From contig NZ_CP091716.1 of assembly GCF_022009635.1 (NCBI RefSeq), positions 6,159,501 through 6,223,500 on the forward strand: a stretch of DNA of 64,000 bases, in the 5' to 3' direction. This stretch comes from Variovorax paradoxus. GTDB taxonomy: Bacteria; Pseudomonadota; Gammaproteobacteria; Burkholderiales; Burkholderiaceae_C. The notes below the pieces were generated by a model. The model worked only from the letters and a program-made list of their open reading frames with translations, made no database searches and was not told where the DNA came from. Below are positions 1 to 64,000 of this stretch, in pieces (positions within the stretch are counted from its first letter, which is position 1; each line of letters begins with the position of its first letter). A program made the position numbers and the translations under genes.

Positions 1-1
1 G

Positions 2-997
2 CTCGCGCAGCTCGTCTATGGCGACCTGCTCGCTGCCCAGGTGCCGCCTTCGAACAGCCTGCCCGACACCGCCAGCATCGCCAAGATGCGCGGCAACCCG
101 GCCATGACCGAATTGCACGAAGAGTCGCGCCGACGCCTGCAGGCCCTGCGCGAACGGCCGCCGGCCAACACGGTGCCTTCGCAATTCCTGGCGCTCTCCA
201 CACGCAGCCGCTACGCCATTGCCGTCGACGCCTCGCGCTCGCGCCTGTACCTGTTCGAGAACAGCGACAAGGGCCTGAAGCTCACGGCCGACTACTACAT
301 CTCGGTCGGCAAGTCCGGCACCGACAAGGCCACCGAGGGCGATGCCCGCACCCCGCTGGGCGTGTACTACATCACCAGCAGCCTCGACCCGAAGTCGCTG
401 AAAGACTTTTACGGCGCAGGCGCCCTGCCCATCAACTACCCCAACCCGTACGACGTGCGGCGCGGCAAGACCGGCGGCGGCATCTGGCTGCACGGCACGC
501 CGCCCCAGCAGTTCGCGCGGGCGCCACTGGCCAGCGACGGCTGCGTGGTCATGGCCAACCCCGATCTCAAGCAGCTTTTGCGAAAAGTGCAAATCGGCGC
601 CACGCCGGTGGTCACGGCGCGCAGCCTGCAATGGATTTCGCAGCCGCAGGCAGAAAAAGAATCCCAATCCATTTCCAGCGCAATCAATGGCTGGAAAGAT
701 GCGCGCGCCAATGGCAATGAAGCGCAATTGAAGAAATTCTATTTGCCCGATTTCCAGCGCATCAGCAAAAAATCCACCGAGGGTATTTCCGCCGTCGACG
801 ACGAAGTGAAATACGCGCAGGGCAAGCGCGTGCAGCTCAAGGACATGTCGTACCTCCATTGGCGGGACGGTGACGACACGATGGTGGTTACCTTCGGCGA
901 AGTGTTCGAAGGCGAGAAGAGCGGGCGCTCCCGGCGCCAGTACTGGCTGCGCCAAGGCAGCGAGTGGAAGCTCTTCCACGAAGAAATCCTGGGCTGA
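2..997 (+). CDS. L,D-transpeptidase (YkuD) with C-terminal NTF2-like tail, 5' truncated by window edge
   Basis: The reading frame is open from base 2, so the true start lies upstream; the GTG at 41 is only the first internal start codon. The YkuD domain spans roughly residues 60-195 from that GTG. It ends in the signature H-G-T ... S-D-G-C-V (catalytic Cys in SDGCVV), typical of periplasmic L,D-transpeptidases that form 3-3 peptidoglycan crosslinks or attach proteins to peptidoglycan. The last ~110 residues (ingWKDARANGNE...WKLFHEEILG) resemble the SnoaL/NTF2-like tail common on beta-proteobacterial YkuD proteins. It is followed by a hairpin and then the pilus promoter region, so it is probably not part of the Tad operon. 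The YkuD assignment is firm; the physiological substrate is not. Confidence 0.9.
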   Translation, partial: LAQLVYGDLLAAQVPPSNSLPDTASIAKMRGNPAMTELHEESRRRLQALRERPPANTVPSQFLALSTRSRYAIAVDASRSRLYLFENSDKGLKLTADYYISVGKSGTDKATEGDARTPLGVYYITSSLDPKSLKDFYGAGALPINYPNPYDVRRGKTGGGIWLHGTPPQQFARAPLASDGCVVMANPDLKQLLRKVQIGATPVVTARSLQWISQPQAEKESQSISSAINGWKDARANGNEAQLKKFYLPDFQRISKKSTEGISAVDDEVKYAQGKRVQLKDMSYLHWRDGDDTMVVTFGEVFEGEKSGRSRRQYWLRQGSEWKLFHEEILG

Positions 998-1015
998 AGC
1001 CCTGCTGGCGACGCG

Positions 1016-1044
1016 GTCACGGCCCCCGAGCCGTGACATTTTGC
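1016..1044 (+). terminator. Hairpin terminator after the L,D-transpeptidase
   Basis: GTCACGGC (1016-1023) pairs perfectly with GCCGTGAC (1030-1037) across a 6-nt loop and is followed by ATTTTGCTC. The T-run is short, so termination may be weak, but the position 19 bp after the stop codon fits. Confidence 0.5.
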
Positions 1045-1097
1045 TCACGCATTTCGCCTTTTTTGAGTGTTACAACTGGTGCTTCGTGGCCCCGTGC

Positions 1098-1166
1098 TAC
1101 GTAACGCGTAACGGGTTTGTACCCGTAACGTAACCCTTTCGCGCGTTCCCGGCGCCGTAACGTCAC
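1098..1166. promoter_or_regulatory. GTAACG-cluster element, probable upstream activating sequence of the pilus operon
   Basis: CGTAACG occurs at 1100-1106, 1107-1113, 1124-1130 and 1156-1162. CCGTAACGTAAC (1123-1134) and CCGTAACGTCAC (1155-1166) are 32 bp apart, about three helical turns. The inner part, ACGGGT-TTGT-ACCCGT (1111-1126), is a perfect 6-bp palindrome. The block 1108-1130 aligns with 28940-28961, upstream of the giant adhesin, with only one gap and two substitutions. It lies ~105-175 bp upstream of the -24 element, the usual place for enhancer-binding-protein sites. Binding by the neighbouring bEBP is inference. Confidence 0.6.
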
Positions 1167-1272
1167 CCTCCCCACTTCATGGGAGGTCGCACGCGGCCCT
1201 CAGAGGGAAAAATAGGATTTCAAAGTGTTAACCAGCCGATCGTCCTTCACGAGGACCCGGCTGGCGAGAGGC

Positions 1273-1289
1273 TGGCCGCTATCCTGCTT
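1273..1289 (+). promoter_or_regulatory. Candidate sigma-54 (-24/-12) promoter for flp
   Basis: TGGCCGC-TATC-CTGCTT contains the invariant GG (1274-1275) and GC (1286-1287) separated by exactly 10 bases. It matches the consensus TGGCACG-N4-TTGCW at 8 of 12 positions. The predicted transcript start is about 1299, leaving a ~113-nt leader before flp. It is weaker than the matching adhesin promoter at 28784-28799. Confidence 0.5.
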
Positions 1290-1411
1290 ACACCTTTTGG
1301 CTAGCACAGCTAAGCGCGAGTCTTGCGGGTTTCTCTTGTTGATACACGGAGTTACTCTGTATAACATCCACCTCACCAGCCTTTGTTAACACTTACTGAA
1401 AGGGGTAAATC

Positions 1412-1597
1412 ATGCTTGGTCAAATTACTCGTTTTTTAAAGGACGAGGAAGGCGCGACCGCAATTGAGTACGGAATTATTGCGGGGTTGGTTGCGGTCGC
1501 GATTGTTACGTCACTCTCTGGCACCGATGGCCTCGGCCCCAAGCTTTCCGGCCTCTTCACCTATATCGCCGGCAAAGTGACTGCCCCCGCCTCTTAA
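1412..1597 (+). CDS. flp: Flp/Fap major pilin, copy 1
   Basis: This 61-residue type IVb pilin carries the prepilin motif DEEG|ATAIEYG: cleavage after Gly with Glu at +5 and Tyr at +6, as in all Flp pilins. A hydrophobic helix (GIIAGLVAVAIVTSL) follows, then a short C-terminal tail ending KVTAPAS. It would be cleaved by the prepilin peptidase encoded 260 bp downstream and assembled by the Tad machine. It is 52/61 identical to the second copy, but its codons are clearly more AT-rich (TTTTTTAAAGG, ATTATTGCG), suggesting an older or separately acquired copy or selection on the mRNA start. The AGGGG ribosome site and ATG fix the start. Confidence 0.95.
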   Translation: MLGQITRFLKDEEGATAIEYGIIAGLVAVAIVTSLSGTDGLGPKLSGLFTYIAGKVTAPAS

Positions 1598-1658
1598 CAG
1601 AGCGCTATCGCATCAAGCTCCCTGTCAGTTCTCCAAATCCATCTGAAAAGGCTTCATC

Positions 1659-1844
1659 ATGCTTAACTCAATTGCCCGTTTTCTGCGCGACGAAGAAGGC
1701 GCCACCGCCATCGAGTACGGAATCATTGCTGGCCTCGTCGCCGTTGCCATCGTGGCGTCCCTTAACGGTACCAACGGTCTTGGCACCAAGCTCGCGGGTC
1801 TGTTCACGTACATCGCCGGCAAGGTAACGGCGCCGGCGTCCTGA
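1659..1844 (+). CDS. flp: Flp/Fap major pilin, copy 2
   Basis: A second 61-residue pilin has the same processing motif (DEEG|ATAIEYG) and an identical C-terminal FTYIAGKVTAPAS. Substitutions are confined to positions such as 3, 4, 6, 10, 33, 36, 39, 43 and 46. It lies 61 bp after copy 1, preceded by GAAAAGG. The two pilins could co-assemble or be expressed in different amounts. The codon usage is typical of the chromosome, unlike copy 1. Confidence 0.95.
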   Translation: MLNSIARFLRDEEGATAIEYGIIAGLVAVAIVASLNGTNGLGTKLAGLFTYIAGKVTAPAS

Positions 1845-1859
1845 GAAACAGCGCAAGCA

Positions 1860-2363
1860 ATGCAATTGGCGTGTCTGCTGTGGTTGCTATTCGTTGCCGT
1901 CTATGACTTCCGTCAACGCCGCGTCCCCAACTGGCTCGTGCTTGCCGGCGCCGCAGTGGCACTGGCGGCACTTGCCTCCGGGATGCAGCCCTTCGGCATC
2001 GAATGGTCCACCGCACTCACGGGGGCGGCCATCGGCTTCGGCGCCCTGCTGCTCCTGTACGCCATCGGCCTCATGGGGGCTGGCGACGTGAAATTCGCGG
2101 GCGCGCTCGGACTCTGGGTGGGCCTGCAGGCATTGCTGCCGATATGGGTCGTGGCCAGCCTGCTGGCAGGCCTTCACAGCGCGCTCTGGCTCGCGCTGCA
2201 GCGCTGGCCCGTGGCACCACGGCTGTCGCTGATGCTGCTGGGCCGCTCTTCGGCCGCAAGCAGCGGCGCTGCGTCCGCAACGGCGCGCAGGCGCATCGTT
2301 CCCTACGCAGCCTACCTCTCGTTGGCCACCGCGGTCTGGATGGTCTGGGGGCGACAGGGCTAG
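1860..2363 (+). CDS. tadV: Prepilin peptidase TadV/CpaA
   Basis: A 167-residue polytopic membrane aspartyl protease (A24 family). The first catalytic Asp lies in YDFRQRRVPNW (~residue 20) and the second in the GxGD motif, seen as GAGDVK (~residue 74). Several hydrophobic helices and the absence of the N-methyltransferase cytoplasmic domain of PilD place it in the short TadV/CpaA class. It should cleave the Flp prepilins and the TadE-like pseudopilins of this operon. The ATG at 1860 is 15 bp after the pilin stop. Confidence 0.93.
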   Translation: MQLACLLWLLFVAVYDFRQRRVPNWLVLAGAAVALAALASGMQPFGIEWSTALTGAAIGFGALLLLYAIGLMGAGDVKFAGALGLWVGLQALLPIWVVASLLAGLHSALWLALQRWPVAPRLSLMLLGRSSAASSGAASATARRRIVPYAAYLSLATAVWMVWGRQG

Positions 2364-2444
2364 CAGTCATCTGCCTCTGTCACAGCAGGCCCTTCATTCC
2401 TCAAATTCCATGATCGCTTGCACCCATACCTTCATCCGCCGCAC

Positions 2445-3440
2445 ATGATCAATCTCACCAAGATCCTCGCCGCCATCCTCGTGCTTCTGGCCATCGCACT
2501 CGGTGGCTATGCCTGGATGCTGAGCCGCCAGGCTCCCGCTCCCGCGGTGGCGACAACAGGCCCAGCCGCACCGACCAAGGCCAAGGAGGTGCTGGTCTAC
2601 CCGGTCGTCGTGGCCGCCAAGGCATTGCCCGCGGGCGAGGCGATTCCCGCGGATGCGCTGCGCGTGGAGCGCCTGACGATCAACCCGGCGGGCGCATTCC
2701 AGGACGTGTCCGTGGCTGCCGGCCGTGTGCCGGTGATCGACCTCGCCGAAGGCGCACCGCTGATGGAAAACCAGCTGGTCTCCGGTCTCGCGGTGCGCAT
2801 CGCCGAAGGCGAGCGCGCTGTCGCGATCAAGGCCGACGAGATCATGGGCGTGGGCAACAAGATCCAGCCCGGCGACTTCGTCGACGTGTTCATCACGCTC
2901 AAGTCGGACGGCAAGGACGTCGACCGCAGCCAGGCGCGCCTGCTGCTCTCCCGCAAGCGTGTGCTGGCTTTCGGCAGCGCATCCGTCGATGGGATGCCGT
3001 CCAAGGCACCCGACAAGGCGGCCGCACAGCAGGCCCAACGAACAGAAATGGCACGCACTGCCGTGCTGGCGGTACCCGTCGACGAGGTGAACCGCCTGAC
3101 CATCGGCGACGCCAGCGGCCGGCTGCTGCTCGCGCTGCGCAATCCCACGGACATGTCGCAGCCAGATCCGAAGCTTTTTGCCGAACTTCCCACTGCCTTG
3201 CAGCCCGTGCAAGCCAAGACAGGCGAACCGCGCCGCGCGCCTCTTGAAGGCCTCGATCTTGCGCAAGCAGGGCTGACCACTGCCGATCTGGCCACAGGCG
3301 GCAAAGGCCCCGGTGTCAAGTCTCCCGCTGTCGAAGCACGAGTCGCAACCGCACCCCGCCGTGCAACCAGTGCTGGCGCGCACGGGGGCCTTCAGGTCGA
3401 GGTTATTCGCGGCGCCCGCAGCGAAACCGTTAGCTATTGA
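2445..3440 (+). CDS. rcpC: Flp pilus assembly protein CpaB/RcpC
   Basis: A 331-residue protein with an N-terminal membrane anchor (LTKILAAILVLLAIALGGYAW), a SAF domain at about residues 50-115 (VVAAKALPAGEAIPADALR) and a C-terminal RcpC/CpaB domain. RcpC is a periplasmic partner of the pilus secretin. I choose ATG 2445 over an in-frame TTG at 2418. A 12-codon reading frame starting with ATG at 2410 ends in TGA overlapping this ATG (ATGA), which could couple translation. No strong Shine-Dalgarno precedes the start. Confidence 0.9.
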   Translation: MINLTKILAAILVLLAIALGGYAWMLSRQAPAPAVATTGPAAPTKAKEVLVYPVVVAAKALPAGEAIPADALRVERLTINPAGAFQDVSVAAGRVPVIDLAEGAPLMENQLVSGLAVRIAEGERAVAIKADEIMGVGNKIQPGDFVDVFITLKSDGKDVDRSQARLLLSRKRVLAFGSASVDGMPSKAPDKAAAQQAQRTEMARTAVLAVPVDEVNRLTIGDASGRLLLALRNPTDMSQPDPKLFAELPTALQPVQAKTGEPRRAPLEGLDLAQAGLTTADLATGGKGPGVKSPAVEARVATAPRRATSAGAHGGLQVEVIRGARSETVSY

Positions 3441-3479
3441 TCGGGCAGACAGCCGATACCCGCCATTCAGGAAGAACAC

Positions 3480-4871
3480 ATGCATTACATGCCTCGCGAG
3501 CAGTCGACCTTTGTCACCCGCAGCCCCGCGAAAGCTTCGTCACGACTGCTGCGCCCGGCCTTGGTCGCCTTGTCCGTGATGTCACAAGCTGTGTGGCCGA
3601 CAGCGTCCATGGCTGCCGATGCGCAAGCAGCGCGCCCGCAACCGATGCAGCGTCCCTTGATCCTCGGCGCTGGCACGCAACAGGAGCTGCTGATTGAAAA
3701 GGGCATCGATCGCATGGCGATCGGCGACGAGGCCATCGCCACTGTCGCAATCACACGCAAGGCACCCAACTCCGCGGCGGCACGGCTGATCGTCACCGGC
3801 AAAGTTGCAGGACGCACCTCGTTGATGGTCTGGGAAAAAGGCAGCACCTCCGCCATCACCTATCCGGTCGAAGTGCGGCGCCCCTCGTCCACGGTGAGCG
3901 GCAGCATGGACAGCATGACCGCACACCAGGTAGCGCGAGACACTGCGCTGGCCAGCAACGGTGAAAAGGCGGATCTGATCGACCGCTCGGTGGTGAACGT
4001 GCGCAGCAACACGGTGCAAGTCGAAGTCAAGGTGGTGGAATTCAATCGCAGCGTACTCAAGCAGGCAGGGTTGAACATCTTCAGCACGCGTCCCAACTCG
4101 AGTGGCTTCAGCTTCGGCGTCTTCTCGCCTTCCTCCCTCATATCGTCGACCTTTGCCGCCAACGGCCAGATCGCCGTCCAGTACAACAACCCGCTGACGC
4201 AAGCTTTCGACCTGCTCTTCAACTTCAGCAAGGCCGGCATAGGATTGAACTTCGGCTTTCTTGAAGGTAACGGCATGGCCCGTGTGCTAGCCGAGCCCAC
4301 ACTGGTGGCGCTGTCGGGCCAGAGCGCCAGCTTCCTGGCCGGCGGCGAACTGCCGATCCCGGTGCCGCAAGGCCTGGGCACCATCAGCATCGAATACAAG
4401 CCCTTCGGCATCGGCCTCACACTGACTCCGACCGTGCTCTCCAACGAACGCATCGTGCTCAAGGTTGCCCCCGAGGCCAGCGATCTGGACTACACGAACG
4501 CCATCACCCTGAACGGCGTCGTGGTGCCCGCCATTACCACGCGCCGTGCCGACACCACGGTGGAACTGGGCGACGGCGAGAGCTTCATCATCGGCGGCCT
4601 CGTCAGCCGCACCACCACTTCGAACGCCAGCAAGGTGCCGATGCTCGGCGACCTGCCGATCATCGGCACCTTCTTCAGCAAGAACAATTACCAGATGAAC
4701 GAGAAGGAGCTCGTGATTCTGGTCACGCCGCACCTGGTCAAGCCCATCGCGCGCGGCACCGACCTGGCGCCGTACCTGCCCGGCAGCGCCGAACAGCGCG
4801 ACGGCGCGGTGTGGCGCGCCTACCTCCTCGGTGGCGCGGTCGACACGCCGGTTCCAGGCTTCTCCCGCTGA
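3480..4871 (+). CDS. rcpA: Tad pilus secretin CpaC/RcpA
   Basis: A 463-residue outer-membrane secretin of the type II/III secretin superfamily. It has a signal peptide (hydrophobic stretch ending at ...SMAADAQA), an N-terminal pilus-formation domain (~residues 55-135, LILGAGTQQELLIEKGIDRMAI), and a secretin domain (~225-425) with VPMLGDLPIIGTFFS, the hallmark VPxLGDIPxxGxLF segment. It forms the channel through which the Flp pilus leaves. AGGAAGA eight bases before ATG 3480 fixes the start. Confidence 0.95.
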   Translation: MHYMPREQSTFVTRSPAKASSRLLRPALVALSVMSQAVWPTASMAADAQAARPQPMQRPLILGAGTQQELLIEKGIDRMAIGDEAIATVAITRKAPNSAAARLIVTGKVAGRTSLMVWEKGSTSAITYPVEVRRPSSTVSGSMDSMTAHQVARDTALASNGEKADLIDRSVVNVRSNTVQVEVKVVEFNRSVLKQAGLNIFSTRPNSSGFSFGVFSPSSLISSTFAANGQIAVQYNNPLTQAFDLLFNFSKAGIGLNFGFLEGNGMARVLAEPTLVALSGQSASFLAGGELPIPVPQGLGTISIEYKPFGIGLTLTPTVLSNERIVLKVAPEASDLDYTNAITLNGVVVPAITTRRADTTVELGDGESFIIGGLVSRTTTSNASKVPMLGDLPIIGTFFSKNNYQMNEKELVILVTPHLVKPIARGTDLAPYLPGSAEQRDGAVWRAYLLGGAVDTPVPGFSR

Positions 4872-4911
4872 GCACGATGACGCGGACCATGCATCGCAGC
4901 AGGCAGGCCCC

Positions 4912-6195
4912 ATGAACGCTCCACGCGACAGCATTCCAGAGACAGGCAGCGAGACCTATCTGTTCGCTTCGAGCAACGGCAGCCACATCACGTGGCTGAC
5001 CGATGCGCTCGGCACGCTGGGCTCGGTGGTGGTCCTGGCGCCGGACACCAAGTCGATCGACGAACGCATCGCCCTGCTCGGGCCGGTGGCGGTGTTCATC
5101 GATTTCTCGCCCGACCAGAGCGCCAATGCCGTCCAGCTCCATCAGCGCCTGAAGCGCGACTGGCCCACGCTGCCGGTGCTGGCCACCGGCGTGTCGGCCG
5201 AACCCGCCGCCATGCTTTCCGCTTTGCGCGCGGGGGTGGACGACTTCATCGACATGGCCGCGCCGTCCACCGACGCGGTCACGACGCTGCGCGCGCTGCT
5301 CGACCGCCGCAGCACTCTGCAAGGCGGCACGCGCGGCAGCACGTTGGCCTTGCTGGGCGCGCGCGCCGGACTCGGCGTGACCACGCTGGCAACCAGCCTG
5401 GCCCTCACGCTGCACGACCAGCTCGCGCAGGCCCCCGCGCGTCCGCCGGGCCGCAGCTCCAGGCACGGCGTCGCGCTGCTCGACCTGGGGCTGCCGGCAC
5501 GCGACGGCCTGCTCTACCTCGACACCCAGAGCGGCTTCAGCTTCGTCGACGGCGTGCGCAACCTGCGCCGGCTCGACCAGACCCTGCTGCACACGGCGCT
5601 CGCGCATCACACCAGCGGCGTGGCCATCCTGCCGCTGCCCGCGAGCCTGGCGCAGGTGCGCGAGATCTCGCATGCCGACTCGGTGGCGCTGATCAAGCGG
5701 CTGGCCGACTTCTTCGATTTCCAGGTCGCCGATCTCGGCGGTTTCTCGACCATCGACTTCATGGCGCAGACGGTGCGCGAGGCGCAGCAGGCCTGGGTCG
5801 TGTGCGACCAGAGCATCGGCGGCATCGTGTCCACCGCCAACATGCTCAAGGAGCTGCGTGCGCGCAACGTCGAGATCGAACGCCTCTCGCTGGTGGTCAA
5901 CAAGTTCGACAGCCATGTCGGCCTCACGGCCAAGGACATCGCCGAACGGCTCGAGCTGCCACTGCGCCACGTGCTGCCTTCGCGCAGCGCACAACTGATG
6001 GCGGCGGCGAGCCGCGGCGAGATGCTGGTGCGCACCGCGCGCAGCGACCCCTACGCGCAGGCGGTGACGGGCCTGGCCCGCAGCCTGCACCAGGAATACA
6101 TGTCTGCCACGGGCCAACCTCCGGCCAAGGATCCACGCTGGGTTGCGCTCATGTCGCAAGTCACCGGCCTCTGGAAGAGTTCACACGAAGGCTGA
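4912..6195 (+). CDS. tadZ: Pilus localisation ATPase TadZ/CpaE
   Basis: A 427-residue protein with an N-terminal receiver-like domain (~1-130) and a C-terminal MinD/ParA-like ATPase domain. The expected deviant Walker A reads GARAGLGVTTLATS, with neither the signature nor the P-loop lysine, so nucleotide hydrolysis may be lost. TadZ proteins with atypical P-loops are known. It positions the Tad machine, often at a pole. The start is ATG 4912 (MNAPRDS), chosen because longer in-frame starts would overlap the secretin. Confidence 0.9.
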   Translation: MNAPRDSIPETGSETYLFASSNGSHITWLTDALGTLGSVVVLAPDTKSIDERIALLGPVAVFIDFSPDQSANAVQLHQRLKRDWPTLPVLATGVSAEPAAMLSALRAGVDDFIDMAAPSTDAVTTLRALLDRRSTLQGGTRGSTLALLGARAGLGVTTLATSLALTLHDQLAQAPARPPGRSSRHGVALLDLGLPARDGLLYLDTQSGFSFVDGVRNLRRLDQTLLHTALAHHTSGVAILPLPASLAQVREISHADSVALIKRLADFFDFQVADLGGFSTIDFMAQTVREAQQAWVVCDQSIGGIVSTANMLKELRARNVEIERLSLVVNKFDSHVGLTAKDIAERLELPLRHVLPSRSAQLMAAASRGEMLVRTARSDPYAQAVTGLARSLHQEYMSATGQPPAKDPRWVALMSQVTGLWKSSHEG

Positions 6196-6199
6196 ACCC

Positions 6200-7513
6200 A
6201 TGTCCACCGATATCGAATTCGCCGACGACGACCAGGCGTTCGTCAACTCCCAGCAGTTCCAGGACATCAAGAGCTGGACGCACGATCACCTGCTCAGTCG
6301 CATCGAGGAACTGGGTGCGGAGTTCGGCCGCTGGTCGCGCGCCTCGATCCAGCAGTTCGTCGAACTGGAGGTCGACAGCTTCGTGCGGCTGCGCCGCGTG
6401 CCGATCAACGACCGCGAGATGCAGCTCATCTCCGACGCGCTGACGAAAGAGCTCGCGGGCTTCGGGCCGCTGGAAGACCTGCTCAACGATCCGGCCGTGG
6501 AAGACATCCTGATCAACGGCTACCAGAACGTGTATGTGTCGCGCCACGGCATGCTGGAACGCGAAACCGTGCGCTTCGCCGATTCCGAGCATGTGATGCG
6601 CATCGTGCGCCGCATCCTCGCGCCGCTGGGCCGCCGGCTGGACGAGTCGAACCCGATGGTCGACGCGCGCCTGCCCGACGGCGGCCGCATCAACGTGATC
6701 ATCGAGCCGCTGGCCATCGACGGCCTCTCGGTGTCGATCCGCAAGTTCCGCAAGGAGCCGCTCACGCCGATGGACCTGGTGAAGCTCGGCACCTTCGATG
6801 CCGGCATGGCGCAGCTGCTCGAGATCGCGGTGCGCGCGCGCTGCAACATCCTCGTGAGCGGCGGCACCAGCTCGGGCAAGACCTCGCTGCTGAATGCGCT
6901 CGCAAGCTACATCCCCGCGCGCGAGCGCGTCATCACCATAGAGGACACGGCGGAACTCTCGCTCGGCACCAGCCACGTGGTGCGGCTCGAAAGCCGCCCC
7001 GGCGGTTTCGACGGCACCGGCGTGGTGTCGATCCGCGACCTGCTGCGCAACAGCCTGCGCATGCGGCCCGACCGCATCATCGTGGGCGAAGTGCGCGGCG
7101 CCGAGGTCATCGAGATGATGCAGGCCATGAACACCGGCCACGAAGGCTCGATGGGCACCATCCACGCCAGCTCGCCGCGCGAATGCCTCTACCGCCTCGA
7201 AATGCTCGCGGGCTTCGCGGGCTACCAAGGCAGCGAGGTGAGCCTGCGCCGGCAGATCGCCAACGCCATCGATTTCATCGTGCAGATCGGGCGCCTGTCG
7301 GGTGGCCAGCGCCGCATCATCTCGCTGAGCGAAGTCACGGGCGTCAACGACAACGTGGTCGCCATGCAGGAGCTCTACCGCTACGAGCCGGTCGTCTCGC
7401 CCGACGGCGAGGAGCGCGACCGCTGGGTGTCGCTGGGCATTGCACCGCACTCGCCCAAGATCACGCGCTTTCGCCAGTCGATGTCGCGCGCGCATGGAGA
7501 CAACCGTGCGTGA
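6200..7513 (+). CDS. tadA: Tad pilus assembly/retraction ATPase TadA/CpaF
   Basis: A 437-residue secretion ATPase of the VirB11/PilT superfamily. An N-terminal domain is followed by the core: Walker [10 protein letters not shown] (~219-227), an Asp-box region ([12 protein letters not shown]), Walker B (RIIVGEVRG) and a His box ([12 protein letters not shown]). It powers both extension and retraction in Tad systems. The start is ATG 6200, four bases after the tadZ stop. The 3' end overlaps tadB. Confidence 0.95.
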
Positions 7514-8504
7514 AGCCCTGCTCATCGTGGCGTGCATCGCGTTGCTGATGGCGGCCGCGGGGCTCATGCTGTGGCAGTGGGCGAGGAACAGGCAGGTGCG
7601 GCTGGCTACCGAACGGCACCTCAGTCAGCAGATTCTCGCGACCAGCACGGCGACCACGGCGATACCGATGCCTGTCAGGGACCGGGAGCTTCCGGGAGAG
7701 GGCATGTCGTCGACCTTGACGACGGACCCCTGGCTCGATACCAGCCCTCCGACCACTGAAGCCACGCGTACCGGCCTGCTGGAGCGCGCGATGCCGGGCT
7801 GGCTGGTCGGGGTCGTCGAGCCGCGCACCATCGCGCTCGCACTGGCGGCGGTCGTCGCGATCAGCATACTGACGGGAGTGCTGGCGGGCTGGCTTGCGGC
7901 AGCGAGCATTCTTTTCGTGCTGCTGCTCGCCGGCAGCTTCTTGTTGTGGTGGCGACTGCAGAAGTTTCGCCGCAAGCTGGTCAGCCAGTTGCCGGCATAC
8001 ATCGATGCGATGGTTCGCCTCATCACGATCGGCAACTCCACGCAGGCAGCGTTCCAACTTGCGATCGCCACAACGGAAGCACCGCTGCGCGTCCACCTGG
8101 AACGCTCGGCTGCGCTGGTCCGTGCCGGCTTGGACCTCGACCGTGCGCTGCATCAGACCGCCACCAACGTTCGCATCGAGGAAATGTTCCTGCTGGCATC
8201 CATTCTGGGCCTGGGCGTGCGCTACGGCGGCCGCGCCGACCTGCTGCTCGAGCGCGTGGGCAACTTCATGCGCGACCGCGAACAGGCGGAGCAGGAACTG
8301 AATGCCATGTCCGCGGAGACGCGCCTGTCGGCATGGATCCTGGGCCTTCTGCCGATCGGTGTGGGCGGCTTTCTGATTCTTACCAACCCCGGCTATTTCA
8401 TGGGCATGTGGAACGACGAAACAGGCCGCATCCTTATCTATTCCTCCGCGACCCTGCAAGTGGTGGGAGTAGCGCTTCTATATCGGCTTGCGAGGCTGGC
8501 ATGA
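7506..8504 (+). CDS. tadB: Tad inner-membrane platform protein TadB
   Basis: A 332-residue T2SSF-type platform protein. It has an N-terminal TM helix, a Thr/Ser/Pro-rich linker, two TM helices at about 100-150, the GspF-like helical bundle (~160-285) and C-terminal TM segments (WILGLLPIGVGGFLIL and LIYSSATLQVVGVALLY). GGAGA at 7497-7501 points to GTG 7506 as start, overlapping the tadA stop by 8 bp. An ATG at 7494 in the same frame is an alternative. Confidence 0.9.
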   Translation: MREALLIVACIALLMAAAGLMLWQWARNRQVRLATERHLSQQILATSTATTAIPMPVRDRELPGEGMSSTLTTDPWLDTSPPTTEATRTGLLERAMPGWLVGVVEPRTIALALAAVVAISILTGVLAGWLAAASILFVLLLAGSFLLWWRLQKFRRKLVSQLPAYIDAMVRLITIGNSTQAAFQLAIATTEAPLRVHLERSAALVRAGLDLDRALHQTATNVRIEEMFLLASILGLGVRYGGRADLLLERVGNFMRDREQAEQELNAMSAETRLSAWILGLLPIGVGGFLILTNPGYFMGMWNDETGRILIYSSATLQVVGVALLYRLARLA

Positions 8505-9463
8505 CGTTCACGTCCAATCAGCTGGCCATCTTCAGCATCGCGCTGCTCGCGCTTGGCCTGATGGTCGGCGCAGGCGCGCTGATCGCGGCCGAACGGCGCC
8601 GCACGCGCAGCGGCCAAGTCATCGGGCGCGCCATCCGGCAAGCCGCGCTCACGCCGGGATCACAGTCGGCGACGGTGGCAGAAGTGGAAGCCGAGAACGC
8701 ATTCAAGCCCGAACTCGAACTGCCTTTTCACTGGCTGGATTCGCGCCTCGGGCGGGCCTTCGTGGCGGACGAAGACCGCAACCTGATCGACCAATGCGGC
8801 CTGCCGTCGAAGCGGACGCAATTGATCTTCCTGGTAACTCGCATCAGCCTGGCCTTTGTTTTTCCGCTGCTGGCCTACCTGCTCTGGAGCAGCGGGCATG
8901 AGCAAGGCACTGTGGTCACCGTTCTGGCAGCCTGTGCCGTGCTCGGGTTCATGGCGCCCAAGTGGGTGCTCGGCCGCTTCGCCGCCGGCCGCCGCGAGCG
9001 CGCGTCCCGGGAGCTCCCGCTCTTCATTGACCTGCTGCGGCTGCTGCAAGGCGTCGGCCTGAGCCTCGACCAGAGCTTGCAGATCATGGCGACAGATTTC
9101 TCTCATGTGCTGCACGTACTGGGCTACGAACTCGGTATTGCCAATGCGCAGTACAGCCAGGGCCGTACCCGTGAACACTCGCTGCACCGCCTGGCGACGC
9201 TGCACAAGAACGAAAACCTGCGGGGCCTTGTCTCGCTGCTTGTGCAGGTCGACCGCCACGGCGGCGCGGTGCAGGAGCCGCTGCGCGTCTTCAGCGACCG
9301 TCTGCGTGAGAGCAGGCGCTCCGAGATGAAGGAACGCATCGGCAAGATCACCGTGAAGATGACCGGCGTCATGGTCGTTTCGCTACTGCCAGCGCTGGTC
9401 ATCATCACGGCGGGTCCAGGCTTCATCGCGATATTCCATTCTTTGGGAGCGATCGGTAAATGA
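8501..9463 (+). CDS. tadC: Tad inner-membrane platform protein TadC
   Basis: A 320-residue second T2SSF platform protein, paired with TadB. An N-terminal TM helix, two TM helices around residues 105-160, the bundle with the typical ELPLFIDLLRLLQGVGLSLDQ, and a C-terminal TM (MVVSLLPALVIITAGPGFIAIF) are visible. ATG 8501 overlaps the tadB stop (ATGA), so the two are translationally coupled. Confidence 0.93.
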   Translation: MTFTSNQLAIFSIALLALGLMVGAGALIAAERRRTRSGQVIGRAIRQAALTPGSQSATVAEVEAENAFKPELELPFHWLDSRLGRAFVADEDRNLIDQCGLPSKRTQLIFLVTRISLAFVFPLLAYLLWSSGHEQGTVVTVLAACAVLGFMAPKWVLGRFAAGRRERASRELPLFIDLLRLLQGVGLSLDQSLQIMATDFSHVLHVLGYELGIANAQYSQGRTREHSLHRLATLHKNENLRGLVSLLVQVDRHGGAVQEPLRVFSDRLRESRRSEMKERIGKITVKMTGVMVVSLLPALVIITAGPGFIAIFHSLGAIGK

Positions 9464-10443
9464 CAAATCTCGGCTTATTCATGCCCATTCGCTCCAGCCG
9501 CACGACTCGCATGCTCACATGCGCCGCTGCCGCCGCCTCGGTCCTCGCGGTCACCGGATGCAGCCTCCTCAAGGACACGTCCTCCGCTTACGCCGCCAGC
9601 GCCAACGCCCAGGAACGCGCGGCCGCAGAGGCGTCCGCAGAAACCAAATCGAGCGCGAACATCGACAGCAAGGCCACGTACCTCAAGCTCGTCGAGCAGA
9701 TGCAAAAGGAGGGCCTGTGGTTCGCTTCGCTCGCGCATATCGATGCGCTTGAGCAGCGCTGGGGCGTGTCGCCGGAATCCACTCGCGTACGCGCCGATGC
9801 CTTGCGCCAGACTGACCAGGCCGCGCTCAGCGCGCAAGCCTATAAGCGCCTGATCGGCACGCCGCTGGAAAGCGCCGGCTACCGCGGCCTCGGCCTGCTG
9901 GCTGGTGCGCGCGGCAGCTACGCGGAGGCGGCGCAACTGCTGGGAAAAGCGCAGCGCCAGACTCCGACCGATGCCCTCCTGCTCAGCGACCTGGGCTACG
10001 CCAACCTGCGCGCCGGACAGATCGAGGAAGCCCGACTCCCGCTGATGCAGGCGCTGCAACTGCGCCCGGACAGCACACAGGCCCAGTCCAACCTTGCGCT
10101 GTACCTGGAAGTCACCGGCCAGCGCGAACAGGCAGACCGGCTGATGGAAGTCAACCGCATGCCACCCGCAGCGCGCGCCGCGGTGCGCGAGGCCGCGCAG
10201 CAGATGCGCACGGGCGGCACGCCGCTGGCGGCGGCAAGCGCGGCGCCCGTCGCCGTCGCACCGCGGCCGCTTGCAAGCACTCCGCAGCCGGCGCGGGAAG
10301 ACACCGTCCCGCCCCCGTTGATGCTCAAGGCGTCGCGCTGGGCCGGTATGGGCGGCCTGCGCACGGCCAGCCAGTTGAACCCGTCCGTCGCCGATTCCAC
10401 GCTGTCGATGCCGCCAAACTCCACATCACAAGGTACCCAATGA
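9460..10443 (+). CDS. tadD: TPR lipoprotein TadD
   Basis: A 327-residue lipoprotein with the lipobox VTGC (Cys34 from this start). TPR-type helices span ~115-230 (e.g. LSDLGYANLRAGQIEEA, QAQSNLALYLEVTGQREQA), and the C-terminus is Pro/Ala-rich and disordered. TadD is the pilotin-like lipoprotein of Tad systems. The start overlaps the tadC stop by ATGA. An alternative ATG at 9481 would give a more usual Cys27. Confidence 0.9.
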   Translation: MTNLGLFMPIRSSRTTRMLTCAAAAASVLAVTGCSLLKDTSSAYAASANAQERAAAEASAETKSSANIDSKATYLKLVEQMQKEGLWFASLAHIDALEQRWGVSPESTRVRADALRQTDQAALSAQAYKRLIGTPLESAGYRGLGLLAGARGSYAEAAQLLGKAQRQTPTDALLLSDLGYANLRAGQIEEARLPLMQALQLRPDSTQAQSNLALYLEVTGQREQADRLMEVNRMPPAARAAVREAAQQMRTGGTPLAAASAAPVAVAPRPLASTPQPAREDTVPPPLMLKASRWAGMGGLRTASQLNPSVADSTLSMPPNSTSQGTQ

Positions 10444-10823
10444 AGAAACAACACGCTCAACGCCTCGCTCTGCTGGCCGCTGTGTTGGTGATCGCTGCGC
10501 CCACTGCGATGGCGCAGGAGGCTGCGAAACCTGCCCAGCCGGAAGCGCCGCCAACTGCCGCCCCACCGGCACACCCCGGCCAGGAAGAAATGAATGCGGC
10601 AGGAGAAATCGTCTACGAGCGGCTGCAGGTCGGTGACGCCACCCAGGGCCTGCTCGCATGGCAGCGCAGCGGCGAAATTGCCTCTCCCACGCCACGCCCC
10701 ATCGCTGGCGACGTGGCAAGTCGCAGCTACGAGCGCTACACGAAGAGTTTCGAGTTTCCGATTCCGGAGCGCATGAGTTCGATCGTCAAGTCGTCCTCGG
10801 CGGGGAACGGGGGCGGCAAGTAG
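10440..10823 (+). CDS. Small periplasmic protein of the Tad locus (DUF3613-like)
   Basis: 127 residues: a signal peptide (AVLVIAAPTAMAQ), a Pro/Ala-rich linker and a short conserved-looking block (GEIVYERLQVGDATQGLLAWQRSG) near the centre. I associate this with the DUF3613 family seen in beta-proteobacterial Tad loci, from memory and not from a search. Start overlaps the tadD stop (ATGA), so it is made together with TadD. No function is known to me. Confidence 0.8.
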   Translation: MKKQHAQRLALLAAVLVIAAPTAMAQEAAKPAQPEAPPTAAPPAHPGQEEMNAAGEIVYERLQVGDATQGLLAWQRSGEIASPTPRPIAGDVASRSYERYTKSFEFPIPERMSSIVKSSSAGNGGGK

Positions 10824-10857
10824 CGCTTGCTGCTGGGTTGAAGATCAGAAGGCCAAC

Positions 10858-11331
10858 ATGAAATCACAGGGCACACGCACCTCGACACGCAATCAGCGCG
10901 GCGTGTACGCGGTCGAGTTCGCCCTGGTGTTTCTCATCCTGTTTGCGTTGATCTACGGAATCATCTGCTACGGGATGATCTTCACATTTCGCATGGGCTT
11001 GCAAAACGCGGCAGAGGACGGCGCGCGCGCGGCTCTGCAATATCAGAATACGGTGGATGGCCGCAGGCAACGGGCACAGACCGTGGCGGGGGTCCAAAGC
11101 AATTGGATGCCTTCCATCGTGAATCTGGCGCCGACTGCCAAAGTCTGCACCGTCGAAGACGGCAATTGCGTTGCGCCCAAATGCGGAACCACTTGGGTCA
11201 TGCGTTGCCAGGTCGTGGTGACGATCACCGCAAGCAACCTTCGTGCGCTACTGCCGCCGCTTCCGAATTTCGCGGTTCCCGATCAGATCGTCGGCCAAGC
11301 CACCATGCTGCTCGACGGAAAGTCGCAATGA
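10858..11331 (+). CDS. tadE: TadE-like pseudopilin
   Basis: 157 residues. The N-terminal NQRGVYAVEFALVFLILFALIYG is a TadE-type processing site (Gly then +5 Glu) followed by a hydrophobic helix, then a globular part with several Cys (VCTVEDGNCVAPKCG...MRCQ). TadE pseudopilins are cleaved by TadV and are needed for pilus biogenesis. The four cysteines between ~98 and 122 could form disulphides. Confidence 0.9.
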   Translation: MKSQGTRTSTRNQRGVYAVEFALVFLILFALIYGIICYGMIFTFRMGLQNAAEDGARAALQYQNTVDGRRQRAQTVAGVQSNWMPSIVNLAPTAKVCTVEDGNCVAPKCGTTWVMRCQVVVTITASNLRALLPPLPNFAVPDQIVGQATMLLDGKSQ

Positions 11332-11822
11332 CCACGATCAAGAGATCATCCCTGGGCAGAGGCTCGGCCAGGCAGCAGAGCGGCTTGGCCGCGATCGAGT
11401 TCGCGCTGGTGTTCGTAGCGCTTTTCCTTGCCGTTTACGGTGTTGCTTCGATCGGCGCAGTGCTATATGTACAACAGGTTGTTTCGCGCGCCGCCGAGGA
11501 CGGTGCAAGAGCCGCCTTGCAACTGAGCCTCGATGTCGCGGCCAACGACAGCCGGGTCCAGTCCGCCGTTTACCAGTCCCTTGCATCGTCGTCGATCACG
11601 CCTTCCGCCGCGGGAAACTCCATTGCTTCGAAGTTCGCCTGGCTGAAATCCAATGTGCCCGCGAACCTGATCACCGTGGACCTTTCGGTTCCGACCCAGG
11701 TCACGGTGAAAGTCGCGTACCCCTATGGGAACAATCCCATCATTCCCCCGCTGCCATTCACGGGAATCACCACTCCCACCAACTTGCGGGGCAAGGCGAC
11801 GACGGCCAAGCCCTTGCCTTGA
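11328..11822 (+). CDS. tadF: Second TadE/TadF-like pseudopilin
   Basis: 164 residues, with a processing motif QQSGLAAIEFALVF and a hydrophobic helix. AAEDGARAALQ is shared with the previous gene, so the pair arose by duplication. ATG 11328 overlaps the preceding stop (ATGA). The TadF label rests on position in the operon rather than on distinguishing residues. Confidence 0.88.
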   Translation: MTTIKRSSLGRGSARQQSGLAAIEFALVFVALFLAVYGVASIGAVLYVQQVVSRAAEDGARAALQLSLDVAANDSRVQSAVYQSLASSSITPSAAGNSIASKFAWLKSNVPANLITVDLSVPTQVTVKVAYPYGNNPIIPPLPFTGITTPTNLRGKATTAKPLP

Positions 11823-11829
11823 GGTTTCT

Positions 11830-13911
11830 ATGTGGCCACTCTTTCAAAGACACGCATCACATCGGAATCGGCAGCGTGGGTCCGTGCTCGTCAACGCGGC
11901 CATTGCGTTGAGCTTGATCGTCATCACGCTGGTCGGCACCGAGATCGGTTATCTGTTTTTTCTGAAAAGGGAATTCCAGAAGTCGGCCGACCTCGCGGCG
12001 CTGTCGGGAGCACAGGCACTCACCACGAGCAGTTGCACCGAAGCCGCGGCGGCCGCCATTTCCAATGCATCGCAGAACCTGCCAACGGGGTTTCAGCTGA
12101 GTTCGGGCGACGTGGTCTGCGGTCGTTGGGACCCATCGAGTATTCCGGGCCCCAAGTACTTCTCGGCAGGCGTAGCGCCTTTCAACGGCGTGCAGATCTC
12201 CTTGCAGAGAACACCTGCGATGCTGCTGACGGGAATATCGGGTGGCATTCAGCGCCAGATTCAAGTACAGGCACTTGCGGTCAAGGATGAACCGTCGGTT
12301 GTTTTCTCCGTGGGCGCCAAGCTCGTCGACGTGAGCCCGGGAGGTGCGCTGACTTCCATTCTGAAGATCGCTGGCGTGAATGTGAACAACGCCTGCGTCG
12401 GTTGCTACACAGGGCTCGTCACCGCCAATATCTCTCCCGGAGACTTACTGACGGCATTGGGAATACCGGTGAGCGCGGACCTGACGGTTGGCGGCTTGAA
12501 CGCACTCCTGGCGGCCAAGAAGGTGAGCGTCGGGCAACTCGTCAACGTCATTGCGACCCTTGCCAATCAAAGCGGACTCCTGGCCGCCAACGCGCAGCTT
12601 CTCGGTGCCCTGGTAAATGCCGGCATCAATGTCGACTCCCTCCTCGTGCAAGTCGGCACCGATCCCGCCGCTACCGACGGCACCAGAGGCTTGTTCACGG
12701 TCATCACGGCACCCACGACTTCCGCGGCCTTGAACACCCAGATCAACGCCTTCGATCTTCTGAAGACGGCCCTCAGCGTAGGGACTTCGCAACACGCGGT
12801 GACGTTGAATCAGCAAGTGGGTGCGCTGGGACTCAGCGTCGAAGCACGCGTCATCGAACCGGCATCCATCGGTATCGGCGGTGTTGGCACGACGGCGTAC
12901 AACTCGCAAATCAGAGTCTTCGCTTCCATCAACACGAATGCGAGCATCCTGGGTGGCATCCTGGGTGCCTTGGCCACCCAGATAACCCTTCCGATATCCA
13001 TCGACATCGGCAACTCGCTCGGCACCGTAAAAAAAATCGACTGCAATTCGACGCCAACCAAGGCGACCATAGACGTGGATGCACCGCTTCTGGGGGCCTG
13101 CATCGGGCAGATCTCGTCCACCCAGGCGCTCTGGTCCAAGTCCAATGTCTGCCAGACCGATCTGCAGCCCATGTCCCTGGTCAAGATCCTGGGGGTGGAT
13201 CTGCTGGCGGGGAAAGCATATTTGCCGGCACTTAACAACCCCAGCACGGTGGTCCTGTCTCCGGGCGACACCGTCACAACGGGGGGGAATCCTCTTGCCA
13301 TCGGCACCACGGTTTCCACGCTCCTGAGTGACCTCTTGAAGCTGCTTCTCGGGAACCCGGGCATTGCCGGAACACCTGCGAACCGCCCCACAACGCCGGC
13401 CATTGCCGCTACGCTGGCGAATCACTACATTCCGACGACCACCGGCGCCACCATGAACCAAAGCGCAGTCGACGCTGTTCAAGCAGCCCTGACGGCCGAC
13501 GGCTTGACATGGAATCGCCCTCTGCTCGGCATACTTTCTCAGTCGATGCCTTCCGAATGGGCCGGCAACGTAGCCAGCTGCAAGACTTCATTCACCGTTT
13601 ATCAGACGTCCTGCGTTCGCTCCACGCTTGTCGACTCGCTGCAAACCGCGAATCAGAACGGGCTCCTGACTGGCATCCTGAGTGGTCTGGTGCAGCTCAT
13701 TTCAGGCCTGCTCGGCGTCGGCGCTTCCGATGGCGGAACTCCTCTGCTGGCAGGCCTTCTTGGCCCACTGGTCAACCTGTTGCAGCCGGTTCTAGATGTT
13801 CTGGGCAAGTTCGTCTCCGATCTACTGCAGATGCTGCTTGGACTGCAGCTCGGACAAACCGACGTTCATCTGCATTCCATCAGCTGCCGCAATGCGAAGC
13901 TTGTCTATTGA
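11830..13911 (+). CDS. tadG: TadG-like pilus-associated protein
   Basis: 693 residues. The N-terminus (RQRGSVLVNAAIALSLIVIT) is the TadE/G-type anchor. The next ~100 residues, with FQKSADLAALSGAQAL, match the TadG N-terminal domain. The long remainder is rich in LL-G motifs and contains no obvious von Willebrand A MIDAS motif, unlike classic TadG. Repeated LLGxLxxLxxPVL segments near the C-terminus echo the style of the giant adhesin. GAGG just upstream supports ATG 11830. It ends the Tad operon. Confidence 0.85.
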   Translation: MWPLFQRHASHRNRQRGSVLVNAAIALSLIVITLVGTEIGYLFFLKREFQKSADLAALSGAQALTTSSCTEAAAAAISNASQNLPTGFQLSSGDVVCGRWDPSSIPGPKYFSAGVAPFNGVQISLQRTPAMLLTGISGGIQRQIQVQALAVKDEPSVVFSVGAKLVDVSPGGALTSILKIAGVNVNNACVGCYTGLVTANISPGDLLTALGIPVSADLTVGGLNALLAAKKVSVGQLVNVIATLANQSGLLAANAQLLGALVNAGINVDSLLVQVGTDPAATDGTRGLFTVITAPTTSAALNTQINAFDLLKTALSVGTSQHAVTLNQQVGALGLSVEARVIEPASIGIGGVGTTAYNSQIRVFASINTNASILGGILGALATQITLPISIDIGNSLGTVKKIDCNSTPTKATIDVDAPLLGACIGQISSTQALWSKSNVCQTDLQPMSLVKILGVDLLAGKAYLPALNNPSTVVLSPGDTVTTGGNPLAIGTTVSTLLSDLLKLLLGNPGIAGTPANRPTTPAIAATLANHYIPTTTGATMNQSAVDAVQAALTADGLTWNRPLLGILSQSMPSEWAGNVASCKTSFTVYQTSCVRSTLVDSLQTANQNGLLTGILSGLVQLISGLLGVGASDGGTPLLAGLLGPLVNLLQPVLDVLGKFVSDLLQMLLGLQLGQTDVHLHSISCRNAKLVY

Positions 13912-13950
13912 AGAAGGCCGGAGCAAGTTGCCAATTTCCTATCGTTTCAA

Positions 13951-15375
13951 ATGAGCTCTCCCGCCAATTTCGACGAACTCGACCTCTTTGTCTGGGAGGG
14001 CAAAGCCGACATCCTCGATCGCATCGCGCGTTGCATGGCGAGCTTCGACGTGGAGGTGATCCGGGCCGATGGCCTGCCGCCGCCTGCGCCCGAGCGCGGC
14101 GTTGCCATGCGGCCTTCCGTCGCCATCATCAGCGTCACCGTCATCGACGGCGGCGGGCTCGCGCATGCGACCGAACTGCTGCAGGGCATGCCGGTGATCT
14201 GGGTCGCGGCGGGCTCGCGCGAGCGCGACTCGCGCACTTATCCGCCCGAGTACCTGCACGTGCTGCCCTACGACTTCACCTGCGCCGAGTTGCGCACGAT
14301 GGTCGCGAAGCTGGTGCGGCAGTTGCGTGCGCGCGAGGTGGCGCCGCAGGCGCCCGACGTGCTGGTGGCGCACTCCGACGCGATGAAGTCGCTGCTGGCC
14401 GAGGTGGGCGCTTTTGCCGACTGCGACCACAGCGTGCTGGTGCGCGGCGAAACCGGCGTGGGCAAGGAGCGCATCGCGCAGCAGTTGCACCTGGGGCACC
14501 AGCACTACAGCAAGGGCGCGTTCGTGGCGGTGAACTGCGGCGCGATTCCCGACGGGCTGTTCGAGTCGCTGTTCTTCGGCCATACCAAGGGCTCGTTCAC
14601 CGGTGCCGTGCATGCGCACCGCGGCTATTTCGAGCAGGCCACGGGCGGCACGCTGTTCCTCGACGAAATCGGCGACCTGCCACGCTACCAGCAGGTGAAG
14701 CTGCTGCGCGTGCTCGAAGACAACGCGGTGACGCGGCTCGGGGCGACGGCACCGATCCGCGTCGACTTCCGCCTGGTGGCTGCGACCAACCGCAACCTGC
14801 GCGAGATGGTGGCGAGCGGGGAGTTTCGCGCCGATCTTTTCTATCGGCTCGCGGTGATCGAGCTGCATGTGCCCAGCCTCGAGGAGCGCGGCGAAGTCGA
14901 CAAGATCGCGATCTTCAAGGCCCTGTTGAGCAATGTGCTCGGCGACGAGCTGGAGGCGCTCGGCGAGACGCCGCACTGGCTCAGCGATGCCGTGGCCGAG
15001 ACCTACTTTCCGGGCAATGTGCGCCAGTTGCGCAACCTCGCGGAGCGCGTGGGCGTGATCGCGCGGCAGTTGCACAGCTGGGACCAGAACCTGATCCAGC
15101 GCGCGATCGCGCTGACGCGCGGCACGCCTGCACCGGCCATTTCCGCGGACCGCAACGGCGCGGGTGGTGGCGGCGGAATCGGGCTCGACGGCGGCAGCGA
15201 CCGCAAGGGCTGGAACAGCGGCGAGCGCAACCGCATCATCGCGGCGCTCGAGGTCAACGACTGGAAGCGCCAGGACACCGCGCAGCACCTGGGCATCAGC
15301 CGCAAGGTGCTGTGGGAAAAGATGCGCAAGTACCAGATCCTCGACGGCGAACCCGGCATCCCCGAAGACGCCTGA
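13951..15375 (+). CDS. Sigma-54 enhancer-binding protein with pseudo-receiver domain
   Basis: A 474-residue bEBP. The N-terminal ~125 residues look like a receiver fold ([20 protein letters not shown]) but no clear phospho-acceptor Asp pocket is seen. The AAA+ domain has Walker A GETGVGKE (~167-174), GSFTGA (~215-220, the sigma-54 contact loop), Walker B ([13 protein letters not shown]) and sensor/arginine-finger segments (FRADLFYRL). A Gly-rich linker leads to a Fis-type HTH ([19 protein letters not shown]). No sensor kinase is nearby, so FleQ- or VpsR-like control by a small ligand such as c-di-GMP is plausible but unproven. It sits between the two operons that have sigma-54 promoters. Confidence 0.92.
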
Positions 15376-15381
15376 TCGCTC

Positions 15382-15398
15382 CGTCGCCAGCGGCGACG
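15382..15398. terminator. Hairpin between convergent genes
   Basis: CGTCGCC (15382-15388) and GGCGACG (15392-15398) form a perfect 7-bp stem with a 3-nt loop, in the 26-bp gap between the bEBP gene and the leftward TolC gene. There is no U-tract. Confidence 0.4.
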
Positions 15399-15401
15399 AG
15401 A

Positions 15402-16985
15402 TCAGGGCGTCGAGAGACGAGGCGCCTTGCGCAGCGGCGGGTTCGCGCTAGCGGGGCCCGCGGCGCGCTCGACCACCGGCTCGCTCGCGCACGCGGTGTT
15501 GCTCGAGATGCAGAGCGCGGCCAGCAGGCCGTCTTCGGTCAACGCGGGCCGGCTCGGCGAACCGAAGAGCCTGTCGATCCAGTTGTTGGGGCCCACCGGG
15601 TCGATGCGCAGTTCGCCGGTGGTGCGCGCCAGGCGCAGTTCCGTGATGCGCAGGTCGAACACGCCGTCCACATAGTCGAACAGCAGCGTGTAGTAGTCGA
15701 GTTGCGCGTCGAGCACCTTGGGCAGGGTCTCGCGGCCGAACTCCATGAGGCGGCGGCGGCCGCGGAAGGCCTGGCCCGACGTGCTCACGGCCTCCATCAG
15801 CTGACGTTCGCGTTCACGGCCCGACACGGTGCGGGCCCACGACGCGGAGGTGAGTTCGAACAGGTTGAGCTTCACGCCCTCGAGCTTGGCTTCCTGGTTC
15901 GCGACTTCGGCCAGCGCGGACTTCAGCCGCAGTTGCCGGTCGAAGCCGTTGCCGAAGTTCCAGTTGAGTTCGAAGCCCGCGCGCGTCGGGTTCTGCGTCA
16001 CGTCATTGGGGTCGCGGGTCTTGACGATGACGGCGTCCACGGTCGGGTACAGGCTCGCGTCCTGCTGGTCCGCCAGCGCCCTGGCACGTTCGATGCGGCC
16101 CTGGGCTTCGGCGATCTCGGTGCTGCGCGCCTCGGCGCGGCGCAGCGCTTCTTCCTGCGAGCCGATACGCCATTGCGGCGGCGCGGCGAGCACGGGCAGC
16201 GACTCGGCGTTGGGCGAGAACTTGAAGTAGTTGCGGAACTTGGCCATCGCCTCGTCGCGCTGCGCCTCGAAGTCGGACTCGCGCGCGGCCACGAGCGCGC
16301 GGCGCGACGCGGCCATATTGAGGTCGTTGTCGCCGGTCACGCCCAGCGCGACGCGGCGGGCCTCGGCCTTGGAGAGCTCGGCGACCACCTCGGTGGCCTT
16401 GTGCGCGATCTGCTTCTTGAGGTCGTAGCGCTGCACCTGCAGGTAGGCGGTCAGCGCGTCGAGCACCACTTTCTGCGAGGTGGTGACGACGGCCTCGTCG
16501 TCGGCCTGGTTGCCGGCTTCGGCGGCGCGCTGCGCGGCGCTCATGGCGCCGCCGTCCAGCAGGCTCATGCGGGCCTGGGCGGTGAGCACGGTGTAGCTCT
16601 GCGTCCTGGCGCCCGCCGCGCCGCTGTTGTAGTTGCCGGTGGTCGTGCCGAAGTTGAAGCGCGGGTAGCGCGCCTGCTTGGCGGCATCGACGCCGTAGCT
16701 GCTGGTGTTGGCCGCCGCCTGCGCAGTCTGCACCTCGGGGTAGTCCTGCGACAGCGCGATCAGCGCCTGCTTCACCTGCTGCGCGTAACTGGCCGCGCCG
16801 AGCGACGGCGCGGACAGGCGGCGCGCGAGCATGAGCACCGGCGGCGGCTCCAGCTGCGATTCCTGTTGTTGCTGCTGCTGTTCCTGCGCGAAGGCGGCGG
16901 GCGGCAGCGCGAAGCTGGCGCACAGCGCCGCGCACACGGCACCGGTGCCCGCGCGGCGCCGGCTGTTCAAGGGTGCGCTCCTCAT
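15402..16985 (-). CDS. TolC-family outer-membrane channel of the type I secretion system
   Basis: 527 residues. A signal peptide ends near AFAQ, followed by a poly-Gln tract (EQQQQQQES) and two outer-membrane efflux-protein repeats rich in coiled-coil (VAELSKAEARRVALGVTGDN; TRAGFELNWNFGNGFDRQ). It would form the outer-membrane duct for the secreted giant protein. Its ATG overlaps the stop of the HlyD gene (ATGA), so the two are coupled. The C-terminal ~50 residues beyond the barrel/helix core are Pro/Ala-rich. Confidence 0.92.
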   Translation of the reverse strand: MRSAPLNSRRRAGTGAVCAALCASFALPPAAFAQEQQQQQQESQLEPPPVLMLARRLSAPSLGAASYAQQVKQALIALSQDYPEVQTAQAAANTSSYGVDAAKQARYPRFNFGTTTGNYNSGAAGARTQSYTVLTAQARMSLLDGGAMSAAQRAAEAGNQADDEAVVTTSQKVVLDALTAYLQVQRYDLKKQIAHKATEVVAELSKAEARRVALGVTGDNDLNMAASRRALVAARESDFEAQRDEAMAKFRNYFKFSPNAESLPVLAAPPQWRIGSQEEALRRAEARSTEIAEAQGRIERARALADQQDASLYPTVDAVIVKTRDPNDVTQNPTRAGFELNWNFGNGFDRQLRLKSALAEVANQEAKLEGVKLNLFELTSASWARTVSGRERERQLMEAVSTSGQAFRGRRRLMEFGRETLPKVLDAQLDYYTLLFDYVDGVFDLRITELRLARTTGELRIDPVGPNNWIDRLFGSPSRPALTEDGLLAALCISSNTACASEPVVERAAGPASANPPLRKAPRLSTP

Positions 16986-18298
16986 GGCTCGCGGAAGGCT
17001 TCGCGCCGCAGCTTGAGCACCGGCCGCAGGATGTACCAGATGAACGGATCGGTGCCGACACGCAGGTCGACCTCCGACTCCATGCCGGCGGTGATGCGGT
17101 TCTCGTCGCGCCCCACGTGCGACTGCGACATGCTGATGAGCAGCCGGTAGTAGGGCGCGCCGTTCGAGATGGCGGGGTCGCGGTCGGCGTCTGCCGCCAC
17201 CAGCTTGACCTTGCCGTCGACGGCGCCGTAGCGCAGGTAGTCGTAGGCGGTGATCTTCACGCGCGCGGTCTGCCCCACTTCGATGAAGCCGCGGTCGTTC
17301 GGGTTGAGCCGCGCCTCGACCATGATCTCGTCTTCGTCGGGCACCACTTCGAGAATCGATTCGCCGGGCTTCACCACCCAGCCGGGGCTGGAGTTGCGCA
17401 GGCCCTTGACGATGCCGTCGGAAGGCGCCTTCACCACCGTGCGCGAGCGTTGCGTGCGGGCACGCGCGAGGTCTTCGCTCAGGCTCGCGAACTGGCGCTC
17501 GACGGTGGCCAGTTCGTCCGATGCGCGGCGGCGGTATCGCCCTTCGGCCTCGGCCATCTTGGCCTGCGCCTCGGTGATGGCGGCGTCTGCCGAGACCACG
17601 CCCTGCCGCGCCACCGCAAGCTCGCTGCGCACGCTCTCGGCCTGGCGCCGCTTCTCGAGCACCTCGACCTGGCCCACCAGCTTCTCGCTGAGCAGCTGCT
17701 CGGAAATCTCGAGTTCCTTCTGCATCAGTTCGAGCCGGTCGCCGAGGCCCTTCACCTTGGCCTGCTGCTCCAGCTTCTTGCTGCGCGCCTGCTCCAGGCC
17801 CGACACCGCGCCCGCCATGACGCCGCGCTGCTCCAGCGCGCGCGCCTGGTAGGCGCCGGTCTCGCCCTCGAACACGCCTTCGTCGATGTCCTTGGCGAAG
17901 GACTCGCGGCGAAGCGGCTGGCCCCGGCTCTCGGCCATGAGGCGCACGCGCGTGGCCTGCGTGGCGGCATAGCGAGCCGTGAGTTCTTCCAGGTTCAGGC
18001 CGCTGCCGCCGAGGTCGATCTCCACCAGCGGCTGGCCGGTCTTGACCTTGTCGCCTTCCTTGACCAGCACGCTGCTGACGATGCCGCCTTCCAAGTGCTG
18101 GATGGACTTGACGCGGTCCGACGGGATCACGCGGCCCGGCGCGACGACCACGGTTTCCATGGGAAAGCCCAGGCCGACCAGTGCCAGCACCGCGACCGCC
18201 CCGCCGATGATCCATTGCCGCCGTCGTCCCTGCGGCGATGTCTGCGCCGCGCGCTTGTCCTGTTCGTCCTGCAGTATCTGCGGCAGATCTGATTTCAA
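16982..18298 (-). CDS. HlyD-family periplasmic adaptor of the type I secretion system
   Basis: 438 residues: short cytoplasmic N-terminus, one TM helix (IIGGAVAVLALVGLGF), a biotinyl-lipoyl-like motif (GGIVSSVLVKEGDKVKTGQPL), a long coiled-coil (~120-290) and a C-terminal beta-barrel (FIEVGQTARVKITAYDYLRYG). The family is that of PrtE/LapC adaptors. It bridges the ABC exporter and TolC. Confidence 0.94.
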   Translation of the reverse strand: MKSDLPQILQDEQDKRAAQTSPQGRRRQWIIGGAVAVLALVGLGFPMETVVVAPGRVIPSDRVKSIQHLEGGIVSSVLVKEGDKVKTGQPLVEIDLGGSGLNLEELTARYAATQATRVRLMAESRGQPLRRESFAKDIDEGVFEGETGAYQARALEQRGVMAGAVSGLEQARSKKLEQQAKVKGLGDRLELMQKELEISEQLLSEKLVGQVEVLEKRRQAESVRSELAVARQGVVSADAAITEAQAKMAEAEGRYRRRASDELATVERQFASLSEDLARARTQRSRTVVKAPSDGIVKGLRNSSPGWVVKPGESILEVVPDEDEIMVEARLNPNDRGFIEVGQTARVKITAYDYLRYGAVDGKVKLVAADADRDPAISNGAPYYRLLISMSQSHVGRDENRITAGMESEVDLRVGTDPFIWYILRPVLKLRREAFREP

Positions 18299-18326
18299 AA
18301 TTTGCGGCCCCCGTCGCTCGTCGTTT

Positions 18327-20144
18327 TCACGCCATGGAGCGGGTGGCCGCGGCCCCCGCGCTGTCTTCGCTGTCGCCCACCGCCACCAGCGGCTTCTTCA
18401 CGCCGAACAGCTTGGGCACCATCACCGCCGCGGAGCCCTGTTCGACGTTGCCCTGCCCGGTCACGTGATAGACCACGGTGGCCGCCGAGACGATGCGCAG
18501 CGAATGCGTGACCACCACCACGGTGCGCACCTTGGCCACCGCCAGCATGGTGGCGAGCAGGTTGCGCTCGCTCTGGAAGTCGAGGTCGTTGCTGGGCTCG
18601 TCGAGCACCAGCACCGAGGGCTTGCGCAGGAAGCTCATGGCCAGCGCGAGCTTGCGTCGCTCGCCCACGGAGAAGCCGGTGCCGCCCTCGCCCACCACGG
18701 TGCGGTAGCCGTCGGGCAGGCGCGAGATGAAGTCGTGCGCGCCCGAGAGCTTGCAGGCCGCGACGATCTGCTCGTCGCTCTGGCCCGGCGCGCCGCGGCG
18801 CATCACGTCGACCAGCGCGCCGCCGAACCAGTAGACCTCTTGCGACAGATAGCTGATCCAGCGCGACAGCTCTTCGCGGCCGAACTGCGAGAGGTCGTAT
18901 TCGCCGATGTTCACCGTGCCGCGCGTGGGCGTGTACAGGCCCGACACCAGCTTCACCAGCGTCGACTTGCCCGCGCCGTTGCGCCCGACGATCACGTGCA
19001 GGCCGCCGGGACCGATGTCGAGGTCGACGTTTTCCAGCACCGGCTGCTGTGCGTTCTGCGTGAAGCTGAAGCTCACGTCGCGCAGCGTGACGCGGCCCAG
19101 CGGCTGCGGCAGCTCCATGCCCGTGGGCGGCTTCTCGACCGGCTCGCGCAGCACGGTCTCGAGCCGCTTGGCGGCTTCCTTCGCGGTGGCCAGCGAGCGC
19201 CAGTTCGACACCAGCCCGGCCACCGGCTGCAGCGCCTTCAGGGCCAGCATGTTGGAAGCGACAAGGCCGCCCACCGTCATCCATTGCTCCATGACCGACA
19301 CCGCGCCCACGGTGACGACGATGACGGAGAACACGGTGAGCAGCACGGTGGTGCCGTCGCGCGCGGTCTCGATCTGGCCGTTCTTGCTGAAGCTCTCGGT
19401 GAGCCACGCGTTGTAGGTCTGGCGCCACATCTCGATGGTGGGACCGTCGTTGGCCTGCGTCTTGAGCGTCTCGCGCGCATGGCAGATCTCCGAGGTGACG
19501 CGGTCCAGCCCGCGGCCGCGCTGCACTTCTTCCACGCGGCCGGTGCGCACTTCGTCGGCCCACCACCACGCCAGGAAAGACATGATGGCCAGGAACACGG
19601 CCACCACCGGCAGCACCGGCAGCGCGACGATGCCGATCACGATCAGCGCGAAGATGGCCATCGGCAGGTCGAAGATCGACTGTGCGAGCCCGCCGGTGAC
19701 GGTGCCGCGCACCGAACCCACGTCGCGGAAGTACAGCTGCCACGACGACGCGGGCCGCGACTCCAATGCGCGCAGCGGGCGCGCGAGCATCGAGTTCAGC
19801 AAGGCGCCCGACACGCCGTGGTCGATGATGGCGCCCGCGTTGCGCAGCAGGCGCGAGCGCCGCGTGCGCAGCCAGAATTCGATGCACAGGAAGAAGAAGA
19901 TGCCGCTCACCAGCGCGGCGAGCGTCGATGTGCCGCTGCGCGACAGCACGCGGTCGTACACCTGCAGCAGGAAGATCGAAGGCAGCAGCCCGAACAGGCT
20001 GATGGGGAGCGAGCGCCATGCCGCGCCCTTGACCAGCGGATAGGCCGCGCGAAACGCTTCATGCAGCGCACCCGCATAGGGGCTGGCACCAGGTTCGTCT
20101 GGCGTGTCGGCAACCAGTTGGCTGGGCAAGAGGAACTTGATCAT
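18327..20144 (-). CDS. Type I secretion ABC transporter (permease-ATPase)
   Basis: 605 residues. An N-terminal ABC transmembrane region (~40-315) is followed by a nucleotide-binding domain with Walker A GRNGAGKST (~386-394), a degenerate signature FSVGERRKLALA in place of LSGGQ, and Walker B VLVLDEPSNDLD. No C39 peptidase domain is present, so the substrate carries a C-terminal rather than a double-glycine leader signal. It is PrtD/LapB-like. The coding neighbours and the giant repeat protein upstream point to that protein as cargo. Confidence 0.92.
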   Translation of the reverse strand: MIKFLLPSQLVADTPDEPGASPYAGALHEAFRAAYPLVKGAAWRSLPISLFGLLPSIFLLQVYDRVLSRSGTSTLAALVSGIFFFLCIEFWLRTRRSRLLRNAGAIIDHGVSGALLNSMLARPLRALESRPASSWQLYFRDVGSVRGTVTGGLAQSIFDLPMAIFALIVIGIVALPVLPVVAVFLAIMSFLAWWWADEVRTGRVEEVQRGRGLDRVTSEICHARETLKTQANDGPTIEMWRQTYNAWLTESFSKNGQIETARDGTTVLLTVFSVIVVTVGAVSVMEQWMTVGGLVASNMLALKALQPVAGLVSNWRSLATAKEAAKRLETVLREPVEKPPTGMELPQPLGRVTLRDVSFSFTQNAQQPVLENVDLDIGPGGLHVIVGRNGAGKSTLVKLVSGLYTPTRGTVNIGEYDLSQFGREELSRWISYLSQEVYWFGGALVDVMRRGAPGQSDEQIVAACKLSGAHDFISRLPDGYRTVVGEGGTGFSVGERRKLALAMSFLRKPSVLVLDEPSNDLDFQSERNLLATMLAVAKVRTVVVVTHSLRIVSAATVVYHVTGQGNVEQGSAAVMVPKLFGVKKPLVAVGDSEDSAGAAATRSMA

Positions 20145-20190
20145 GGGAAAAAGCCGATCCGTCGTGCAATGACGCCTGCCTCATTATCAA

Positions 20191-20208
20191 CTGTTACCCA
20201 GCTGTTAC
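20191..20208 (-). promoter_or_regulatory. 11-bp-spaced GTAACAG direct repeat upstream of the ABC exporter
   Basis: On the minus strand GTAACAG occurs twice with an 11-bp period (plus-strand CTGTTAC at 20191-20197 and 20202-20208), 47-64 bp upstream of the ABC gene start. The core GTAAC is shared with the pilus and adhesin elements. A sigma-54-like GGCAGGCGTCATTGC follows downstream, but its GG-GC spacing is 11 rather than 10, so it is not claimed as a promoter. Confidence 0.3.
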
Positions 20209-20235
20209 AAGGCAAAAATTCACTCTGCAGGCGAC

Positions 20236-20517
20236 TCAGCACACAGGCACGCGTACCTTCGACGGATTGGCTTTCACAGGCTGCTCCGGCCCCGGTTGCG
20301 CGGCGCTTCCCGTGACCGCGCAACCGGCCGGACTCCCTGACGTGACAGCTTTCGTTTGATGGGGCAAACCCTCTGCGAACACCAACGCGATGTTGGCGCA
20401 CAACAGCATGCACAGCACCCACGCGCACAGCAGCTGGAGCCAGCCCAGCCACCATCGCCGCGGCGCTGCCGGTGCTTCATGGTCATAGGGCGAATGCAGG
20501 AGCGCGTTCCATCTCAT
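20236..20517 (-). CDS. Small membrane protein coupled to the Mur-like fusion gene
   Basis: 93 residues. MRWNALLHSPYDHE is followed by a basic patch (RRWW), one strong TM helix (LQLLCAWVLCMLLCANIALVF) and a soluble C-terminal tail with Pro/Lys. The ATG (20517) overlaps the stop of the upstream 1031-residue gene by ATGA, which argues for real translation. It is not recognised; position suggests a membrane partner of the fusion protein or of the secretion system. Confidence 0.65.
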   Translation of the reverse strand: MRWNALLHSPYDHEAPAAPRRWWLGWLQLLCAWVLCMLLCANIALVFAEGLPHQTKAVTSGSPAGCAVTGSAAQPGPEQPVKANPSKVRVPVC

Positions 20518-23500
20518 GGCAGTGCTTTCAAGACCCGGGCAAGCCGGGAAAGACCGATGCCCGCCGAGCTCTTGGCCAGCACCCAGTCGCCTGGTTGCAG
20601 GAGGCCTCCGAGCGCGGTCGACAGATCGGAAACGTCGACGAACCAGTGCGAACGGACCTTGGTGCGAATGCGCGTGTGCAGCGCCCGCATCAGCGGGCCG
20701 CACAGCAGCACGCGATCGGGCTGCGAGGCCAGCAGTTCGGCCTCCAGGTCGAGGTGATGGCGCTGCGCCGCGGGGCCCAGCTCCTGCATGTCGCCGAGGA
20801 TCGCCACGCGGCGGGCCGGCTCGCAGGGCGCCTGCGACAGCATCTCCAGCGCCGCGCGCATCGAGCTCGGGTTGGCGTCGTAGGTCTCGTCGATCAGCTT
20901 GAAGCTGCCGCCGCCGATGTGAATGGTGTGCAGCGCGCCGCGCCCGCCCGGCGGCTCGAAGTGCGCGAAGGGCTCGACCGCCGCGGCCAGCGGCAGACGC
21001 AGCGCCTGCAGCGCTGCGAGCGCGGCGATGGCGCTCGCGCCCATGTGGCGGCCCGGCGCATTGAGCCGCAGCTGGAAGGGCTCGCCCGCCACCAGCGCCT
21101 GCACTTCGCCGTGGTCGAAGGCGAGCAGGCGCACGTCGGCGTCCTTGTGCTCGCCATAGGTCACGATCTGCAGCTGCTGCGTCATCGCGGCTTCGGCGAA
21201 GGTCGCGAACTCGGGCATGTCGCGGTTCAGCACCACGCTGTCGCCGGGGCTCATCGATTGGAAGATGCGGCTGTCCAGCCGCGCGGCGGCCTCCGAAGGG
21301 CCGCGGTGTTTCTGCGACGCGGCCGACAGCCCCGTCACGACCACGAGCGAGGGCCGCACCAGTTGCGCCGAGGCCGGCATGTGGGAGGCGCCCATCTCCA
21401 TCACCCAATAGGCCGCGTGCCGGGGCATGCAGGTCATGTTCCAGGCGATGCCTGAAGGCAGGCTGATGTTGCCTTCAGGCTGCGCGACTTCGCCCCACAC
21501 GGTGAGCGCGCCGGCCAGCATGGCCGTGACGGTGCCGCTGCCGGCACCGCTGCCGAGCACGCCGCACACGCGGCCGGTGAACTCGCAGCGCGCATGGTCG
21601 CCCAGCAGCAGCACCGACTGCAGCACGTTCTGCACCTTCAGCACCGGCACGCGCTTGTCCAGGTGCGGCTTGGGGTCGGTGCACAGCACGGCGGCTGCCG
21701 GCTGCAGCACGCCCTTGAGCGTGACCGCCGCGAGCGGCACCTTCGACGGGCGCGTCTGGTGGTCGAACACCACGCGGCCCTTGCGCATGAAGGAGCGCTG
21801 CGTCACGCCGCTGGCGCGCCAGCCGTCCTCGGGCCTGACGACCCACTCGCCGCCGGTGACGCGCGCCATCTCGCTGGCGGTCCAGGCCGGGCCGTCGTCG
21901 CGCGCTCCGTTGCCTGGCGCACCGCCCGTGCCGTTGGCCGCGGCCAGTGAGCGGCGCTCCAGCAGGTAGCGGTGATAGGCCGCGAAGCCCGACACGTACT
22001 GCTCGACATCGTCGATGCGCACGCGGAACGAGTGATGCCGGATGAAGAAGGAACCGACCACGGTCGAAGGCCGGCGGAAGTACATCGCCATCTCGGGCCA
22101 GAAGAAGCCGTTGAGCAGGTAGTGCGCGCGGTAGTCGAGCGCGCGGTAGAACTTCTCGGTGTCCAGCTCGTCGAGCAGGTGCCGCATCGCGGGCATGCCT
22201 TCGAGCCGCTGCAGCATCTGCTGCGCGGCCAGCATGAGCTCCAGCAGCGTCGGAAACGTGGTCTTGCGGTCGAGCACGAAGTCCAGGTACCCGGCCACGT
22301 TCTGCAGCCCGAAGCGGAAGTACTTTTCCTGCGGGCTCCAGTGCGTGAGTTCGTTGACGCAGCAGCTGAGCCAGTGGTCGTGCGACTGCCAGTGCTGGCC
22401 CGCGATGAAATAGTCGAAGGCCTTCTCGACCACGGCCAGCCATTGCGGATCGCGCGTGAGGCTGTACAGGCGCATCAGGCCGTAGACCGCCTCGCCGTCG
22501 TAGTAGATGACGCGCGATGCCTGCTTGACCGTGAGGTCGGTCGCATGCAGCACGTGGTTGAAGCGGCCGGTGGCCGGGTCTTGCAGCGACGCGATGCCGA
22601 GCGCGAGCTTGTCGATCAGCGGCAGCCAGTGGCGCGTGTCCATCAGCTCGCAGTACTTCACCAGCGCGAGCACGCAGGCCGCGTTGCCGCCCAGCTTGAT
22701 CTCGCCGCCGGTGTCGACCAGGAAAGCCGCCGCGCGTCCGTCGGCCAGCGTGTAGTCGCGGATCAGCCAGCTGGTGAGGTGATCGACCGCGCGGTCGATG
22801 GCCGCGCGCAGGGTCTCGTCGCGCGTGAGCTCCCATGCCTCGAGCATGGCGTAGACCGCGCTCGCGTGGCGCATGGCGTCGTAGGTCGGAATGCGGCGGT
22901 CGAAGCACGGGAAGTAGCCGTACACGAACAGGCCATCGCTCTGCACCTGGCGAGCAAGGTACGACGAGCCGCTGCGCACGAGGTCGAGCACCGACTGCGG
23001 GTTGAGCGCCGGCAGCTGCCGGCGGCCCGCGTCGAGCCCCGTGCCGACGAGCTTGTGCACCACGCCGTCGGGCTGGCAGAACACGCCCACCATCGCCAGC
23101 AGGTAGACCGGCTGCTCGGGGGGCATGTCCAGCGGCGGCGCGCGCTCGAAGCGGGCCAGGCCGTAGACCTCGAAGTTGCGCGGGTTCACCACCGAGTGCG
23201 CGATGGTCGAATCGCCGCACAGCATGGCGTTGGCATTGAGCTCCTGCTCGGTGAAAGCGAGCTCGAAGTCCTGGTCGAAGGCCAGGCCCAGGCGAAAGTA
23301 GTTGCGCTTGACCGCGGTGAGCTGGGTCTTGAACTGCACCCACTCCATGGGGCTGGCGCCTTCGACCCAGTCGATGCGCAGCCACGGCGACACGATGCCG
23401 CGCTCGCGCACCCAGCGCCCGACGGAGTCCGCGCCTTCGCGCCATGCCGTCTCGAAGTCGGCGGCGCGCGCATGCACCACGTGGGCACGCTGCGAGCCGT

Positions 23501-23609
23501 CGCTGACCGAGAAGAACAGCGTGAACGCCGGGTACGGGGCGGGCAATGCCGCGCACACCGACACCAGGCGTTCATGGCAGGCGTGGAGCTGATCCTGGAA
23601 AGACATCAT
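20514..23609 (-). CDS. Alpha/alpha-toroid + Mur-ligase-like fusion protein
   Basis: 1031 residues. Residues ~1-200 are a mixed alpha/beta region with no family I recognise. Residues ~205-590 look like an alpha/alpha toroid of the glycosidase/epimerase/cyclase type (regular helices such as YDAMRHASAVYAMLEAWEL and KLGGNAACVLALVKYCEL). Residues ~620-1031 resemble MurF: ETYDANPSSMRAAL (~908), LGDMQELG and VLAKSSAGIGLSRL. The Mur P-loop should be GxxGKT but reads GSGAGSGTVTAML (~683-696) with no Lys, so ordinary ATP-dependent ligation is doubtful. It lies inside the adhesin/secretion operon. It could modify a glycan or peptide linked to the surface protein; that is inference. Confidence 0.7.
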   Translation of the reverse strand: MMSFQDQLHACHERLVSVCAALPAPYPAFTLFFSVSDGSQRAHVVHARAADFETAWREGADSVGRWVRERGIVSPWLRIDWVEGASPMEWVQFKTQLTAVKRNYFRLGLAFDQDFELAFTEQELNANAMLCGDSTIAHSVVNPRNFEVYGLARFERAPPLDMPPEQPVYLLAMVGVFCQPDGVVHKLVGTGLDAGRRQLPALNPQSVLDLVRSGSSYLARQVQSDGLFVYGYFPCFDRRIPTYDAMRHASAVYAMLEAWELTRDETLRAAIDRAVDHLTSWLIRDYTLADGRAAAFLVDTGGEIKLGGNAACVLALVKYCELMDTRHWLPLIDKLALGIASLQDPATGRFNHVLHATDLTVKQASRVIYYDGEAVYGLMRLYSLTRDPQWLAVVEKAFDYFIAGQHWQSHDHWLSCCVNELTHWSPQEKYFRFGLQNVAGYLDFVLDRKTTFPTLLELMLAAQQMLQRLEGMPAMRHLLDELDTEKFYRALDYRAHYLLNGFFWPEMAMYFRRPSTVVGSFFIRHHSFRVRIDDVEQYVSGFAAYHRYLLERRSLAAANGTGGAPGNGARDDGPAWTASEMARVTGGEWVVRPEDGWRASGVTQRSFMRKGRVVFDHQTRPSKVPLAAVTLKGVLQPAAAVLCTDPKPHLDKRVPVLKVQNVLQSVLLLGDHARCEFTGRVCGVLGSGAGSGTVTAMLAGALTVWGEVAQPEGNISLPSGIAWNMTCMPRHAAYWVMEMGASHMPASAQLVRPSLVVVTGLSAASQKHRGPSEAAARLDSRIFQSMSPGDSVVLNRDMPEFATFAEAAMTQQLQIVTYGEHKDADVRLLAFDHGEVQALVAGEPFQLRLNAPGRHMGASAIAALAALQALRLPLAAAVEPFAHFEPPGGRGALHTIHIGGGSFKLIDETYDANPSSMRAALEMLSQAPCEPARRVAILGDMQELGPAAQRHHLDLEAELLASQPDRVLLCGPLMRALHTRIRTKVRSHWFVDVSDLSTALGGLLQPGDWVLAKSSAGIGLSRLARVLKALP

Positions 23610-23715
23610 GCGGCCCCGATCGAATGCGGGAAACCGGTCGCGCCCGTCATCTGCCCATGCCTCGACGTGTGCGCTGACCGGAAACTGCCGTCGAAGTCAT
23701 CGAGTGGCACCGGCT

Positions 23716-24219
23716 TCAGCGGTAGCTGAATTCGGCGCGGCGATTGAGCTGATAGCCCTCCTCGGTGGTTGCGAGCGACGCGGGTTTCTCCGTGCCCCAG
23801 CTGATGGCTTCGATGCGCTCGGCCGGCACGCCCAGTTGCGTGAGGGCGCGTTGCACGGCGTCGGCGCGGCGCTGGCCGAGGGCCAGGTTGTATTCGCGGC
23901 CGCCGCGCTGGTCGGTGTTGCCTTCGATGACGACCCGGCTCGACGTCCGGTTGCGCATGTAGCTCGCGTGCGCCTCGACGATCTTCACGTACTCGGACTT
24001 GATGTTGTATTTGTCGAAGTCGAAGTAGACGATCTTGGAGACGCCCTCCGGGCCGTTCTGCACCGCCGGCGGCGGGGCGGGCTCCACCTTCGGCACCGCG
24101 CTCGCGGCCTTGTTCGAGTAGTAGTAGGTCGCGTCGTCGCGGCCAGTCTTGGGAGCCGCGCAGCCAACCAGGGTTGCCCCGAGAGCGACGATGGCCAGTA
24201 TCCGGAAATTCTTTTTCAT
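23716..24219 (-). CDS. OmpA/Pal-like lipoprotein
   Basis: 167 residues, with a lipoprotein signal (lipobox LVGC), a short linker (APPPAVQNG) and a C-terminal OmpA domain with the peptidoglycan-binding pattern (VVIEGNTDQRGGREYNLALG, QRRADAVQ, LNRRAEFSYR). I choose ATG 24219 (MKKNFRI) because GAAAGGA precedes it; an in-frame TTG sits two codons upstream. It probably anchors or organises the secretion duct at the outer membrane. It is unlikely to be the housekeeping Pal, because tolB neighbours are absent. Confidence 0.9.
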   Translation of the reverse strand: MKKNFRILAIVALGATLVGCAAPKTGRDDATYYYSNKAASAVPKVEPAPPPAVQNGPEGVSKIVYFDFDKYNIKSEYVKIVEAHASYMRNRTSSRVVIEGNTDQRGGREYNLALGQRRADAVQRALTQLGVPAERIEAISWGTEKPASLATTEEGYQLNRRAEFSYR

Positions 24220-24234
24220 ATCCAATCCTTTCGC

Positions 24235-24260
24235 GGGACAGGCCGTTGGCGGCCTGTCCC
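24235..24260 (-). terminator. Strong hairpin between adhesin and OmpA-like genes
   Basis: GGGACAGGCCG (24235-24245) and CGGCCTGTCCC (24250-24260) form a perfect 11-bp stem with a TTGG loop, in the 84-bp gap after the adhesin stop. No U-tract follows on the minus strand, so it may act as an mRNA-stabilising or processing hairpin that sets adhesin apart from downstream genes rather than as a full terminator. Confidence 0.5.
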
Positions 24261-24303
24261 TGGTGCTTCAGCTCCCCACCCCTCCTTCTGCTGTTCTTGT
24301 GGA

Positions 24304-27300
24304 TCAGCCCAACAGGCCGTGCAGGATGTTGGTCACCGGCGACAGCGCGCTGCCAGCCGGGCTGTGCTCCACCAGGCTCGTGATCGGGGTCACGACGTCG
24401 TTCACCAGCGGCGTGGTCACGTGCTCGACGGTGTTCACCACGCTGCTGACGACATCGGTCACCGGTGCGGCCGCATGGGAGGCGCCGGCCAGGATGTCGG
24501 TCACCGGCGCCGTCGCATCGGACACCGCATGGGTGACGTTCGAGGCGACCGAGCCGACGGTATCGGTGACGCCGCTGGCGACGCTCGTCACCGGCTGCAG
24601 GATGTTGGCCACCGGGCTGCTGCCGCCCAGCAGGCCACCGAGCAGTCCGCCGACGAGACCGTCGTTGCCCAGCAGGCTGCCGACCAGGCCGTCATTGCCG
24701 AGGACGCCGCCGAGTGCGCCGCCCGTGCCGCTGCCACCGCCCAGCAGACCGCCCACAAGGCCGTCGCTGCCGAGGACGCCACCGAGCAGGCCGCCTTCGC
24801 TGCCGCCGAGCACGCCACCCAGGACGCCGTGGTCGCCCAGCACACCGCCGAGCAAGCCGCCGTCGGTGCCACCGCCGAGCAGACCGCCCACGAGGCCGTC
24901 GTTGCCGAGGACACCACCGAGCAGACCGCCTTCGCTGCCGCCGAGCACGCCGCCCAGGACGCCGTGATCACCCAGCACACCGCCGAGCAAACCACCGTCG
25001 GTACCGCCGCCGAGCAGACCGCCCACGAGGCCGTCGTTGCCGAGGACACCGCCCAGCAGGCCGCCTTCGCTGCCGCCGAGGACGCCACCCAGAACACCGT
25101 GGTCGCCCAGCACACCGCCGAGCAAACCACCGTCGGTACCGCCGCCGAGCAGACCGCCTACGAGGCCGTCGTTGCCGAGGACGCCGCCGAGCAGACCGCC
25201 TTCGCTGCCGCCGAGGACACCGCCCAGCAGGCCACCGTCGGTGCCGCCAAGCACGCCACCCAGGAGACCGTGGTCACCACCGAGCACGCCGCCAAGCAGG
25301 CCGCCGTCAGTGCCACCGCCGAGCAGACCGCCCACGAGGCCGTCGTTGCCGAGGACACCGCCCAGCAGGCCGCCTTCGCTGCCGCCGAGGACGCCACCGA
25401 GCAGACCGCCGTCGCCGCCGAGCACACCGCCCAGCAAACCGTTGTCGCCCAGCACACCGCCGAGCAGGCCACCGTCGCCGCCGAGAACACCACCCAGCAG
25501 GCCGTTGTCACCCAGCACACCGCCGAGCAGGCCACCGTCACCGCCGAGCACACCGCCCAGCAGGCCGTTGTCGCCCAGCACACCGCCGAGCAGACCACCG
25601 TCGCCGCCGAGCACACCGCCCAGCAGGCCGTTGTCGCCCAGCACACCGCCGAGCAGACCACCGTCGCCGCCGAGCACGCCGCCCAGCAGACCGTTGTCAC
25701 CCAGCACGCCGCCGAGCAGGCCACCGTCGCCGCCGAGCACACCGCCCAGCAGACCGTTGTCACCCAGCACGCCACCGAGCAGGCCACCGTCACCGCCGAG
25801 GACACCGCCCAGCAGACCGTTGTCACCCAGCACGCCGCCGAGCAGACCACCGTCACCGCCAAGGACGCCGCCCAGCAGACCGTCGTCACCCAGCACGCCA
25901 CCGAGCAGGCCGCCGTCGCCACCAAGGACGCCGCCCAGCACGCCGCCATTCAGCAGGTTCGCCACGCCATCCGTGAGGTAGTCCACCTGCGTATCGACAG
26001 CGTGCAGCACCGCGGTCGTCGTGCCGGTGCCCAGCAGTTGATCGGTCAGCGGGCTCAGCAGGCCGCCGACGCCGCCGGTCACCTGGCTCACCACGCTGTC
26101 GACCGGGTCGAGCACGTTGGGGCTGTTCGCATTGAAGGACGTACCCAGCACCGGGCCGAGCAGGCCGTCGACCGTGTCGGTCAGGCTGTCCGTGAGACCG
26201 ACCACCGGGGTGAGCACGTCGCCCAGGCCCAGGTCGCCGAGAACGCCGTGGTTCAGGCCGTTGGCCACGCTGCCCACGATGCTGTCGACCGGGTCGAGCA
26301 GCGCGGCGCCGGTGCCCGGCGTGCCGCCGTTGCCGATGCCGCCCAGCACGCCGCCGAGCACGCCACCCAGCAGGCCGTCGTTGCCCAGCAGGCCACCCAC
26401 CACACCGTCGTTGCCGAGGAGGCCGCCGACCAAGCCGTCCGGCCCGAGCAGGCCGCCGCCGAGACCACCGCTGCCGAGCACGCTGCCCAGGCCGCTGTCG
26501 CCCAGCAGGCCGCCGACGAGGCCGTCGTTGCCGAGCAGGCCGCCCACCGGGCCGTCGCTGCCCAACAGGCCGCCGACCAGGCCGTTGTCGCCAAGCACGC
26601 CGCCGAGCAGGCCGTCGTTGCCCAGCAGGCCTCCGACCACACCGTCGTTGCCGAGCACGCCACCAAGCAGGCCGTCGCCGCCCAGGAGGCCGCCCACCAC
26701 GCCGTTGTCGCCGAGCAGGCCACCCAGCAGGCCGTCGTTGCTCAGCAGGCCGCCCAGCGCGCCGTTGTCGCCCAGCAGGCCGTCGACCACGCCCTTGTCG
26801 CCGAGCAGGCCGCCGAGGGCACCGCCCAGCAGGCCGTTGTCGCCGCCGAGCAGGCCGCCCAGCGGGCTGTCGGTGATCAGGCCGCCGACCACGCCGTGCT
26901 CGCCGAGCAGGCTGTCGACCAGGCCGCCGTGACCCAACAGCTGGCCGGTGAGGCCGCCGCTGCCCAGCACGTTGGACAGCGTGCCGTCGCCGCCCAGCAG
27001 GCCGCCGACCAGGCCGTCGTCGCCGAGCAAGCCGCCGACCGCGCTGCCTTCGCCGAGCAGGCCGCCCAGCAGGCCGTGGTCACCGAGCAGGCCGCCGGTG
27101 AGGCCGCCGACGGCGCCCTTGTCACCCAGCAGGCCGCCCACGAGGCCGTCGCTGCCCAGCACTTCGCCGAGCAGGCCGCCCACGGCACCCTTGTCGCCCA
27201 GCAGGCCACCGACCAGGCCGTCCTGGCCGAGCAGGCCGCCGACCAGGCCCTTGTCGCTGAGCAGGCCGGACACGAGGCTGCCTTCACCCAGCACGTTGCC

Positions 27301-28749
27301 GAGCACGTCGCCGATGACGCCGTCCTTGCCCAGCAGCTGGTCGGTCACGCCGCCCAGGCCCAGGGCACCGGTCAGGCCGCTCACGATGCCGTGGTCGCCG
27401 ATGAGGTTCTCCAGGCCGTTGTGCAGCGCGTCGGTCAGGTAGTCGACCTGATGGTTCAGCGAGCCGAGGATCTGGTTGGTGGCGCCGGCGCCCAGCAGGC
27501 CGTCGAGCGCCGGGCTCAGCGCGCCGCCCAGCAGATGGGTGACGCTGGCCACGGTGTTGTCGACCGGGTCGAATTCGTTGGGGTTGTTGGGCGTGAAGGT
27601 GCTGCCGAGCAGCGGGGCCAGCACGTCGTCCAGGACGTCGGTCAGGCCGTCGACCGCATGGGTCACGGGCGTGAGCGCACCGCCGAGGCCGAGCGCGCCG
27701 CTCACGCCGTCGACGACATGGTTGACGAGGCCGTCGCCCGGATCGAGGAGGTGGTCGCCATCGGCGTCTGCGTCTGCATCGGCGTCCGCATCTGCGTCGG
27801 CATCTGCATCCGAGTCGGCGTCCGCATCGGCGTCAGCGTCCGAATCGGCATCCGCGTCGGCGTCCGAATCCGAGTCGGCGTCTGCGTCGGCATCCGAGTC
27901 AGCATCGGCGTCTGCATCCGAATCGGAGTCGGCGTCAGCGTCCGCGTCCGAGTCGGCATCTGCATCGGCGTCAGCGTCGGCATCTGCATCCGAGTCGGCG
28001 TCCGCATCGGCGTCCGCGTCCGAGTCGGCATCCGAATCCGCGTCGCCGTCCGCATCGGCATCCGAGTCCGCGTCGGAGTCGGCATCCGCATCGGAGTCCG
28101 GGGTGGTGGGCGTCGTCGGGGTCGTGGGCGTGGTCGGGTCGCCGGAAGAAACGAGCAGCGGAATGCCGGCCGCGCCGCCACCGCCACCACCGCCGAGCGC
28201 GGCGCCCAGTGCCGCGGCACCCAGGGCGCCCAGCGCGAATTCACCCAGGCCGATGCCGCTGCCGGCAGCGAGCTTCTTGGTCACGGCCAGCGCGGCCGCA
28301 TCGGCGTCGCTGTCGGGCGGGGTCACTTGCAGGTCGCCCGAGGCGACATCCACGTTCACTTGTTCGAGGCCGCCGGGCAGCTTGGTCGAGCCGATGGTGG
28401 CGTCGGTGCCGCCGGTGAAGACGCCGGCCAGCGGCGCCTTGTTGGTGGCGGAGCCGGGGAACATGACGTTGGCGTGGCCGTCTTGCGGCACGATCACGCG
28501 GTCACCGGCAACCAGGGTCTGATTGCCATCGACCGGAATGCGGACACCGTCGCGCATCACGGCGACGCCGGGCGTGGCATTCGATAATGTCCCGATGCTG
28601 GCCGGGCCGGCCGCGGCAGCGGGCGCCGCCGAACTCATCGCGCCGGGCGTGCCGAGCGGAGTAACGGTGGCCTGGGCAATAACAACAGGAGCTGCGCCAT
28701 CGGCGGCAAGTCCTACGGTCGAAACGGTCGATGCTTGTGGAGCGTTCAT
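24304..28749 (-). CDS. Giant repeat-built secreted surface protein, candidate adhesin (type I secretion cargo)
   Basis: 1481 residues. N-terminal region (~1-215) includes a FecR-like segment ([20 protein letters not shown]) and a Gly-rich stretch. Asp/Ser/Ala stalk (DADADSD units) spans ~216-331. Module A (~335-440) is followed by diverged GLLG repeats to ~805. Module B (~806-933) is homologous to A (DPVD, VDYLTD). Near-identical GLLGGVLG repeats run to ~1381, then a Val/Thr-rich C-terminus. No signal peptide and no canonical RTX nonapeptides are seen. The downstream ABC/HlyD/TolC set suggests type I export. AGAGG precedes ATG 28749, and a sigma-54 promoter lies just upstream. Adhesin function is inferred. 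Confidence 0.85.
24760..25390 (-). repeat. 135-bp coding repeat in the adhesin
   Basis: The sequence CCGCCTTCGCTGCCG recurs at 24791, 24926, 25061 and 25196, exactly 135 bp apart, and again at 25370. Each unit encodes 45 residues built of [32 protein letters not shown] and [13 protein letters not shown]. Near-identity at the DNA level implies recent expansion. Confidence 0.9.
25395..25940 (-). repeat. 63-bp coding repeat in the adhesin
   Basis: About eight copies with exact 63-bp period (marker GTTGTC at 25441, 25504, 25567, 25630, 25693, 25756, 25819). Each encodes 21 residues: [11 protein letters not shown] then [10 protein letters not shown]. All copies stay in frame, so changes in copy number would change length without breaking the protein. 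Confidence 0.9.
27757..28105 (-). repeat. Asp/Ser/Ala stalk repeat in the adhesin
   Basis: About 116 residues of alternating DAD and DSD units, with codons GAC/GCN/TCC in a hexanucleotide-like pattern. It is similar in style to the serine-aspartate stalk of Gram-positive MSCRAMM proteins; here it separates the N-terminal domain from module A. Strong negative charge suggests Ca2+ binding or an extended rod. Confidence 0.85.
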
Positions 28750-28783
28750 GGCAGCCTCTGTGACAAAAGATGCCTACTCAGGG

Positions 28784-28799
28784 GCAACTAGCGTGCCGC
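28784..28799 (-). promoter_or_regulatory. Sigma-54 promoter of the giant adhesin gene
   Basis: On the minus strand this reads CGGCACG-CTAG-TTGCC: GG at 28797-28796 and GC at 28785-28784, exactly 10 bases apart. GGCACG and TTGC are perfect consensus blocks. The predicted start of transcription is near 28773, about 24 nt before the ATG at 28749, with AGAGG in between. Confidence 0.7.
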
Positions 28800-28925
28800 T
28801 TTCGTCCAGCCCCGTGCCAAGCCCATCGCCGACGCCGCAACCTGTTGATTTATATGGATATTTTTCTTTTCAGCGGCCTGCCAGCCATGTGTGGAAACAG
28901 CTCGTAAGCAGGTCATTTCGCGATT

Positions 28926-28961
28926 CGTTACGTTACGGTGTAACGGTTCGTACCCGGAACG
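28926..28961. promoter_or_regulatory. GTAACG-type element upstream of the adhesin, relative of the pilus element
   Basis: CGTTACG occurs at 28926-28932 and 28931-28937 and GTAACG at 28940-28945. CGTTAC-GGT-GTAACG (28931-28945) is a perfect 6-bp inverted repeat. 28940-28961 aligns with 1108-1130 upstream of flp with one gap and two substitutions. The block lies ~130-165 bp upstream of the sigma-54 -24 box of the adhesin promoter. Confidence 0.6.
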
Positions 28962-29049
28962 CCGGACACATCGAGCCGCTGCAAAAGCAGTCTTTCGGCT
29001 GACTTCCGACCCTCCCCGCCTTCCCTACCCTTCCCGCACCTATCTATAT

Positions 29050-29484
29050 ATGTTCAATCCCTCCCAGGAAGACGTGCGCCGCTTCTTCTGCGACGTGTAC
29101 GCCAAGCACCGGCAGGGCTTGCCGATGGAAGCGCTCGAGACCATCGCCGCCGGCTGGATCGACCAGCACCCCGAGTACCACGAAGACCTGGCCGACGCCG
29201 ACGCGGCGGTCGCGCGGGTCTACGACGGATCGAACGGGCGCGAGAACCCGTTCCTTCATCTGTCGATGCACCTGTCGATCAGCGAGCAATGCTCCATCGA
29301 CCAGCCGCGCGGCATTCGCCAGGCCGTCGAGTTGCTGGCCGCGCGCCGCGGTTCGCTGCTGCATGCGCACCACGAGGCGATGGATTGCCTTGGCCAGATG
29401 ATGTGGGAGAGCCAGCGCGCCGGCCGGCCGCCGGACGGCGAAGGCTACGTCGCCTGCGTGCAGCGCCGCGCGACGAAGGACTGA
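29050..29484 (+). CDS. DUF1841-type conserved protein
   Basis: 144 residues starting MFNPSQEDVRRFFCDVY. The core has conserved-looking LHLSMHLSISEQ and LAARRGSLLHAHHEAMDCLGQMMWESQR, which I recognise as the DUF1841 family common in beta-proteobacteria. All helical by eye; cytoplasmic. Function unknown. It abuts pcaQ tail to tail with no gap. It starts 89 bp after the adhesin's upstream element, so it could be affected by the same regulator. Confidence 0.85.
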   Translation: MFNPSQEDVRRFFCDVYAKHRQGLPMEALETIAAGWIDQHPEYHEDLADADAAVARVYDGSNGRENPFLHLSMHLSISEQCSIDQPRGIRQAVELLAARRGSLLHAHHEAMDCLGQMMWESQRAGRPPDGEGYVACVQRRATKD

Positions 29485-30486
29485 CTAGCCGGAACCGCCG
29501 GCCCGGGGCTTGCGCCTGGCCTTCGGCGGCACCGCCCCCTGCTCCCTGGCCGCCTCCCGCAGCAGCACGGCCATCGCGGCGCGCAAGGCCGAGGGCTCGG
29601 CATCGCTGCGCTGCAGCAAACCGACCGGCTCCTCGGTGCCCGCCGTCTCGATGCGCAGTTGCACCAGCCGCCCGTCGGCCAGTTCGCCACGCGCGGCGCC
29701 CAGCGGCGTGATCCACACCGCGTCGGACACCGCCACCAGCGCGCGCGCCACCGCCACGTCGAGCGTCTGCAGCGCGTTGGTCGGCAGCACGAGGCCGCGT
29801 GCCGACAGGAAGCTCTCGGTGTTGTGGCGCGGGATCGTGCCCTCGCCGTACACCACCAGCGGATAGCCCAGCACCGCCTGCACCGACGCCGCCTTCAGCG
29901 CGAGCGGATGCCCCGCCCGCACCGCGAACACCAGCGGCTCGGTGTGCAGCAGCTCGAAGCTCAGGCCGCCCATCAGCCGCGGATCGCTCATGCGGCCGAC
30001 CACCAGGTCGAGCTCGCCCGCGCGCAGCTCGTCGAGCAGGGCCGCGTTGGCGGCGCTCTTCACCACGATCTGCACCTGCGGCCAGCCGTCGCGCAGGCGC
30101 GCCAGCGCCTGCGGCAGCAACGCCGGCGCCACGCTGGGCAACGCGCCGATGCGCAGCCGCTCGATGCGCCCGCCCGCCGCCGGCGCCACCGCCTGCGCGC
30201 TGGCATCGAGCGCCTCGAGCACGCGCAGCGCGTGCGCCAGCAGCTGCTCGCCGGCCGCCGTGAGCCCCTGCACGCCGCGCCGGCCGGCCTTGCTGCGCTC
30301 CACCAGCCGGGTGCCGACGATGGCCTCGAGCTCGGACAGCGTCTTCGACACCGCCGGCTGGCTCAGCGCCAGCCGCTCGGCCGCGCGCGCAAGATGCCGC
30401 TCCTGCGCCACGGCCACGAGGCAGCGCAGATGGCGCAGCTGCACGTTGCGCACGAAGTCCTGGCGAAGATCGGTGGGGTTTTTCAA
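29485..30486 (-). CDS. pcaQ: LysR-type regulator of protocatechuate genes PcaQ
   Basis: 333 residues: N-terminal winged HTH (~18-75, LAVAQERHLARAAERLALSQPAVSKTL style) and a C-terminal LysR substrate-binding domain. It is transcribed away from pcaH with a 104-bp intergenic region, the arrangement known for pcaQ, whose co-inducer in other bacteria is beta-carboxy-cis,cis-muconate. The C-terminus is a basic Pro/Arg tail (PPKARRKPRAGGSG). Confidence 0.88.
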   Translation of the reverse strand: MKNPTDLRQDFVRNVQLRHLRCLVAVAQERHLARAAERLALSQPAVSKTLSELEAIVGTRLVERSKAGRRGVQGLTAAGEQLLAHALRVLEALDASAQAVAPAAGGRIERLRIGALPSVAPALLPQALARLRDGWPQVQIVVKSAANAALLDELRAGELDLVVGRMSDPRLMGGLSFELLHTEPLVFAVRAGHPLALKAASVQAVLGYPLVVYGEGTIPRHNTESFLSARGLVLPTNALQTLDVAVARALVAVSDAVWITPLGAARGELADGRLVQLRIETAGTEEPVGLLQRSDAEPSALRAAMAVLLREAAREQGAVPPKARRKPRAGGSG

Positions 30487-30498
30487 TTCCTGATGGTT

Positions 30499-30515
30499 AT
30501 TGAGAACGGAGCAAT
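30499..30515. promoter_or_regulatory. LysR-type box between pcaQ and pcaH
   Basis: ATTG (30499-30502), nine bases, CAAT (30512-30515) is an inverted repeat containing the T-N11-A pattern of LysR-family sites. It lies 13 bp upstream of the pcaQ start and 76 bp upstream of pcaH, suited to autorepression and activation. Confidence 0.5.
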
Positions 30516-30590
30516 CTTCAATTTACATCATCGAATGAGGCTTCGAGAATCTGGGCTTCCGGATTCGTCCCACGACAGGAGACAACGTTC

Positions 30591-31316
30591 ATGTTGACCA
30601 AGACCAAGGGCTCTTCGCCCATCCTCACCCCGCGCGACTGGGAAGCCCACCCCAGCTACGTGTACCCCGGCTACAAGTCCACCGTGAAGCGCGGCCCGCA
30701 GAAGCCGCTGATTCCGCTGAAGGCCTCGCTCGGCGAGTTGCAGCAGCCGGTGTACGGCCACGACAGCATTGGCGAGTTCGACCACGACCTCACGCGCAAC
30801 GCGCGCAAGAACGGCGAGCCGCTGGGCGAACGCATGATCCTCACGGGCCGCGTGCTCGACGACCGCCGCCGCCCGGTGGCCAACACGCTGGTCGAACTGT
30901 GGCAGGCCAACGCCTCGGGCCGCTACGTGCACAAGGTCGACCAGCACGATGCGCCGCTGGACCCCAACTTCCTGGGCGCTGGCCGCTGCCTGACCGACAG
31001 CGAAGGCCGCTACCGCTTCCTCACCATCAAGCCCGGCGCCTACCCCTGGGGCAACCATCCGAACGCCTGGCGTCCGCAGCACATCCACCTGTCGCTGTTC
31101 GGCCAGAGCTTCGCGAGCCGCCTGGTCACACAGATGTACTTCCCCGGCGACCCGCTGCTGCAGTACGACCCGATGGTCACCGGCACGCCCGAGCGCTACC
31201 GCAACCGCCTGATCGCCGACTTCAGCCTCGACATCACCGAAGAAGGCTACGCACTGGGCTACCAGTTCGACATCGTGCTGCGCGGCGCCGACGAAACGCC
31301 GTTCGAAAACCGCTGA
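30591..31316 (+). CDS. pcaH: Protocatechuate 3,4-dioxygenase beta subunit
   Basis: 241 residues of the intradiol dioxygenase family. The non-heme Fe(III) ligands are visible as Tyr112 (SGRYVHK), Tyr151 (GAYPWG), His164 and His166 (RPQHIHLS), in the usual spacing of the catalytic beta subunit. It opens protocatechuate to beta-carboxy-cis,cis-muconate, the entry to the beta-ketoadipate pathway. AGGAGACAACGTTC precedes the ATG. Confidence 0.96.
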   Translation: MLTKTKGSSPILTPRDWEAHPSYVYPGYKSTVKRGPQKPLIPLKASLGELQQPVYGHDSIGEFDHDLTRNARKNGEPLGERMILTGRVLDDRRRPVANTLVELWQANASGRYVHKVDQHDAPLDPNFLGAGRCLTDSEGRYRFLTIKPGAYPWGNHPNAWRPQHIHLSLFGQSFASRLVTQMYFPGDPLLQYDPMVTGTPERYRNRLIADFSLDITEEGYALGYQFDIVLRGADETPFENR

Positions 31317-31333
31317 GCCAGGAGACACACATC

Positions 31334-31942
31334 ATGCTGATGACCGCACAGGAAGCCGACTTCGGCCAGACCCCCTCGCAGACCGTGGGCCCCTACTTCG
31401 CCTACGGCCTCACCGCCACGCAGTACGGCTACGACTTCGACCAGCCCTTCGACGCGGTGCTCGCGCTCGACAAGGCCTCCGGCCAGCGCATCCGCCTCGA
31501 AGGCCGCGTGATCGACGGCGACGGCAACCCGATCAACGACGCGCTGGTCGAGATCAGCCAGCCCGACGGCGAGGGCCGCTATCCGCAGACGCCCGAAGAA
31601 GCACGCGCCATTGGCTTTCGCGCCTTCGGCCGCGTCGGCACCGGCACTACCGAAGGCAACCGCTTCGTGTTCCACACCGTCAAGCCCGGCGCCGAGTCAC
31701 CCGGCGAAGCACCGCACATCAACGTGATCGTGCTGATGCGCGGCCTGCTGCTGCATGCTTTCACGCGCGTGTACTTCAGCGACGAGGCGCCGGCCAACGC
31801 GAAGGACGCCGTGTTCAACAGCGTGCCCGCCGAGCGCCGCCAGACGCTGGTCGCCGAGCGCGTGGAGCACGGCGGTGCCGTGACCTACCGCTTCGACATC
31901 CGCATGCAGGGCGCGGACGAGACGGCCTTCTTCGACATCTGA
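31334..31942 (+). CDS. pcaG: Protocatechuate 3,4-dioxygenase alpha subunit
   Basis: 202 residues, homologous to PcaH but without the full iron-ligand set, as expected of the alpha subunit. It has the family N-terminus (TPSQTVGPYFAYGL) and GDGNPINDALVEISQPDGEGRY. AGGAGAC sits upstream of ATG 31334, 17 bp after the pcaH stop. PcaG and PcaH form the (alpha-beta)n enzyme. A terminator follows immediately. Confidence 0.95.
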   Translation: MLMTAQEADFGQTPSQTVGPYFAYGLTATQYGYDFDQPFDAVLALDKASGQRIRLEGRVIDGDGNPINDALVEISQPDGEGRYPQTPEEARAIGFRAFGRVGTGTTEGNRFVFHTVKPGAESPGEAPHINVIVLMRGLLLHAFTRVYFSDEAPANAKDAVFNSVPAERRQTLVAERVEHGGAVTYRFDIRMQGADETAFFDI

Positions 31943-31963
31943 TCTCCGGGAAATCCCGGACAA

Positions 31964-31992
31964 AAAAATGCCCGCTCGCAGCGGGCATTTTT
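31964..31992. terminator. Bidirectional rho-independent terminator
   Basis: AAAAATGCCCGC (31964-31975) pairs perfectly with GCGGGCATTTTT (31981-31992), giving T-runs on both strands between convergent pcaG and the cytochrome gene. A second small hairpin, TCCGGG-AAA-TCCCGGA, precedes it. Confidence 0.9.
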
Positions 31993-32010
31993 GTTTTGCG
32001 GCAACGCTGC

Positions 32011-32703
32011 TTATTCGGCGCCGTGGTGGATGCGCGACTCGGGCACGGTCTTCAGTTCGCCAGGCAGCGAGCTGATGTAGGTGGCCAGCGTCTTGAGCTC
32101 GGCCGTGGTGAACTTCTTCTCTTCGACCTGCTGGCCCATCACCGCGTTCGAGCGGCCGAGGTGCGGATTGTTCTTCACGCGGTACGACTTGAGCGCGACG
32201 AACAGGTAGTCGGCATGCTGGCCGGCCAGCTTGGGCACGGTGCCGTCGTTGGGCGTGTTGAAGTTGGCGCCGTGGCACTTGGTGCAGCTGTTGTCGGCGT
32301 TGCGGGTGATGAGCGCCTCGACGTTGGCGGGCGTGGCCTTGGCCAGCGTGGCGGGCGGTGCGCCGCCGTCCTTCAGGCCGAGCTGGCTGTAGTAGGCCGC
32401 GAGGTCGGCGATATCTTGTTCGGTGAGCGTGTCGGCAATGGCACGCATGGTGGGGTGCTTGCGGTCGCCGCCCTTGTACGCGGTGAGCGCGGCCGTGATG
32501 TAGGTGGCGCTCTGGCCAGCGATCATCGGCACCTTGTGAATCTCCGGGAAGCTGGCCTGGTAGCCGATGATGCCGTGGCAGCCCACGCACATGGCTACCT
32601 TCTTTGCTCCGTCCTGGGCCTTGCCAGTGACTTGTTGGGCTTCAGCCGAGACCGTCACGCAAGCGACAGCAAGGGCAAACATCGTGGTCAACAACTTGTT
32701 CAT
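32011..32703 (-). CDS. Diheme cytochrome c4
   Basis: 230 residues: signal peptide (ending VSAEAQ), and two c-type heme motifs, CVGCH (39-43) and CTKCH (140-144), in two homologous ~100-residue halves. The axial Met candidates are PTM and NAVM. Cytochromes c4 pass electrons to terminal oxidases in the periplasm. The length is normal for the family. Confidence 0.93.
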   Translation of the reverse strand: MNKLLTTMFALAVACVTVSAEAQQVTGKAQDGAKKVAMCVGCHGIIGYQASFPEIHKVPMIAGQSATYITAALTAYKGGDRKHPTMRAIADTLTEQDIADLAAYYSQLGLKDGGAPPATLAKATPANVEALITRNADNSCTKCHGANFNTPNDGTVPKLAGQHADYLFVALKSYRVKNNPHLGRSNAVMGQQVEEKKFTTAELKTLATYISSLPGELKTVPESRIHHGAE

Positions 32704-32863
32704 TTTGCGCGCACAATCTCGTGGAGAGTACAGTTTTTCGGATCAACATTCGATTATATGCAGGGGTCCCCTGGAACCCTGTGCAGGCCAACCCTGAGGC
32801 CGCACGACGCAGATCGAGTGTGTTCTTTTCTCCACCCCAGCCTTCGTCCCACTCATCTCACTC

Positions 32864-33718
32864 ATGAAATTCCAGGGCTCCGACAACTACGTCGCCACGC
32901 AAGACCTGATGCTCGCCGTCAACGCGGCCATCACCCTCAAGCGCCCGCTGCTCGTCAAGGGCGAGCCCGGCACGGGCAAGACCATGCTGGCCGAGGAAGT
33001 GGCCCAGTCGCTGGGCCTGCCGCTGCTGCAGTGGCACATCAAGTCGACCACCAAGGCACAGCAGGGCCTGTACGAATACGACGCCGTGAGCCGCCTGCGC
33101 GACTCGCAGCTCAAGGACCTGGACGGCGGCGAACGCGTCAGCGACATCAACAACTACATCGTCAAGGGCGTGCTCTGGCAGGCCTTCACGGCCGACCAGC
33201 CGGTGGCGCTGCTGATCGACGAGATCGACAAGGCCGACATCGAATTCCCGAACGACCTGCTGCGCGAAATCGACCGCATGGAGTTCTACTGCTACGAGAC
33301 GCGCGAGCTCATCCGCGCCAAGCACCGGCCCGTGGTGTTCATCACCTCGAACAACGAGAAGGAACTGCCCGACGCCTTCCTGCGCCGCTGCTTCTTCCAC
33401 TACATCAAGTTCCCCGACGCGGAGACGATGAAGCACATCGTCGCGGTGCACTTCCCCGGCCTCAAGCAGGAGCTGCTCACCGCCGCGATGAAGACCTTCT
33501 ACGACGTGCGCAATCTGCCCGGCCTGAAGAAGAAGCCCTCCACTTCCGAGCTGCTCGACTGGCTCAAGCTGCTGGTGGCCGAAGACATTCCGCTCGAGGC
33601 GCTGCAGAGCAAGGACGACAAGGTCGCCGTGCCGCCGCTGGTGGGCGCGCTGCTCAAGAACGAACAGGACGTGACGCTCTTCGAGAAGCTCGTCTTCATG
33701 CAACGCAACAACCGCTGA
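32864..33718 (+). CDS. MoxR-type AAA+ ATPase
   Basis: 284 residues: Walker A GEPGTGKT (33-40), Walker B LLIDEIDKAD (~115), and sensor motif VVFITSNNEKELPDAFLRRC. It belongs to the MoxR/CoxD-like AAA+ group that works with vWA proteins in maturation of metalloenzymes or complexes. A vWA gene follows three genes later in the same direction, so the pair is likely functional. Confidence 0.93.
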   Translation: MKFQGSDNYVATQDLMLAVNAAITLKRPLLVKGEPGTGKTMLAEEVAQSLGLPLLQWHIKSTTKAQQGLYEYDAVSRLRDSQLKDLDGGERVSDINNYIVKGVLWQAFTADQPVALLIDEIDKADIEFPNDLLREIDRMEFYCYETRELIRAKHRPVVFITSNNEKELPDAFLRRCFFHYIKFPDAETMKHIVAVHFPGLKQELLTAAMKTFYDVRNLPGLKKKPSTSELLDWLKLLVAEDIPLEALQSKDDKVAVPPLVGALLKNEQDVTLFEKLVFMQRNNR

Positions 33719-33722
33719 CCCC

Positions 33723-33968
33723 ATGAGCGGACAAAAACACTCCACCAAGCAGCTCATGAAGCTGGGCATTGCCCAGGCCGTGATGTTCATGGTGGGCGCG
33801 ATGCTGGGCCGCGGGCTCGGGCTGCTGCTGGGCCTCGATGCCTTCGGCAGCGGCGAGTACAACAAGCGCGAGCTCTTCGGCATCGCGCTGATCGGCCTGG
33901 GCGGTGGCGCCGGCGCGCAGGCCGCGCGCGCCTGGTACGTGCACAAGTACGGCGACCCGCGCGGCTGA
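33723..33968 (+). CDS. Small two-helix membrane protein
   Basis: 81 residues, four bases after the MoxR stop. Two hydrophobic segments (IAQAVMFMVGAMLGRGLGLLLGL and LFGIALIGLGGGAGAQAARAWYV) are joined by a charged loop. Unrecognised; operon position between MoxR and the vWA gene suggests a membrane role in that system. Confidence 0.8.
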   Translation: MSGQKHSTKQLMKLGIAQAVMFMVGAMLGRGLGLLLGLDAFGSGEYNKRELFGIALIGLGGGAGAQAARAWYVHKYGDPRG

Positions 33969-34002
33969 CACCCATACAAGCTCGAACAGAGTCGGAGAAA
34001 AG

Positions 34003-34590
34003 ATGGCGTTCGTCGAACCTGTCACGCTGAAGGCCCGCGACCTCGCGCTGGTGCCGCTGTCGCTCGAACACGAAGACGGCCTGCGCGCCGCGGCCGCCGA
34101 CGGCGAGCTGTGGAAGCTGCGCGTCACCTCCGTGCCCGAGCCCGAGAACACGCGCGCCTACATCGAGACCGCGCTGAAGACGCCCGACCGCTTCGCCTTC
34201 GCGGTGACCGAGGCCGCCAGCGGCAAGGTGCTGGGCACCAGCAGCTTCCACGACATCCTGCCGACGGTGAAGCGCGTGGAGATCGGCTACACGTGGTACG
34301 CCGCGCACTGCCAGCGCACCCACGTCAACACCACCTGCAAGCTGCTGCTGCTCACGCATGCCTTCGACGTGCTGGGCTGCAACACCGTGGGCTGGCGCAC
34401 CGACAACTTCAACTTCGCGTCGCAGCGCGCCATCGAGCGTCTGGGCGCGAAGAAAGACGGCGTGATCCGCGGCCATGCGATGCGCCGCGACGGCACCATC
34501 CGCGACACCGTCATGTACAGCCTGCGCGCGGGCGAATGGCCCGAGGTCAAGGCACAGCTGCTGTACCTGCTCGACAAGCCGCGCGGCTGA
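34003..34590 (+). CDS. GNAT-family N-acetyltransferase
   Basis: 195 residues of the RimJ/RimL-like GNAT type: VLGTSSFHDILPTVKRVEIGYTW and LLTHAFDVLGCNTVGWRTDNFNFASQRAIERLGA, the acetyl-CoA core with N-x-x-S. GGAGAA before ATG 34003 fixes the start. The acyl acceptor is not predictable. It is embedded in the MoxR/vWA operon. Confidence 0.9.
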   Translation: MAFVEPVTLKARDLALVPLSLEHEDGLRAAAADGELWKLRVTSVPEPENTRAYIETALKTPDRFAFAVTEAASGKVLGTSSFHDILPTVKRVEIGYTWYAAHCQRTHVNTTCKLLLLTHAFDVLGCNTVGWRTDNFNFASQRAIERLGAKKDGVIRGHAMRRDGTIRDTVMYSLRAGEWPEVKAQLLYLLDKPRG

Positions 34591-34615
34591 CAGACAGACA
34601 CACAAGGAGCGCTCC

Positions 34616-35803
34616 ATGCTCATCGACTTCTTCTACACGCTGCGTTCGGCCAAGCTGCCGGTGTCGGTCAAGGAATACCTCACGCTGCTGGAGGCCCTGC
34701 AGGCCGACGTGGTCGGCCCCAACTCCGACGGCGCCTACGGCATCGACGACTTCTACTACCTCTCGCGCACCGCGCTCGTGAAGGACGAGAAGCACTACGA
34801 CAAGTTCGACCGTGCCTTCGCCGCCTACTTCAAGGGCGTGGAGATGCTCACCGACTTCACCAAGGAAGTGCCGCTCGACTGGCTCAAGAAGACGCTGGAG
34901 CGCGAGTTCACGGCCGAAGAGAAAGCCAAGATCGAGAAGATGGGCTGGGACGAGCTCATGGAAACGCTCAAGAAGCGCTTCGAGGAGCAGAAGGAACGCC
35001 ACGAAGGCGGCAGCAAGTGGATCGGCACCGGCGGCACCTCGCCCTTCGGCAACGGCGGCTACAACCCGCAGGGCATACGCATCGGCGGCGCGGGCAAGAA
35101 CAAGAGCGCCGTGAAGGTGTGGGACCAGCGCGCCTACAAGGACTACGACGACACGCAGGAGCTGGGCACGCGCAACATCAAGGTGGCGCTGCGCCGGCTG
35201 CGCAAGTTCGCGCGCGAGGGCCACGACGAAGAGCTGGACCTCGACGACACCATCCACTCGACCGCGGCCAACGCAGGCTTTCTCGACATCAAGATGCGGC
35301 CCGAGCGCCACAACAACGTCAAGGTGCTGCTGCTGATGGACGTGGGCGGCACCATGGACGAGCACATCCAGCGCGTGGAAGAGCTGTTCTCGGCCGTGAA
35401 GACCGAGTTCAAGCACCTGGAGTTCTTCTACTTCCACAACTGCGTGTACGACTTCATGTGGAAGAACAACAAGCGCCGCTTCTCCGAGAAGTTCGCGACC
35501 TGGGACATCCTGCGCAAGTACAACAAGGACTACAAGCTCATCTTCGTCGGCGACGCGACCATGAGCCCCTACGAGATCCTGCAGCCCGGCGGCAGCGTCG
35601 AGTACAACAACGAAGAGGCCGGCGCCGAGTGGATCCAGCGCCTCACGCACACCTTCCCCAAGTTCGCGTGGATCAACCCCGAGCCGCAGGGCGTGTGGCA
35701 GTACCGCCAGAGCATCGCGGTGATGCAGCAGCTCATGTCCAACAGGATGTATCCGCTGACCTTGCGCGGCCTCGAAGAAGCCATGCGCATGCTGTCCAAG
35801 TAA
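34616..35803 (+). CDS. vWA-domain (CoxE-like) protein
   Basis: 395 residues. The N-terminal ~120 residues are helical and charged (coiled coil KKTLEREFTAEEKAKIEK), followed by a Gly-rich linker and a C-terminal vWA domain with the MIDAS region LLLMDVGGTMDEH (~237-249). DxSxS is changed to DVGGT, which is common in the MoxR-linked vWA group. AGGAG precedes ATG 34616. Works with the MoxR ATPase upstream. Confidence 0.9.
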   Translation: MLIDFFYTLRSAKLPVSVKEYLTLLEALQADVVGPNSDGAYGIDDFYYLSRTALVKDEKHYDKFDRAFAAYFKGVEMLTDFTKEVPLDWLKKTLEREFTAEEKAKIEKMGWDELMETLKKRFEEQKERHEGGSKWIGTGGTSPFGNGGYNPQGIRIGGAGKNKSAVKVWDQRAYKDYDDTQELGTRNIKVALRRLRKFAREGHDEELDLDDTIHSTAANAGFLDIKMRPERHNNVKVLLLMDVGGTMDEHIQRVEELFSAVKTEFKHLEFFYFHNCVYDFMWKNNKRRFSEKFATWDILRKYNKDYKLIFVGDATMSPYEILQPGGSVEYNNEEAGAEWIQRLTHTFPKFAWINPEPQGVWQYRQSIAVMQQLMSNRMYPLTLRGLEEAMRMLSK

Positions 35804-35870
35804 GTAGGACGAAGCCGGCGATCTGGCGGGGCCTTCAGGAACCGGCCGGGCTTGCTGTCAGAATCCGCCC

Positions 35871-37808
35871 ATGGTCAGGGTGGTTCCAGTTTCCTTGCCG
35901 GCGTGGTGGCCGGCTTTGCTTTTTTCCGGCGTCCTGCTTCTGCAAGGCTGCAGCCTGCTGCCGAAGAAAGATGCGTCCGAAGGCAAGCCCGTGGCCGGTC
36001 TCGTGCGCGGCGACAGCACCGCGGATACCACCAAAGACAACAGGAACAGCGACGACAAGAAGGACAAGGCAGACAAGCGCGACGCCTTCACCGTCGACGT
36101 GCGCGGCCCCGAGGCCGTGCGCGACTATCTCAAGCTGCACCTCGAGATCCAGCGCTACCGCGAGCTCGACGACCTCGGCGCCACCGAAATATCCCGCCTC
36201 ATGGTGGCCGCCGAAGCCAACGCCCGCGAGCTGCTGGGCACCCTCGGCTACTTCACGCCCACGCTGACGCTCGAGCTCAACGAAACGCCGCAGGGCGCCA
36301 AGGCCCCGCGCGAGATCGTCATCACCGTCTCGCCCGGCGAGCTCACCAAGGTGAGCAACGTGCAGATCAGCTACGGCGGCCCGATTGCCGACGACGCCAC
36401 TGCCGAGGCCCAGCGCGATTCGATCCGAACCGCCTGGGCGCTGCGCGCGGGCCAGCCCTTCACGCAGCAGGCGTGGGACGAGGCCAAGACCACCGCGCTG
36501 CGCAGCCTCACGGCCAAGCGCTTTCCCACGGGCAACATCGAGATCAGCCGCGCCGAGGTCGATGCCGACCGCCACGAGGCGCGCCTGAGCGTCACCTACC
36601 AGTCGGGCCCGGCCTACAAGTTCGGCCCGCTGGTGCTGCGCGGCATCCAACGCTACGACCCCGACGGCGCACGCCGCATCGCGCGCCTGCCCAGCGGGCA
36701 GGACTACGACCAGCAGAAGCTGCTCGACGCGCAGCAGCGCCTGGCCAGCAGCGGCTACTACGACTCGGTGTTCCTCACGCTCGACACCGAAAGCGGCAAC
36801 CCGCTGGCCGCGCCCGTCATCGCGCAACTGCGCGAAGCGCCATTGCAGAAGGTGGTGCTGGGCGCCGGCTTCACCACCGACAACGGCCCGCGCCTGTCGG
36901 TCGATCACATCCACAACCAGGTGCCGCTGCTCGGCTGGCGCGCGGTATCGCGGCTGTCGGTGGACCGCGACATCAAGTCGCTGAGCACCGAGCTCAACGC
37001 CATTCCCGACGACCACGGCTGGCGCTGGTTCTCCGGCGCGGAACTCAAGAGCGAGCAGTCGGGCAGCTACGTGGTCGACAGCGGACGCCTGCGCGGGGGG
37101 CGCAACAAGTCGAGCGACCACATCGACCGCAGCTACTTCCTGCAGTACGACTACGCGCAGAACCGCGGCACCAACGCGCCCCCCTCGGCCTCCGCCGTCA
37201 CCGCCAACTGGGGCTGGACCGGGCGCTACTTCGACAACAACTCCGCGCCCTCGCGCGGCTTCGGCATTGCGCTCGAAGTGGCGGCGGGCTACACGCTCAC
37301 CGGCATGCAGACGCCCTTCACACGCACCTACGCGCGCTGGCTCGGCGTGTTGCCGCTGGGCTCGAGCGACGACAAGGAAACCAACGCGCGCCGCAGCCGC
37401 CTGCAACTGCGGCTCGAAGGCGGCGCGGTGGCGGCCAAGGACAGCGCGCAGATCCCGTCCACCCTGATGTTCCTGACCGGCGGCGACACCACCGTGCGCG
37501 GCTACAGCTACAAGCAGATCGGCACCGTGCGCCCCGACGGCACCACCGTGGCCGGCCGCTACCTGGGCGTGGCGAGCGTCGAGTGGCAACGCCCCGTCGT
37601 CTACAACAACAAGCTCACCGACTGGGAGAGCGTGGTGTTCGTCGATGCCGGCGCCGTGGCCGACAAGCCCGCGGAACTCAAGCCCAAGGTGGGCGTGGGC
37701 GTGGGCGCGCGCTGGCGCAGCCCGGTGGGGCCGGTGCAGGCCGACCTCGCCTACGGCGTGGACAGCAAGAGATTCCGCCTGCACTTCCGTCTCGGCTTCA
37801 CCTTCTGA
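35871..37808 (+). CDS. tamA: Outer-membrane translocation assembly protein TamA
   Basis: 645 residues, BamA/Omp85 superfamily. A lipoprotein-like signal (LLQGC), a low-complexity linker, POTRA-type domains (~70-320) and a 16-strand barrel with the conserved RGY segment (TVRGYSYKQIG) are visible. The C-terminal residue is Phe (LHFRLGFTF), the barrel-assembly signal. It pairs with TamB encoded 10 bp downstream. The N-terminal lipobox is unusual for TamA. Confidence 0.9.
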   Translation: MVRVVPVSLPAWWPALLFSGVLLLQGCSLLPKKDASEGKPVAGLVRGDSTADTTKDNRNSDDKKDKADKRDAFTVDVRGPEAVRDYLKLHLEIQRYRELDDLGATEISRLMVAAEANARELLGTLGYFTPTLTLELNETPQGAKAPREIVITVSPGELTKVSNVQISYGGPIADDATAEAQRDSIRTAWALRAGQPFTQQAWDEAKTTALRSLTAKRFPTGNIEISRAEVDADRHEARLSVTYQSGPAYKFGPLVLRGIQRYDPDGARRIARLPSGQDYDQQKLLDAQQRLASSGYYDSVFLTLDTESGNPLAAPVIAQLREAPLQKVVLGAGFTTDNGPRLSVDHIHNQVPLLGWRAVSRLSVDRDIKSLSTELNAIPDDHGWRWFSGAELKSEQSGSYVVDSGRLRGGRNKSSDHIDRSYFLQYDYAQNRGTNAPPSASAVTANWGWTGRYFDNNSAPSRGFGIALEVAAGYTLTGMQTPFTRTYARWLGVLPLGSSDDKETNARRSRLQLRLEGGAVAAKDSAQIPSTLMFLTGGDTTVRGYSYKQIGTVRPDGTTVAGRYLGVASVEWQRPVVYNNKLTDWESVVFVDAGAVADKPAELKPKVGVGVGARWRSPVGPVQADLAYGVDSKRFRLHFRLGFTF

Positions 37809-37818
37809 TTGCCTGTCG

Positions 37819-40800
37819 ATGCAGAACGACGCCAACAACACCGATCCCGCGACCCCGCAGACGCCCGCCGTCGTCAAGCGCTCGCGCACGCGCCGCGCGC
37901 TGCGCGCCTTCGCATGGACGGTGCTCGGCCTCTTCGTGGCCGTGCTGCTGCTGGGCGCGGGCGCGTGGTGGTGGCTGGGCTCTAACAAGTCGCTGGCCTT
38001 CGCGCTCGCGCAGGCGGCGCAGCGCCTGCCCGCCGGTCAGACGCTGGAGAGCCGCGACGTCACCGGCTCGCTGCGCACCGGCGGCCGCATCGGCTGGCTC
38101 AAGTACCAGAGCGAGAGCATCGCCGTCGAAGTAAACGACGCCACCATCGGCTGGCAGCTCGCGCCGCTGTTCCAGCGCAAGGTGCAGCTCGGCGAAGTGC
38201 ATGCCAAGCAGGTGCTCATCGAAAAGCGCGGCCCGCCGAGCGACAAGCCCACCGAGCCGCTGCAGCAGCTGGCGCTGCCGGTCGATGTCGACGTGCCCTT
38301 CCGCATCGACGAAGTGCGCTGGGCCGGCCCGCCCGCGCTGCAGGCGCTCAACCTGTCGGGCAGCTACAGCTACAAGGCCGCCGAGCACGCGCTCGAAGTG
38401 AAGGGTGTGGACATTGCCGACGGCCACTACAGCGCGCGCGTCAAGCTGCAGGGCCCCGCGCCGATGGCGATCGACGCCTCGCTCAACGGCCGCGTGAAGG
38501 CCCCGCTGGCCGAAGACCACGACATCGACGTGCTGGCCGAAGCCACCGTCAAGGGCACGCTCACCGGCACCGAAGCCCGCCTGCAGGTGGCCGCCGAACT
38601 CAAGCCTGCCGAGGAAAGCCCCGACGCCCCGATGGAAGCCAGGCTGCAGGCGCAGATCGCGCCGTGGCTGCCTCAGCCGGTGATCGATGCCAAGGCCGAC
38701 CTGCGCAACGTCGATGCCTCCAGCCTGTGGCCCGGCGCGCCGGAAACCCGGCTCACCGGCACCGTCGAACTCACGCCCGACGCCGACACCGGCCCGGCCG
38801 CATGGAAGGCATCGGCCGACATCCGCAACAGCGTGGCCGGCCCGTGGGACGAAGAAAAACTCCCGGTCGAACAGGTGCAGGCCCGCGTGGGTTTCGACGG
38901 CACCAGCTGGACCATTCCCGAAGCCACCGTGCGCGCGGGCGGCGGGCGCATCGACGCGGCCGGCAAGTGGAGCCCCGCGCCCGCCCCGTGGCAGGCCCAG
39001 GCCACCGTGCGCGGCGTGCGGCCCGGCGCGCTGTACACCGAGCTTTCCGGCGCGCCCGTGAGCGGCACGCTCAAGGCCGAGCAGAAAGAAAGCACCATCA
39101 GCTTCGACGCCGCGCTGCGCGCCGAAGGCGGCGCCGGCAGCAAGGCGCTGCCCGGCTTCGCGCTCGACCGCGCGCTGGCCCAGGGCCAGTGGAAAGACCA
39201 GGTGCTCGACCTGCGCACCTTGCGCATCGAAGCCCAGCGCGCCAGCATCGACGGCAAGCTGCAGGTGCGCGTGGCCGACCAGGCCGGCAGCGGCAAGCTC
39301 AGCCTGGTGCTGCCGGGCGGCAGCGCGCAGGTCGAAGGCCGTATCGCGCCCACCGCGGGCAGCGGCGACATCAAGGCCAGCATCGACGACGCCGACGCCG
39401 TGCAGCGCTGGGTGCAGGGCCTGCCGGGGCTGTCGAACGTGTTCGCGAACGCCAGCGCCAAGGGCTCGGCCAAGCTGGACGCGAACTGGCAGGGCGGCTG
39501 GCAGACCATCCAGCGCCGCCTGCAGAACGCGACCGCGCCGGCACAGCGCGGCACCGCCGAGCCCACGCTCAAGGCCATGCTCGGCGTGCCCCGCCTCGAC
39601 CTGCACCTGCCGGCCTCCGAGCCCGGCGGCGCAGCCACCGCCGTGCAACTGAACGGCCTGCGCGCCGAACTCGCCGGCAGCCTCGCGCAAGCCAGCCTCA
39701 CGCTGCAGGGCGAAGCCACCACCGGCACCCAGAAAATCACCATCGACACCCGCGCCAGCGGCGGCCTCGCGGGCAACGACCAATGGCGCGCGGCGCTCGC
39801 CAGCCTGCGCCTGCAGGCCCAGGACAGCGTCAGCCCCGGCAGCGCCCCCTGGGTGCTGGAGCTGAGCCGCGAAGTGACGGCCACCATCCGCAGCACCAGC
39901 GGCAACGCCGCGCGGCTGGACATCGAAGCCTCCGCCGCCGCGGCCACCCTGCGCGGCCCGGTGCCCGGCACCGTGCGCATCGACTGGCAGCCGCTGCGCT
40001 TCAGCCAGAGCGGCGCGGCGCCCAACCGGGTGTTCCGCGTGCAGTCCAAGGGCCAGCTGCAGGGCCTGCCCATGGCATGGGCCGGCGCGCTCGGCGCCAA
40101 CACCACGCTGGGCGAATACGGCATCAGCGGCGACCTGATGTTCGACGGCGACTGGGACATCGACGCCGGCGACACCCTGCGCGCCAAGGCCCGCCTCGCG
40201 CGCCAGAGCGGCGACATCCGCGTGCAGGCCGGCGAGGCCGCGCTGGTCACGCGCATCGTGAGCACCGGCACGGGCACCGCCAGCGAACGCACCATGAACT
40301 CCGCCACCGCCCCCAACGGCGTGGAAGCGCCCAGCACCCCGGCCGGCCTGCGCCAGGCCGAGCTGCGGCTCGACGCGCAAGGCGACGCCGTGCGCGCCAG
40401 CCTGACATGGGACAGCGAACGCGCCGGCAAGATCAACGCCGACATCGACACCCGCGTGCAGCAGCGCGCCGGCGGCTGGCAATGGGCGCCAGACGCGCCG
40501 CTGGGCGGCACCATCAAGGCCAGCCTGCCCAACCTGGGCGTGTGGTCGATGCTCGCGCCGCCGGGCTGGCGCATTGCCGGCACGCTCGACGCCGCCGCCA
40601 CCCTGTCGGGCAACCGCGCCGTGCCGCGCTGGAACGGCACCCTGGGCGCCGACAAGCTCGCGCTGCGCGCGCCGGTCGAAGGCCTGGACCTGCGCGACGG
40701 GCGGCTGCGCGCATCGCTGAACGGCGAGCGCGTGGAGATCACCGAATTCACGCTCAAGGGCGGCGCCGGCAGCTCCGCGCGCATTGCCGGCCAGAGCGGC

Positions 40801-41907
40801 AACCGCAGCACCGCCGCCAGCGAGGCCCGCTCCGACGGCGGCACGCTGTCGGCCACCGGCGACCTCAGCTGGGGCCCGGCCAGCGGCACTGCATCGGGCG
40901 TGCGCATGGCCATGCAGGGCCAGTTGCGCGCGCTGCGCGTGCTGGTGCGCACAGACCGGCAAGTCACGCTCTCGGGCGACCTGCAGGCCAAGCTGGACAA
41001 CGGCCAGTTCACCGTGCGAGGCAAGCTCAAGACCGACCGCGCGGTCATCATCCTGCCCGACGAAACCGCGCCCAGCCTGGGCAGCGACGTGGTCGTGCGC
41101 TCCGCCGCCAAGGACCGCGAGGCGGCCGAGGCGGCGAAACGCGAATCCGAGCGCGCCGATGCCCAGGCCGCGAAACCGCAGACCGCCAAGCCGCCGGACA
41201 TCGTCGTCAACTTCGACCTGGGCGACGACTTCGCGGTGCAGGGCCGCGGCATCACCACCCGCCTGGAAGGCGACCTGGAAATCCGCAGCACCCGGCTGAA
41301 CGCCCCGCCGCGCATCACCGGCGAAGTGAAGACCGTGAAGGGCCAGTACCGCGCCTACGGCCAGCAGCTCGACGTGGAAACCGGCGTGGCCCGCTTCAAC
41401 GGCCCCTTCGACAACCCCGCGCTGGACATCCTGGCCATTCGCCCGAACCTGTCGCAGCGCGCGGGCGTGCAGATCACCGGCACCGCGCAGTCGCCGCGCG
41501 TGAAGCTGTATTCCGAGCCCGCCCTGTCGGACGCCGAAACCCTGTCATGGGTGATCCTGGGCCGCGCATCCGCCACCAGCGGCGGCGAATCGGCGCTGCT
41601 GCAGCAGGCGGCGCTGTCGCTGCTGGGCAAGATCGGCGGCAGCGGCTCCGGCGGCAGCCTGGCCAGCCGCTTCGGGCTGGACGAACTGGGCTTCAAGGGC
41701 CCGGGCAGCGGCGGCGACCTGCGCGAATCGGCGGTGACGCTGGGCAAGCGGCTGTCGAAGGACTTCTACATCACCTACGAGCGCAGCATCGGCGGGACCT
41801 TCGGCACGCTGTTCATCTTCTACGACCTGACCACCAAGCTCACGCTGCGGGGGCAGGCGGGGCAGACGAGCGGGCTGGATCTGATCTATACGGTGAAGTA
41901 CGACTGA
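37819..41907 (+). CDS. tamB: Translocation/assembly module protein TamB
   Basis: 1362 residues. An N-terminal TM anchor (TVLGLFVAVLLLGAGAWWW) precedes a long beta-rich taco-like body and the conserved C-terminal DUF490 (~1050-1362) with IGGTFGTLFIFYDLTTKLTLRGQAG. TamB spans the periplasm and helps insert outer-membrane proteins or move lipids outward. Ends in a short barrel-like strand. Confidence 0.93.
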   Translation: MQNDANNTDPATPQTPAVVKRSRTRRALRAFAWTVLGLFVAVLLLGAGAWWWLGSNKSLAFALAQAAQRLPAGQTLESRDVTGSLRTGGRIGWLKYQSESIAVEVNDATIGWQLAPLFQRKVQLGEVHAKQVLIEKRGPPSDKPTEPLQQLALPVDVDVPFRIDEVRWAGPPALQALNLSGSYSYKAAEHALEVKGVDIADGHYSARVKLQGPAPMAIDASLNGRVKAPLAEDHDIDVLAEATVKGTLTGTEARLQVAAELKPAEESPDAPMEARLQAQIAPWLPQPVIDAKADLRNVDASSLWPGAPETRLTGTVELTPDADTGPAAWKASADIRNSVAGPWDEEKLPVEQVQARVGFDGTSWTIPEATVRAGGGRIDAAGKWSPAPAPWQAQATVRGVRPGALYTELSGAPVSGTLKAEQKESTISFDAALRAEGGAGSKALPGFALDRALAQGQWKDQVLDLRTLRIEAQRASIDGKLQVRVADQAGSGKLSLVLPGGSAQVEGRIAPTAGSGDIKASIDDADAVQRWVQGLPGLSNVFANASAKGSAKLDANWQGGWQTIQRRLQNATAPAQRGTAEPTLKAMLGVPRLDLHLPASEPGGAATAVQLNGLRAELAGSLAQASLTLQGEATTGTQKITIDTRASGGLAGNDQWRAALASLRLQAQDSVSPGSAPWVLELSREVTATIRSTSGNAARLDIEASAAAATLRGPVPGTVRIDWQPLRFSQSGAAPNRVFRVQSKGQLQGLPMAWAGALGANTTLGEYGISGDLMFDGDWDIDAGDTLRAKARLARQSGDIRVQAGEAALVTRIVSTGTGTASERTMNSATAPNGVEAPSTPAGLRQAELRLDAQGDAVRASLTWDSERAGKINADIDTRVQQRAGGWQWAPDAPLGGTIKASLPNLGVWSMLAPPGWRIAGTLDAAATLSGNRAVPRWNGTLGADKLALRAPVEGLDLRDGRLRASLNGERVEITEFTLKGGAGSSARIAGQSGNRSTAASEARSDGGTLSATGDLSWGPASGTASGVRMAMQGQLRALRVLVRTDRQVTLSGDLQAKLDNGQFTVRGKLKTDRAVIILPDETAPSLGSDVVVRSAAKDREAAEAAKRESERADAQAAKPQTAKPPDIVVNFDLGDDFAVQGRGITTRLEGDLEIRSTRLNAPPRITGEVKTVKGQYRAYGQQLDVETGVARFNGPFDNPALDILAIRPNLSQRAGVQITGTAQSPRVKLYSEPALSDAETLSWVILGRASATSGGESALLQQAALSLLGKIGGSGSGGSLASRFGLDELGFKGPGSGGDLRESAVTLGKRLSKDFYITYERSIGGTFGTLFIFYDLTTKLTLRGQAGQTSGLDLIYTVKYD

Positions 41908-41972
41908 CCGATTGAAGTCCGGTCCGGGGAAGGCGCGCTGCCAAGCTGGTAAAGTGCGGGCCGCCACCCTCC

Positions 41973-42047
41973 GTCTTCGTAGTTCAATGGATAGAACGGG
42001 GTCCTCCTAAGACTCAGATACAGGTTCGATTCCTGTCGAAGGCACCA
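41973..42047 (+). tRNA. tRNA-Arg (CCU anticodon)
   Basis: Cloverleaf by eye: acceptor GTCTTCG/CGAAGGC, D stem GTTC/GAAC, anticodon stem GGGTC/GACTC with loop CTCCTAA (anticodon CCT), T arm CAGG-TTCGATTC-CTG, and encoded CCA. It reads AGG codons. tRNA-Arg(CCU) genes are frequent integration sites. Confidence 0.97.
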
Positions 42048-42048
42048 G

Positions 42049-42079
42049 AAACCTGTTGATTCTCAACAGGTTTTTTTTT
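42049..42079 (+). terminator. Rho-independent terminator of tRNA-Arg
   Basis: AACCTGTTGA pairs with TCAACAGGTT around a 3-nt loop, followed by nine T residues. It starts two bases after the tRNA CCA. Confidence 0.95.
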
Positions 42080-42698
42080 GGCCAGACGTTGCCGACACAA
42101 CTGCCCCGGACTCACAGCGTCATCATCCTGACCCGGGCCAAAAGAGCTGACGAACGCAAGTTTTTACCGTTCCACCTGGGCGCGTTCGTGCAAGCTGTGC
42201 TGACGTCCCCAAAAGTGTCGGCAGCGCTGACGCAAGTTCACGGCGAGGCCGTATTGGCCGCCTTCAAGAATGCCTATTCCGTCAAATTGCTGAAACTGCC
42301 TGCAGGTCACACCGAAACCGACCTCCGTTGTGGACTGCTGGCTGATAGGCGAGGTCAAAGCACATTTCGACTACCGACAAGGTCAGCAATTTGTGTCCCA
42401 ACGAGGCCTGCCGCACATACCCGCGCAATCCGAGAACTACTGGGCATTTCCCGTTGCCTGAACAGCCCCGTTCCTCTCTAAAGTAAACGCCCTCGTCCCC
42501 CAACACCCCACCAAGTGGGCAAGGAGCGCAACCCCCTCAAGCACCTGAACGATTGAACCGCACCACCTCGCAGCGGGTCATCGGCGCGTAGCCGCATCGA
42601 TGCAAATGCGAGGTCCCAAAAGGCGACGGCCGGGATGCGTCAACACCCCAGCCGTCTGACCAAGTGAAGTGCCCAACTTTCGAAAGGAAGCACCCCAA
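42080..42698. other. Gene-poor interval after the tRNA
   Basis: About 620 bp without a convincing intact gene. The first part holds a decayed coding segment (see pseudogene). An imperfect inverted repeat around 42627-42657 (ACGGCCGGG ... CCCAGCCGT, one mismatch) is the only other structure. No integrase gene and no copy of the tRNA 3' end was found within the window. Confidence 0.5.
42150..42345 (+). pseudogene. Decayed fragment, possibly a DUF1016 (YhcG)-type nuclease domain
   Basis: A frame over this segment reads VLAAFKNAYSVKLLKLPAGHTETDLRCGLL in sections. It resembles the start of the DUF1016 C-terminal nuclease domain (FKD.Y...L.LP.GH.E.DL..GLL), then loses similarity, as after a frameshift. 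No start codon with a ribosome site is convincing. The match is from memory and weak. Confidence 0.3.
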
Positions 42699-42947
42699 AT
42701 GGCTACCCGGAATATAGCCCGCCCCTCCACGCCCCTAGCTCACGCCGACGCCCCACCCGACGCCGTGACGCTCCTGGAGGAAAAGAGCACGCAGCTCTAT
42801 TCGCTGCTCTGCTATTGCCACGGCAACGGCCCGCCGCAGCAGGAAGACGCAGGGCCAGAACATCGCGGCAACGTGTTCTGGCTCGCTTCGGAATTGGCAA
42901 GAGAAGTGATGAACCTGATTCAGGTCTGCATCCCGCGAGAGCGGTAG
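42699..42947 (+). CDS. Hypothetical 82-residue protein
   Basis: MATRNIARPSTPLAHADAPP then LYSLLCYCHGNG and VFWLASELAREVMNLI. AAGGAAG at a good distance before ATG 42699 supports translation. It has two neighbouring Cys (CYCHG) and a helical C-terminus. Not recognised; its setting beside a tRNA and decayed DNA fits an accessory gene. Confidence 0.6.
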   Translation: MATRNIARPSTPLAHADAPPDAVTLLEEKSTQLYSLLCYCHGNGPPQQEDAGPEHRGNVFWLASELAREVMNLIQVCIPRER

Positions 42948-42965
42948 GCAGCACAGGCCGATCGC

Positions 42966-43313
42966 TCAACGCCGCACGTAGCTCTTCGCCCCGCTGTCGC
43001 TCAGGCAGTACTGCCCGCCGCGCGGCCCGGTGCATATGCGCCCCGATCTGCAAGAGCAATCGCCGGTGCCGGCGGGCGGCTGCGGTGCCAGCAAGTTGCG
43101 CACCGCGCCCCCGCCGCCCTGCGGCCCCGTGCAAACCTTCTTCGATCCGCTGATCGAGCCGTCATTGCACACGAACAACTCGCCGGAGCAATGCGACACA
43201 CCGCCCTTGCTTCCCGAGCAGGGGTAGTTCGCGGCAACGGCGTTGAAGGCCAACGCGCATGCGCCAAGCGCGAACAGCAACGCCGCGCGCCACATGATCG
43301 AGCGGCTCAGCAT
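42966..43313 (-). CDS. Small secreted Cys-rich protein with a TGPRGG basic-adaptor-like end
   Basis: 115 residues: signal peptide (ending AVAANYPC), a Cys-rich middle (CSGSKGGVSHCSGELFVC), and a C-terminal ICTGPRGGQYCLSDSGAKSY. The last block resembles the short TGPRGG.Y..S.GKK.Y adaptor motif of the PBCV_basic_adap family. It overlaps the upstream gene by 7 bp. Probably periplasmic or secreted and disulphide-bonded. Function unknown. Confidence 0.7.
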   Translation of the reverse strand: MLSRSIMWRAALLFALGACALAFNAVAANYPCSGSKGGVSHCSGELFVCNDGSISGSKKVCTGPQGGGGAVRNLLAPQPPAGTGDCSCRSGRICTGPRGGQYCLSDSGAKSYVRR

Positions 43314-43750
43314 TTCAGGTCGAAGAAAGACTTCCGGGCCTTGTACAACGCGACCTCCGCGCGACCCTTCTCCGCACCGCTCGTTCGCGCCACGTCGCCC
43401 TGCAATTCGGCAATCTGCCCATCGAGCGTATCGCAGCGGGCTTGAACGCCGGCCGGCAGGTTCACGCGGTGCCGCAGGACATTCATGTCCTCATGCGACT
43501 TTCCGGTGAGCGGCCGGAAGGCCGTGTCCATCGACTTGCGAAACTCCTCGCGCTGCACCTCAGCGCCCTTGCGCGATGTGCCGCCCATCTTGTCCATGCC
43601 TTGCGTCGGCGTCACGTCGACGGTCTTGCCACCCACGCAAGGCGCGTCGGAGTAGCTGACCTTTCCGCCGGTTTCGCAGCGGTAGACGGGCGGCTGGGCA
43701 AGCGCTGTCGAGGTGGCGCAAAGCAAGAGACAGGCGAGCAGAACTCTCAC
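43307..43750 (-). CDS. DUF4124-like secreted protein
   Basis: 147 residues: signal peptide (LLACLLLCATSTALAQ), then VYRCETGGKVSYSDAPC, the DUF4124 pattern of a short YxC-G-xxxYSDxPC domain. The remaining ~90 residues are helical with a Cys at the end (FFDLKC). Encoded just upstream of, and overlapping, the Cys-rich secreted gene, so they form a two-gene operon. Confidence 0.8.
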   Translation of the reverse strand: MRVLLACLLLCATSTALAQPPVYRCETGGKVSYSDAPCVGGKTVDVTPTQGMDKMGGTSRKGAEVQREEFRKSMDTAFRPLTGKSHEDMNVLRHRVNLPAGVQARCDTLDGQIAELQGDVARTSGAEKGRAEVALYKARKSFFDLKC

Positions 43751-43988
43751 GTCGAATCTTTCACGATGGGGTTCACTGGCGGCCGGCGACCTATGGCGCG
43801 GCGGGGATTTCTCGAAACTAACATCGGCCGCGCCGCAAGCACCTGCTCGTGTTCCCTGAGCCCGTCCATCGCCGGCGCTGCACTCGCGGCTATCGCACGC
43901 TGAAGAAAAGATGAAGAAAACAAGGCCGCAAAGCCCTGCGGCACCAACTGTTAATTACTGGTAACGCGGCACGGCTCCAATCGGGCAC

Positions 43989-44000
43989 GGGAACGTTCCC
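43989..44000. promoter_or_regulatory. Perfect 12-bp palindrome upstream of the chemoreceptor
   Basis: GGGAACGTTCCC is a perfect palindrome 26 bp before the GTG start of the chemoreceptor gene, in the 275-bp gap 43751-44025. A TTAATTACTGGTAACG stretch lies ~35 bp upstream of it. It may be an operator; the binding protein is unknown. Confidence 0.4.
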
Positions 44001-44025
44001 AGCCTTCTTCATTGCAGCCCCCCTC

Positions 44026-45693
44026 GTGACTTCCGCCACCGACCCACGCACTCCCCGCTCCCGCAACATCCTCGGCCGCCGGCTGCTGGCCACTTTCAGC
44101 GTCGTGCTGCTGCTGACCCTCGCGGGCTCGGGCATCGGCATCTGGTCGCTGGCGAAGGTGAACGACGCCACGCATGAGGCCATCCAGCAGAACGGCGTGT
44201 CGGAACGCCTGGTGGTCGACGCCTACCGCCTGCAGGCGATCAACGCCGAGCGCTACAAGGCGATGGCGCTGAGCTCCGAGCCCGAGGTCGGTGAGATCCT
44301 GGCCGCCGACATCCAGGCGACGGAAAAGCAATACAACGAGCTGATGCAGCAGGTCGACGAGCGCTTGAAGTCCGCGCCCGACCGCGCGCTGCTCGCGCAG
44401 ATCGAAGCCGCGGGCACCGACTTCAAGGCGACCGTGAAAGAGCTGATCGCGGCGCGCGACTCGGGCCTGACGGAGCGCATCCGCAATGTCTATTCGCAGC
44501 GCTTCCAGCCGGGCTCGGCCGCGCTGCTGGCGGCGGTGTCGAAGCTCGCGCAGGCGCAGCGCGACGCCATCGACGCTGCAGACTCCCGCATCGACGGCCT
44601 GAGCGCCTCGGCGCGGCTGGCGCTGGTGGTGTTCTGCGCGGCGGCGCTGCTGGTGGGCGCGGTGCTGGCGCAGTGGCTGGTGCGCAGCATCAGCAGGCCG
44701 ATCCGCGCGGCCGGCGAAACGGCGCAACGCGTGGCCAGCCTCGACCTGCGGCAGGACATCGCGGGCCACTCGCGCGACGAGGCAGGGCAGATGCTGCAGG
44801 CGCTGGGCGCGATGCAGGGCGCGCTGCGCGAACTGGTCGAGCGCGTGCGCGAGTCGGTGCAGAACGTGCGCGTGGCCGCGGGCGACATGGCGCAGGGCAA
44901 TTCGGAACTCTCGTCGCGCACGGAAGAAGCCGCGTCGAGCCTGCAGCAGACGGCCGCCGCGCTGGAGCTGGTGATGCGCAACGTGGCGCAGTCGAGCGAG
45001 GCCGCGGGCCGCGCGGAGCAGATGGCGGGCGCCGCCGCCACGGTGGCTGCGCAGGGCGGCGAGGTGGTGTCGCAGGTGGTCGGCACGATGCAGGACATTC
45101 ACCGCGCGTCGCACAAGATGGCCGACATCATCGGCGTGATCGACGGCATCGCGTTCCAGACGAACATCCTTGCGCTCAACGCGGCGGTGGAAGCCGCGCG
45201 CGCCGGCGAAGCGGGCCGGGGCTTCGCGGTGGTGGCGGCGGAGGTGCGGCAACTGGCCACGCGTTCCGCGGCGGCGGCGCGCGAGATCAAGGGCCTGATC
45301 GAGAACTCGGTGCAGCGCATCGAGGCCGGCACGCAACTGGCCGACAGCGCGGGCCAGACGATGGGCCGCATCATGGCGTCGATCCAGCAGGTGGCGGGCA
45401 CGGTGAACGACATCACCGAGGCCACGCATGCGCAGACGCGCGACATCGGCCAGATCAACACCGCCGTCTCGCGGCTGGACCGCATGACGCAGCAGAACTC
45501 TGCGCTGGTGGAAGAGTCGGCCGCCGCGTCGCAAGGCCTGCGCGACCAGGCGCACAGCCTCGACGCGCTGATCAGCCAGTTCGTGCTGCCGGGCGACGGC
45601 GAGGCGGCGCAAGACGCGCGCGATGCGCAATGGCTGCCCGCCCGCAAGGTGCTGCTGGCGGCAACGCCCGAAGACCGCCTGCTGCCGGCCTGA
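44026..45693 (+). CDS. Methyl-accepting chemotaxis protein
   Basis: 555 residues: TM1 (~20-42), a periplasmic four-helix-bundle-type domain (~43-190), TM2 ([19 protein letters not shown]), HAMP ([18 protein letters not shown]), and a cytoplasmic signalling domain with the invariant hairpin tip ([20 protein letters not shown]). The GTG start at 44026 is the first in frame. There is no C-terminal NWETF-type pentapeptide. The ligand is unknown. Confidence 0.95.
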
Positions 45694-45705
45694 CGGGCAG
45701 CCTCG

Positions 45706-46023
45706 TCAGCGAATCAGGTCCATCGACGCGATCTGCGGCGTGACCTTGGCTTCGGTCGCGGTGAGCAACTGGCCGTTCGATTCTTTCCAGCACATGATGT
45801 TGGTCAAGCCCGAGCCCGCCGGGCCGGGCGCCTGAATCGACACCGCCTTCCAGCCCTTGCATGCGCCGCCCACGGTGGTGGGTCGGTCGAGAAACACGTA
45901 TTCGGTGCCGGCGTCGATGCGCAGCACGCCCACCACGCCGGGCGGAAACGGCTTGCGCGTCTGGGCCGATGCCGTGCAGGCGACGGTGGCCATGACCATG
46001 GCCAAGAAGAAGATGCGCCCCAT
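45706..46023 (-). CDS. Small secreted hypothetical protein
   Basis: 105 residues, with a signal peptide (IFFLAMVMATVACTASAQ) and a beta-rich body (GVVGVLRIDAGTEYVFLD, ESNGQLLTATEAKVTPQ). Two cysteines, in ACKGW and MCWKE, could pair. The start is ATG 46023 (MGRIFF). It converges on the chemoreceptor gene with 12 bp between. Not recognised. Confidence 0.75.
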   Translation of the reverse strand: MGRIFFLAMVMATVACTASAQTRKPFPPGVVGVLRIDAGTEYVFLDRPTTVGGACKGWKAVSIQAPGPAGSGLTNIMCWKESNGQLLTATEAKVTPQIASMDLIR

Positions 46024-46058
46024 GCCTGATGCTCCGGTGTTTTTGTCGAAGGCCGATA

Positions 46059-46322
46059 TTACTTTTGCGCTTCGGCACGCTGCCGCCAAGGCTTGTGCGC
46101 CCCGCCCTCCGAGCGCACGCTGACGAACTGGCTCGCGCGCAGCTTCACCCGTGCCACGGCGGCGTCGAGCGAGGGCTGGTCCATGATCACCAGCTCGCCA
46201 TGCCGCAGGCCGTCCAGCGCGATTTCGGCCACGCCGGCATAGCCGCCGCTGACGCCCTGCTTGAAGTGGAACGAGCAAGACCAGCCGCCCTTCAGGTCGA
46301 CGGAAATTGGATGTGAGGTCAA
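46059..46322 (-). CDS. Hypothetical small protein
   Basis: 87 residues from a TTG at 46322 with no good ribosome site; an internal ATG gives a shorter option. The body reads GGWSCSFHFKQGVSGGYAGV and DGLRHGELVIMDQPSLDAAV, alternating strands and helices, like a small alpha/beta fold. No family recognised. It precedes the secreted gene at 45706 in the same direction. Confidence 0.5.
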   Translation of the reverse strand: MTSHPISVDLKGGWSCSFHFKQGVSGGYAGVAEIALDGLRHGELVIMDQPSLDAAVARVKLRASQFVSVRSEGGAHKPWRQRAEAQK

Positions 46323-46584
46323 GGGTACGCGGGTGCTCTGGAACTGCCTGGCGCCATGCGGGCGGGCGTGTCCATGGATTGTTTTTTTTGGCGGGTCCAG
46401 TGTCGCGACAGCGCCGTCAGCGTCAATCCCATGAACGGGTTATTCGGTGCGGCGGCCGGCCCCTTCCCTACCTGATTTCGGTGATGGTCCGATGGCGTGG
46501 AAGCCGTTTCAATCGGCGCCTCGCGGCCGCAATCGGCGCGCCGCTTTGGAACTGTCTTCAGAAGAAGCAACGAGGAGATCGATC

Positions 46585-48117
46585 ATGGATCGGAGAAGGT
46601 TTGCGCTCAGCGCGGTGGGCATCGCGGTATTGAGCGGATGCGGTGGCGGTGGCAGCGGAGGCGGCGGTGGCTTCGCCTTTCCTCCGGTCGGTGGGTCGCC
46701 CGCGCCCGCCCCGGGCGAGCCTTCCGCGCCGCTACCGCCCGCGCCGCAACCGCCGGTACCGCCCGCACCCAATCCACCGGCACCGCCGGCCGGCCCCGAG
46801 CTTGCAACGCCGACCCTGTTGCCCGCATCGACGATCCTCACGCAGAGCATCGAGACTGAAGACAGAACCCTCAACGCAGCTGTAGGCCCCGGCCAGGCGA
46901 ACTTCTGGGACCTGCGGCCCGACTTCTGCATCGGGGACGGCTGGAAAAGCCAGTTCGCGGGTGCGCTGGCATTGGGCGTGAGAGTCGGCAGGAGTTCGGC
47001 CGGGTTCGACGGCGACCAGAAGTTCAAGGAACTGACGCCGCTGGGCCCGGAGATGACGGCGGCCGACGGCCTGAAGATCGTCTCGATCACGGACAACCCA
47101 CAGTTCCAGTCGAACGGCTTTGCGGCGTTTCTGCATGCCGTGCCCGACGCACGGCTGCAGCAGACCCTGGACCTGCGGCAAGCCGTGGCCCCGGTGAACG
47201 TCCAGTGGACCGGCAAGTGGGGCGCGCTGCGTGGCAATTTCGTCGGCAGCGGCGACGACGTCATTGACCCTCCGGAGCCGGCCTTCATGCAGGTCGTGCT
47301 GCGCGACACCAGCGGCAAGGAGCTCCGAACCCTCTTCAAAGTCGACAGCACGGGCAACTCGAACACATGGGGGCAGCCCGCCGATCTGACGGACTTTGCC
47401 GGCCAGGTGGTCGTGCTGTCGTTCGAGCAGTGCAACTGCGGCCAGGGCACGTCGATCGAGATGGTGTCGGTGGACGACAGCGCGCCCCGCTCCCGGAGCT
47501 TCATCGTCAACGGCGACTTCAGCGCCGGCCTGTCCGGCTGGACCGTGTCGCCGACGCGAGGCGTCCAGAACATCCGCTCCGCTACCAGGACGCTGAACAA
47601 GCTCGAAGTCCAGCGCACCTTCTACGCTCAGCCCAACCAGTCGTGGGGGCGCATGACGGACACCTTCCACAACCCCACGGCGTCGTCCATCACGGCAAAG
47701 GTGACGTATGTCAGCTTCCTCGGCTCGGACGGCGCCGGCGTGATCTACCCACCGGCGAGTGCGCCGCAGAAGGCGGTGTCGGTGTGGGACGGCTACGGCC
47801 TGGGCCGCGACGCGGGCATCGTCTTCGGCACGGCAGACGGCGTCGACTACAGCTCCGCCTCGATGCTCAACTCACGGGACGGCAGGAACACGGTGACGGT
47901 GGACTTCAACATCACGGTGCCGGCCGGCGGCACGGTCACGCTGGCCAACTTCCTGATCCTGACGGGCACGAACACCTGGTTCGGCGCCACGAGCATCGCG
48001 GCCCGCGCCACCGATGTGGACACGCAGGCCGCCGCGATTGCCGCGAACTTCCGCACCGACGTTCTCTACCAGCGCGGCCTGACGCAGCTGCAGCTGGACA
48101 CGCTGAAGAACTTCTGA
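46585..48117 (+). CDS. Lipoprotein with a Pro-rich linker and duplicated beta modules
   Basis: 510 residues: twin-arginine-like start (DRRRFALSAV), lipobox VLSGC, Gly-rich run, and a long Pro/Ala linker (~30-72). Two beta-rich regions follow (~90-310, 311-510); the second starts with FIVNGDFSAGLSGWTVS, a carbohydrate-binding-like opening. GAGGAG precedes ATG 46585. It could be a surface glycan-binding lipoprotein. Not recognised precisely. Confidence 0.75.
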   Translation: MDRRRFALSAVGIAVLSGCGGGGSGGGGGFAFPPVGGSPAPAPGEPSAPLPPAPQPPVPPAPNPPAPPAGPELATPTLLPASTILTQSIETEDRTLNAAVGPGQANFWDLRPDFCIGDGWKSQFAGALALGVRVGRSSAGFDGDQKFKELTPLGPEMTAADGLKIVSITDNPQFQSNGFAAFLHAVPDARLQQTLDLRQAVAPVNVQWTGKWGALRGNFVGSGDDVIDPPEPAFMQVVLRDTSGKELRTLFKVDSTGNSNTWGQPADLTDFAGQVVVLSFEQCNCGQGTSIEMVSVDDSAPRSRSFIVNGDFSAGLSGWTVSPTRGVQNIRSATRTLNKLEVQRTFYAQPNQSWGRMTDTFHNPTASSITAKVTYVSFLGSDGAGVIYPPASAPQKAVSVWDGYGLGRDAGIVFGTADGVDYSSASMLNSRDGRNTVTVDFNITVPAGGTVTLANFLILTGTNTWFGATSIAARATDVDTQAAAIAANFRTDVLYQRGLTQLQLDTLKNF

Positions 48118-48122
48118 GCGCG

Positions 48123-48138
48123 GAGCCCCGGGGGGCTC
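48123..48138. terminator. Hairpin between convergent genes
   Basis: GAGCCCC (48123-48129) and GGGGCTC (48132-48138) pair perfectly, in the 19-bp gap after the lipoprotein stop and overlapping the stop of the leftward EthD gene. There is no U-tract. Confidence 0.45.
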
Positions 48139-48850
48139 ACACCACCCGGTGCTCTTCCACCACGAACGCCGTGATCTCCGCCAGGAAGGTGAGCGCATGC
48201 GCCATCGTCACCTGCCCTTGCGGCGACGCGAAGGCGGCGTTCAGCGTGTCGGTGTTCTCGAACCACAGCTCGACGATGCCGTCGATCGGCAGCTCGGGGT
48301 AGCCGCAGGGCGTGCCCTTCACGAACTCGCGCGCGGTCACCACGTTCTGGCGGTAGCCGCTCACGCCGGGCATGCGGCGCACATGGTCGGCGTGCACCCG
48401 CCATTCGCGGCGGAAGTCTTCCTCGGACTGCGCGGCCGGCCGGCGCAACAGCGAGATGCGCTTGAGCAGGCCATGGGGCTCGGGCGGCAGCGCGATCACT
48501 TCCGTCTGCGCGACCGTCACGATGTGCAGGCCGCCGAGAAAGCGCTCTTCGTCGGCGCGGATGGCCGTAGCCAGTTCGCCGTCGGTGAAGGCCTGGGTCG
48601 CCTGCGCGGCGGCGTCGAAGCGCAGCTGCGAAAAGCCGTCGAAGTCCCACGGCCCGCGCGCGAAGTCGATGCCGCGTTGCAGCCGGTCGACCACCAGGTT
48701 CTGCCGGTAGCCGCGCAGCGTGGGCAGTTGCGCCACCAGCGGGCCGTGCCGGTCGCGCCAGTGGCTGCGGAAGGCTTCGTCGGTCCAGTCGGGCTTCTTG
48801 CGGATCAGGCCCATGCGCAGGGTGGCGGGGGTCGTCGTCGATTCGGTCAT
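48137..48850 (-). CDS. Tandem EthD-domain protein
   Basis: 237 residues with two homologous halves: DEAFRSHWRDRHGPLVAQLP...LRGYRQNLV and EEDFRREWRVHADHVRRMP...VSGYRQNVV. Each is an EthD-type dimeric alpha/beta barrel. EthD-family proteins often accompany cytochrome P450 or dioxygenase steps in catabolism. Start ATG 48850 overlaps the stop of the flavin oxidoreductase gene (ATGA), so it is the last gene of that operon. Function is unproven. Confidence 0.85.
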   Translation of the reverse strand: MTESTTTPATLRMGLIRKKPDWTDEAFRSHWRDRHGPLVAQLPTLRGYRQNLVVDRLQRGIDFARGPWDFDGFSQLRFDAAAQATQAFTDGELATAIRADEERFLGGLHIVTVAQTEVIALPPEPHGLLKRISLLRRPAAQSEEDFRREWRVHADHVRRMPGVSGYRQNVVTAREFVKGTPCGYPELPIDGIVELWFENTDTLNAAFASPQGQVTMAHALTFLAEITAFVVEEHRVV

Positions 48851-50034
48851 TGCGTGCTTGTCTCCTGGTTGTTGTTGGATGCCGCCGCCGCTTCGGCCCG
48901 CGCACGCGCCAGGCCCGGGGCGCGCTTGGCCAGCCACACGCCGTGGCGCACGGGCCAGCGTTGGTAGCCGGGGTCCGCGCCGAGCGCGGCGGCCGCGTGG
49001 TGCGGCCAGTAGGGGTCGAAGAGCGCCTCGCGCCCGAGCGCGATCAGGTCGGCGTCGCCGGCGGCGAGCACGGCTTCGGCCTGCTCGGCGTCGACGATCA
49101 TTCCCACGGCCTGCGTGGGCACCTGCGCCTCGCGCCGGATGCGCGCCGAGAACGGCACCTGGAAGCCCAGCCCGCGCGGCACCGGCAGCGCGCGCGTCTC
49201 TTCGGTGAGGCCGCCCGACGAGCAATCGATCACGTCGACGCCGCAGCGCTTGAGCTCGCGCGCGAGCACCACGGAATCGTCGAGGCTCCAGCCGTCGAGC
49301 GTGCCGTCCACCGCCGACAGGCGGCAGAACAGCGGCTTGTGCGCCGGCCATGCGGCGCGCACGCGCTGCGCGATTTCCAGCGCGAGCCACATGCGGTTGT
49401 CGCGGCTGCCGCCGAGCGCGTCGCCACGGTGGTTGGCGTTGGACGACAGAAAACTCGCGACGAGGTAGCCGTGCCCGAAGTGCAGCTCGACCACGTCGAA
49501 GCCCGCCTTGTCGGCGCGCAGCGTCGCGTCGACGAAATGCTTCACGACCGAGGCGACGCCGTTGGCGTCGAGCGCGCGCGGCGCCGACCAGCCCGGCCCG
49601 GCCGCGAGGGCGCTGGGCCCGAGGCGCTCCCATGGCTCTTCGTCGGCGGCCATGCGCGCGTCATCGAGCGCCGCGCCGCCTTCCCACAGCGGCTCGCTGC
49701 CGGCCTTGCGGCCCGCATGCGCCAGTTGCACGCCGATGGCGCTGCCCTGCGCATGCACGAAGTCGACCACGGCCTTCAGCGGCGCGATCTGGTTGTCGTT
49801 CCACAGGCCGAGGTCGGCCGTGCCGATGCGCCCGCGCGGATCGACCGCCGTGCTTTCGGTGAGGATCAGCCCCGCCCCGCCGAGCGCGAACTTGCCCAGG
49901 TGCACCATGTGCCACGGCGTGGCATGGCCGCGCTCGGCGGCGTGCTGGCACATGGGCGAGATGACGACGCGGTTGGCCAGCGTGAGGCCGCGCAGTTGCA
50001 AAGGCTGGAACAGCAGGGGAAGAGAGTCGGACAT
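48847..50034 (-). CDS. Old-yellow-enzyme-type NADH:flavin oxidoreductase
   Basis: 395 residues of the YqjM-like class: VISPMCQHAAERG, GVQLAHAGRKA and the active-site block ELHFGHGYLVASF (usual HAAHGYL changed to HFGHGYL). FMN-binding TIM barrel; it reduces activated C=C bonds with NAD(P)H. The context with a KstD-like flavoprotein and an SDR fits degradation of a cyclic enone or similar compound. Confidence 0.92.
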   Translation of the reverse strand: MSDSLPLLFQPLQLRGLTLANRVVISPMCQHAAERGHATPWHMVHLGKFALGGAGLILTESTAVDPRGRIGTADLGLWNDNQIAPLKAVVDFVHAQGSAIGVQLAHAGRKAGSEPLWEGGAALDDARMAADEEPWERLGPSALAAGPGWSAPRALDANGVASVVKHFVDATLRADKAGFDVVELHFGHGYLVASFLSSNANHRGDALGGSRDNRMWLALEIAQRVRAAWPAHKPLFCRLSAVDGTLDGWSLDDSVVLARELKRCGVDVIDCSSGGLTEETRALPVPRGLGFQVPFSARIRREAQVPTQAVGMIVDAEQAEAVLAAGDADLIALGREALFDPYWPHHAAAALGADPGYQRWPVRHGVWLAKRAPGLARARAEAAAASNNNQETSTQ

Positions 50035-50046
50035 GAATGGCAGGAA

Positions 50047-50991
50047 TCAGGGCGCGGTGGTAGTCGCGGCGGGCCGCGTGCCGAGCCAGGTGCCGCTCAT
50101 CACGGCGACGAAGCCGAAGAGGTGCCACCACGTCAGCACTTCGCCCAGCAGCAGCGCCGCGAAGGCGACGCCGAACACCGGCACCCAGTAGAGAAAGACG
50201 GCCGTGCGCGCCACGCCGATGACGGAGATCGCACGGTTCCAGATGAGGTTGCCGGCCGCCGTGGCGGCAATGCCGGAGAACAGCACCAGCGCCCACGGCC
50301 ATGCGCCGGGGAACAGCTCGGCGGTGCCCAGCCGCGAAGGGCCGAGCAAGGTATGCAGCACCAGCATGGCGGTGCCGATCATGTAGATCACCCAGCTGAT
50401 CGACAGCGGATCGATCTGCCGCGCGAGCCGCTGCACGCCCACGCCGCCCACGGCGAAGCTCACCACCGCCAGCGCCAGCATCAGGTCGCCGATGCCGGCG
50501 CGCGAAAGGCCCGCGCCGGGGTGGCTCAGCACCACGGCCGCCACGCCCGCGAAGCCCAGCGCCACGCCCAGCATGCGCCGGGGCGTGAAGCGCTCGCGGA
50601 ACACCAGCGCGGCCATGAGCGCCGACACCAGCGGGCTCAGCGCCATGATGAGCGCGCCGTTGGTGGCGGTGGAGCGCAGCAGGCCCTGCGCGAACAGGAT
50701 CTGGTTGGCGTAGACCATGAGGAACGCGCAGCCCGTCATGGCCGCAAGCTGCCGCGCGCCGAGCGCGGGCACGCCGCCCCGGCGCCACAGCACGATGGCC
50801 GACAGCGCCAGGCATGCCACCACCATGCGCAGCGAGGCCAGCGGCAGCGACTCGAAGGACGTGGTGAGCGCCTTCACGGCGGACACGTTCACGCCCCACA
50901 GCACCATCGCCAGGAGCATCCAGCCCTGCACGGCGGCGGGTGTCGCGCCGGGTGCCGGCGCGGGTGCGCGCGCGGCGGAGGTGGGTGTCAC
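50047..50991 (-). CDS. EamA-family (DMT) transporter
   Basis: 314 residues with ten hydrophobic helices in two EamA repeats (QGWMLLAMVLWGVNVSAVKAL and GIGDLMLALAVVSFAVGG). I take GTG 50991, immediately after the stop of the metallo-hydrolase gene, as start. Likely exports or imports a small metabolite. Specificity not predictable. Confidence 0.85.
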   Translation of the reverse strand: MTPTSAARAPAPAPGATPAAVQGWMLLAMVLWGVNVSAVKALTTSFESLPLASLRMVVACLALSAIVLWRRGGVPALGARQLAAMTGCAFLMVYANQILFAQGLLRSTATNGALIMALSPLVSALMAALVFRERFTPRRMLGVALGFAGVAAVVLSHPGAGLSRAGIGDLMLALAVVSFAVGGVGVQRLARQIDPLSISWVIYMIGTAMLVLHTLLGPSRLGTAELFPGAWPWALVLFSGIAATAAGNLIWNRAISVIGVARTAVFLYWVPVFGVAFAALLLGEVLTWWHLFGFVAVMSGTWLGTRPAATTTAP

Positions 50992-50992
50992 A

Positions 50993-51961
50993 TCAGCCTT
51001 CGAGTTCGTTCCACATCTCGATGTCGCGCTCCGCGGTCCAGATGCGCGGATGCACATAACCGGTGGCCTCGTCGTACGCGCGGGTCACGTCGAAGGGCAT
51101 GCAGTGGTCGAAGATCACCCAGTGGCCGTAGGTGGGGCGCAGCGCGGCCACGGTTTCCTTGTAGATCGCGTTCAGCGTCTTGCCCTGGGCCACGCCGTTG
51201 TTGACCAGCGTGTACACGTCGGAGATGAAAGCGCGCGTGGAAGCGATGGCCTTGCGCACGTCGGCGGCGTTCTCCAGCGCGGCGCCGCGGCCGGGCACCA
51301 GCTTCTCGAAGCCGAAGCCCGCGAGGCGGTCGAGCGTGGTGGGCCAGTCGCGGAAGTAGCAGTCGCCGGCGTAGGCGGTGCTCTGGTATTCGACGAGGTC
51401 GCCCGCGAAGCAGATCTTCTGGTCTTCCAGGTAGGCGATGGTGTCGCCCTTGGTGTGGCCGCGGCCGACTTGCGCGATCTTGACTTCGAGCTTCTTGCCC
51501 AGCCACACGCTCATGGTGCCGTCGAAGGTCATGGTGGGCCAGGTCAGGCCCGCGGGCACCGATTCGACATTGCGGAACAGGCGCGGGAAGCGGCCGATCT
51601 CGCTGGCCTTGTCCTGCTCGCCGCGCTCGACGATCAGGTCGTAGGTGTCGCGGCTGGCGATGATCTGCTCGGCGCCTTCCTTGAAGTAGGCCGACGCGCC
51701 CAGCACGCGCACCGCGTGATAGTGGCTCAGCAGCACGTACTTGATGGGCAGCGGCGTGACTTCGCGGATGCGGCGGATCACGTCCTGCGCCATTGCCGGC
51801 GTGGCCTGGGTGTCGACCACCATCACGGCTTCGTCGCCGATGAAGATGCCGGTGTTGGGGTCGCCTTCGGCGGTGTAGGCGTAGGCGTTCTCCGAGAGGC
51901 GGGTGAACGAGACCTTCTTTTCCTCGAGGTCGGCGTGGCTGGCGAATTTCTTGGTGGTCAT
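50993..51961 (-). CDS. MBL-fold hydrolase with degenerate HxHxDH motif
   Basis: 322 residues. The metallo-beta-lactamase fold is clear (TGIFIGDEAVMVVDTQ, VGRGHTKGDTI, CFAGDLVEY) but the first motif reads HYHAVR, so Asp and the second-site His of HxHxDH are replaced by Val and Arg. One metal site may be lost. Start ATG 51961 with AAGGA upstream; a longer frame exists. Operon neighbours suggest a ring-opening or thioester step, as inference. Confidence 0.88.
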   Translation of the reverse strand: MTTKKFASHADLEEKKVSFTRLSENAYAYTAEGDPNTGIFIGDEAVMVVDTQATPAMAQDVIRRIREVTPLPIKYVLLSHYHAVRVLGASAYFKEGAEQIIASRDTYDLIVERGEQDKASEIGRFPRLFRNVESVPAGLTWPTMTFDGTMSVWLGKKLEVKIAQVGRGHTKGDTIAYLEDQKICFAGDLVEYQSTAYAGDCYFRDWPTTLDRLAGFGFEKLVPGRGAALENAADVRKAIASTRAFISDVYTLVNNGVAQGKTLNAIYKETVAALRPTYGHWVIFDHCMPFDVTRAYDEATGYVHPRIWTAERDIEMWNELEG

Positions 51962-51995
51962 TGGAAGCAGTCCTTTGGAATGAGTGAGCAATGGG

Positions 51996-52706
<711 letters not shown>

Positions 52707-52726
52707 GATGGTTTCGGTCTTTCTGC

Positions 52727-54517
52727 TCAAGCCGGCATGGCCGTGGCCAGTGCCTCTTCTTCTTCGTCGTCCACGCCCAGGTAGGCCTCGACCACGCGCG
52801 GGTTGGCCTGCACCTCGGCGGGCTTGCCCTCGGCGATCTTGATGCCGTAGTCGAGCACGATCACGTGGTCGGAGATGGACATCACCAGGTCCATGTGGTG
52901 CTCCACCATCAGGATCGACACGCCGCACTTGCCGATGCGCAGAAGCAGTTCGCCCAGCTCGGCGGTCTCCTGCGGGTTCAGGCCGGCGGCCGGTTCGTCG
53001 AGCAGCAGCAGTTGCGGCTCGGTGGCCAGCGCGCGCGCCAGTTCCACGCGGCGCTGCAGGCCGTAGGGCAGGCTGCCGGCGGGCCAGTGCGCGAGGTGGC
53101 CCAGGTCCACCAGGTCGAGCAGCTGCAATGCACGCTCGCGCGTCGCGCGCTCCTGCTTGCCGGCGGTGGGCCATGCCACCAGCGACGACAGGAAGCCGTT
53201 GCTCATGCGGCTGTGGCGGCCCAGCATGACGTTGTCGAGCACCGACAGGTCGGCGAACAAACGCAGGTTCTGGAAGGTGCGGCCCATGCCCAGGCAGCAG
53301 ATGGTGTGCGCCGGCTGGCCCACGATGTTCTGGCCCAGGAAGCGGATCACGCCCGCGTCGGGTTCGATCACGCCGGTGAGCATGTTGATCATGGTGCTCT
53401 TGCCCGCGCCGTTCGGCCCGATGAGCGCATGGATGTGGCCGCGCTGCAGGCGAAACGACACGTCCTGCGCCGGCTTCACGCCGCCATAGGACTTGGTCAC
53501 GCCCTGCACCACCAGCAGTTCGCCTTCGCCGCCGGGGCCGATCTGGCCCGGAATGCCGTTGCCGCCCGGGCCTTCGCCGCGATGGCGCGACTTCATGAAC
53601 CACTTGTTGAACAGGCCCACCACGCCGCCCGGCATGACGTACAGCGCGAACAGCAGCAGGAAGCCGTACAGGAAGTGCTGCGCCGAAGGCCAGCGCGCCA
53701 GCAGCGCGTCGGTCAGCGTGAGCAGCACCGCGCCCACCAGCGGGCCGTACATCGAGCCCGCGCCGCCGAACAGCACCAGCAGCAGGATGAAGATCGACAG
53801 GTGGAAGGTGATGAAGTCGGAGTTGATGTACTGGTTCTGCTGCGCCACGAGCGCGCCCGCGATGCCGCAGGTGACGGCCGCGACCACGAAGGCCATGACC
53901 TTGGCGCGGTACACGCGCACGCCCACGGAAGACGAGGCGATCTCGTCCGCCTGCAGCGACAGCAGCGCGCGCCCGAAGCGCCCGCCCAGCAGGTTGCGCA
54001 GCAGCAGGTGCAGTGCGGCGCACAGCACGATGCCGAGGATGACCCACTGCGTGGTGTCGAGCGGCGCGCCCTTCCAGGTGAGCGGACGAATGCCGTAGAT
54101 GCCCTGCGCGCCGCCGAACACGTCGGTCCATTCGCCCACGAGCTTCTCGACCACGATGCCGAAGGCCAGCGTGACCATGGCCAGGTAAGGCCCCTTCACG
54201 CGCAGCGAAGGCAGCGCGATGAGCACGCCGCACAGGCCCGAGATGACGGCGGCCAGCGCGAGCGCGAGCCACGGGTCCATGTCGGTGCGCGAAGTCAGCA
54301 GCGCCACGCCGTAGGCGCCGGCCGCGAACAGCCCGGCCTGGCCGAGCGATTTCTGTCCCGCGTAGCCGACCAGCACGTTCATGCCGGCGGCGCACAGGTA
54401 GTAGACGCACATCATGAAGGCGATGCGCAGGTAGTAGTCGTTGCCGAACATCGACACGACGGCGATCAACGCGGCCGCGAACGCGACCACGCCGGCGGGG
54501 TGTGCGAGGCGCTTCAT
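52727..54517 (-). CDS. Fused ABC permease-ATPase LivM-LivG
   Basis: 596 residues combining two normally separate subunits: LivM permease (~1-325, with LSLQADEIASSSVGVRVYRAK) and LivG ATPase (~340-596; Walker A GPNGAGKST, signature LPYGLQRRVE, Walker B LLLLDEPAAGLNP). The linker is Gly/Pro-rich (GEGPGGNGIPGQIGPGGEG). Such fusions occur in Comamonadaceae. Its ATG overlaps the livH stop (ATGA). Confidence 0.95.
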   Translation of the reverse strand: MKRLAHPAGVVAFAAALIAVVSMFGNDYYLRIAFMMCVYYLCAAGMNVLVGYAGQKSLGQAGLFAAGAYGVALLTSRTDMDPWLALALAAVISGLCGVLIALPSLRVKGPYLAMVTLAFGIVVEKLVGEWTDVFGGAQGIYGIRPLTWKGAPLDTTQWVILGIVLCAALHLLLRNLLGGRFGRALLSLQADEIASSSVGVRVYRAKVMAFVVAAVTCGIAGALVAQQNQYINSDFITFHLSIFILLLVLFGGAGSMYGPLVGAVLLTLTDALLARWPSAQHFLYGFLLLFALYVMPGGVVGLFNKWFMKSRHRGEGPGGNGIPGQIGPGGEGELLVVQGVTKSYGGVKPAQDVSFRLQRGHIHALIGPNGAGKSTMINMLTGVIEPDAGVIRFLGQNIVGQPAHTICCLGMGRTFQNLRLFADLSVLDNVMLGRHSRMSNGFLSSLVAWPTAGKQERATRERALQLLDLVDLGHLAHWPAGSLPYGLQRRVELARALATEPQLLLLDEPAAGLNPQETAELGELLLRIGKCGVSILMVEHHMDLVMSISDHVIVLDYGIKIAEGKPAEVQANPRVVEAYLGVDDEEEEALATAMPA

Positions 54518-55437
54518 ACCTTCTCCACCGTCGAGCGGCCGAACAGGCCCGTGGGACGGAAGGCCAGCACCAGGATGACGAGCGCGAACACCGCCACCTC
54601 GCGCCACTGCGCCTGCCAGAGGTTGACCATCGACTCGAGCACGCCGAGCAGGAAGCCGCCGATCACGCAGCCTCGCGGATTGCTCAGTCCGCCGATCATC
54701 GCGCCGGAGAAGCCCTTGAGCCCCACGGTCAGCCCCATGAAAAGAGAAGCCTGCGCGATGGGTGCGAGCAAAAAGCCCGAGAGCCCCGCCAGCGCCGAGC
54801 TGACGACGAAGGCGCCGATCATCATCGCGTTGGTGTTGATGCCCATCAGGCTGGCCACGTTGCCGTTCTGCGCCACCGCGCGCATGGCCTTGCCGACCAT
54901 GGTGCGGTTCATGACGCGGTCGAAGCCGAACATCACGACCACGGCCACGCCCAGCGTCAGCAGTTCCTGCGGGCGCACGCCCACGCCGAACATGCGCAGC
55001 ACGGTGTCGCCCACCGGCGCGGGCACCACCACGGGCTTGGGCCCCCAGATGGCCAGGCCCACGCTCTGCAGGATCACGCCGAAGCCCAGCGTGCTCATCA
55101 CCCACGCCATGCCGGGGCGGCCCGCGAAGGGGCGCACGCCCAGCACGTAGAGCAGCCAGCCCAGCAACCCCATCACGCCGAGCGCGGCCACCAGCGCGAA
55201 CAGCTGCGCGCCCGCGCCGGGAATGGCGTCGCCGAAGGTGGTGGAGTCGAAGGGCTTGCCCAGCACCAGGAACAGAGCGCTCATGCCGATGAACGCGCCG
55301 GCCGAGACGAACTCGCCGTGCGAGAAGTTCAGCGTCTTGGTCGTCGTGAACGTGATGCTGAATCCGAGCGCCACCAGCGCATAGGCACCGCCGACGGCGA
55401 GCCCGCTGATGAGCGCCTGCAGGAGCGCTACAACCAT
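54514..55437 (-). CDS. livH: ABC transporter permease LivH
   Basis: 307 residues, eight hydrophobic helices, typical GAYALVALGFSITFTTTKTL N-terminus and FVVSSALAGLSGFLLAP. It is the other permease of the Liv importer and is translationally coupled to the LivMG fusion. Confidence 0.95.
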   Translation of the reverse strand: MVVALLQALISGLAVGGAYALVALGFSITFTTTKTLNFSHGEFVSAGAFIGMSALFLVLGKPFDSTTFGDAIPGAGAQLFALVAALGVMGLLGWLLYVLGVRPFAGRPGMAWVMSTLGFGVILQSVGLAIWGPKPVVVPAPVGDTVLRMFGVGVRPQELLTLGVAVVVMFGFDRVMNRTMVGKAMRAVAQNGNVASLMGINTNAMMIGAFVVSSALAGLSGFLLAPIAQASLFMGLTVGLKGFSGAMIGGLSNPRGCVIGGFLLGVLESMVNLWQAQWREVAVFALVILVLAFRPTGLFGRSTVEKV

Positions 55438-55468
55438 GGTCTGTGTCTCTTCTTGCTTCTTGCTTTGC

Positions 55469-56668
55469 TTACTGCTTGAAGTCGGCCGGCTTCAGGCCGT
55501 CGATCAGCGCGTCGTTGTAGGGCAGCAGCTTGCCGTCCTTCCAGCGGATCCAGACCAGGTCCTTGGCGGTCAGGGCTTCGTGGTTGGTCTTGCTGAAAGG
55601 CTTCTCGTAGGTCTTGAGCACGCCTTGCACCGGCGTCTTCAGGTCTTCGAGCGCGGCGCGCACTGCCGCGCCGTCGGTGCTGTTGGCCTGCTTCATGGCC
55701 TGGGCCAGCAGCTGCATCGAGTCATAGCCGTGCAGCGCGAAAGAGAACGAGCCCGGTGCCTTCAGCTTCGTGCCGATGCGGTCGAACAGCTTCTGCTGCG
55801 CGGGCGTGCGCGTCTCGCTCACGGTGCGCATGAAGATCGGCTTCTCCGCCAGCGCCTTGCCGGCCGCGTCGTAGAAGGTGATGTTGTCGGCGGCCCAGGA
55901 GGTGAGCGTCAGCGGGAAGTAGTTGATCTTCTCCATGCTGCGCACCAGCTGCGCGATGGGCGTGCCCTGCGCCCACACCACCACGGTGTCGACGTTGGCG
56001 GCCTTCATCTTGCTCAGCTGCGAGGTCATGTCGGTGTCGCCGACGCCGAAGCGCTCGGTGGCCGCGATCTTGATGTCCTGCAGCTTGGCGATCTCTTCCA
56101 TGTCCTTCAGGCCGCCCTGGCCGTAGCCGGTGGTCTCGGCCATCAGGCCCACCACCTTGGAGCCGGCGGTGTTCTTCTTCACGTAGGCCATGAGCGCCGC
56201 GACCTGCTCGCGGTCGACCATCGACACGCGGAACATGTAGTTGTCGGCGCCGGGGCTCATGGGCTTGGTGATGTCGGTGCCCGAGCCCACGTTGCCCAGC
56301 ACCGGAATCTTCTTCTGGTTGGCGATGTGCTTCCAGGCCATCGCGTTGCCCGAGTTGGTGGGGCCGAACACGGCGACCACCTTCTCGTTGTCGATCAGGT
56401 CGCTCATGTTCTGGATCGACTTGGGCGGTGCCGACACGTCGTCGCGCGTGACCAGCGCGAGCTTCTTGCCCAGCACGCCGCCGGCGGCGTTGATGTCGGC
56501 AATGGCCGCTTCCATGCCCAGCACCGCGGCCTGGCCGCTCTGCGCCGAGGGCGAGGCCGACAGGTCGCCGTTGTAGCCCAGCTTGATGTCTTGCGCCGAA
56601 GCACCGGCGGTGAAGGCAGCGAACGCGGCCGTGGCGAGCAGGGTCTTGTACAGACGGAGGGTTTTCAT
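55469..56668 (-). CDS. Periplasmic substrate-binding protein of the Liv-type importer
   Basis: 399 residues with a signal peptide (LATAAFAAFTAGASAQ) and a type 1 periplasmic-binding fold (IKLGYNGDLSASPSAQSGQ, VAVFGPTNSGNAMAW). AGGAGACA precedes the ATG. It supplies the LivH/LivMG/LivF transporter encoded next to it. Ligand unknown. Confidence 0.95.
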   Translation of the reverse strand: MKTLRLYKTLLATAAFAAFTAGASAQDIKLGYNGDLSASPSAQSGQAAVLGMEAAIADINAAGGVLGKKLALVTRDDVSAPPKSIQNMSDLIDNEKVVAVFGPTNSGNAMAWKHIANQKKIPVLGNVGSGTDITKPMSPGADNYMFRVSMVDREQVAALMAYVKKNTAGSKVVGLMAETTGYGQGGLKDMEEIAKLQDIKIAATERFGVGDTDMTSQLSKMKAANVDTVVVWAQGTPIAQLVRSMEKINYFPLTLTSWAADNITFYDAAGKALAEKPIFMRTVSETRTPAQQKLFDRIGTKLKAPGSFSFALHGYDSMQLLAQAMKQANSTDGAAVRAALEDLKTPVQGVLKTYEKPFSKTNHEALTAKDLVWIRWKDGKLLPYNDALIDGLKPADFKQ

Positions 56669-56723
56669 TCTTTGTCTCCTGATGGATTGACGGACGAGGA
56701 AGCGGTAGGAAATTGCAGGCGGC

Positions 56724-57500
56724 TCAGACGGCGAGGAAGCCGCCGTCCACCGGCAGCACGATGCCGGTGACGTAGCGCGACATGTCGCTGGCCAGGAAGA
56801 TCACCGGGCCGACGAGGTCTTCGGTCTGGCCGACGCGGCCCATGGGAATGCGCGTCATGAAGGACTCGAGGCGCTGCGGGTTGTCGCGCGTGGCGGCGGT
56901 CATGGGCGTCTCGATGACGCCGGGCGCGAGCGCGTTGACGCGCACGCCGGCAGGCGCCAGTTCCTGCGCGAGCGATTGCGTCAGCATCTTGATGGCGCCC
57001 TTGGACGGCGAGTAGCCCAGGCTCGCGCCCTGCCCCGCGTAGGCGGCGATGGAGGCGATGTTGATGATCGAGCCCCGGGTCTGCTTGAGCACCGGAATGA
57101 AGGCCAGCGTGGTGTTGAAGGTGCCGTGCACGTTCACGTCGATGGTCTTCTTCCAGTTGGCCGCGGCGTTCGGGCTGCTGGTGTTCTCGCGAATGATGAT
57201 GCCGGCGTTGTTGACCAGCAGGTCGACGTTGCCGATTTCCTTGGCCACGCGCTCGGCGAGCGCATGGCAGGCCTCTGGCGCGGTCACGTCGAGCACGAAG
57301 GACCAGGCCTGGCCGCCTTCATTGCGCACCAGCTGCGCGGTCTCGTTGACGGTGGCTTCGTTCATGTCGGTCACGACCACGCGGGCGCCGGCCTGCGCCA
57401 GGCCGAGCGCGAGCGCGCGGCCGTTGCCCTGGCCGGCACCGGTAACGAGGGCGAGGCGGCCTTCGAGCAGGCGCGGCGCGACGTTGGAGGGAAAGGCCAT
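56724..57500 (-). CDS. Short-chain dehydrogenase/reductase
   Basis: 258 residues of the classical SDR type: cofactor motif TGAGQGNG, NNAG, Ser in IASIAAY and YxxxK in YSPSKGA. Oxidises or reduces a hydroxyl/ketone with NAD(P). Part of the catabolic operon between the flavoprotein and the transporter genes. Confidence 0.95.
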   Translation of the reverse strand: MAFPSNVAPRLLEGRLALVTGAGQGNGRALALGLAQAGARVVVTDMNEATVNETAQLVRNEGGQAWSFVLDVTAPEACHALAERVAKEIGNVDLLVNNAGIIIRENTSSPNAAANWKKTIDVNVHGTFNTTLAFIPVLKQTRGSIINIASIAAYAGQGASLGYSPSKGAIKMLTQSLAQELAPAGVRVNALAPGVIETPMTAATRDNPQRLESFMTRIPMGRVGQTEDLVGPVIFLASDMSRYVTGIVLPVDGGFLAV

Positions 57501-57563
57501 CGGTGTCTCCTTCTGTGTATGTGTGGAATGCGGATGCGTTGACTGGCTGGCTGCTGGAAAAAC

Positions 57564-59324
57564 TCAGGCCTTGCGGCTCACCGGCACGGCTTCGCGCTGT
57601 TCGACCTTCAGTTGCACCGCCGCGGCGGCTTCGGCCTGCGCGAGCTGCAGGCCCGCCACGTAGCCGAAGGTCAGCGCCGGGCCGAGCGTGATGCCGGCGC
57701 CGGGGTAGTTGCCGCCCATCACGCTGGCCGCGTCGTTGCCGACGGCGTACAGGCCCTTGATCGGCTGGCGGTTGGCGTCGAGCACGCGGGTCTTCTCGTC
57801 GGTGACGAGGCCGGCGAAGGTGCCGATGTCGCCGATCACCAGCTTGATGGCGTAGTAAGGGCCGTGCTCCAGCGGCGCGACGCACGGGTTGGGCGTGACG
57901 TTGGCGTCGCCCTGGTAGCGGTTGTAGGCCTTGCTGCCCTTGCCGAAGGCGGGGTCGTCGCCGGTGCTGGCGCCCTTGTTGAATTCCTGCACGGTGGCTT
58001 CGAGCACGGCCGGCGCAATGCCGATCTGCCGGGCCAGCTCGCCGACGGTGGCGCCGCGCTTGAGGTAGCCGCTCTTCAGGTGGCGGCCGATGGGCAGCGG
58101 CGACGGCGCGACGCAGCCCAGGCCGTAGTTGCGCAGCGCCTTGTGGTCGCACAGCAGCCAGGCCGTGACTTCGGGCTCTCCCTCGCAGGCCTTGACCATT
58201 GCCTGCACGAAGTCGTGGTACGAGTTGCCTTCGTTGGCAAAGCGCTTGCCCTTGGGCGTGACCGCGATCACGCCGGGCTTGGCGCGGTCGATGAAGTGCG
58301 GCATCACGCCCTTGGTGCCGTCGGGGCGCGTGGTGACCGAAGCCGGCACCCACGCGGCGGCGTGCGGAATGGTGCCGTCGACGCGGCCGCCCACGGCTTC
58401 GGCCAGGCGCAGGCCGTCGCCGGTGTTGGTGGAAGGCGAAGGCGAGTAGTGCTCCTTGCCGGTGGGCGCGTGCGGGAACAACTGCTTGCGGCGCTCCACG
58501 TCGTAGGGGAAGCCGCCGCAAGCCAGCACCACGCCGCGCTTGGCGACGACTCGTACGGTCTTGCCTTCGTGCTGCACCACCGCGCCGGAGACGCCGTCGT
58601 ACTCGACCACGAGCTTCTTCACCGGCGACGAGAGCCACACGGGAATGTCCAGGTCCATCGCGGCCTTGGCCAGGCGGCCGGCCAGCGCATTGCCGTTGGT
58701 CAGCGTCATGCCGCGGCCGTGGCCCAGCACGTCGAAGAAGTGGCGGGTCAGCCGCTTGGTCACGTACCAGAACGAGGTGGGCGACTTGAAGGCCCGCATG
58801 AAGTGTTTGATCTCGGGGCCCGAGCCCAACATCATCCCGAACACGGTCAGCTCGGGCAGCGGCGGCGCCAGTTGCTTGACGCGCTTGCCCAGCTCGCGGC
58901 CGTCGAACGGGCGCGTGACCATCGAGCGGCCGCCCTGCTGGCCGCCGGGCGCCTCGGCGTGGTAGTCGGGGAACACGGCCGGCATGTCGAACTGCACGCA
59001 GGTGTTGCGCGTGAAGAAGTCGATGGCCTTGGGCCCCATGTCGAGGAAGGCACCGACGCGCGCCGCATCGAAGTGCGTGGTGGTCTCGTGCTTCATGTAG
59101 GCGAGCGCTGCGCCTTCCGGTTCGTGGATGCCCTGCTCCGTGGCCAGGCGCGTGCCCGGAATCCACAGCCAGCCGCCCGAACGCGCGGTGGTGCCGCCGA
59201 AGCGCGGCTCCTTGTCGACCACCAGCACCTTCAGCCCCTGCGAAGCCGCCGTGATGGCGGTGGACATGCCCGAAGCGCCGCTGCCGACGACGAGCACGTC
59301 GCATTCAAAAGTGTTCTGTTCCAT
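57564..59324 (-). CDS. FAD-dependent dehydrogenase, 3-ketosteroid-delta-1-dehydrogenase-like
   Basis: 586 residues: FAD-binding GSGASGMSTAI, FGGTTARSGGWLWIPG and C-terminal GNDAASVMGGNYPGAGITLGPAL, the pattern of KstD/fumarate-reductase-like flavoproteins that introduce a C=C next to a ring ketone. It is the first gene of the leftward catabolic operon, divergent from an IclR regulator. Steroid is only one possible substrate. Confidence 0.9.
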   Translation of the reverse strand: MEQNTFECDVLVVGSGASGMSTAITAASQGLKVLVVDKEPRFGGTTARSGGWLWIPGTRLATEQGIHEPEGAALAYMKHETTTHFDAARVGAFLDMGPKAIDFFTRNTCVQFDMPAVFPDYHAEAPGGQQGGRSMVTRPFDGRELGKRVKQLAPPLPELTVFGMMLGSGPEIKHFMRAFKSPTSFWYVTKRLTRHFFDVLGHGRGMTLTNGNALAGRLAKAAMDLDIPVWLSSPVKKLVVEYDGVSGAVVQHEGKTVRVVAKRGVVLACGGFPYDVERRKQLFPHAPTGKEHYSPSPSTNTGDGLRLAEAVGGRVDGTIPHAAAWVPASVTTRPDGTKGVMPHFIDRAKPGVIAVTPKGKRFANEGNSYHDFVQAMVKACEGEPEVTAWLLCDHKALRNYGLGCVAPSPLPIGRHLKSGYLKRGATVGELARQIGIAPAVLEATVQEFNKGASTGDDPAFGKGSKAYNRYQGDANVTPNPCVAPLEHGPYYAIKLVIGDIGTFAGLVTDEKTRVLDANRQPIKGLYAVGNDAASVMGGNYPGAGITLGPALTFGYVAGLQLAQAEAAAAVQLKVEQREAVPVSRKA

Positions 59325-59384
59325 CTCTGCCTGTTTCGCCTGTTTGAGTACGACTTAAGTTGCGGCGGAGTTTAGGTAGCGAAG

Positions 59385-59429
59385 TTGATATGGTCAAGTC
59401 GTTTAGTTACTATCAGATGATCAGTCATC
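59385..59429 (+). promoter_or_regulatory. Promoter and operator of the IclR gene
   Basis: TTGATA (59385-59390), 17 bp, TACTAT (59408-59413) is a near-consensus sigma-70 promoter. GATGA-TCAG-TCATC (59416-59429) is a perfect 5-bp inverted repeat just past the -10, at the predicted start of transcription. It suits autorepression and control of the divergent flavoprotein operon. Confidence 0.6.
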
Positions 59430-59509
59430 ATCGATTGGCTGTGACAATATCAGTAGAAACCCTGATGGATATACTCGCCCCCACCCTCATTCCCCACGCC
59501 GGGCGCCCC

Positions 59510-60307
59510 ATGGAAAAGCCAAGACGTGGCATTCAGTCAGTCGAAATCGGAACGCAGCTGCTCGTGGCGCTGGGTCGGCACGTGGCGCCGATGGCGCTGC
59601 GCGACCTGGGCAAGGCCGCGGGCGTGCCTGTCGGCAAGGCGCACCCCTACCTCGTCAGTTTTCTGAAGGTCGGCTTCGTCGTTCAGGACGGCGCGGGCCG
59701 CTACGAGCTGGGGCCGCTGGCCTTGCAACTGGGGCTGGCCAAGCTGCAACGGCTCGACCCGATCCGCGAGGCCTCGCCGCTCATCGAGGCGCTGGCCTCT
59801 GAAACCGAGCAGAGCATCGCGGTCGCCGTGTGGGGCAATTTCGGCCCGACCGTGGTGCGGCTGGAAGAACCGATCCACCCGCTGCACGTGAACCTGCGCA
59901 CCGGCACCGTCATGTCGCTGGCCTACACGGCCACGGGGCGGCTGTTCGCGGCCTACCTGCCGCCCAAGGTGGTCGAGAAGATGATGCTGGAAGACCTGGC
60001 GCGCACCCGCCCGGCCGACGGGCGCGGCTCCACCACGGAGCTGTCGCACTCGCAGATCGAGGCGCTGCTGGTCGAAACCCGCCTGCACGGCATGTCGCGC
60101 ACGCTGGGCCAGCCGATTCCGGGCATCGACGCCTTCTGCGCGCCGGTGTTCGACTCGACCAACAACCTGGTGCTGGGCATCACGGCCATGGGCCCGGAAG
60201 CCACCTTCGACAGCGACTGGAACGGCCGCGTGGCGGTGCCGCTCAAAGCTTGCGCGCTCGAAATCTCGCGCAGGCTCGGCTTCGTGCCGACCGGCGAAGC
60301 GGTCTGA
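59510..60307 (+). CDS. IclR-family transcriptional regulator
   Basis: 265 residues: an N-terminal winged HTH (RGIQSVEIGTQLLVALGRHV...LRDLGKAAGVPVGKAHPYL) and an IclR effector-binding domain (VVRLEEPIHPLHVNLRTGT, GIDAFCAPVFD). Start taken as ATG 59510; in-frame ATG 59465 would add 15 residues. Divergent from the KstD-like gene, so the likely controller of the catabolic/transport cluster. Confidence 0.9.
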   Translation: MEKPRRGIQSVEIGTQLLVALGRHVAPMALRDLGKAAGVPVGKAHPYLVSFLKVGFVVQDGAGRYELGPLALQLGLAKLQRLDPIREASPLIEALASETEQSIAVAVWGNFGPTVVRLEEPIHPLHVNLRTGTVMSLAYTATGRLFAAYLPPKVVEKMMLEDLARTRPADGRGSTTELSHSQIEALLVETRLHGMSRTLGQPIPGIDAFCAPVFDSTNNLVLGITAMGPEATFDSDWNGRVAVPLKACALEISRRLGFVPTGEAV

Positions 60308-60340
60308 AGTTAACTACGCGTTAACAAACAATGATTACCT

Positions 60341-60370
60341 TTGGCGCCAATTCATCGCAATTGGACGCAA
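60341..60370 (+). promoter_or_regulatory. Tandem TTGG..GCAA boxes upstream of the AraC gene
   Basis: TTGGCGCCAA (60341-60350, a perfect palindrome) and TTGGACGCAA (60361-60370) are direct repeats exactly 20 bp apart (8 of 10 identical), two helical turns, as AraC-family proteins prefer. CCAATT ... AATTGG (60347-60364) also forms an inverted repeat. They lie ~96-125 bp before the AraC start. Confidence 0.5.
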
Positions 60371-60465
60371 GAGTGTGATTTCTTGCATTCGAGAATCGAG
60401 CGCGCGCATCCGAAGTCTTCTTTAATCGGGGTCGTCCATCCAACAGCGAAACCGCACAGGCGCCC

Positions 60466-61557
60466 ATGAGGTTCGGAACCCGTCGCAATCTGGTTGCCCC
60501 GACTGAAGACCGCTGCTATCCCATGCATGGCACGGCTGCCTGCGTGATGGCGCTGACCCAGAGCGGCGCCTCGGCCTCGGAGCTGCTGCGCGGCACCGGC
60601 CTCGACGAAAGCGAGCTGCTGTCGTATTCGAGAAAGGTCTCGTATGCGCAGATGCAGACCATTCTTCGCAACGCGGTGGCGCTCTCGCCGGGGCCTGAAG
60701 CGGCGTTCGAGGCGGGCCGGCGCGTCAGCCTTGCTTCGCTGGGTGTCTGGGGCCTGGGCATGACCAGCGCGCGCACCTATCGGGAGCTGGCCGAGTTCGT
60801 GGTCAAGTACCAGTGGGTGCTGGGACCGATGGTCGCCTTCGATTTCCACGAGGTCGACGCAAACGCCTGGTGGACCTACACCCCGCTGCTGGTCTCGGAC
60901 CCGCGCAGCACCGAATACCAGATGAGCATGGAGTTCGCCCTGTGCATGGGCTACAGGATGTCCGAGATCGCCTTCGGCCCCGGCTTCAAGGCGCTCGCGA
61001 TTTCGCTGCGCTACGACGCCCCCGCGCACGCTTCGCTCTACGAGCATTTCTTCGGCTGCCCCATACTCTTCGGCCAGCCGCACGACGGCTTCCATTTCGA
61101 CCCGGCCCTGCTCGAGTGCGAGCTGCCCAACGCCAACGCGATCAGCATGGCGATGGTGCGCGCCGGCTGCGAGGTGCTGCTGAAGAAGCTCTCGACCCGG
61201 GGCGGCATCGAGGCGCGCGTGCGCGAACTGCTCTCGGCACAGCGCCCGGAAAAGCCCGCGCTCGCCGTCGATGAAATCGCGAACGAGCTGGACATGAATC
61301 CGCGCACGCTGCACCGCAAGCTCAAGGAAGCCGGCACGTCTTTTCGCGGACTGCGCTCGAACGTGCTGATGGACCAGGCCATTGCCTACCTGCGCGACAC
61401 GGACCTGACGCAGGAAGAAATCGCGGCCCGGCTGGGGTTCAGCGACGGGTCCAATTTCCGCCAGGCCTTCAAGCGCTGGACCAACCGGCAACCCGGCGAC
61501 TTCAGGCCGAAGCGGGGAGCCGGCGCGGCGCCGAAGAGCGAGCCGAAAGATCTGTAG
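60466..61557 (+). CDS. AraC-family transcriptional regulator (OruR/ArgR-like)
   Basis: 363 residues. The N-terminal ~200 residues are the Arabinose_bd type (SASELLRGTGLDESEL, GLGMTSARTYREL), and the C-terminal double HTH (~265-350; MNPRTLHRKLKEAGTSFRGL and EIAARLGFSDGSNFRQAFKRW). This architecture is typical of regulators of amino acid or fatty acid metabolism genes. The target is unknown. Confidence 0.92.
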   Translation: MRFGTRRNLVAPTEDRCYPMHGTAACVMALTQSGASASELLRGTGLDESELLSYSRKVSYAQMQTILRNAVALSPGPEAAFEAGRRVSLASLGVWGLGMTSARTYRELAEFVVKYQWVLGPMVAFDFHEVDANAWWTYTPLLVSDPRSTEYQMSMEFALCMGYRMSEIAFGPGFKALAISLRYDAPAHASLYEHFFGCPILFGQPHDGFHFDPALLECELPNANAISMAMVRAGCEVLLKKLSTRGGIEARVRELLSAQRPEKPALAVDEIANELDMNPRTLHRKLKEAGTSFRGLRSNVLMDQAIAYLRDTDLTQEEIAARLGFSDGSNFRQAFKRWTNRQPGDFRPKRGAGAAPKSEPKDL

Positions 61558-61655
61558 GCACGCGCCCACGCGCTTGTCTAGCTTTCTCCCGCATGCGCCG
61601 GCCGCCGCAGCGGCGAACCTTCAGTCTTACCTGTTCACTGGAGACCTGAAGAATC

Positions 61656-61733
61656 ATGAAAAGCATCATCCTCTGGCTTTGCGGCGTGCCCTTGATCGTG
61701 ATCATCGGCCTGAAGGTCTTCGGCATTCTCTGA
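61656..61733 (+). CDS. 25-residue hydrophobic membrane peptide
   Basis: MKSIILWLCGVPLIVIIGL then KVFGIL. A single TM helix with a positive N-terminus. GGAGA about 12 nt upstream, a stop codon and, 65 bp later, a strong terminator make it look like a transcribed unit. Too short for homology judgement; similar one-helix peptides exist in relatives as far as I recall. Confidence 0.6.
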   Translation: MKSIILWLCGVPLIVIIGLKVFGIL

Positions 61734-61797
61734 TCCAGGAATCCAATCTCCGATTGCTCTAGAGAAGGTTCCTCCTCACGGCGCATCCGCGCCGTTA

Positions 61798-61823
61798 AGC
61801 GCTCCCCAGGGAGCGCTTTTTTT
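61798..61823 (+). terminator. Rho-independent terminator
   Basis: AGCGCTCCC (61798-61806), CA loop, GGGAGCGCT (61809-61817), then a run of T. It ends the peptide transcript and faces the leftward acyltransferase gene. Confidence 0.92.
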
Positions 61824-61844
61824 GTGTCTCTCCCGGCAGCCGGC

Positions 61845-62591
61845 TCAGTGGGTCTCGCGACGCAGCTGCTGCACGTCTTCATGCAGCGACAGCGCCCATT
61901 CGCGGCGGTCGCGGCCGTGCGAGTCCTGCGGCTCGCCGAAGCGCACGATGGCCAGGAGCGGCGGCGCGCGCAGCGTGTTCCACAGCGAGGCGAGCAGGTT
62001 GTCGTCGTCGATGTAGCGCGGCGCCTGGCTGGTCTCGCCGGTGGCGGCATCGGCAAAGCGCAGCGCGGCAGGCAGCACCGGCGCGCCCGACGATATGGCC
62101 GCCTGCAGCAGGTTGGCATGGAACGGCAACAGGCCGCGCCCGTCGCTGGTGGTGCCTTCGGGGAACACGCCGATCAGGTCGCCACCGCGCAGCGCCTCGG
62201 TCATGTGATGCACCACGCGCAACGCGTCTCGGCGGCGTTCACGCTCGATGTAGAGCGTGCCGGAACCGGTGGAAAGCGTGCCGATCAGCGGCCAGTTCTT
62301 GACGTCCGACTTCGACACGAAGCGCACATGGCGCGCCGCATGCAGGCAGGTGATGTCGAGCCACGACAGGTGATTGCAGATGAGCAGCACCGGCCCCGCG
62401 GCAGGCGGCGTGCCCTGCACCTTGAGCGTGATGCCCATGATCTGCAGCATGCGCCTGGACCACGCCTGCACGCGCGCGTTGCGCTCTTCCTGCGGAAGAC
62501 TTGGGAACTTGCGGCGGATGGTCCACCAACCCACCAGCGCGTGCCCCACCGCGTGCAGCAAACGCGAGCAGGCCTTCAGGGAATGAAGCAT
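61845..62591 (-). CDS. 1-acyl-sn-glycerol-3-phosphate acyltransferase-like (PlsC)
   Basis: 248 residues: motif I NHLSWLD (HX4D), FVSKSDVKNWPLIG, motif III FPEGTTSDG, and PVLPAALRF. It adds acyl groups to lysophospholipid or a related acceptor at the inner membrane. The 3' neighbour in the same direction upstream is the dihydroorotase homologue; Pseudomonas and Burkholderiales often keep this pairing. Confidence 0.93.
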   Translation of the reverse strand: MLHSLKACSRLLHAVGHALVGWWTIRRKFPSLPQEERNARVQAWSRRMLQIMGITLKVQGTPPAAGPVLLICNHLSWLDITCLHAARHVRFVSKSDVKNWPLIGTLSTGSGTLYIERERRRDALRVVHHMTEALRGGDLIGVFPEGTTSDGRGLLPFHANLLQAAISSGAPVLPAALRFADAATGETSQAPRYIDDDNLLASLWNTLRAPPLLAIVRFGEPQDSHGRDRREWALSLHEDVQQLRRETH

Positions 62592-62637
62592 CTGGACGTG
62601 CGCCTCTTCTTGTTGTGGCTTTTCCGGGGGAACGGTA

Positions 62638-63927
62638 TCAACCGTGGACCACGCGGCCCGCGACCAGCGTATGGCGCGCGCGGCCCTGCATCGGATAACC
62701 GGCGAACGGCGTGTGCTTGCCCTGGCTCTTGAGCGCTTCGGGCCGCACCTGCCATTCGAGCGCCGGGTCGACGATGCACAGGTCGGCCACGCCGCCTTCT
62801 ACGAGGCGGCCGATGCCGGTGCCCGCGTCGGCCGCGGCCAGCAGCCGCGCGGGCGCCGAGGTCACGACCTCGATGGCCCGCGCGATGCCGGCGCCGCTGC
62901 GCTCGCTCCACAGCAGCGCGAGCGGCAGCAGCAGTTCGAGCCCGGTGGCGCCGGCCTCGGCTTCGGCGAAGGGCAGTGTCTTGGCGTCGGCCTCGACCGG
63001 CGTGTGGTCGGACACCAGCGCGTCGATGGTGCCGTCGGCCAGCGCGGCCGAGAGCGCGTCACGGTCGCCCTGCTGGCGCAGCGGCGGATTCAGGCGGGCG
63101 CGGCTGTCGAAGTAGCCGATGTCGGTGTCGGCCAGGTGCAGCGAGTTGATGCTGACGTCGCAGGTCAACGGCAGCCCCTGCGCCTTGGCCTCGCGCACCA
63201 GCGCCACGCCGCGCGCGCTGGAAATGCGGCACAGGTGCACGCGGGCACCGGTGGCTTTCATCAGCTCGACGATGGTGAAGATGGCAATGGTCTCCGCCGA
63301 CACCGGCACGCCGGCAAGGCCGAGCCGCGTGGCCAGCGGGCCGCTGGCGGCGACGCCCTTGCCCAGGTCGCGGTCCTGCGGGCGCAGCCACACGGTGTAG
63401 CCGAAGGTGCTGGCGTAGGACAGCGCGCGCTGCAGCACCTGCGTGTCGGTCAGCGGCACCTCGGCCTGGCCGAAGCCGATGCAGCCGGCCTCGGTGAGTT
63501 CGGCCATCTCGGTCAGCACGCCGCCAGCCAGGCCGCGCGTGAGCGCACCCAGCGGGAACAGGCGCGCGCCCTGCAGCTTCTCGGCGCGGAACTTGAGCAT
63601 TTCCACCAGGCCGGGCTCGTCGAGCACCGGGTCGGTGTCGGGCGGGCACACGAGGCTGGTCACGCCGCCGGCAATGGCCGCGGCCATTTCGCTTTCGAGC
63701 ATGCCTTCGTGCTCGTAGCCGGGCTCGCGCAGCCGCGCGGCCAGGTCCACGAGGCCCGGCACGACGAGGCAGCCCGTGGCGTCGATGGTGCGTTCGGCCT
63801 TGAAGCCGGCGGGAATGCCGCCGCCGATGCCGGCGATCTTTCCGTCGGCGATGGCGATGTCGGCCTTCTTGTCGGTGCGCGAAGCGGGGTCGACGACGCG
63901 GCCGTTGGTGATGACGAGTGTGCTCAT
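62638..63927 (-). CDS. pyrX: Pseudo-dihydroorotase PyrX (PyrC')
   Basis: 429 residues of the dihydroorotase fold. The metal-binding HxH of active enzymes (DMHVHLREPG) reads DLAARLREPG here, so both histidines are lost. The later SDHTPV retains part of the active site. Such inactive homologues hold aspartate transcarbamoylase in the pyrB-pyrC' complex of pseudomonads. Its start overlaps the pyrB stop (ATGA). Confidence 0.93.
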   Translation of the reverse strand: MSTLVITNGRVVDPASRTDKKADIAIADGKIAGIGGGIPAGFKAERTIDATGCLVVPGLVDLAARLREPGYEHEGMLESEMAAAIAGGVTSLVCPPDTDPVLDEPGLVEMLKFRAEKLQGARLFPLGALTRGLAGGVLTEMAELTEAGCIGFGQAEVPLTDTQVLQRALSYASTFGYTVWLRPQDRDLGKGVAASGPLATRLGLAGVPVSAETIAIFTIVELMKATGARVHLCRISSARGVALVREAKAQGLPLTCDVSINSLHLADTDIGYFDSRARLNPPLRQQGDRDALSAALADGTIDALVSDHTPVEADAKTLPFAEAEAGATGLELLLPLALLWSERSGAGIARAIEVVTSAPARLLAAADAGTGIGRLVEGGVADLCIVDPALEWQVRPEALKSQGKHTPFAGYPMQGRARHTLVAGRVVHG

Positions 63928-64000
63928 GCTTCGTTACCTGCGACGATGCTCATGACGGCCATCCGCACGGCGATGCCGAAGGTGACCTGCGGAAGGATCA
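63924..64000 (-). CDS. pyrB: Aspartate carbamoyltransferase catalytic subunit, 3' end only
   Basis: The last 24 codons are visible: ILPQVTFGIAVRMAVMSIV then AGNEA, matching the PyrB C-terminus. The gene enters from beyond the window edge. It is coupled by ATGA overlap to pyrX and carries out the first committed step of pyrimidine synthesis. Confidence 0.88.
   Translation of the reverse strand, partial: ILPQVTFGIAVRMAVMSIVAGNEA

Follow-up and report, generated by a model that had tools for sequence, protein, structure and literature searches.

The window, by which we mean the whole 64,000-nucleotide stretch of DNA from the soil bacterium Variovorax paradoxus analysed here (contig NZ_CP091716.1), carries from left to right the flp pilin genes, a Tad locus that extends to ~13.9 kb, a plus-strand gene for a sigma54-type activator, and a set of secretion and adhesin genes on the minus strand (Table 1). 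The activator gene separates the Tad locus from the secretion genes, and its product is a candidate regulator of the promoters at both ends of this arrangement.

Table 1. Genes and promoter features of the locus, numbered from the first nucleotide of the window.
Feature	Position	Strand	Remarks
Upstream element before flp, five CGTAAC copies	1100..1161	+	
Degenerate -24/-12-like TGGCCGCTATCCTGCT before flp	1273..1288	+	29/31 loci
Sigma70-like TTGATA-N17-TAACAT before flp	1339..1367	+	29/31 loci
Two flp pilin genes, head of Tad locus (1412..1844)	1412-1597 and 1659-1844	+	
Sigma54-type activator, AAA+ with GSFTGA, Fis-type HTH	13951..15375	+	candidate regulator of both promoters
TolC-like outer membrane protein	15402..16985	-	PF02321 on longer open frame; start set by hand
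HlyD-type adaptor	16982..18298	-	TIGR01843, above cut-off
Type 1 secretion ABC transporter	18327..20144	-	TIGR03375, TIGR01842, TIGR01846, all below cut-off
Sigma70-like block with two GTAAC copies, 5' of ABC-transporter gene	20183..20210	-	conserved; promoter assigned by eye
MurF-like fusion protein, 1031 aa	20514..23609	-	N-terminal part without Pfam hit, then MurF-like ligase
Lipoprotein, OmpA-like C-terminal part	23716..24219	-	assigned by eye from translation
Hairpin GGGACAGGCCG-CCAA-CGGCCTGTCCC, 3' of adhesin gene	24235..24260	-	29 sequences aligned
Adhesin candidate, 1481-aa repeat protein (SDADA and LGG-type repeats)	24304..28749	-	
Sigma54-type -24/-12, GGCACG-CTAG-TTGC	28784..28797	-	predicted +1 near 28773
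IHF-like site AATCAACAGGTTG, between upstream element and promoter	28838..28850	-	matched to IHF consensus
Upstream element GTTCCGG...CGTTAC-N2-CGTAACGTAACGA, three GTWAC half-sites	28920..28961	-	candidate activator site

The repeat protein, which the first-pass annotation had called a giant adhesin, is large and not giant at its length of 1481 aa. No Pfam family was found in it and comparison of its N-terminus with the PDB gave no match; we regard it as a candidate type 1 secretion substrate because of its neighbouring genes and its repeats. Among the 26 other Variovorax loci with a located gene start, identity over its N-terminal 160-171 aa is 79-93% in 25 and 59% in the remaining one (G001). 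The MurF-like fusion gene was present in the adhesin cluster of all 30 Variovorax loci examined, and an orthologue at ≥81% identity occurs in 48 of 101 genomes of the genus (own genome included). Relatives of its N-terminal part (~50-55% identity) are found elsewhere in the genomes, many of them within open frames of ~1600 codons.

The adhesin gene had also been described as standing at the head of a secretion operon. A probable promoter does precede it, but it may or may not head an operon, given two features further downstream. Between the adhesin and lipoprotein genes lies an 11-bp hairpin that has no T-tract and whose stem is largely conserved, possibly an mRNA stabiliser or attenuator, and 5' of the ABC-transporter gene there is a conserved sigma70-like block. 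Taken together, the hairpin and this block suggest that the secretion genes may be partly or wholly on a separate transcript. In three other Variovorax genomes (G030, G031 and G034) at least three GTAAC copies stand ahead of the ABC-transporter gene; these are three of the five GTWAC clusters that the comparison below places away from flp and the adhesin.

For comparison within the genus we searched 61 genomes (own included), of which 32 carry an orthologue of the activator at ≥76% identity. Variovorax supplies the closest named orthologues (31 of 80 retained loci, with identities of 92-96% in 28 and of 75-76% in 3). The set of 31 loci used for alignment consists of the window, 29 of the 31 other carriers (all except the fragmented assemblies G010 and G022) and one locus from another family, G067, so that 30 are Variovorax. 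Genes for HlyD, the ABC transporter and the fusion protein lie downstream of the activator in all 30 Variovorax loci and were not found at the G067 locus, where the activator is 62% identical. The adhesin start was found in 27 loci; in three others (G007, G018 and G060) the contig ended first.

Sigma54 promoters have GG at -24 and GC at -12 with ten nucleotides between, and transcription starts ~12 nt past the GC. The near-consensus box GGCACG-N4-TTGC reported earlier is indeed present on the minus strand, ending 35 nt ahead of the adhesin ATG with AGAGG in between, and the same genome encodes rpoN (416.6 bits, over the cut-off). A box this good had been judged unlikely by chance. For the motif alone this judgement does not hold, as the 7.95-Mb genome contains 38 exact copies of GGCACG-N4-TTGC compared with 25 for the reversed-pattern control, a result that rules out rarity alone as proof of a sigma54 promoter. 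Since the motif is not rare by itself, its weight comes from conservation: the GG and GC, the N10 between them and the near-consensus flanks are found in all 27 Variovorax adhesin promoters, GGCACG-N4-TTGC being invariant and its spacing exact. One diverged genome, G106, has a second exact GGCACG-N4-TTGC with a ATTCAATCACTTG stretch nearby (L256:1075), ~4 kb upstream of its adhesin promoter.

At sigma54 promoters the activator site typically lies ~80-200 bp upstream, and an intervening IHF site is common, though not obligatory. Both features have candidates here. The GTWAC-rich element lies ~125-165 bp upstream of the -24/-12 box, a distance that fits an activator site, and an IHF-like sequence, WATCARNNNNTTR, absent from the earlier reading, is found at about -101 from the adhesin ATG in 25 of 27 Variovorax promoters. 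Averaged by column, the frequency of the majority base is 0.96 in the -24/-12 box, 0.88 in the element and 0.80 in the IHF-like block, compared with 0.58-0.65 in the spacers; the 5' untranslated stretch of the adhesin gene is highly conserved as well, at 0.93. The -24/-12 box, the element and the IHF-like site all recur in two additional, diverged Variovorax genomes (G106 and G110). At flp, an IHF match was found in 1 of 31 loci, that of G001.

The first-pass annotation had proposed that a block upstream of the adhesin matches one upstream of flp, and this was borne out by a search of the whole genome. The 10-mer GTAACGTAAC has exactly two copies in 7.95 Mb, one before flp (window position 1125, plus strand) and one before the adhesin (28927, minus strand), in the same orientation relative to the two genes, with 5 matches for the reversed-pattern control. 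A second pattern, CGTNACG-N{1,4}-GTAACG, is likewise found at these two places only (control, 9). The inverted repeat CGTTAC-GGT-GTAACG named in the same annotation is present on the plus strand at ~28931-28945, ~135-160 bp upstream of the box, but CGTTAC-N3-GTAACG occurs in only 4 of the 27 species. The conserved unit is instead GTWACGTAACG, which overlaps the inverted repeat and is present in all 27 Variovorax promoters; CGTWACGTAACG and GTTCCGG are each found in 26 and the perfect palindrome CGTTACGTAACG in 22.

With a 42-column weight matrix built from the adhesin elements (window genome, G000, left out), the adhesin element scored best and flp second in the window, at a weak -16.3 bits, and among eight shuffled windows one reached -1.1 bits and the other seven ≤-18.6. 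A 21-column matrix did not place flp among the six best matches in the window, and shuffles scored up to 8.7. Clustering of half-sites was adopted after the weight matrices, and its settings were thus chosen after other attempts; so defined, the window contains three clusters of at least three GTWAC within 45 bp, of which flp has two and the adhesin one in its upstream region, where 200 Markov sequences give a mean of 0.005 per 64 kb. Across the 31 loci (1.14 Mb) there are 61 such clusters, 29 before flp, 27 before the adhesin and 5 elsewhere. The 5-mer clusters (three within 45 bp) occur before flp in 28 of 31 loci and before the adhesin in 27 of 27, and 6-mer clusters (three within 60 bp) in 27 of 31 and 3 of 27, respectively. 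No cluster was found before flp at three of the activator loci (G043, G001 and G067).

The adhesin element follows the activator through the genus. Its strict form, CGTTACNNCGTNACGTAACG, was found in 46 of 101 genomes, exactly once in each (reversed control, 0), and in 42 of the 46 it shares the strand of the MurF-like fusion gene and precedes that gene by 2.7-6.2 kb; in three of the other four (G105, G018 and G139) the two are on different contigs, and G114 yielded no fusion gene. Within the 61 genomes searched for the activator, the strict element is present in 27 of the 32 that have an orthologue, compared with 0 of the 29 that do not. The five activator-bearing genomes in which it was missed are G001, which has the element in a variant form, G007 and G060, where the adhesin contig stops short of the promoter and a search elsewhere did not find the strict element, and the fragmented assemblies G010 and G022.

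A similar adhesin promoter layout was found outside Variovorax, in Xenophilus (L221, L222 and L224; 3 of 3), Pseudacidovorax (L233; 1 of 1) and Hydrogenophaga (L164; 1 of 1). In these five promoters TTGC is kept, the first half of the box reads GGCACG, GGCATG or GGCACA, and there are GTWAC half-sites 100-170 bp further upstream. The GTWACGTWAC unit is not intact in Xenophilus L224, the Hydrogenophaga pair of element and box is further from the first ATG, and a strict IHF match was found in none of the five. GTWAC clusters also precede flp in Pseudacidovorax (2 of 2) and Hydrogenophaga (1 of 1); the two Xenophilus flp upstream regions read contained none. A second CGTTACGTAACG occurs ~1.4 kb past the adhesin element in Hydrogenophaga (G146, C19:46957).

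More distant relatives of the activator (63-65% identity) were found at 39 loci in Paraburkholderia, Burkholderia and Trinickia, with a Tad gene matched upstream in 35. The fetched flanks of these loci gave no match to the type 1 secretion, fusion or adhesin genes, the downstream flank being shorter than 6 kb in 5 of the 39. A related element, GTAACGTAACG-N6-16-GTTAC, is nevertheless present in 34 of the 38 genomes searched (the 39 minus L173), giving 35 matches compared with 3 for the reversed control; it occurs once per genome except in one genome with two, and its spacer is N13 in 34 of 35. A pilin gene lies 3' of this element in 18 of 20 stretches read (20 taken of the 35 matches in 34 genomes), an earlier flp search having found flp in 2 of 4 such genomes.

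The activator itself has the domains of an NtrC-type protein, namely a sigma54 interaction domain (PF00158, E 3.4e-62) and a Fis-type HTH (PF02954, E 5.3e-12), and a Pfam scan at E 0.001 detected no receiver domain of the kind expected of a PprB-type response regulator. GSFTGA stands in place of the classical GAFTGA in all 15 aligned orthologues and in the PDB entry 7vbs, and the HTH end is almost invariant over the 15 orthologues, which come from six named genera. Entries 7vbs and 7vbw ('Sigma-54 dependent trancsriptional regulator') represent a full-length orthologue (E 1.9e-189, residues 4-471), for which we found no paper among the open-access articles searched. The next best PDB match is FleQ (8p53 and 8pb9), with the AAA+ core in common. 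The LFRS stretch before Walker A is the c-di-GMP motif of FleQ; it is not conserved in the alignment of the activator, which sets the protein apart from the FleQ family.

From these features we propose that the region from 28784 to 28961 is very probably a complete enhancer-type sigma54 promoter, through which the linked activator would drive the adhesin gene and tie it to flp. The NtrC-type activator would bind the GTWAC-rich element, IHF would bend the DNA at the site between element and box, and the AAA+ ring would open sigma54-RNA polymerase held at the -24/-12 box, with transcription from near 28773. Binding of the same activator to the related flp element would place the Tad pilus and a secreted adhesin under one signal. 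The earlier suggestion of a sigma54-type promoter with a flp-like element is thus supported by the invariance of the box in 27 of 27 promoters, by three other genera, and by the co-occurrence of element and activator (27 of 32 versus 0 of 29). Several results count against the proposal: the weak weight-matrix scores at flp, the flp regions without a GTWAC cluster in Xenophilus and in G043, G001 and G067, the modest excess of the -24/-12 motif over its control, and the GSFTGA loop of the activator. We consider the conserved enhancer-type sigma54 promoter to be genuine, to judge from the sequence comparisons, and the linked activator most likely reads its element.

The flp end of the system is less uniform. 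FleQ and VpsR are known to activate or repress at sigma70 promoters, and one possibility, to which we give well under even chances, is that a single element serves two promoter classes, sigma54 at the adhesin and sigma70 at flp, where the activator would activate or repress, so that pilus and adhesin may be opposed. The core patterns at flp were written after the alignments had been seen and sigma70 is called by consensus only; read in this way, 29 of 31 loci have a TTGATA-N17-TAACAT-like block near -73 and 29 of 31 only a degenerate -24/-12 (TGGC[CA]-type, then C/GTGC) near -139, while Paraburkholderia-type flp regions keep the element with a TTGCT[TC]-N17-TATAA-type core in 17 of 18 and a -24/-12 at ≥6/8 in 1 of 18. 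Because the flp core is so often degenerate or sigma70-like, promoters that share the element need not be of one class, and a single activator may serve both classes. Against this, the degenerate -24/-12 of the other Variovorax is itself conserved and may work, and in G001 and G106 the flp region has a canonical CGGCACG-N4-TTGCA at -178 instead and no TTGATA block (also absent in G067), a pattern in keeping with plain sigma54 control in those two genomes. A conserved ttcaTggga stretch and a CAGAGGGAAAAAT block also lie at 1170-1214, downstream of the flp element and ahead of the core promoter.

Published work on V. paradoxus EPS bears on the same question. According to the available part of that study, the tad locus goes down in static biofilm, and swarming requires it (PMC7494200). 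A simple joint biofilm switch is therefore not supported, and the reduction fits staged or opposite control, as two promoter classes would allow. A fuller evolutionary version, which we hold slightly more tentatively still, is that the Tad-linked AAA+ activator reads an old GTWAC element, from Paraburkholderia to Variovorax, at a sigma54 adhesin promoter and a sigma70 pilin promoter, and that the pilin promoters of G001 and G106 switched to canonical sigma54 with the upstream half-sites kept.

A different regulator might instead bind the GTWAC element, with the sigma54 box served by an unrelated activator. Binding of the linked activator to the element is a prediction, and the genome contains at least 10 matches to this activator, itself included (16 of 36 candidates scored). 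We nevertheless consider this explanation improbable, as the element follows the activator orthologue across Variovorax and a related element persists where the activator is present but the adhesin operon was not found in the fetched flanks. It is very unlikely that the -24/-12 box is incidental and that the conserved blocks are part of an RNA feature or of the divergent DUF1841 gene, which starts near 29051 on the plus strand: the element does lie between two divergent genes and the 5' untranslated stretch is conserved too, but the element recurs before flp, ~28 kb away, the spacing of the box is exact in all 27 promoters, and G001 has the variant element and the box with no DUF1841 match in the fetched stretch.

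Regulation of the kind we propose for the linked activator is already known from two systems, described here from the available parts of the papers. In Pseudomonas aeruginosa, PprA-PprB uses one regulator for Flp pili and for BapA, a large adhesin, along with the type 1 system that secretes it, and PprB binds the bap promoter region in a gel shift (PMC3510237). PprB is a two-component response regulator, and the available text of PMC3510237 does not contain the word 'sigma'; the candidate here is an NtrC-type AAA+ protein, and its proposed target combines a -24/-12 promoter with an upstream element at a distance. In Burkholderia cenocepacia, BerB resembles our candidate in being an AAA+ activator that has a DNA-binding domain but lacks any recognised sensor domain; with RpoN it drives the -24/-12 promoter of a biofilm regulator, and RpoN control of bapA is also mentioned (PMC5552954). 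BerB differs in having GAFTGA, in binding c-di-GMP and in the position of its gene close to the bep exopolysaccharide genes, whereas the protein considered here has GSFTGA and is encoded at a Tad locus. In Pectobacterium, a test of the sigma54 activator VasH did not confirm the flp/tad genes as targets (PMC3767616). Among the matches listed in the open-access literature there was no paper on this element or on control of Tad and adhesin by this activator, and as far as literature searches go the target pair, the element and the link to the activator are undescribed.

The proposal names a specific DNA target for an activator with a structurally solved orthologue, and it connects Tad pili to a type 1 secreted adhesin of plant-associated bacteria in a simple way that can be tested. 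If the reading with two promoter classes is true, a single protein would control pilus and adhesin in opposite directions or in stages, and if the difference in flp promoter class holds, these genomes would offer a natural experiment in which one enhancer-binding protein acts at sigma54 and at sigma70 promoters.
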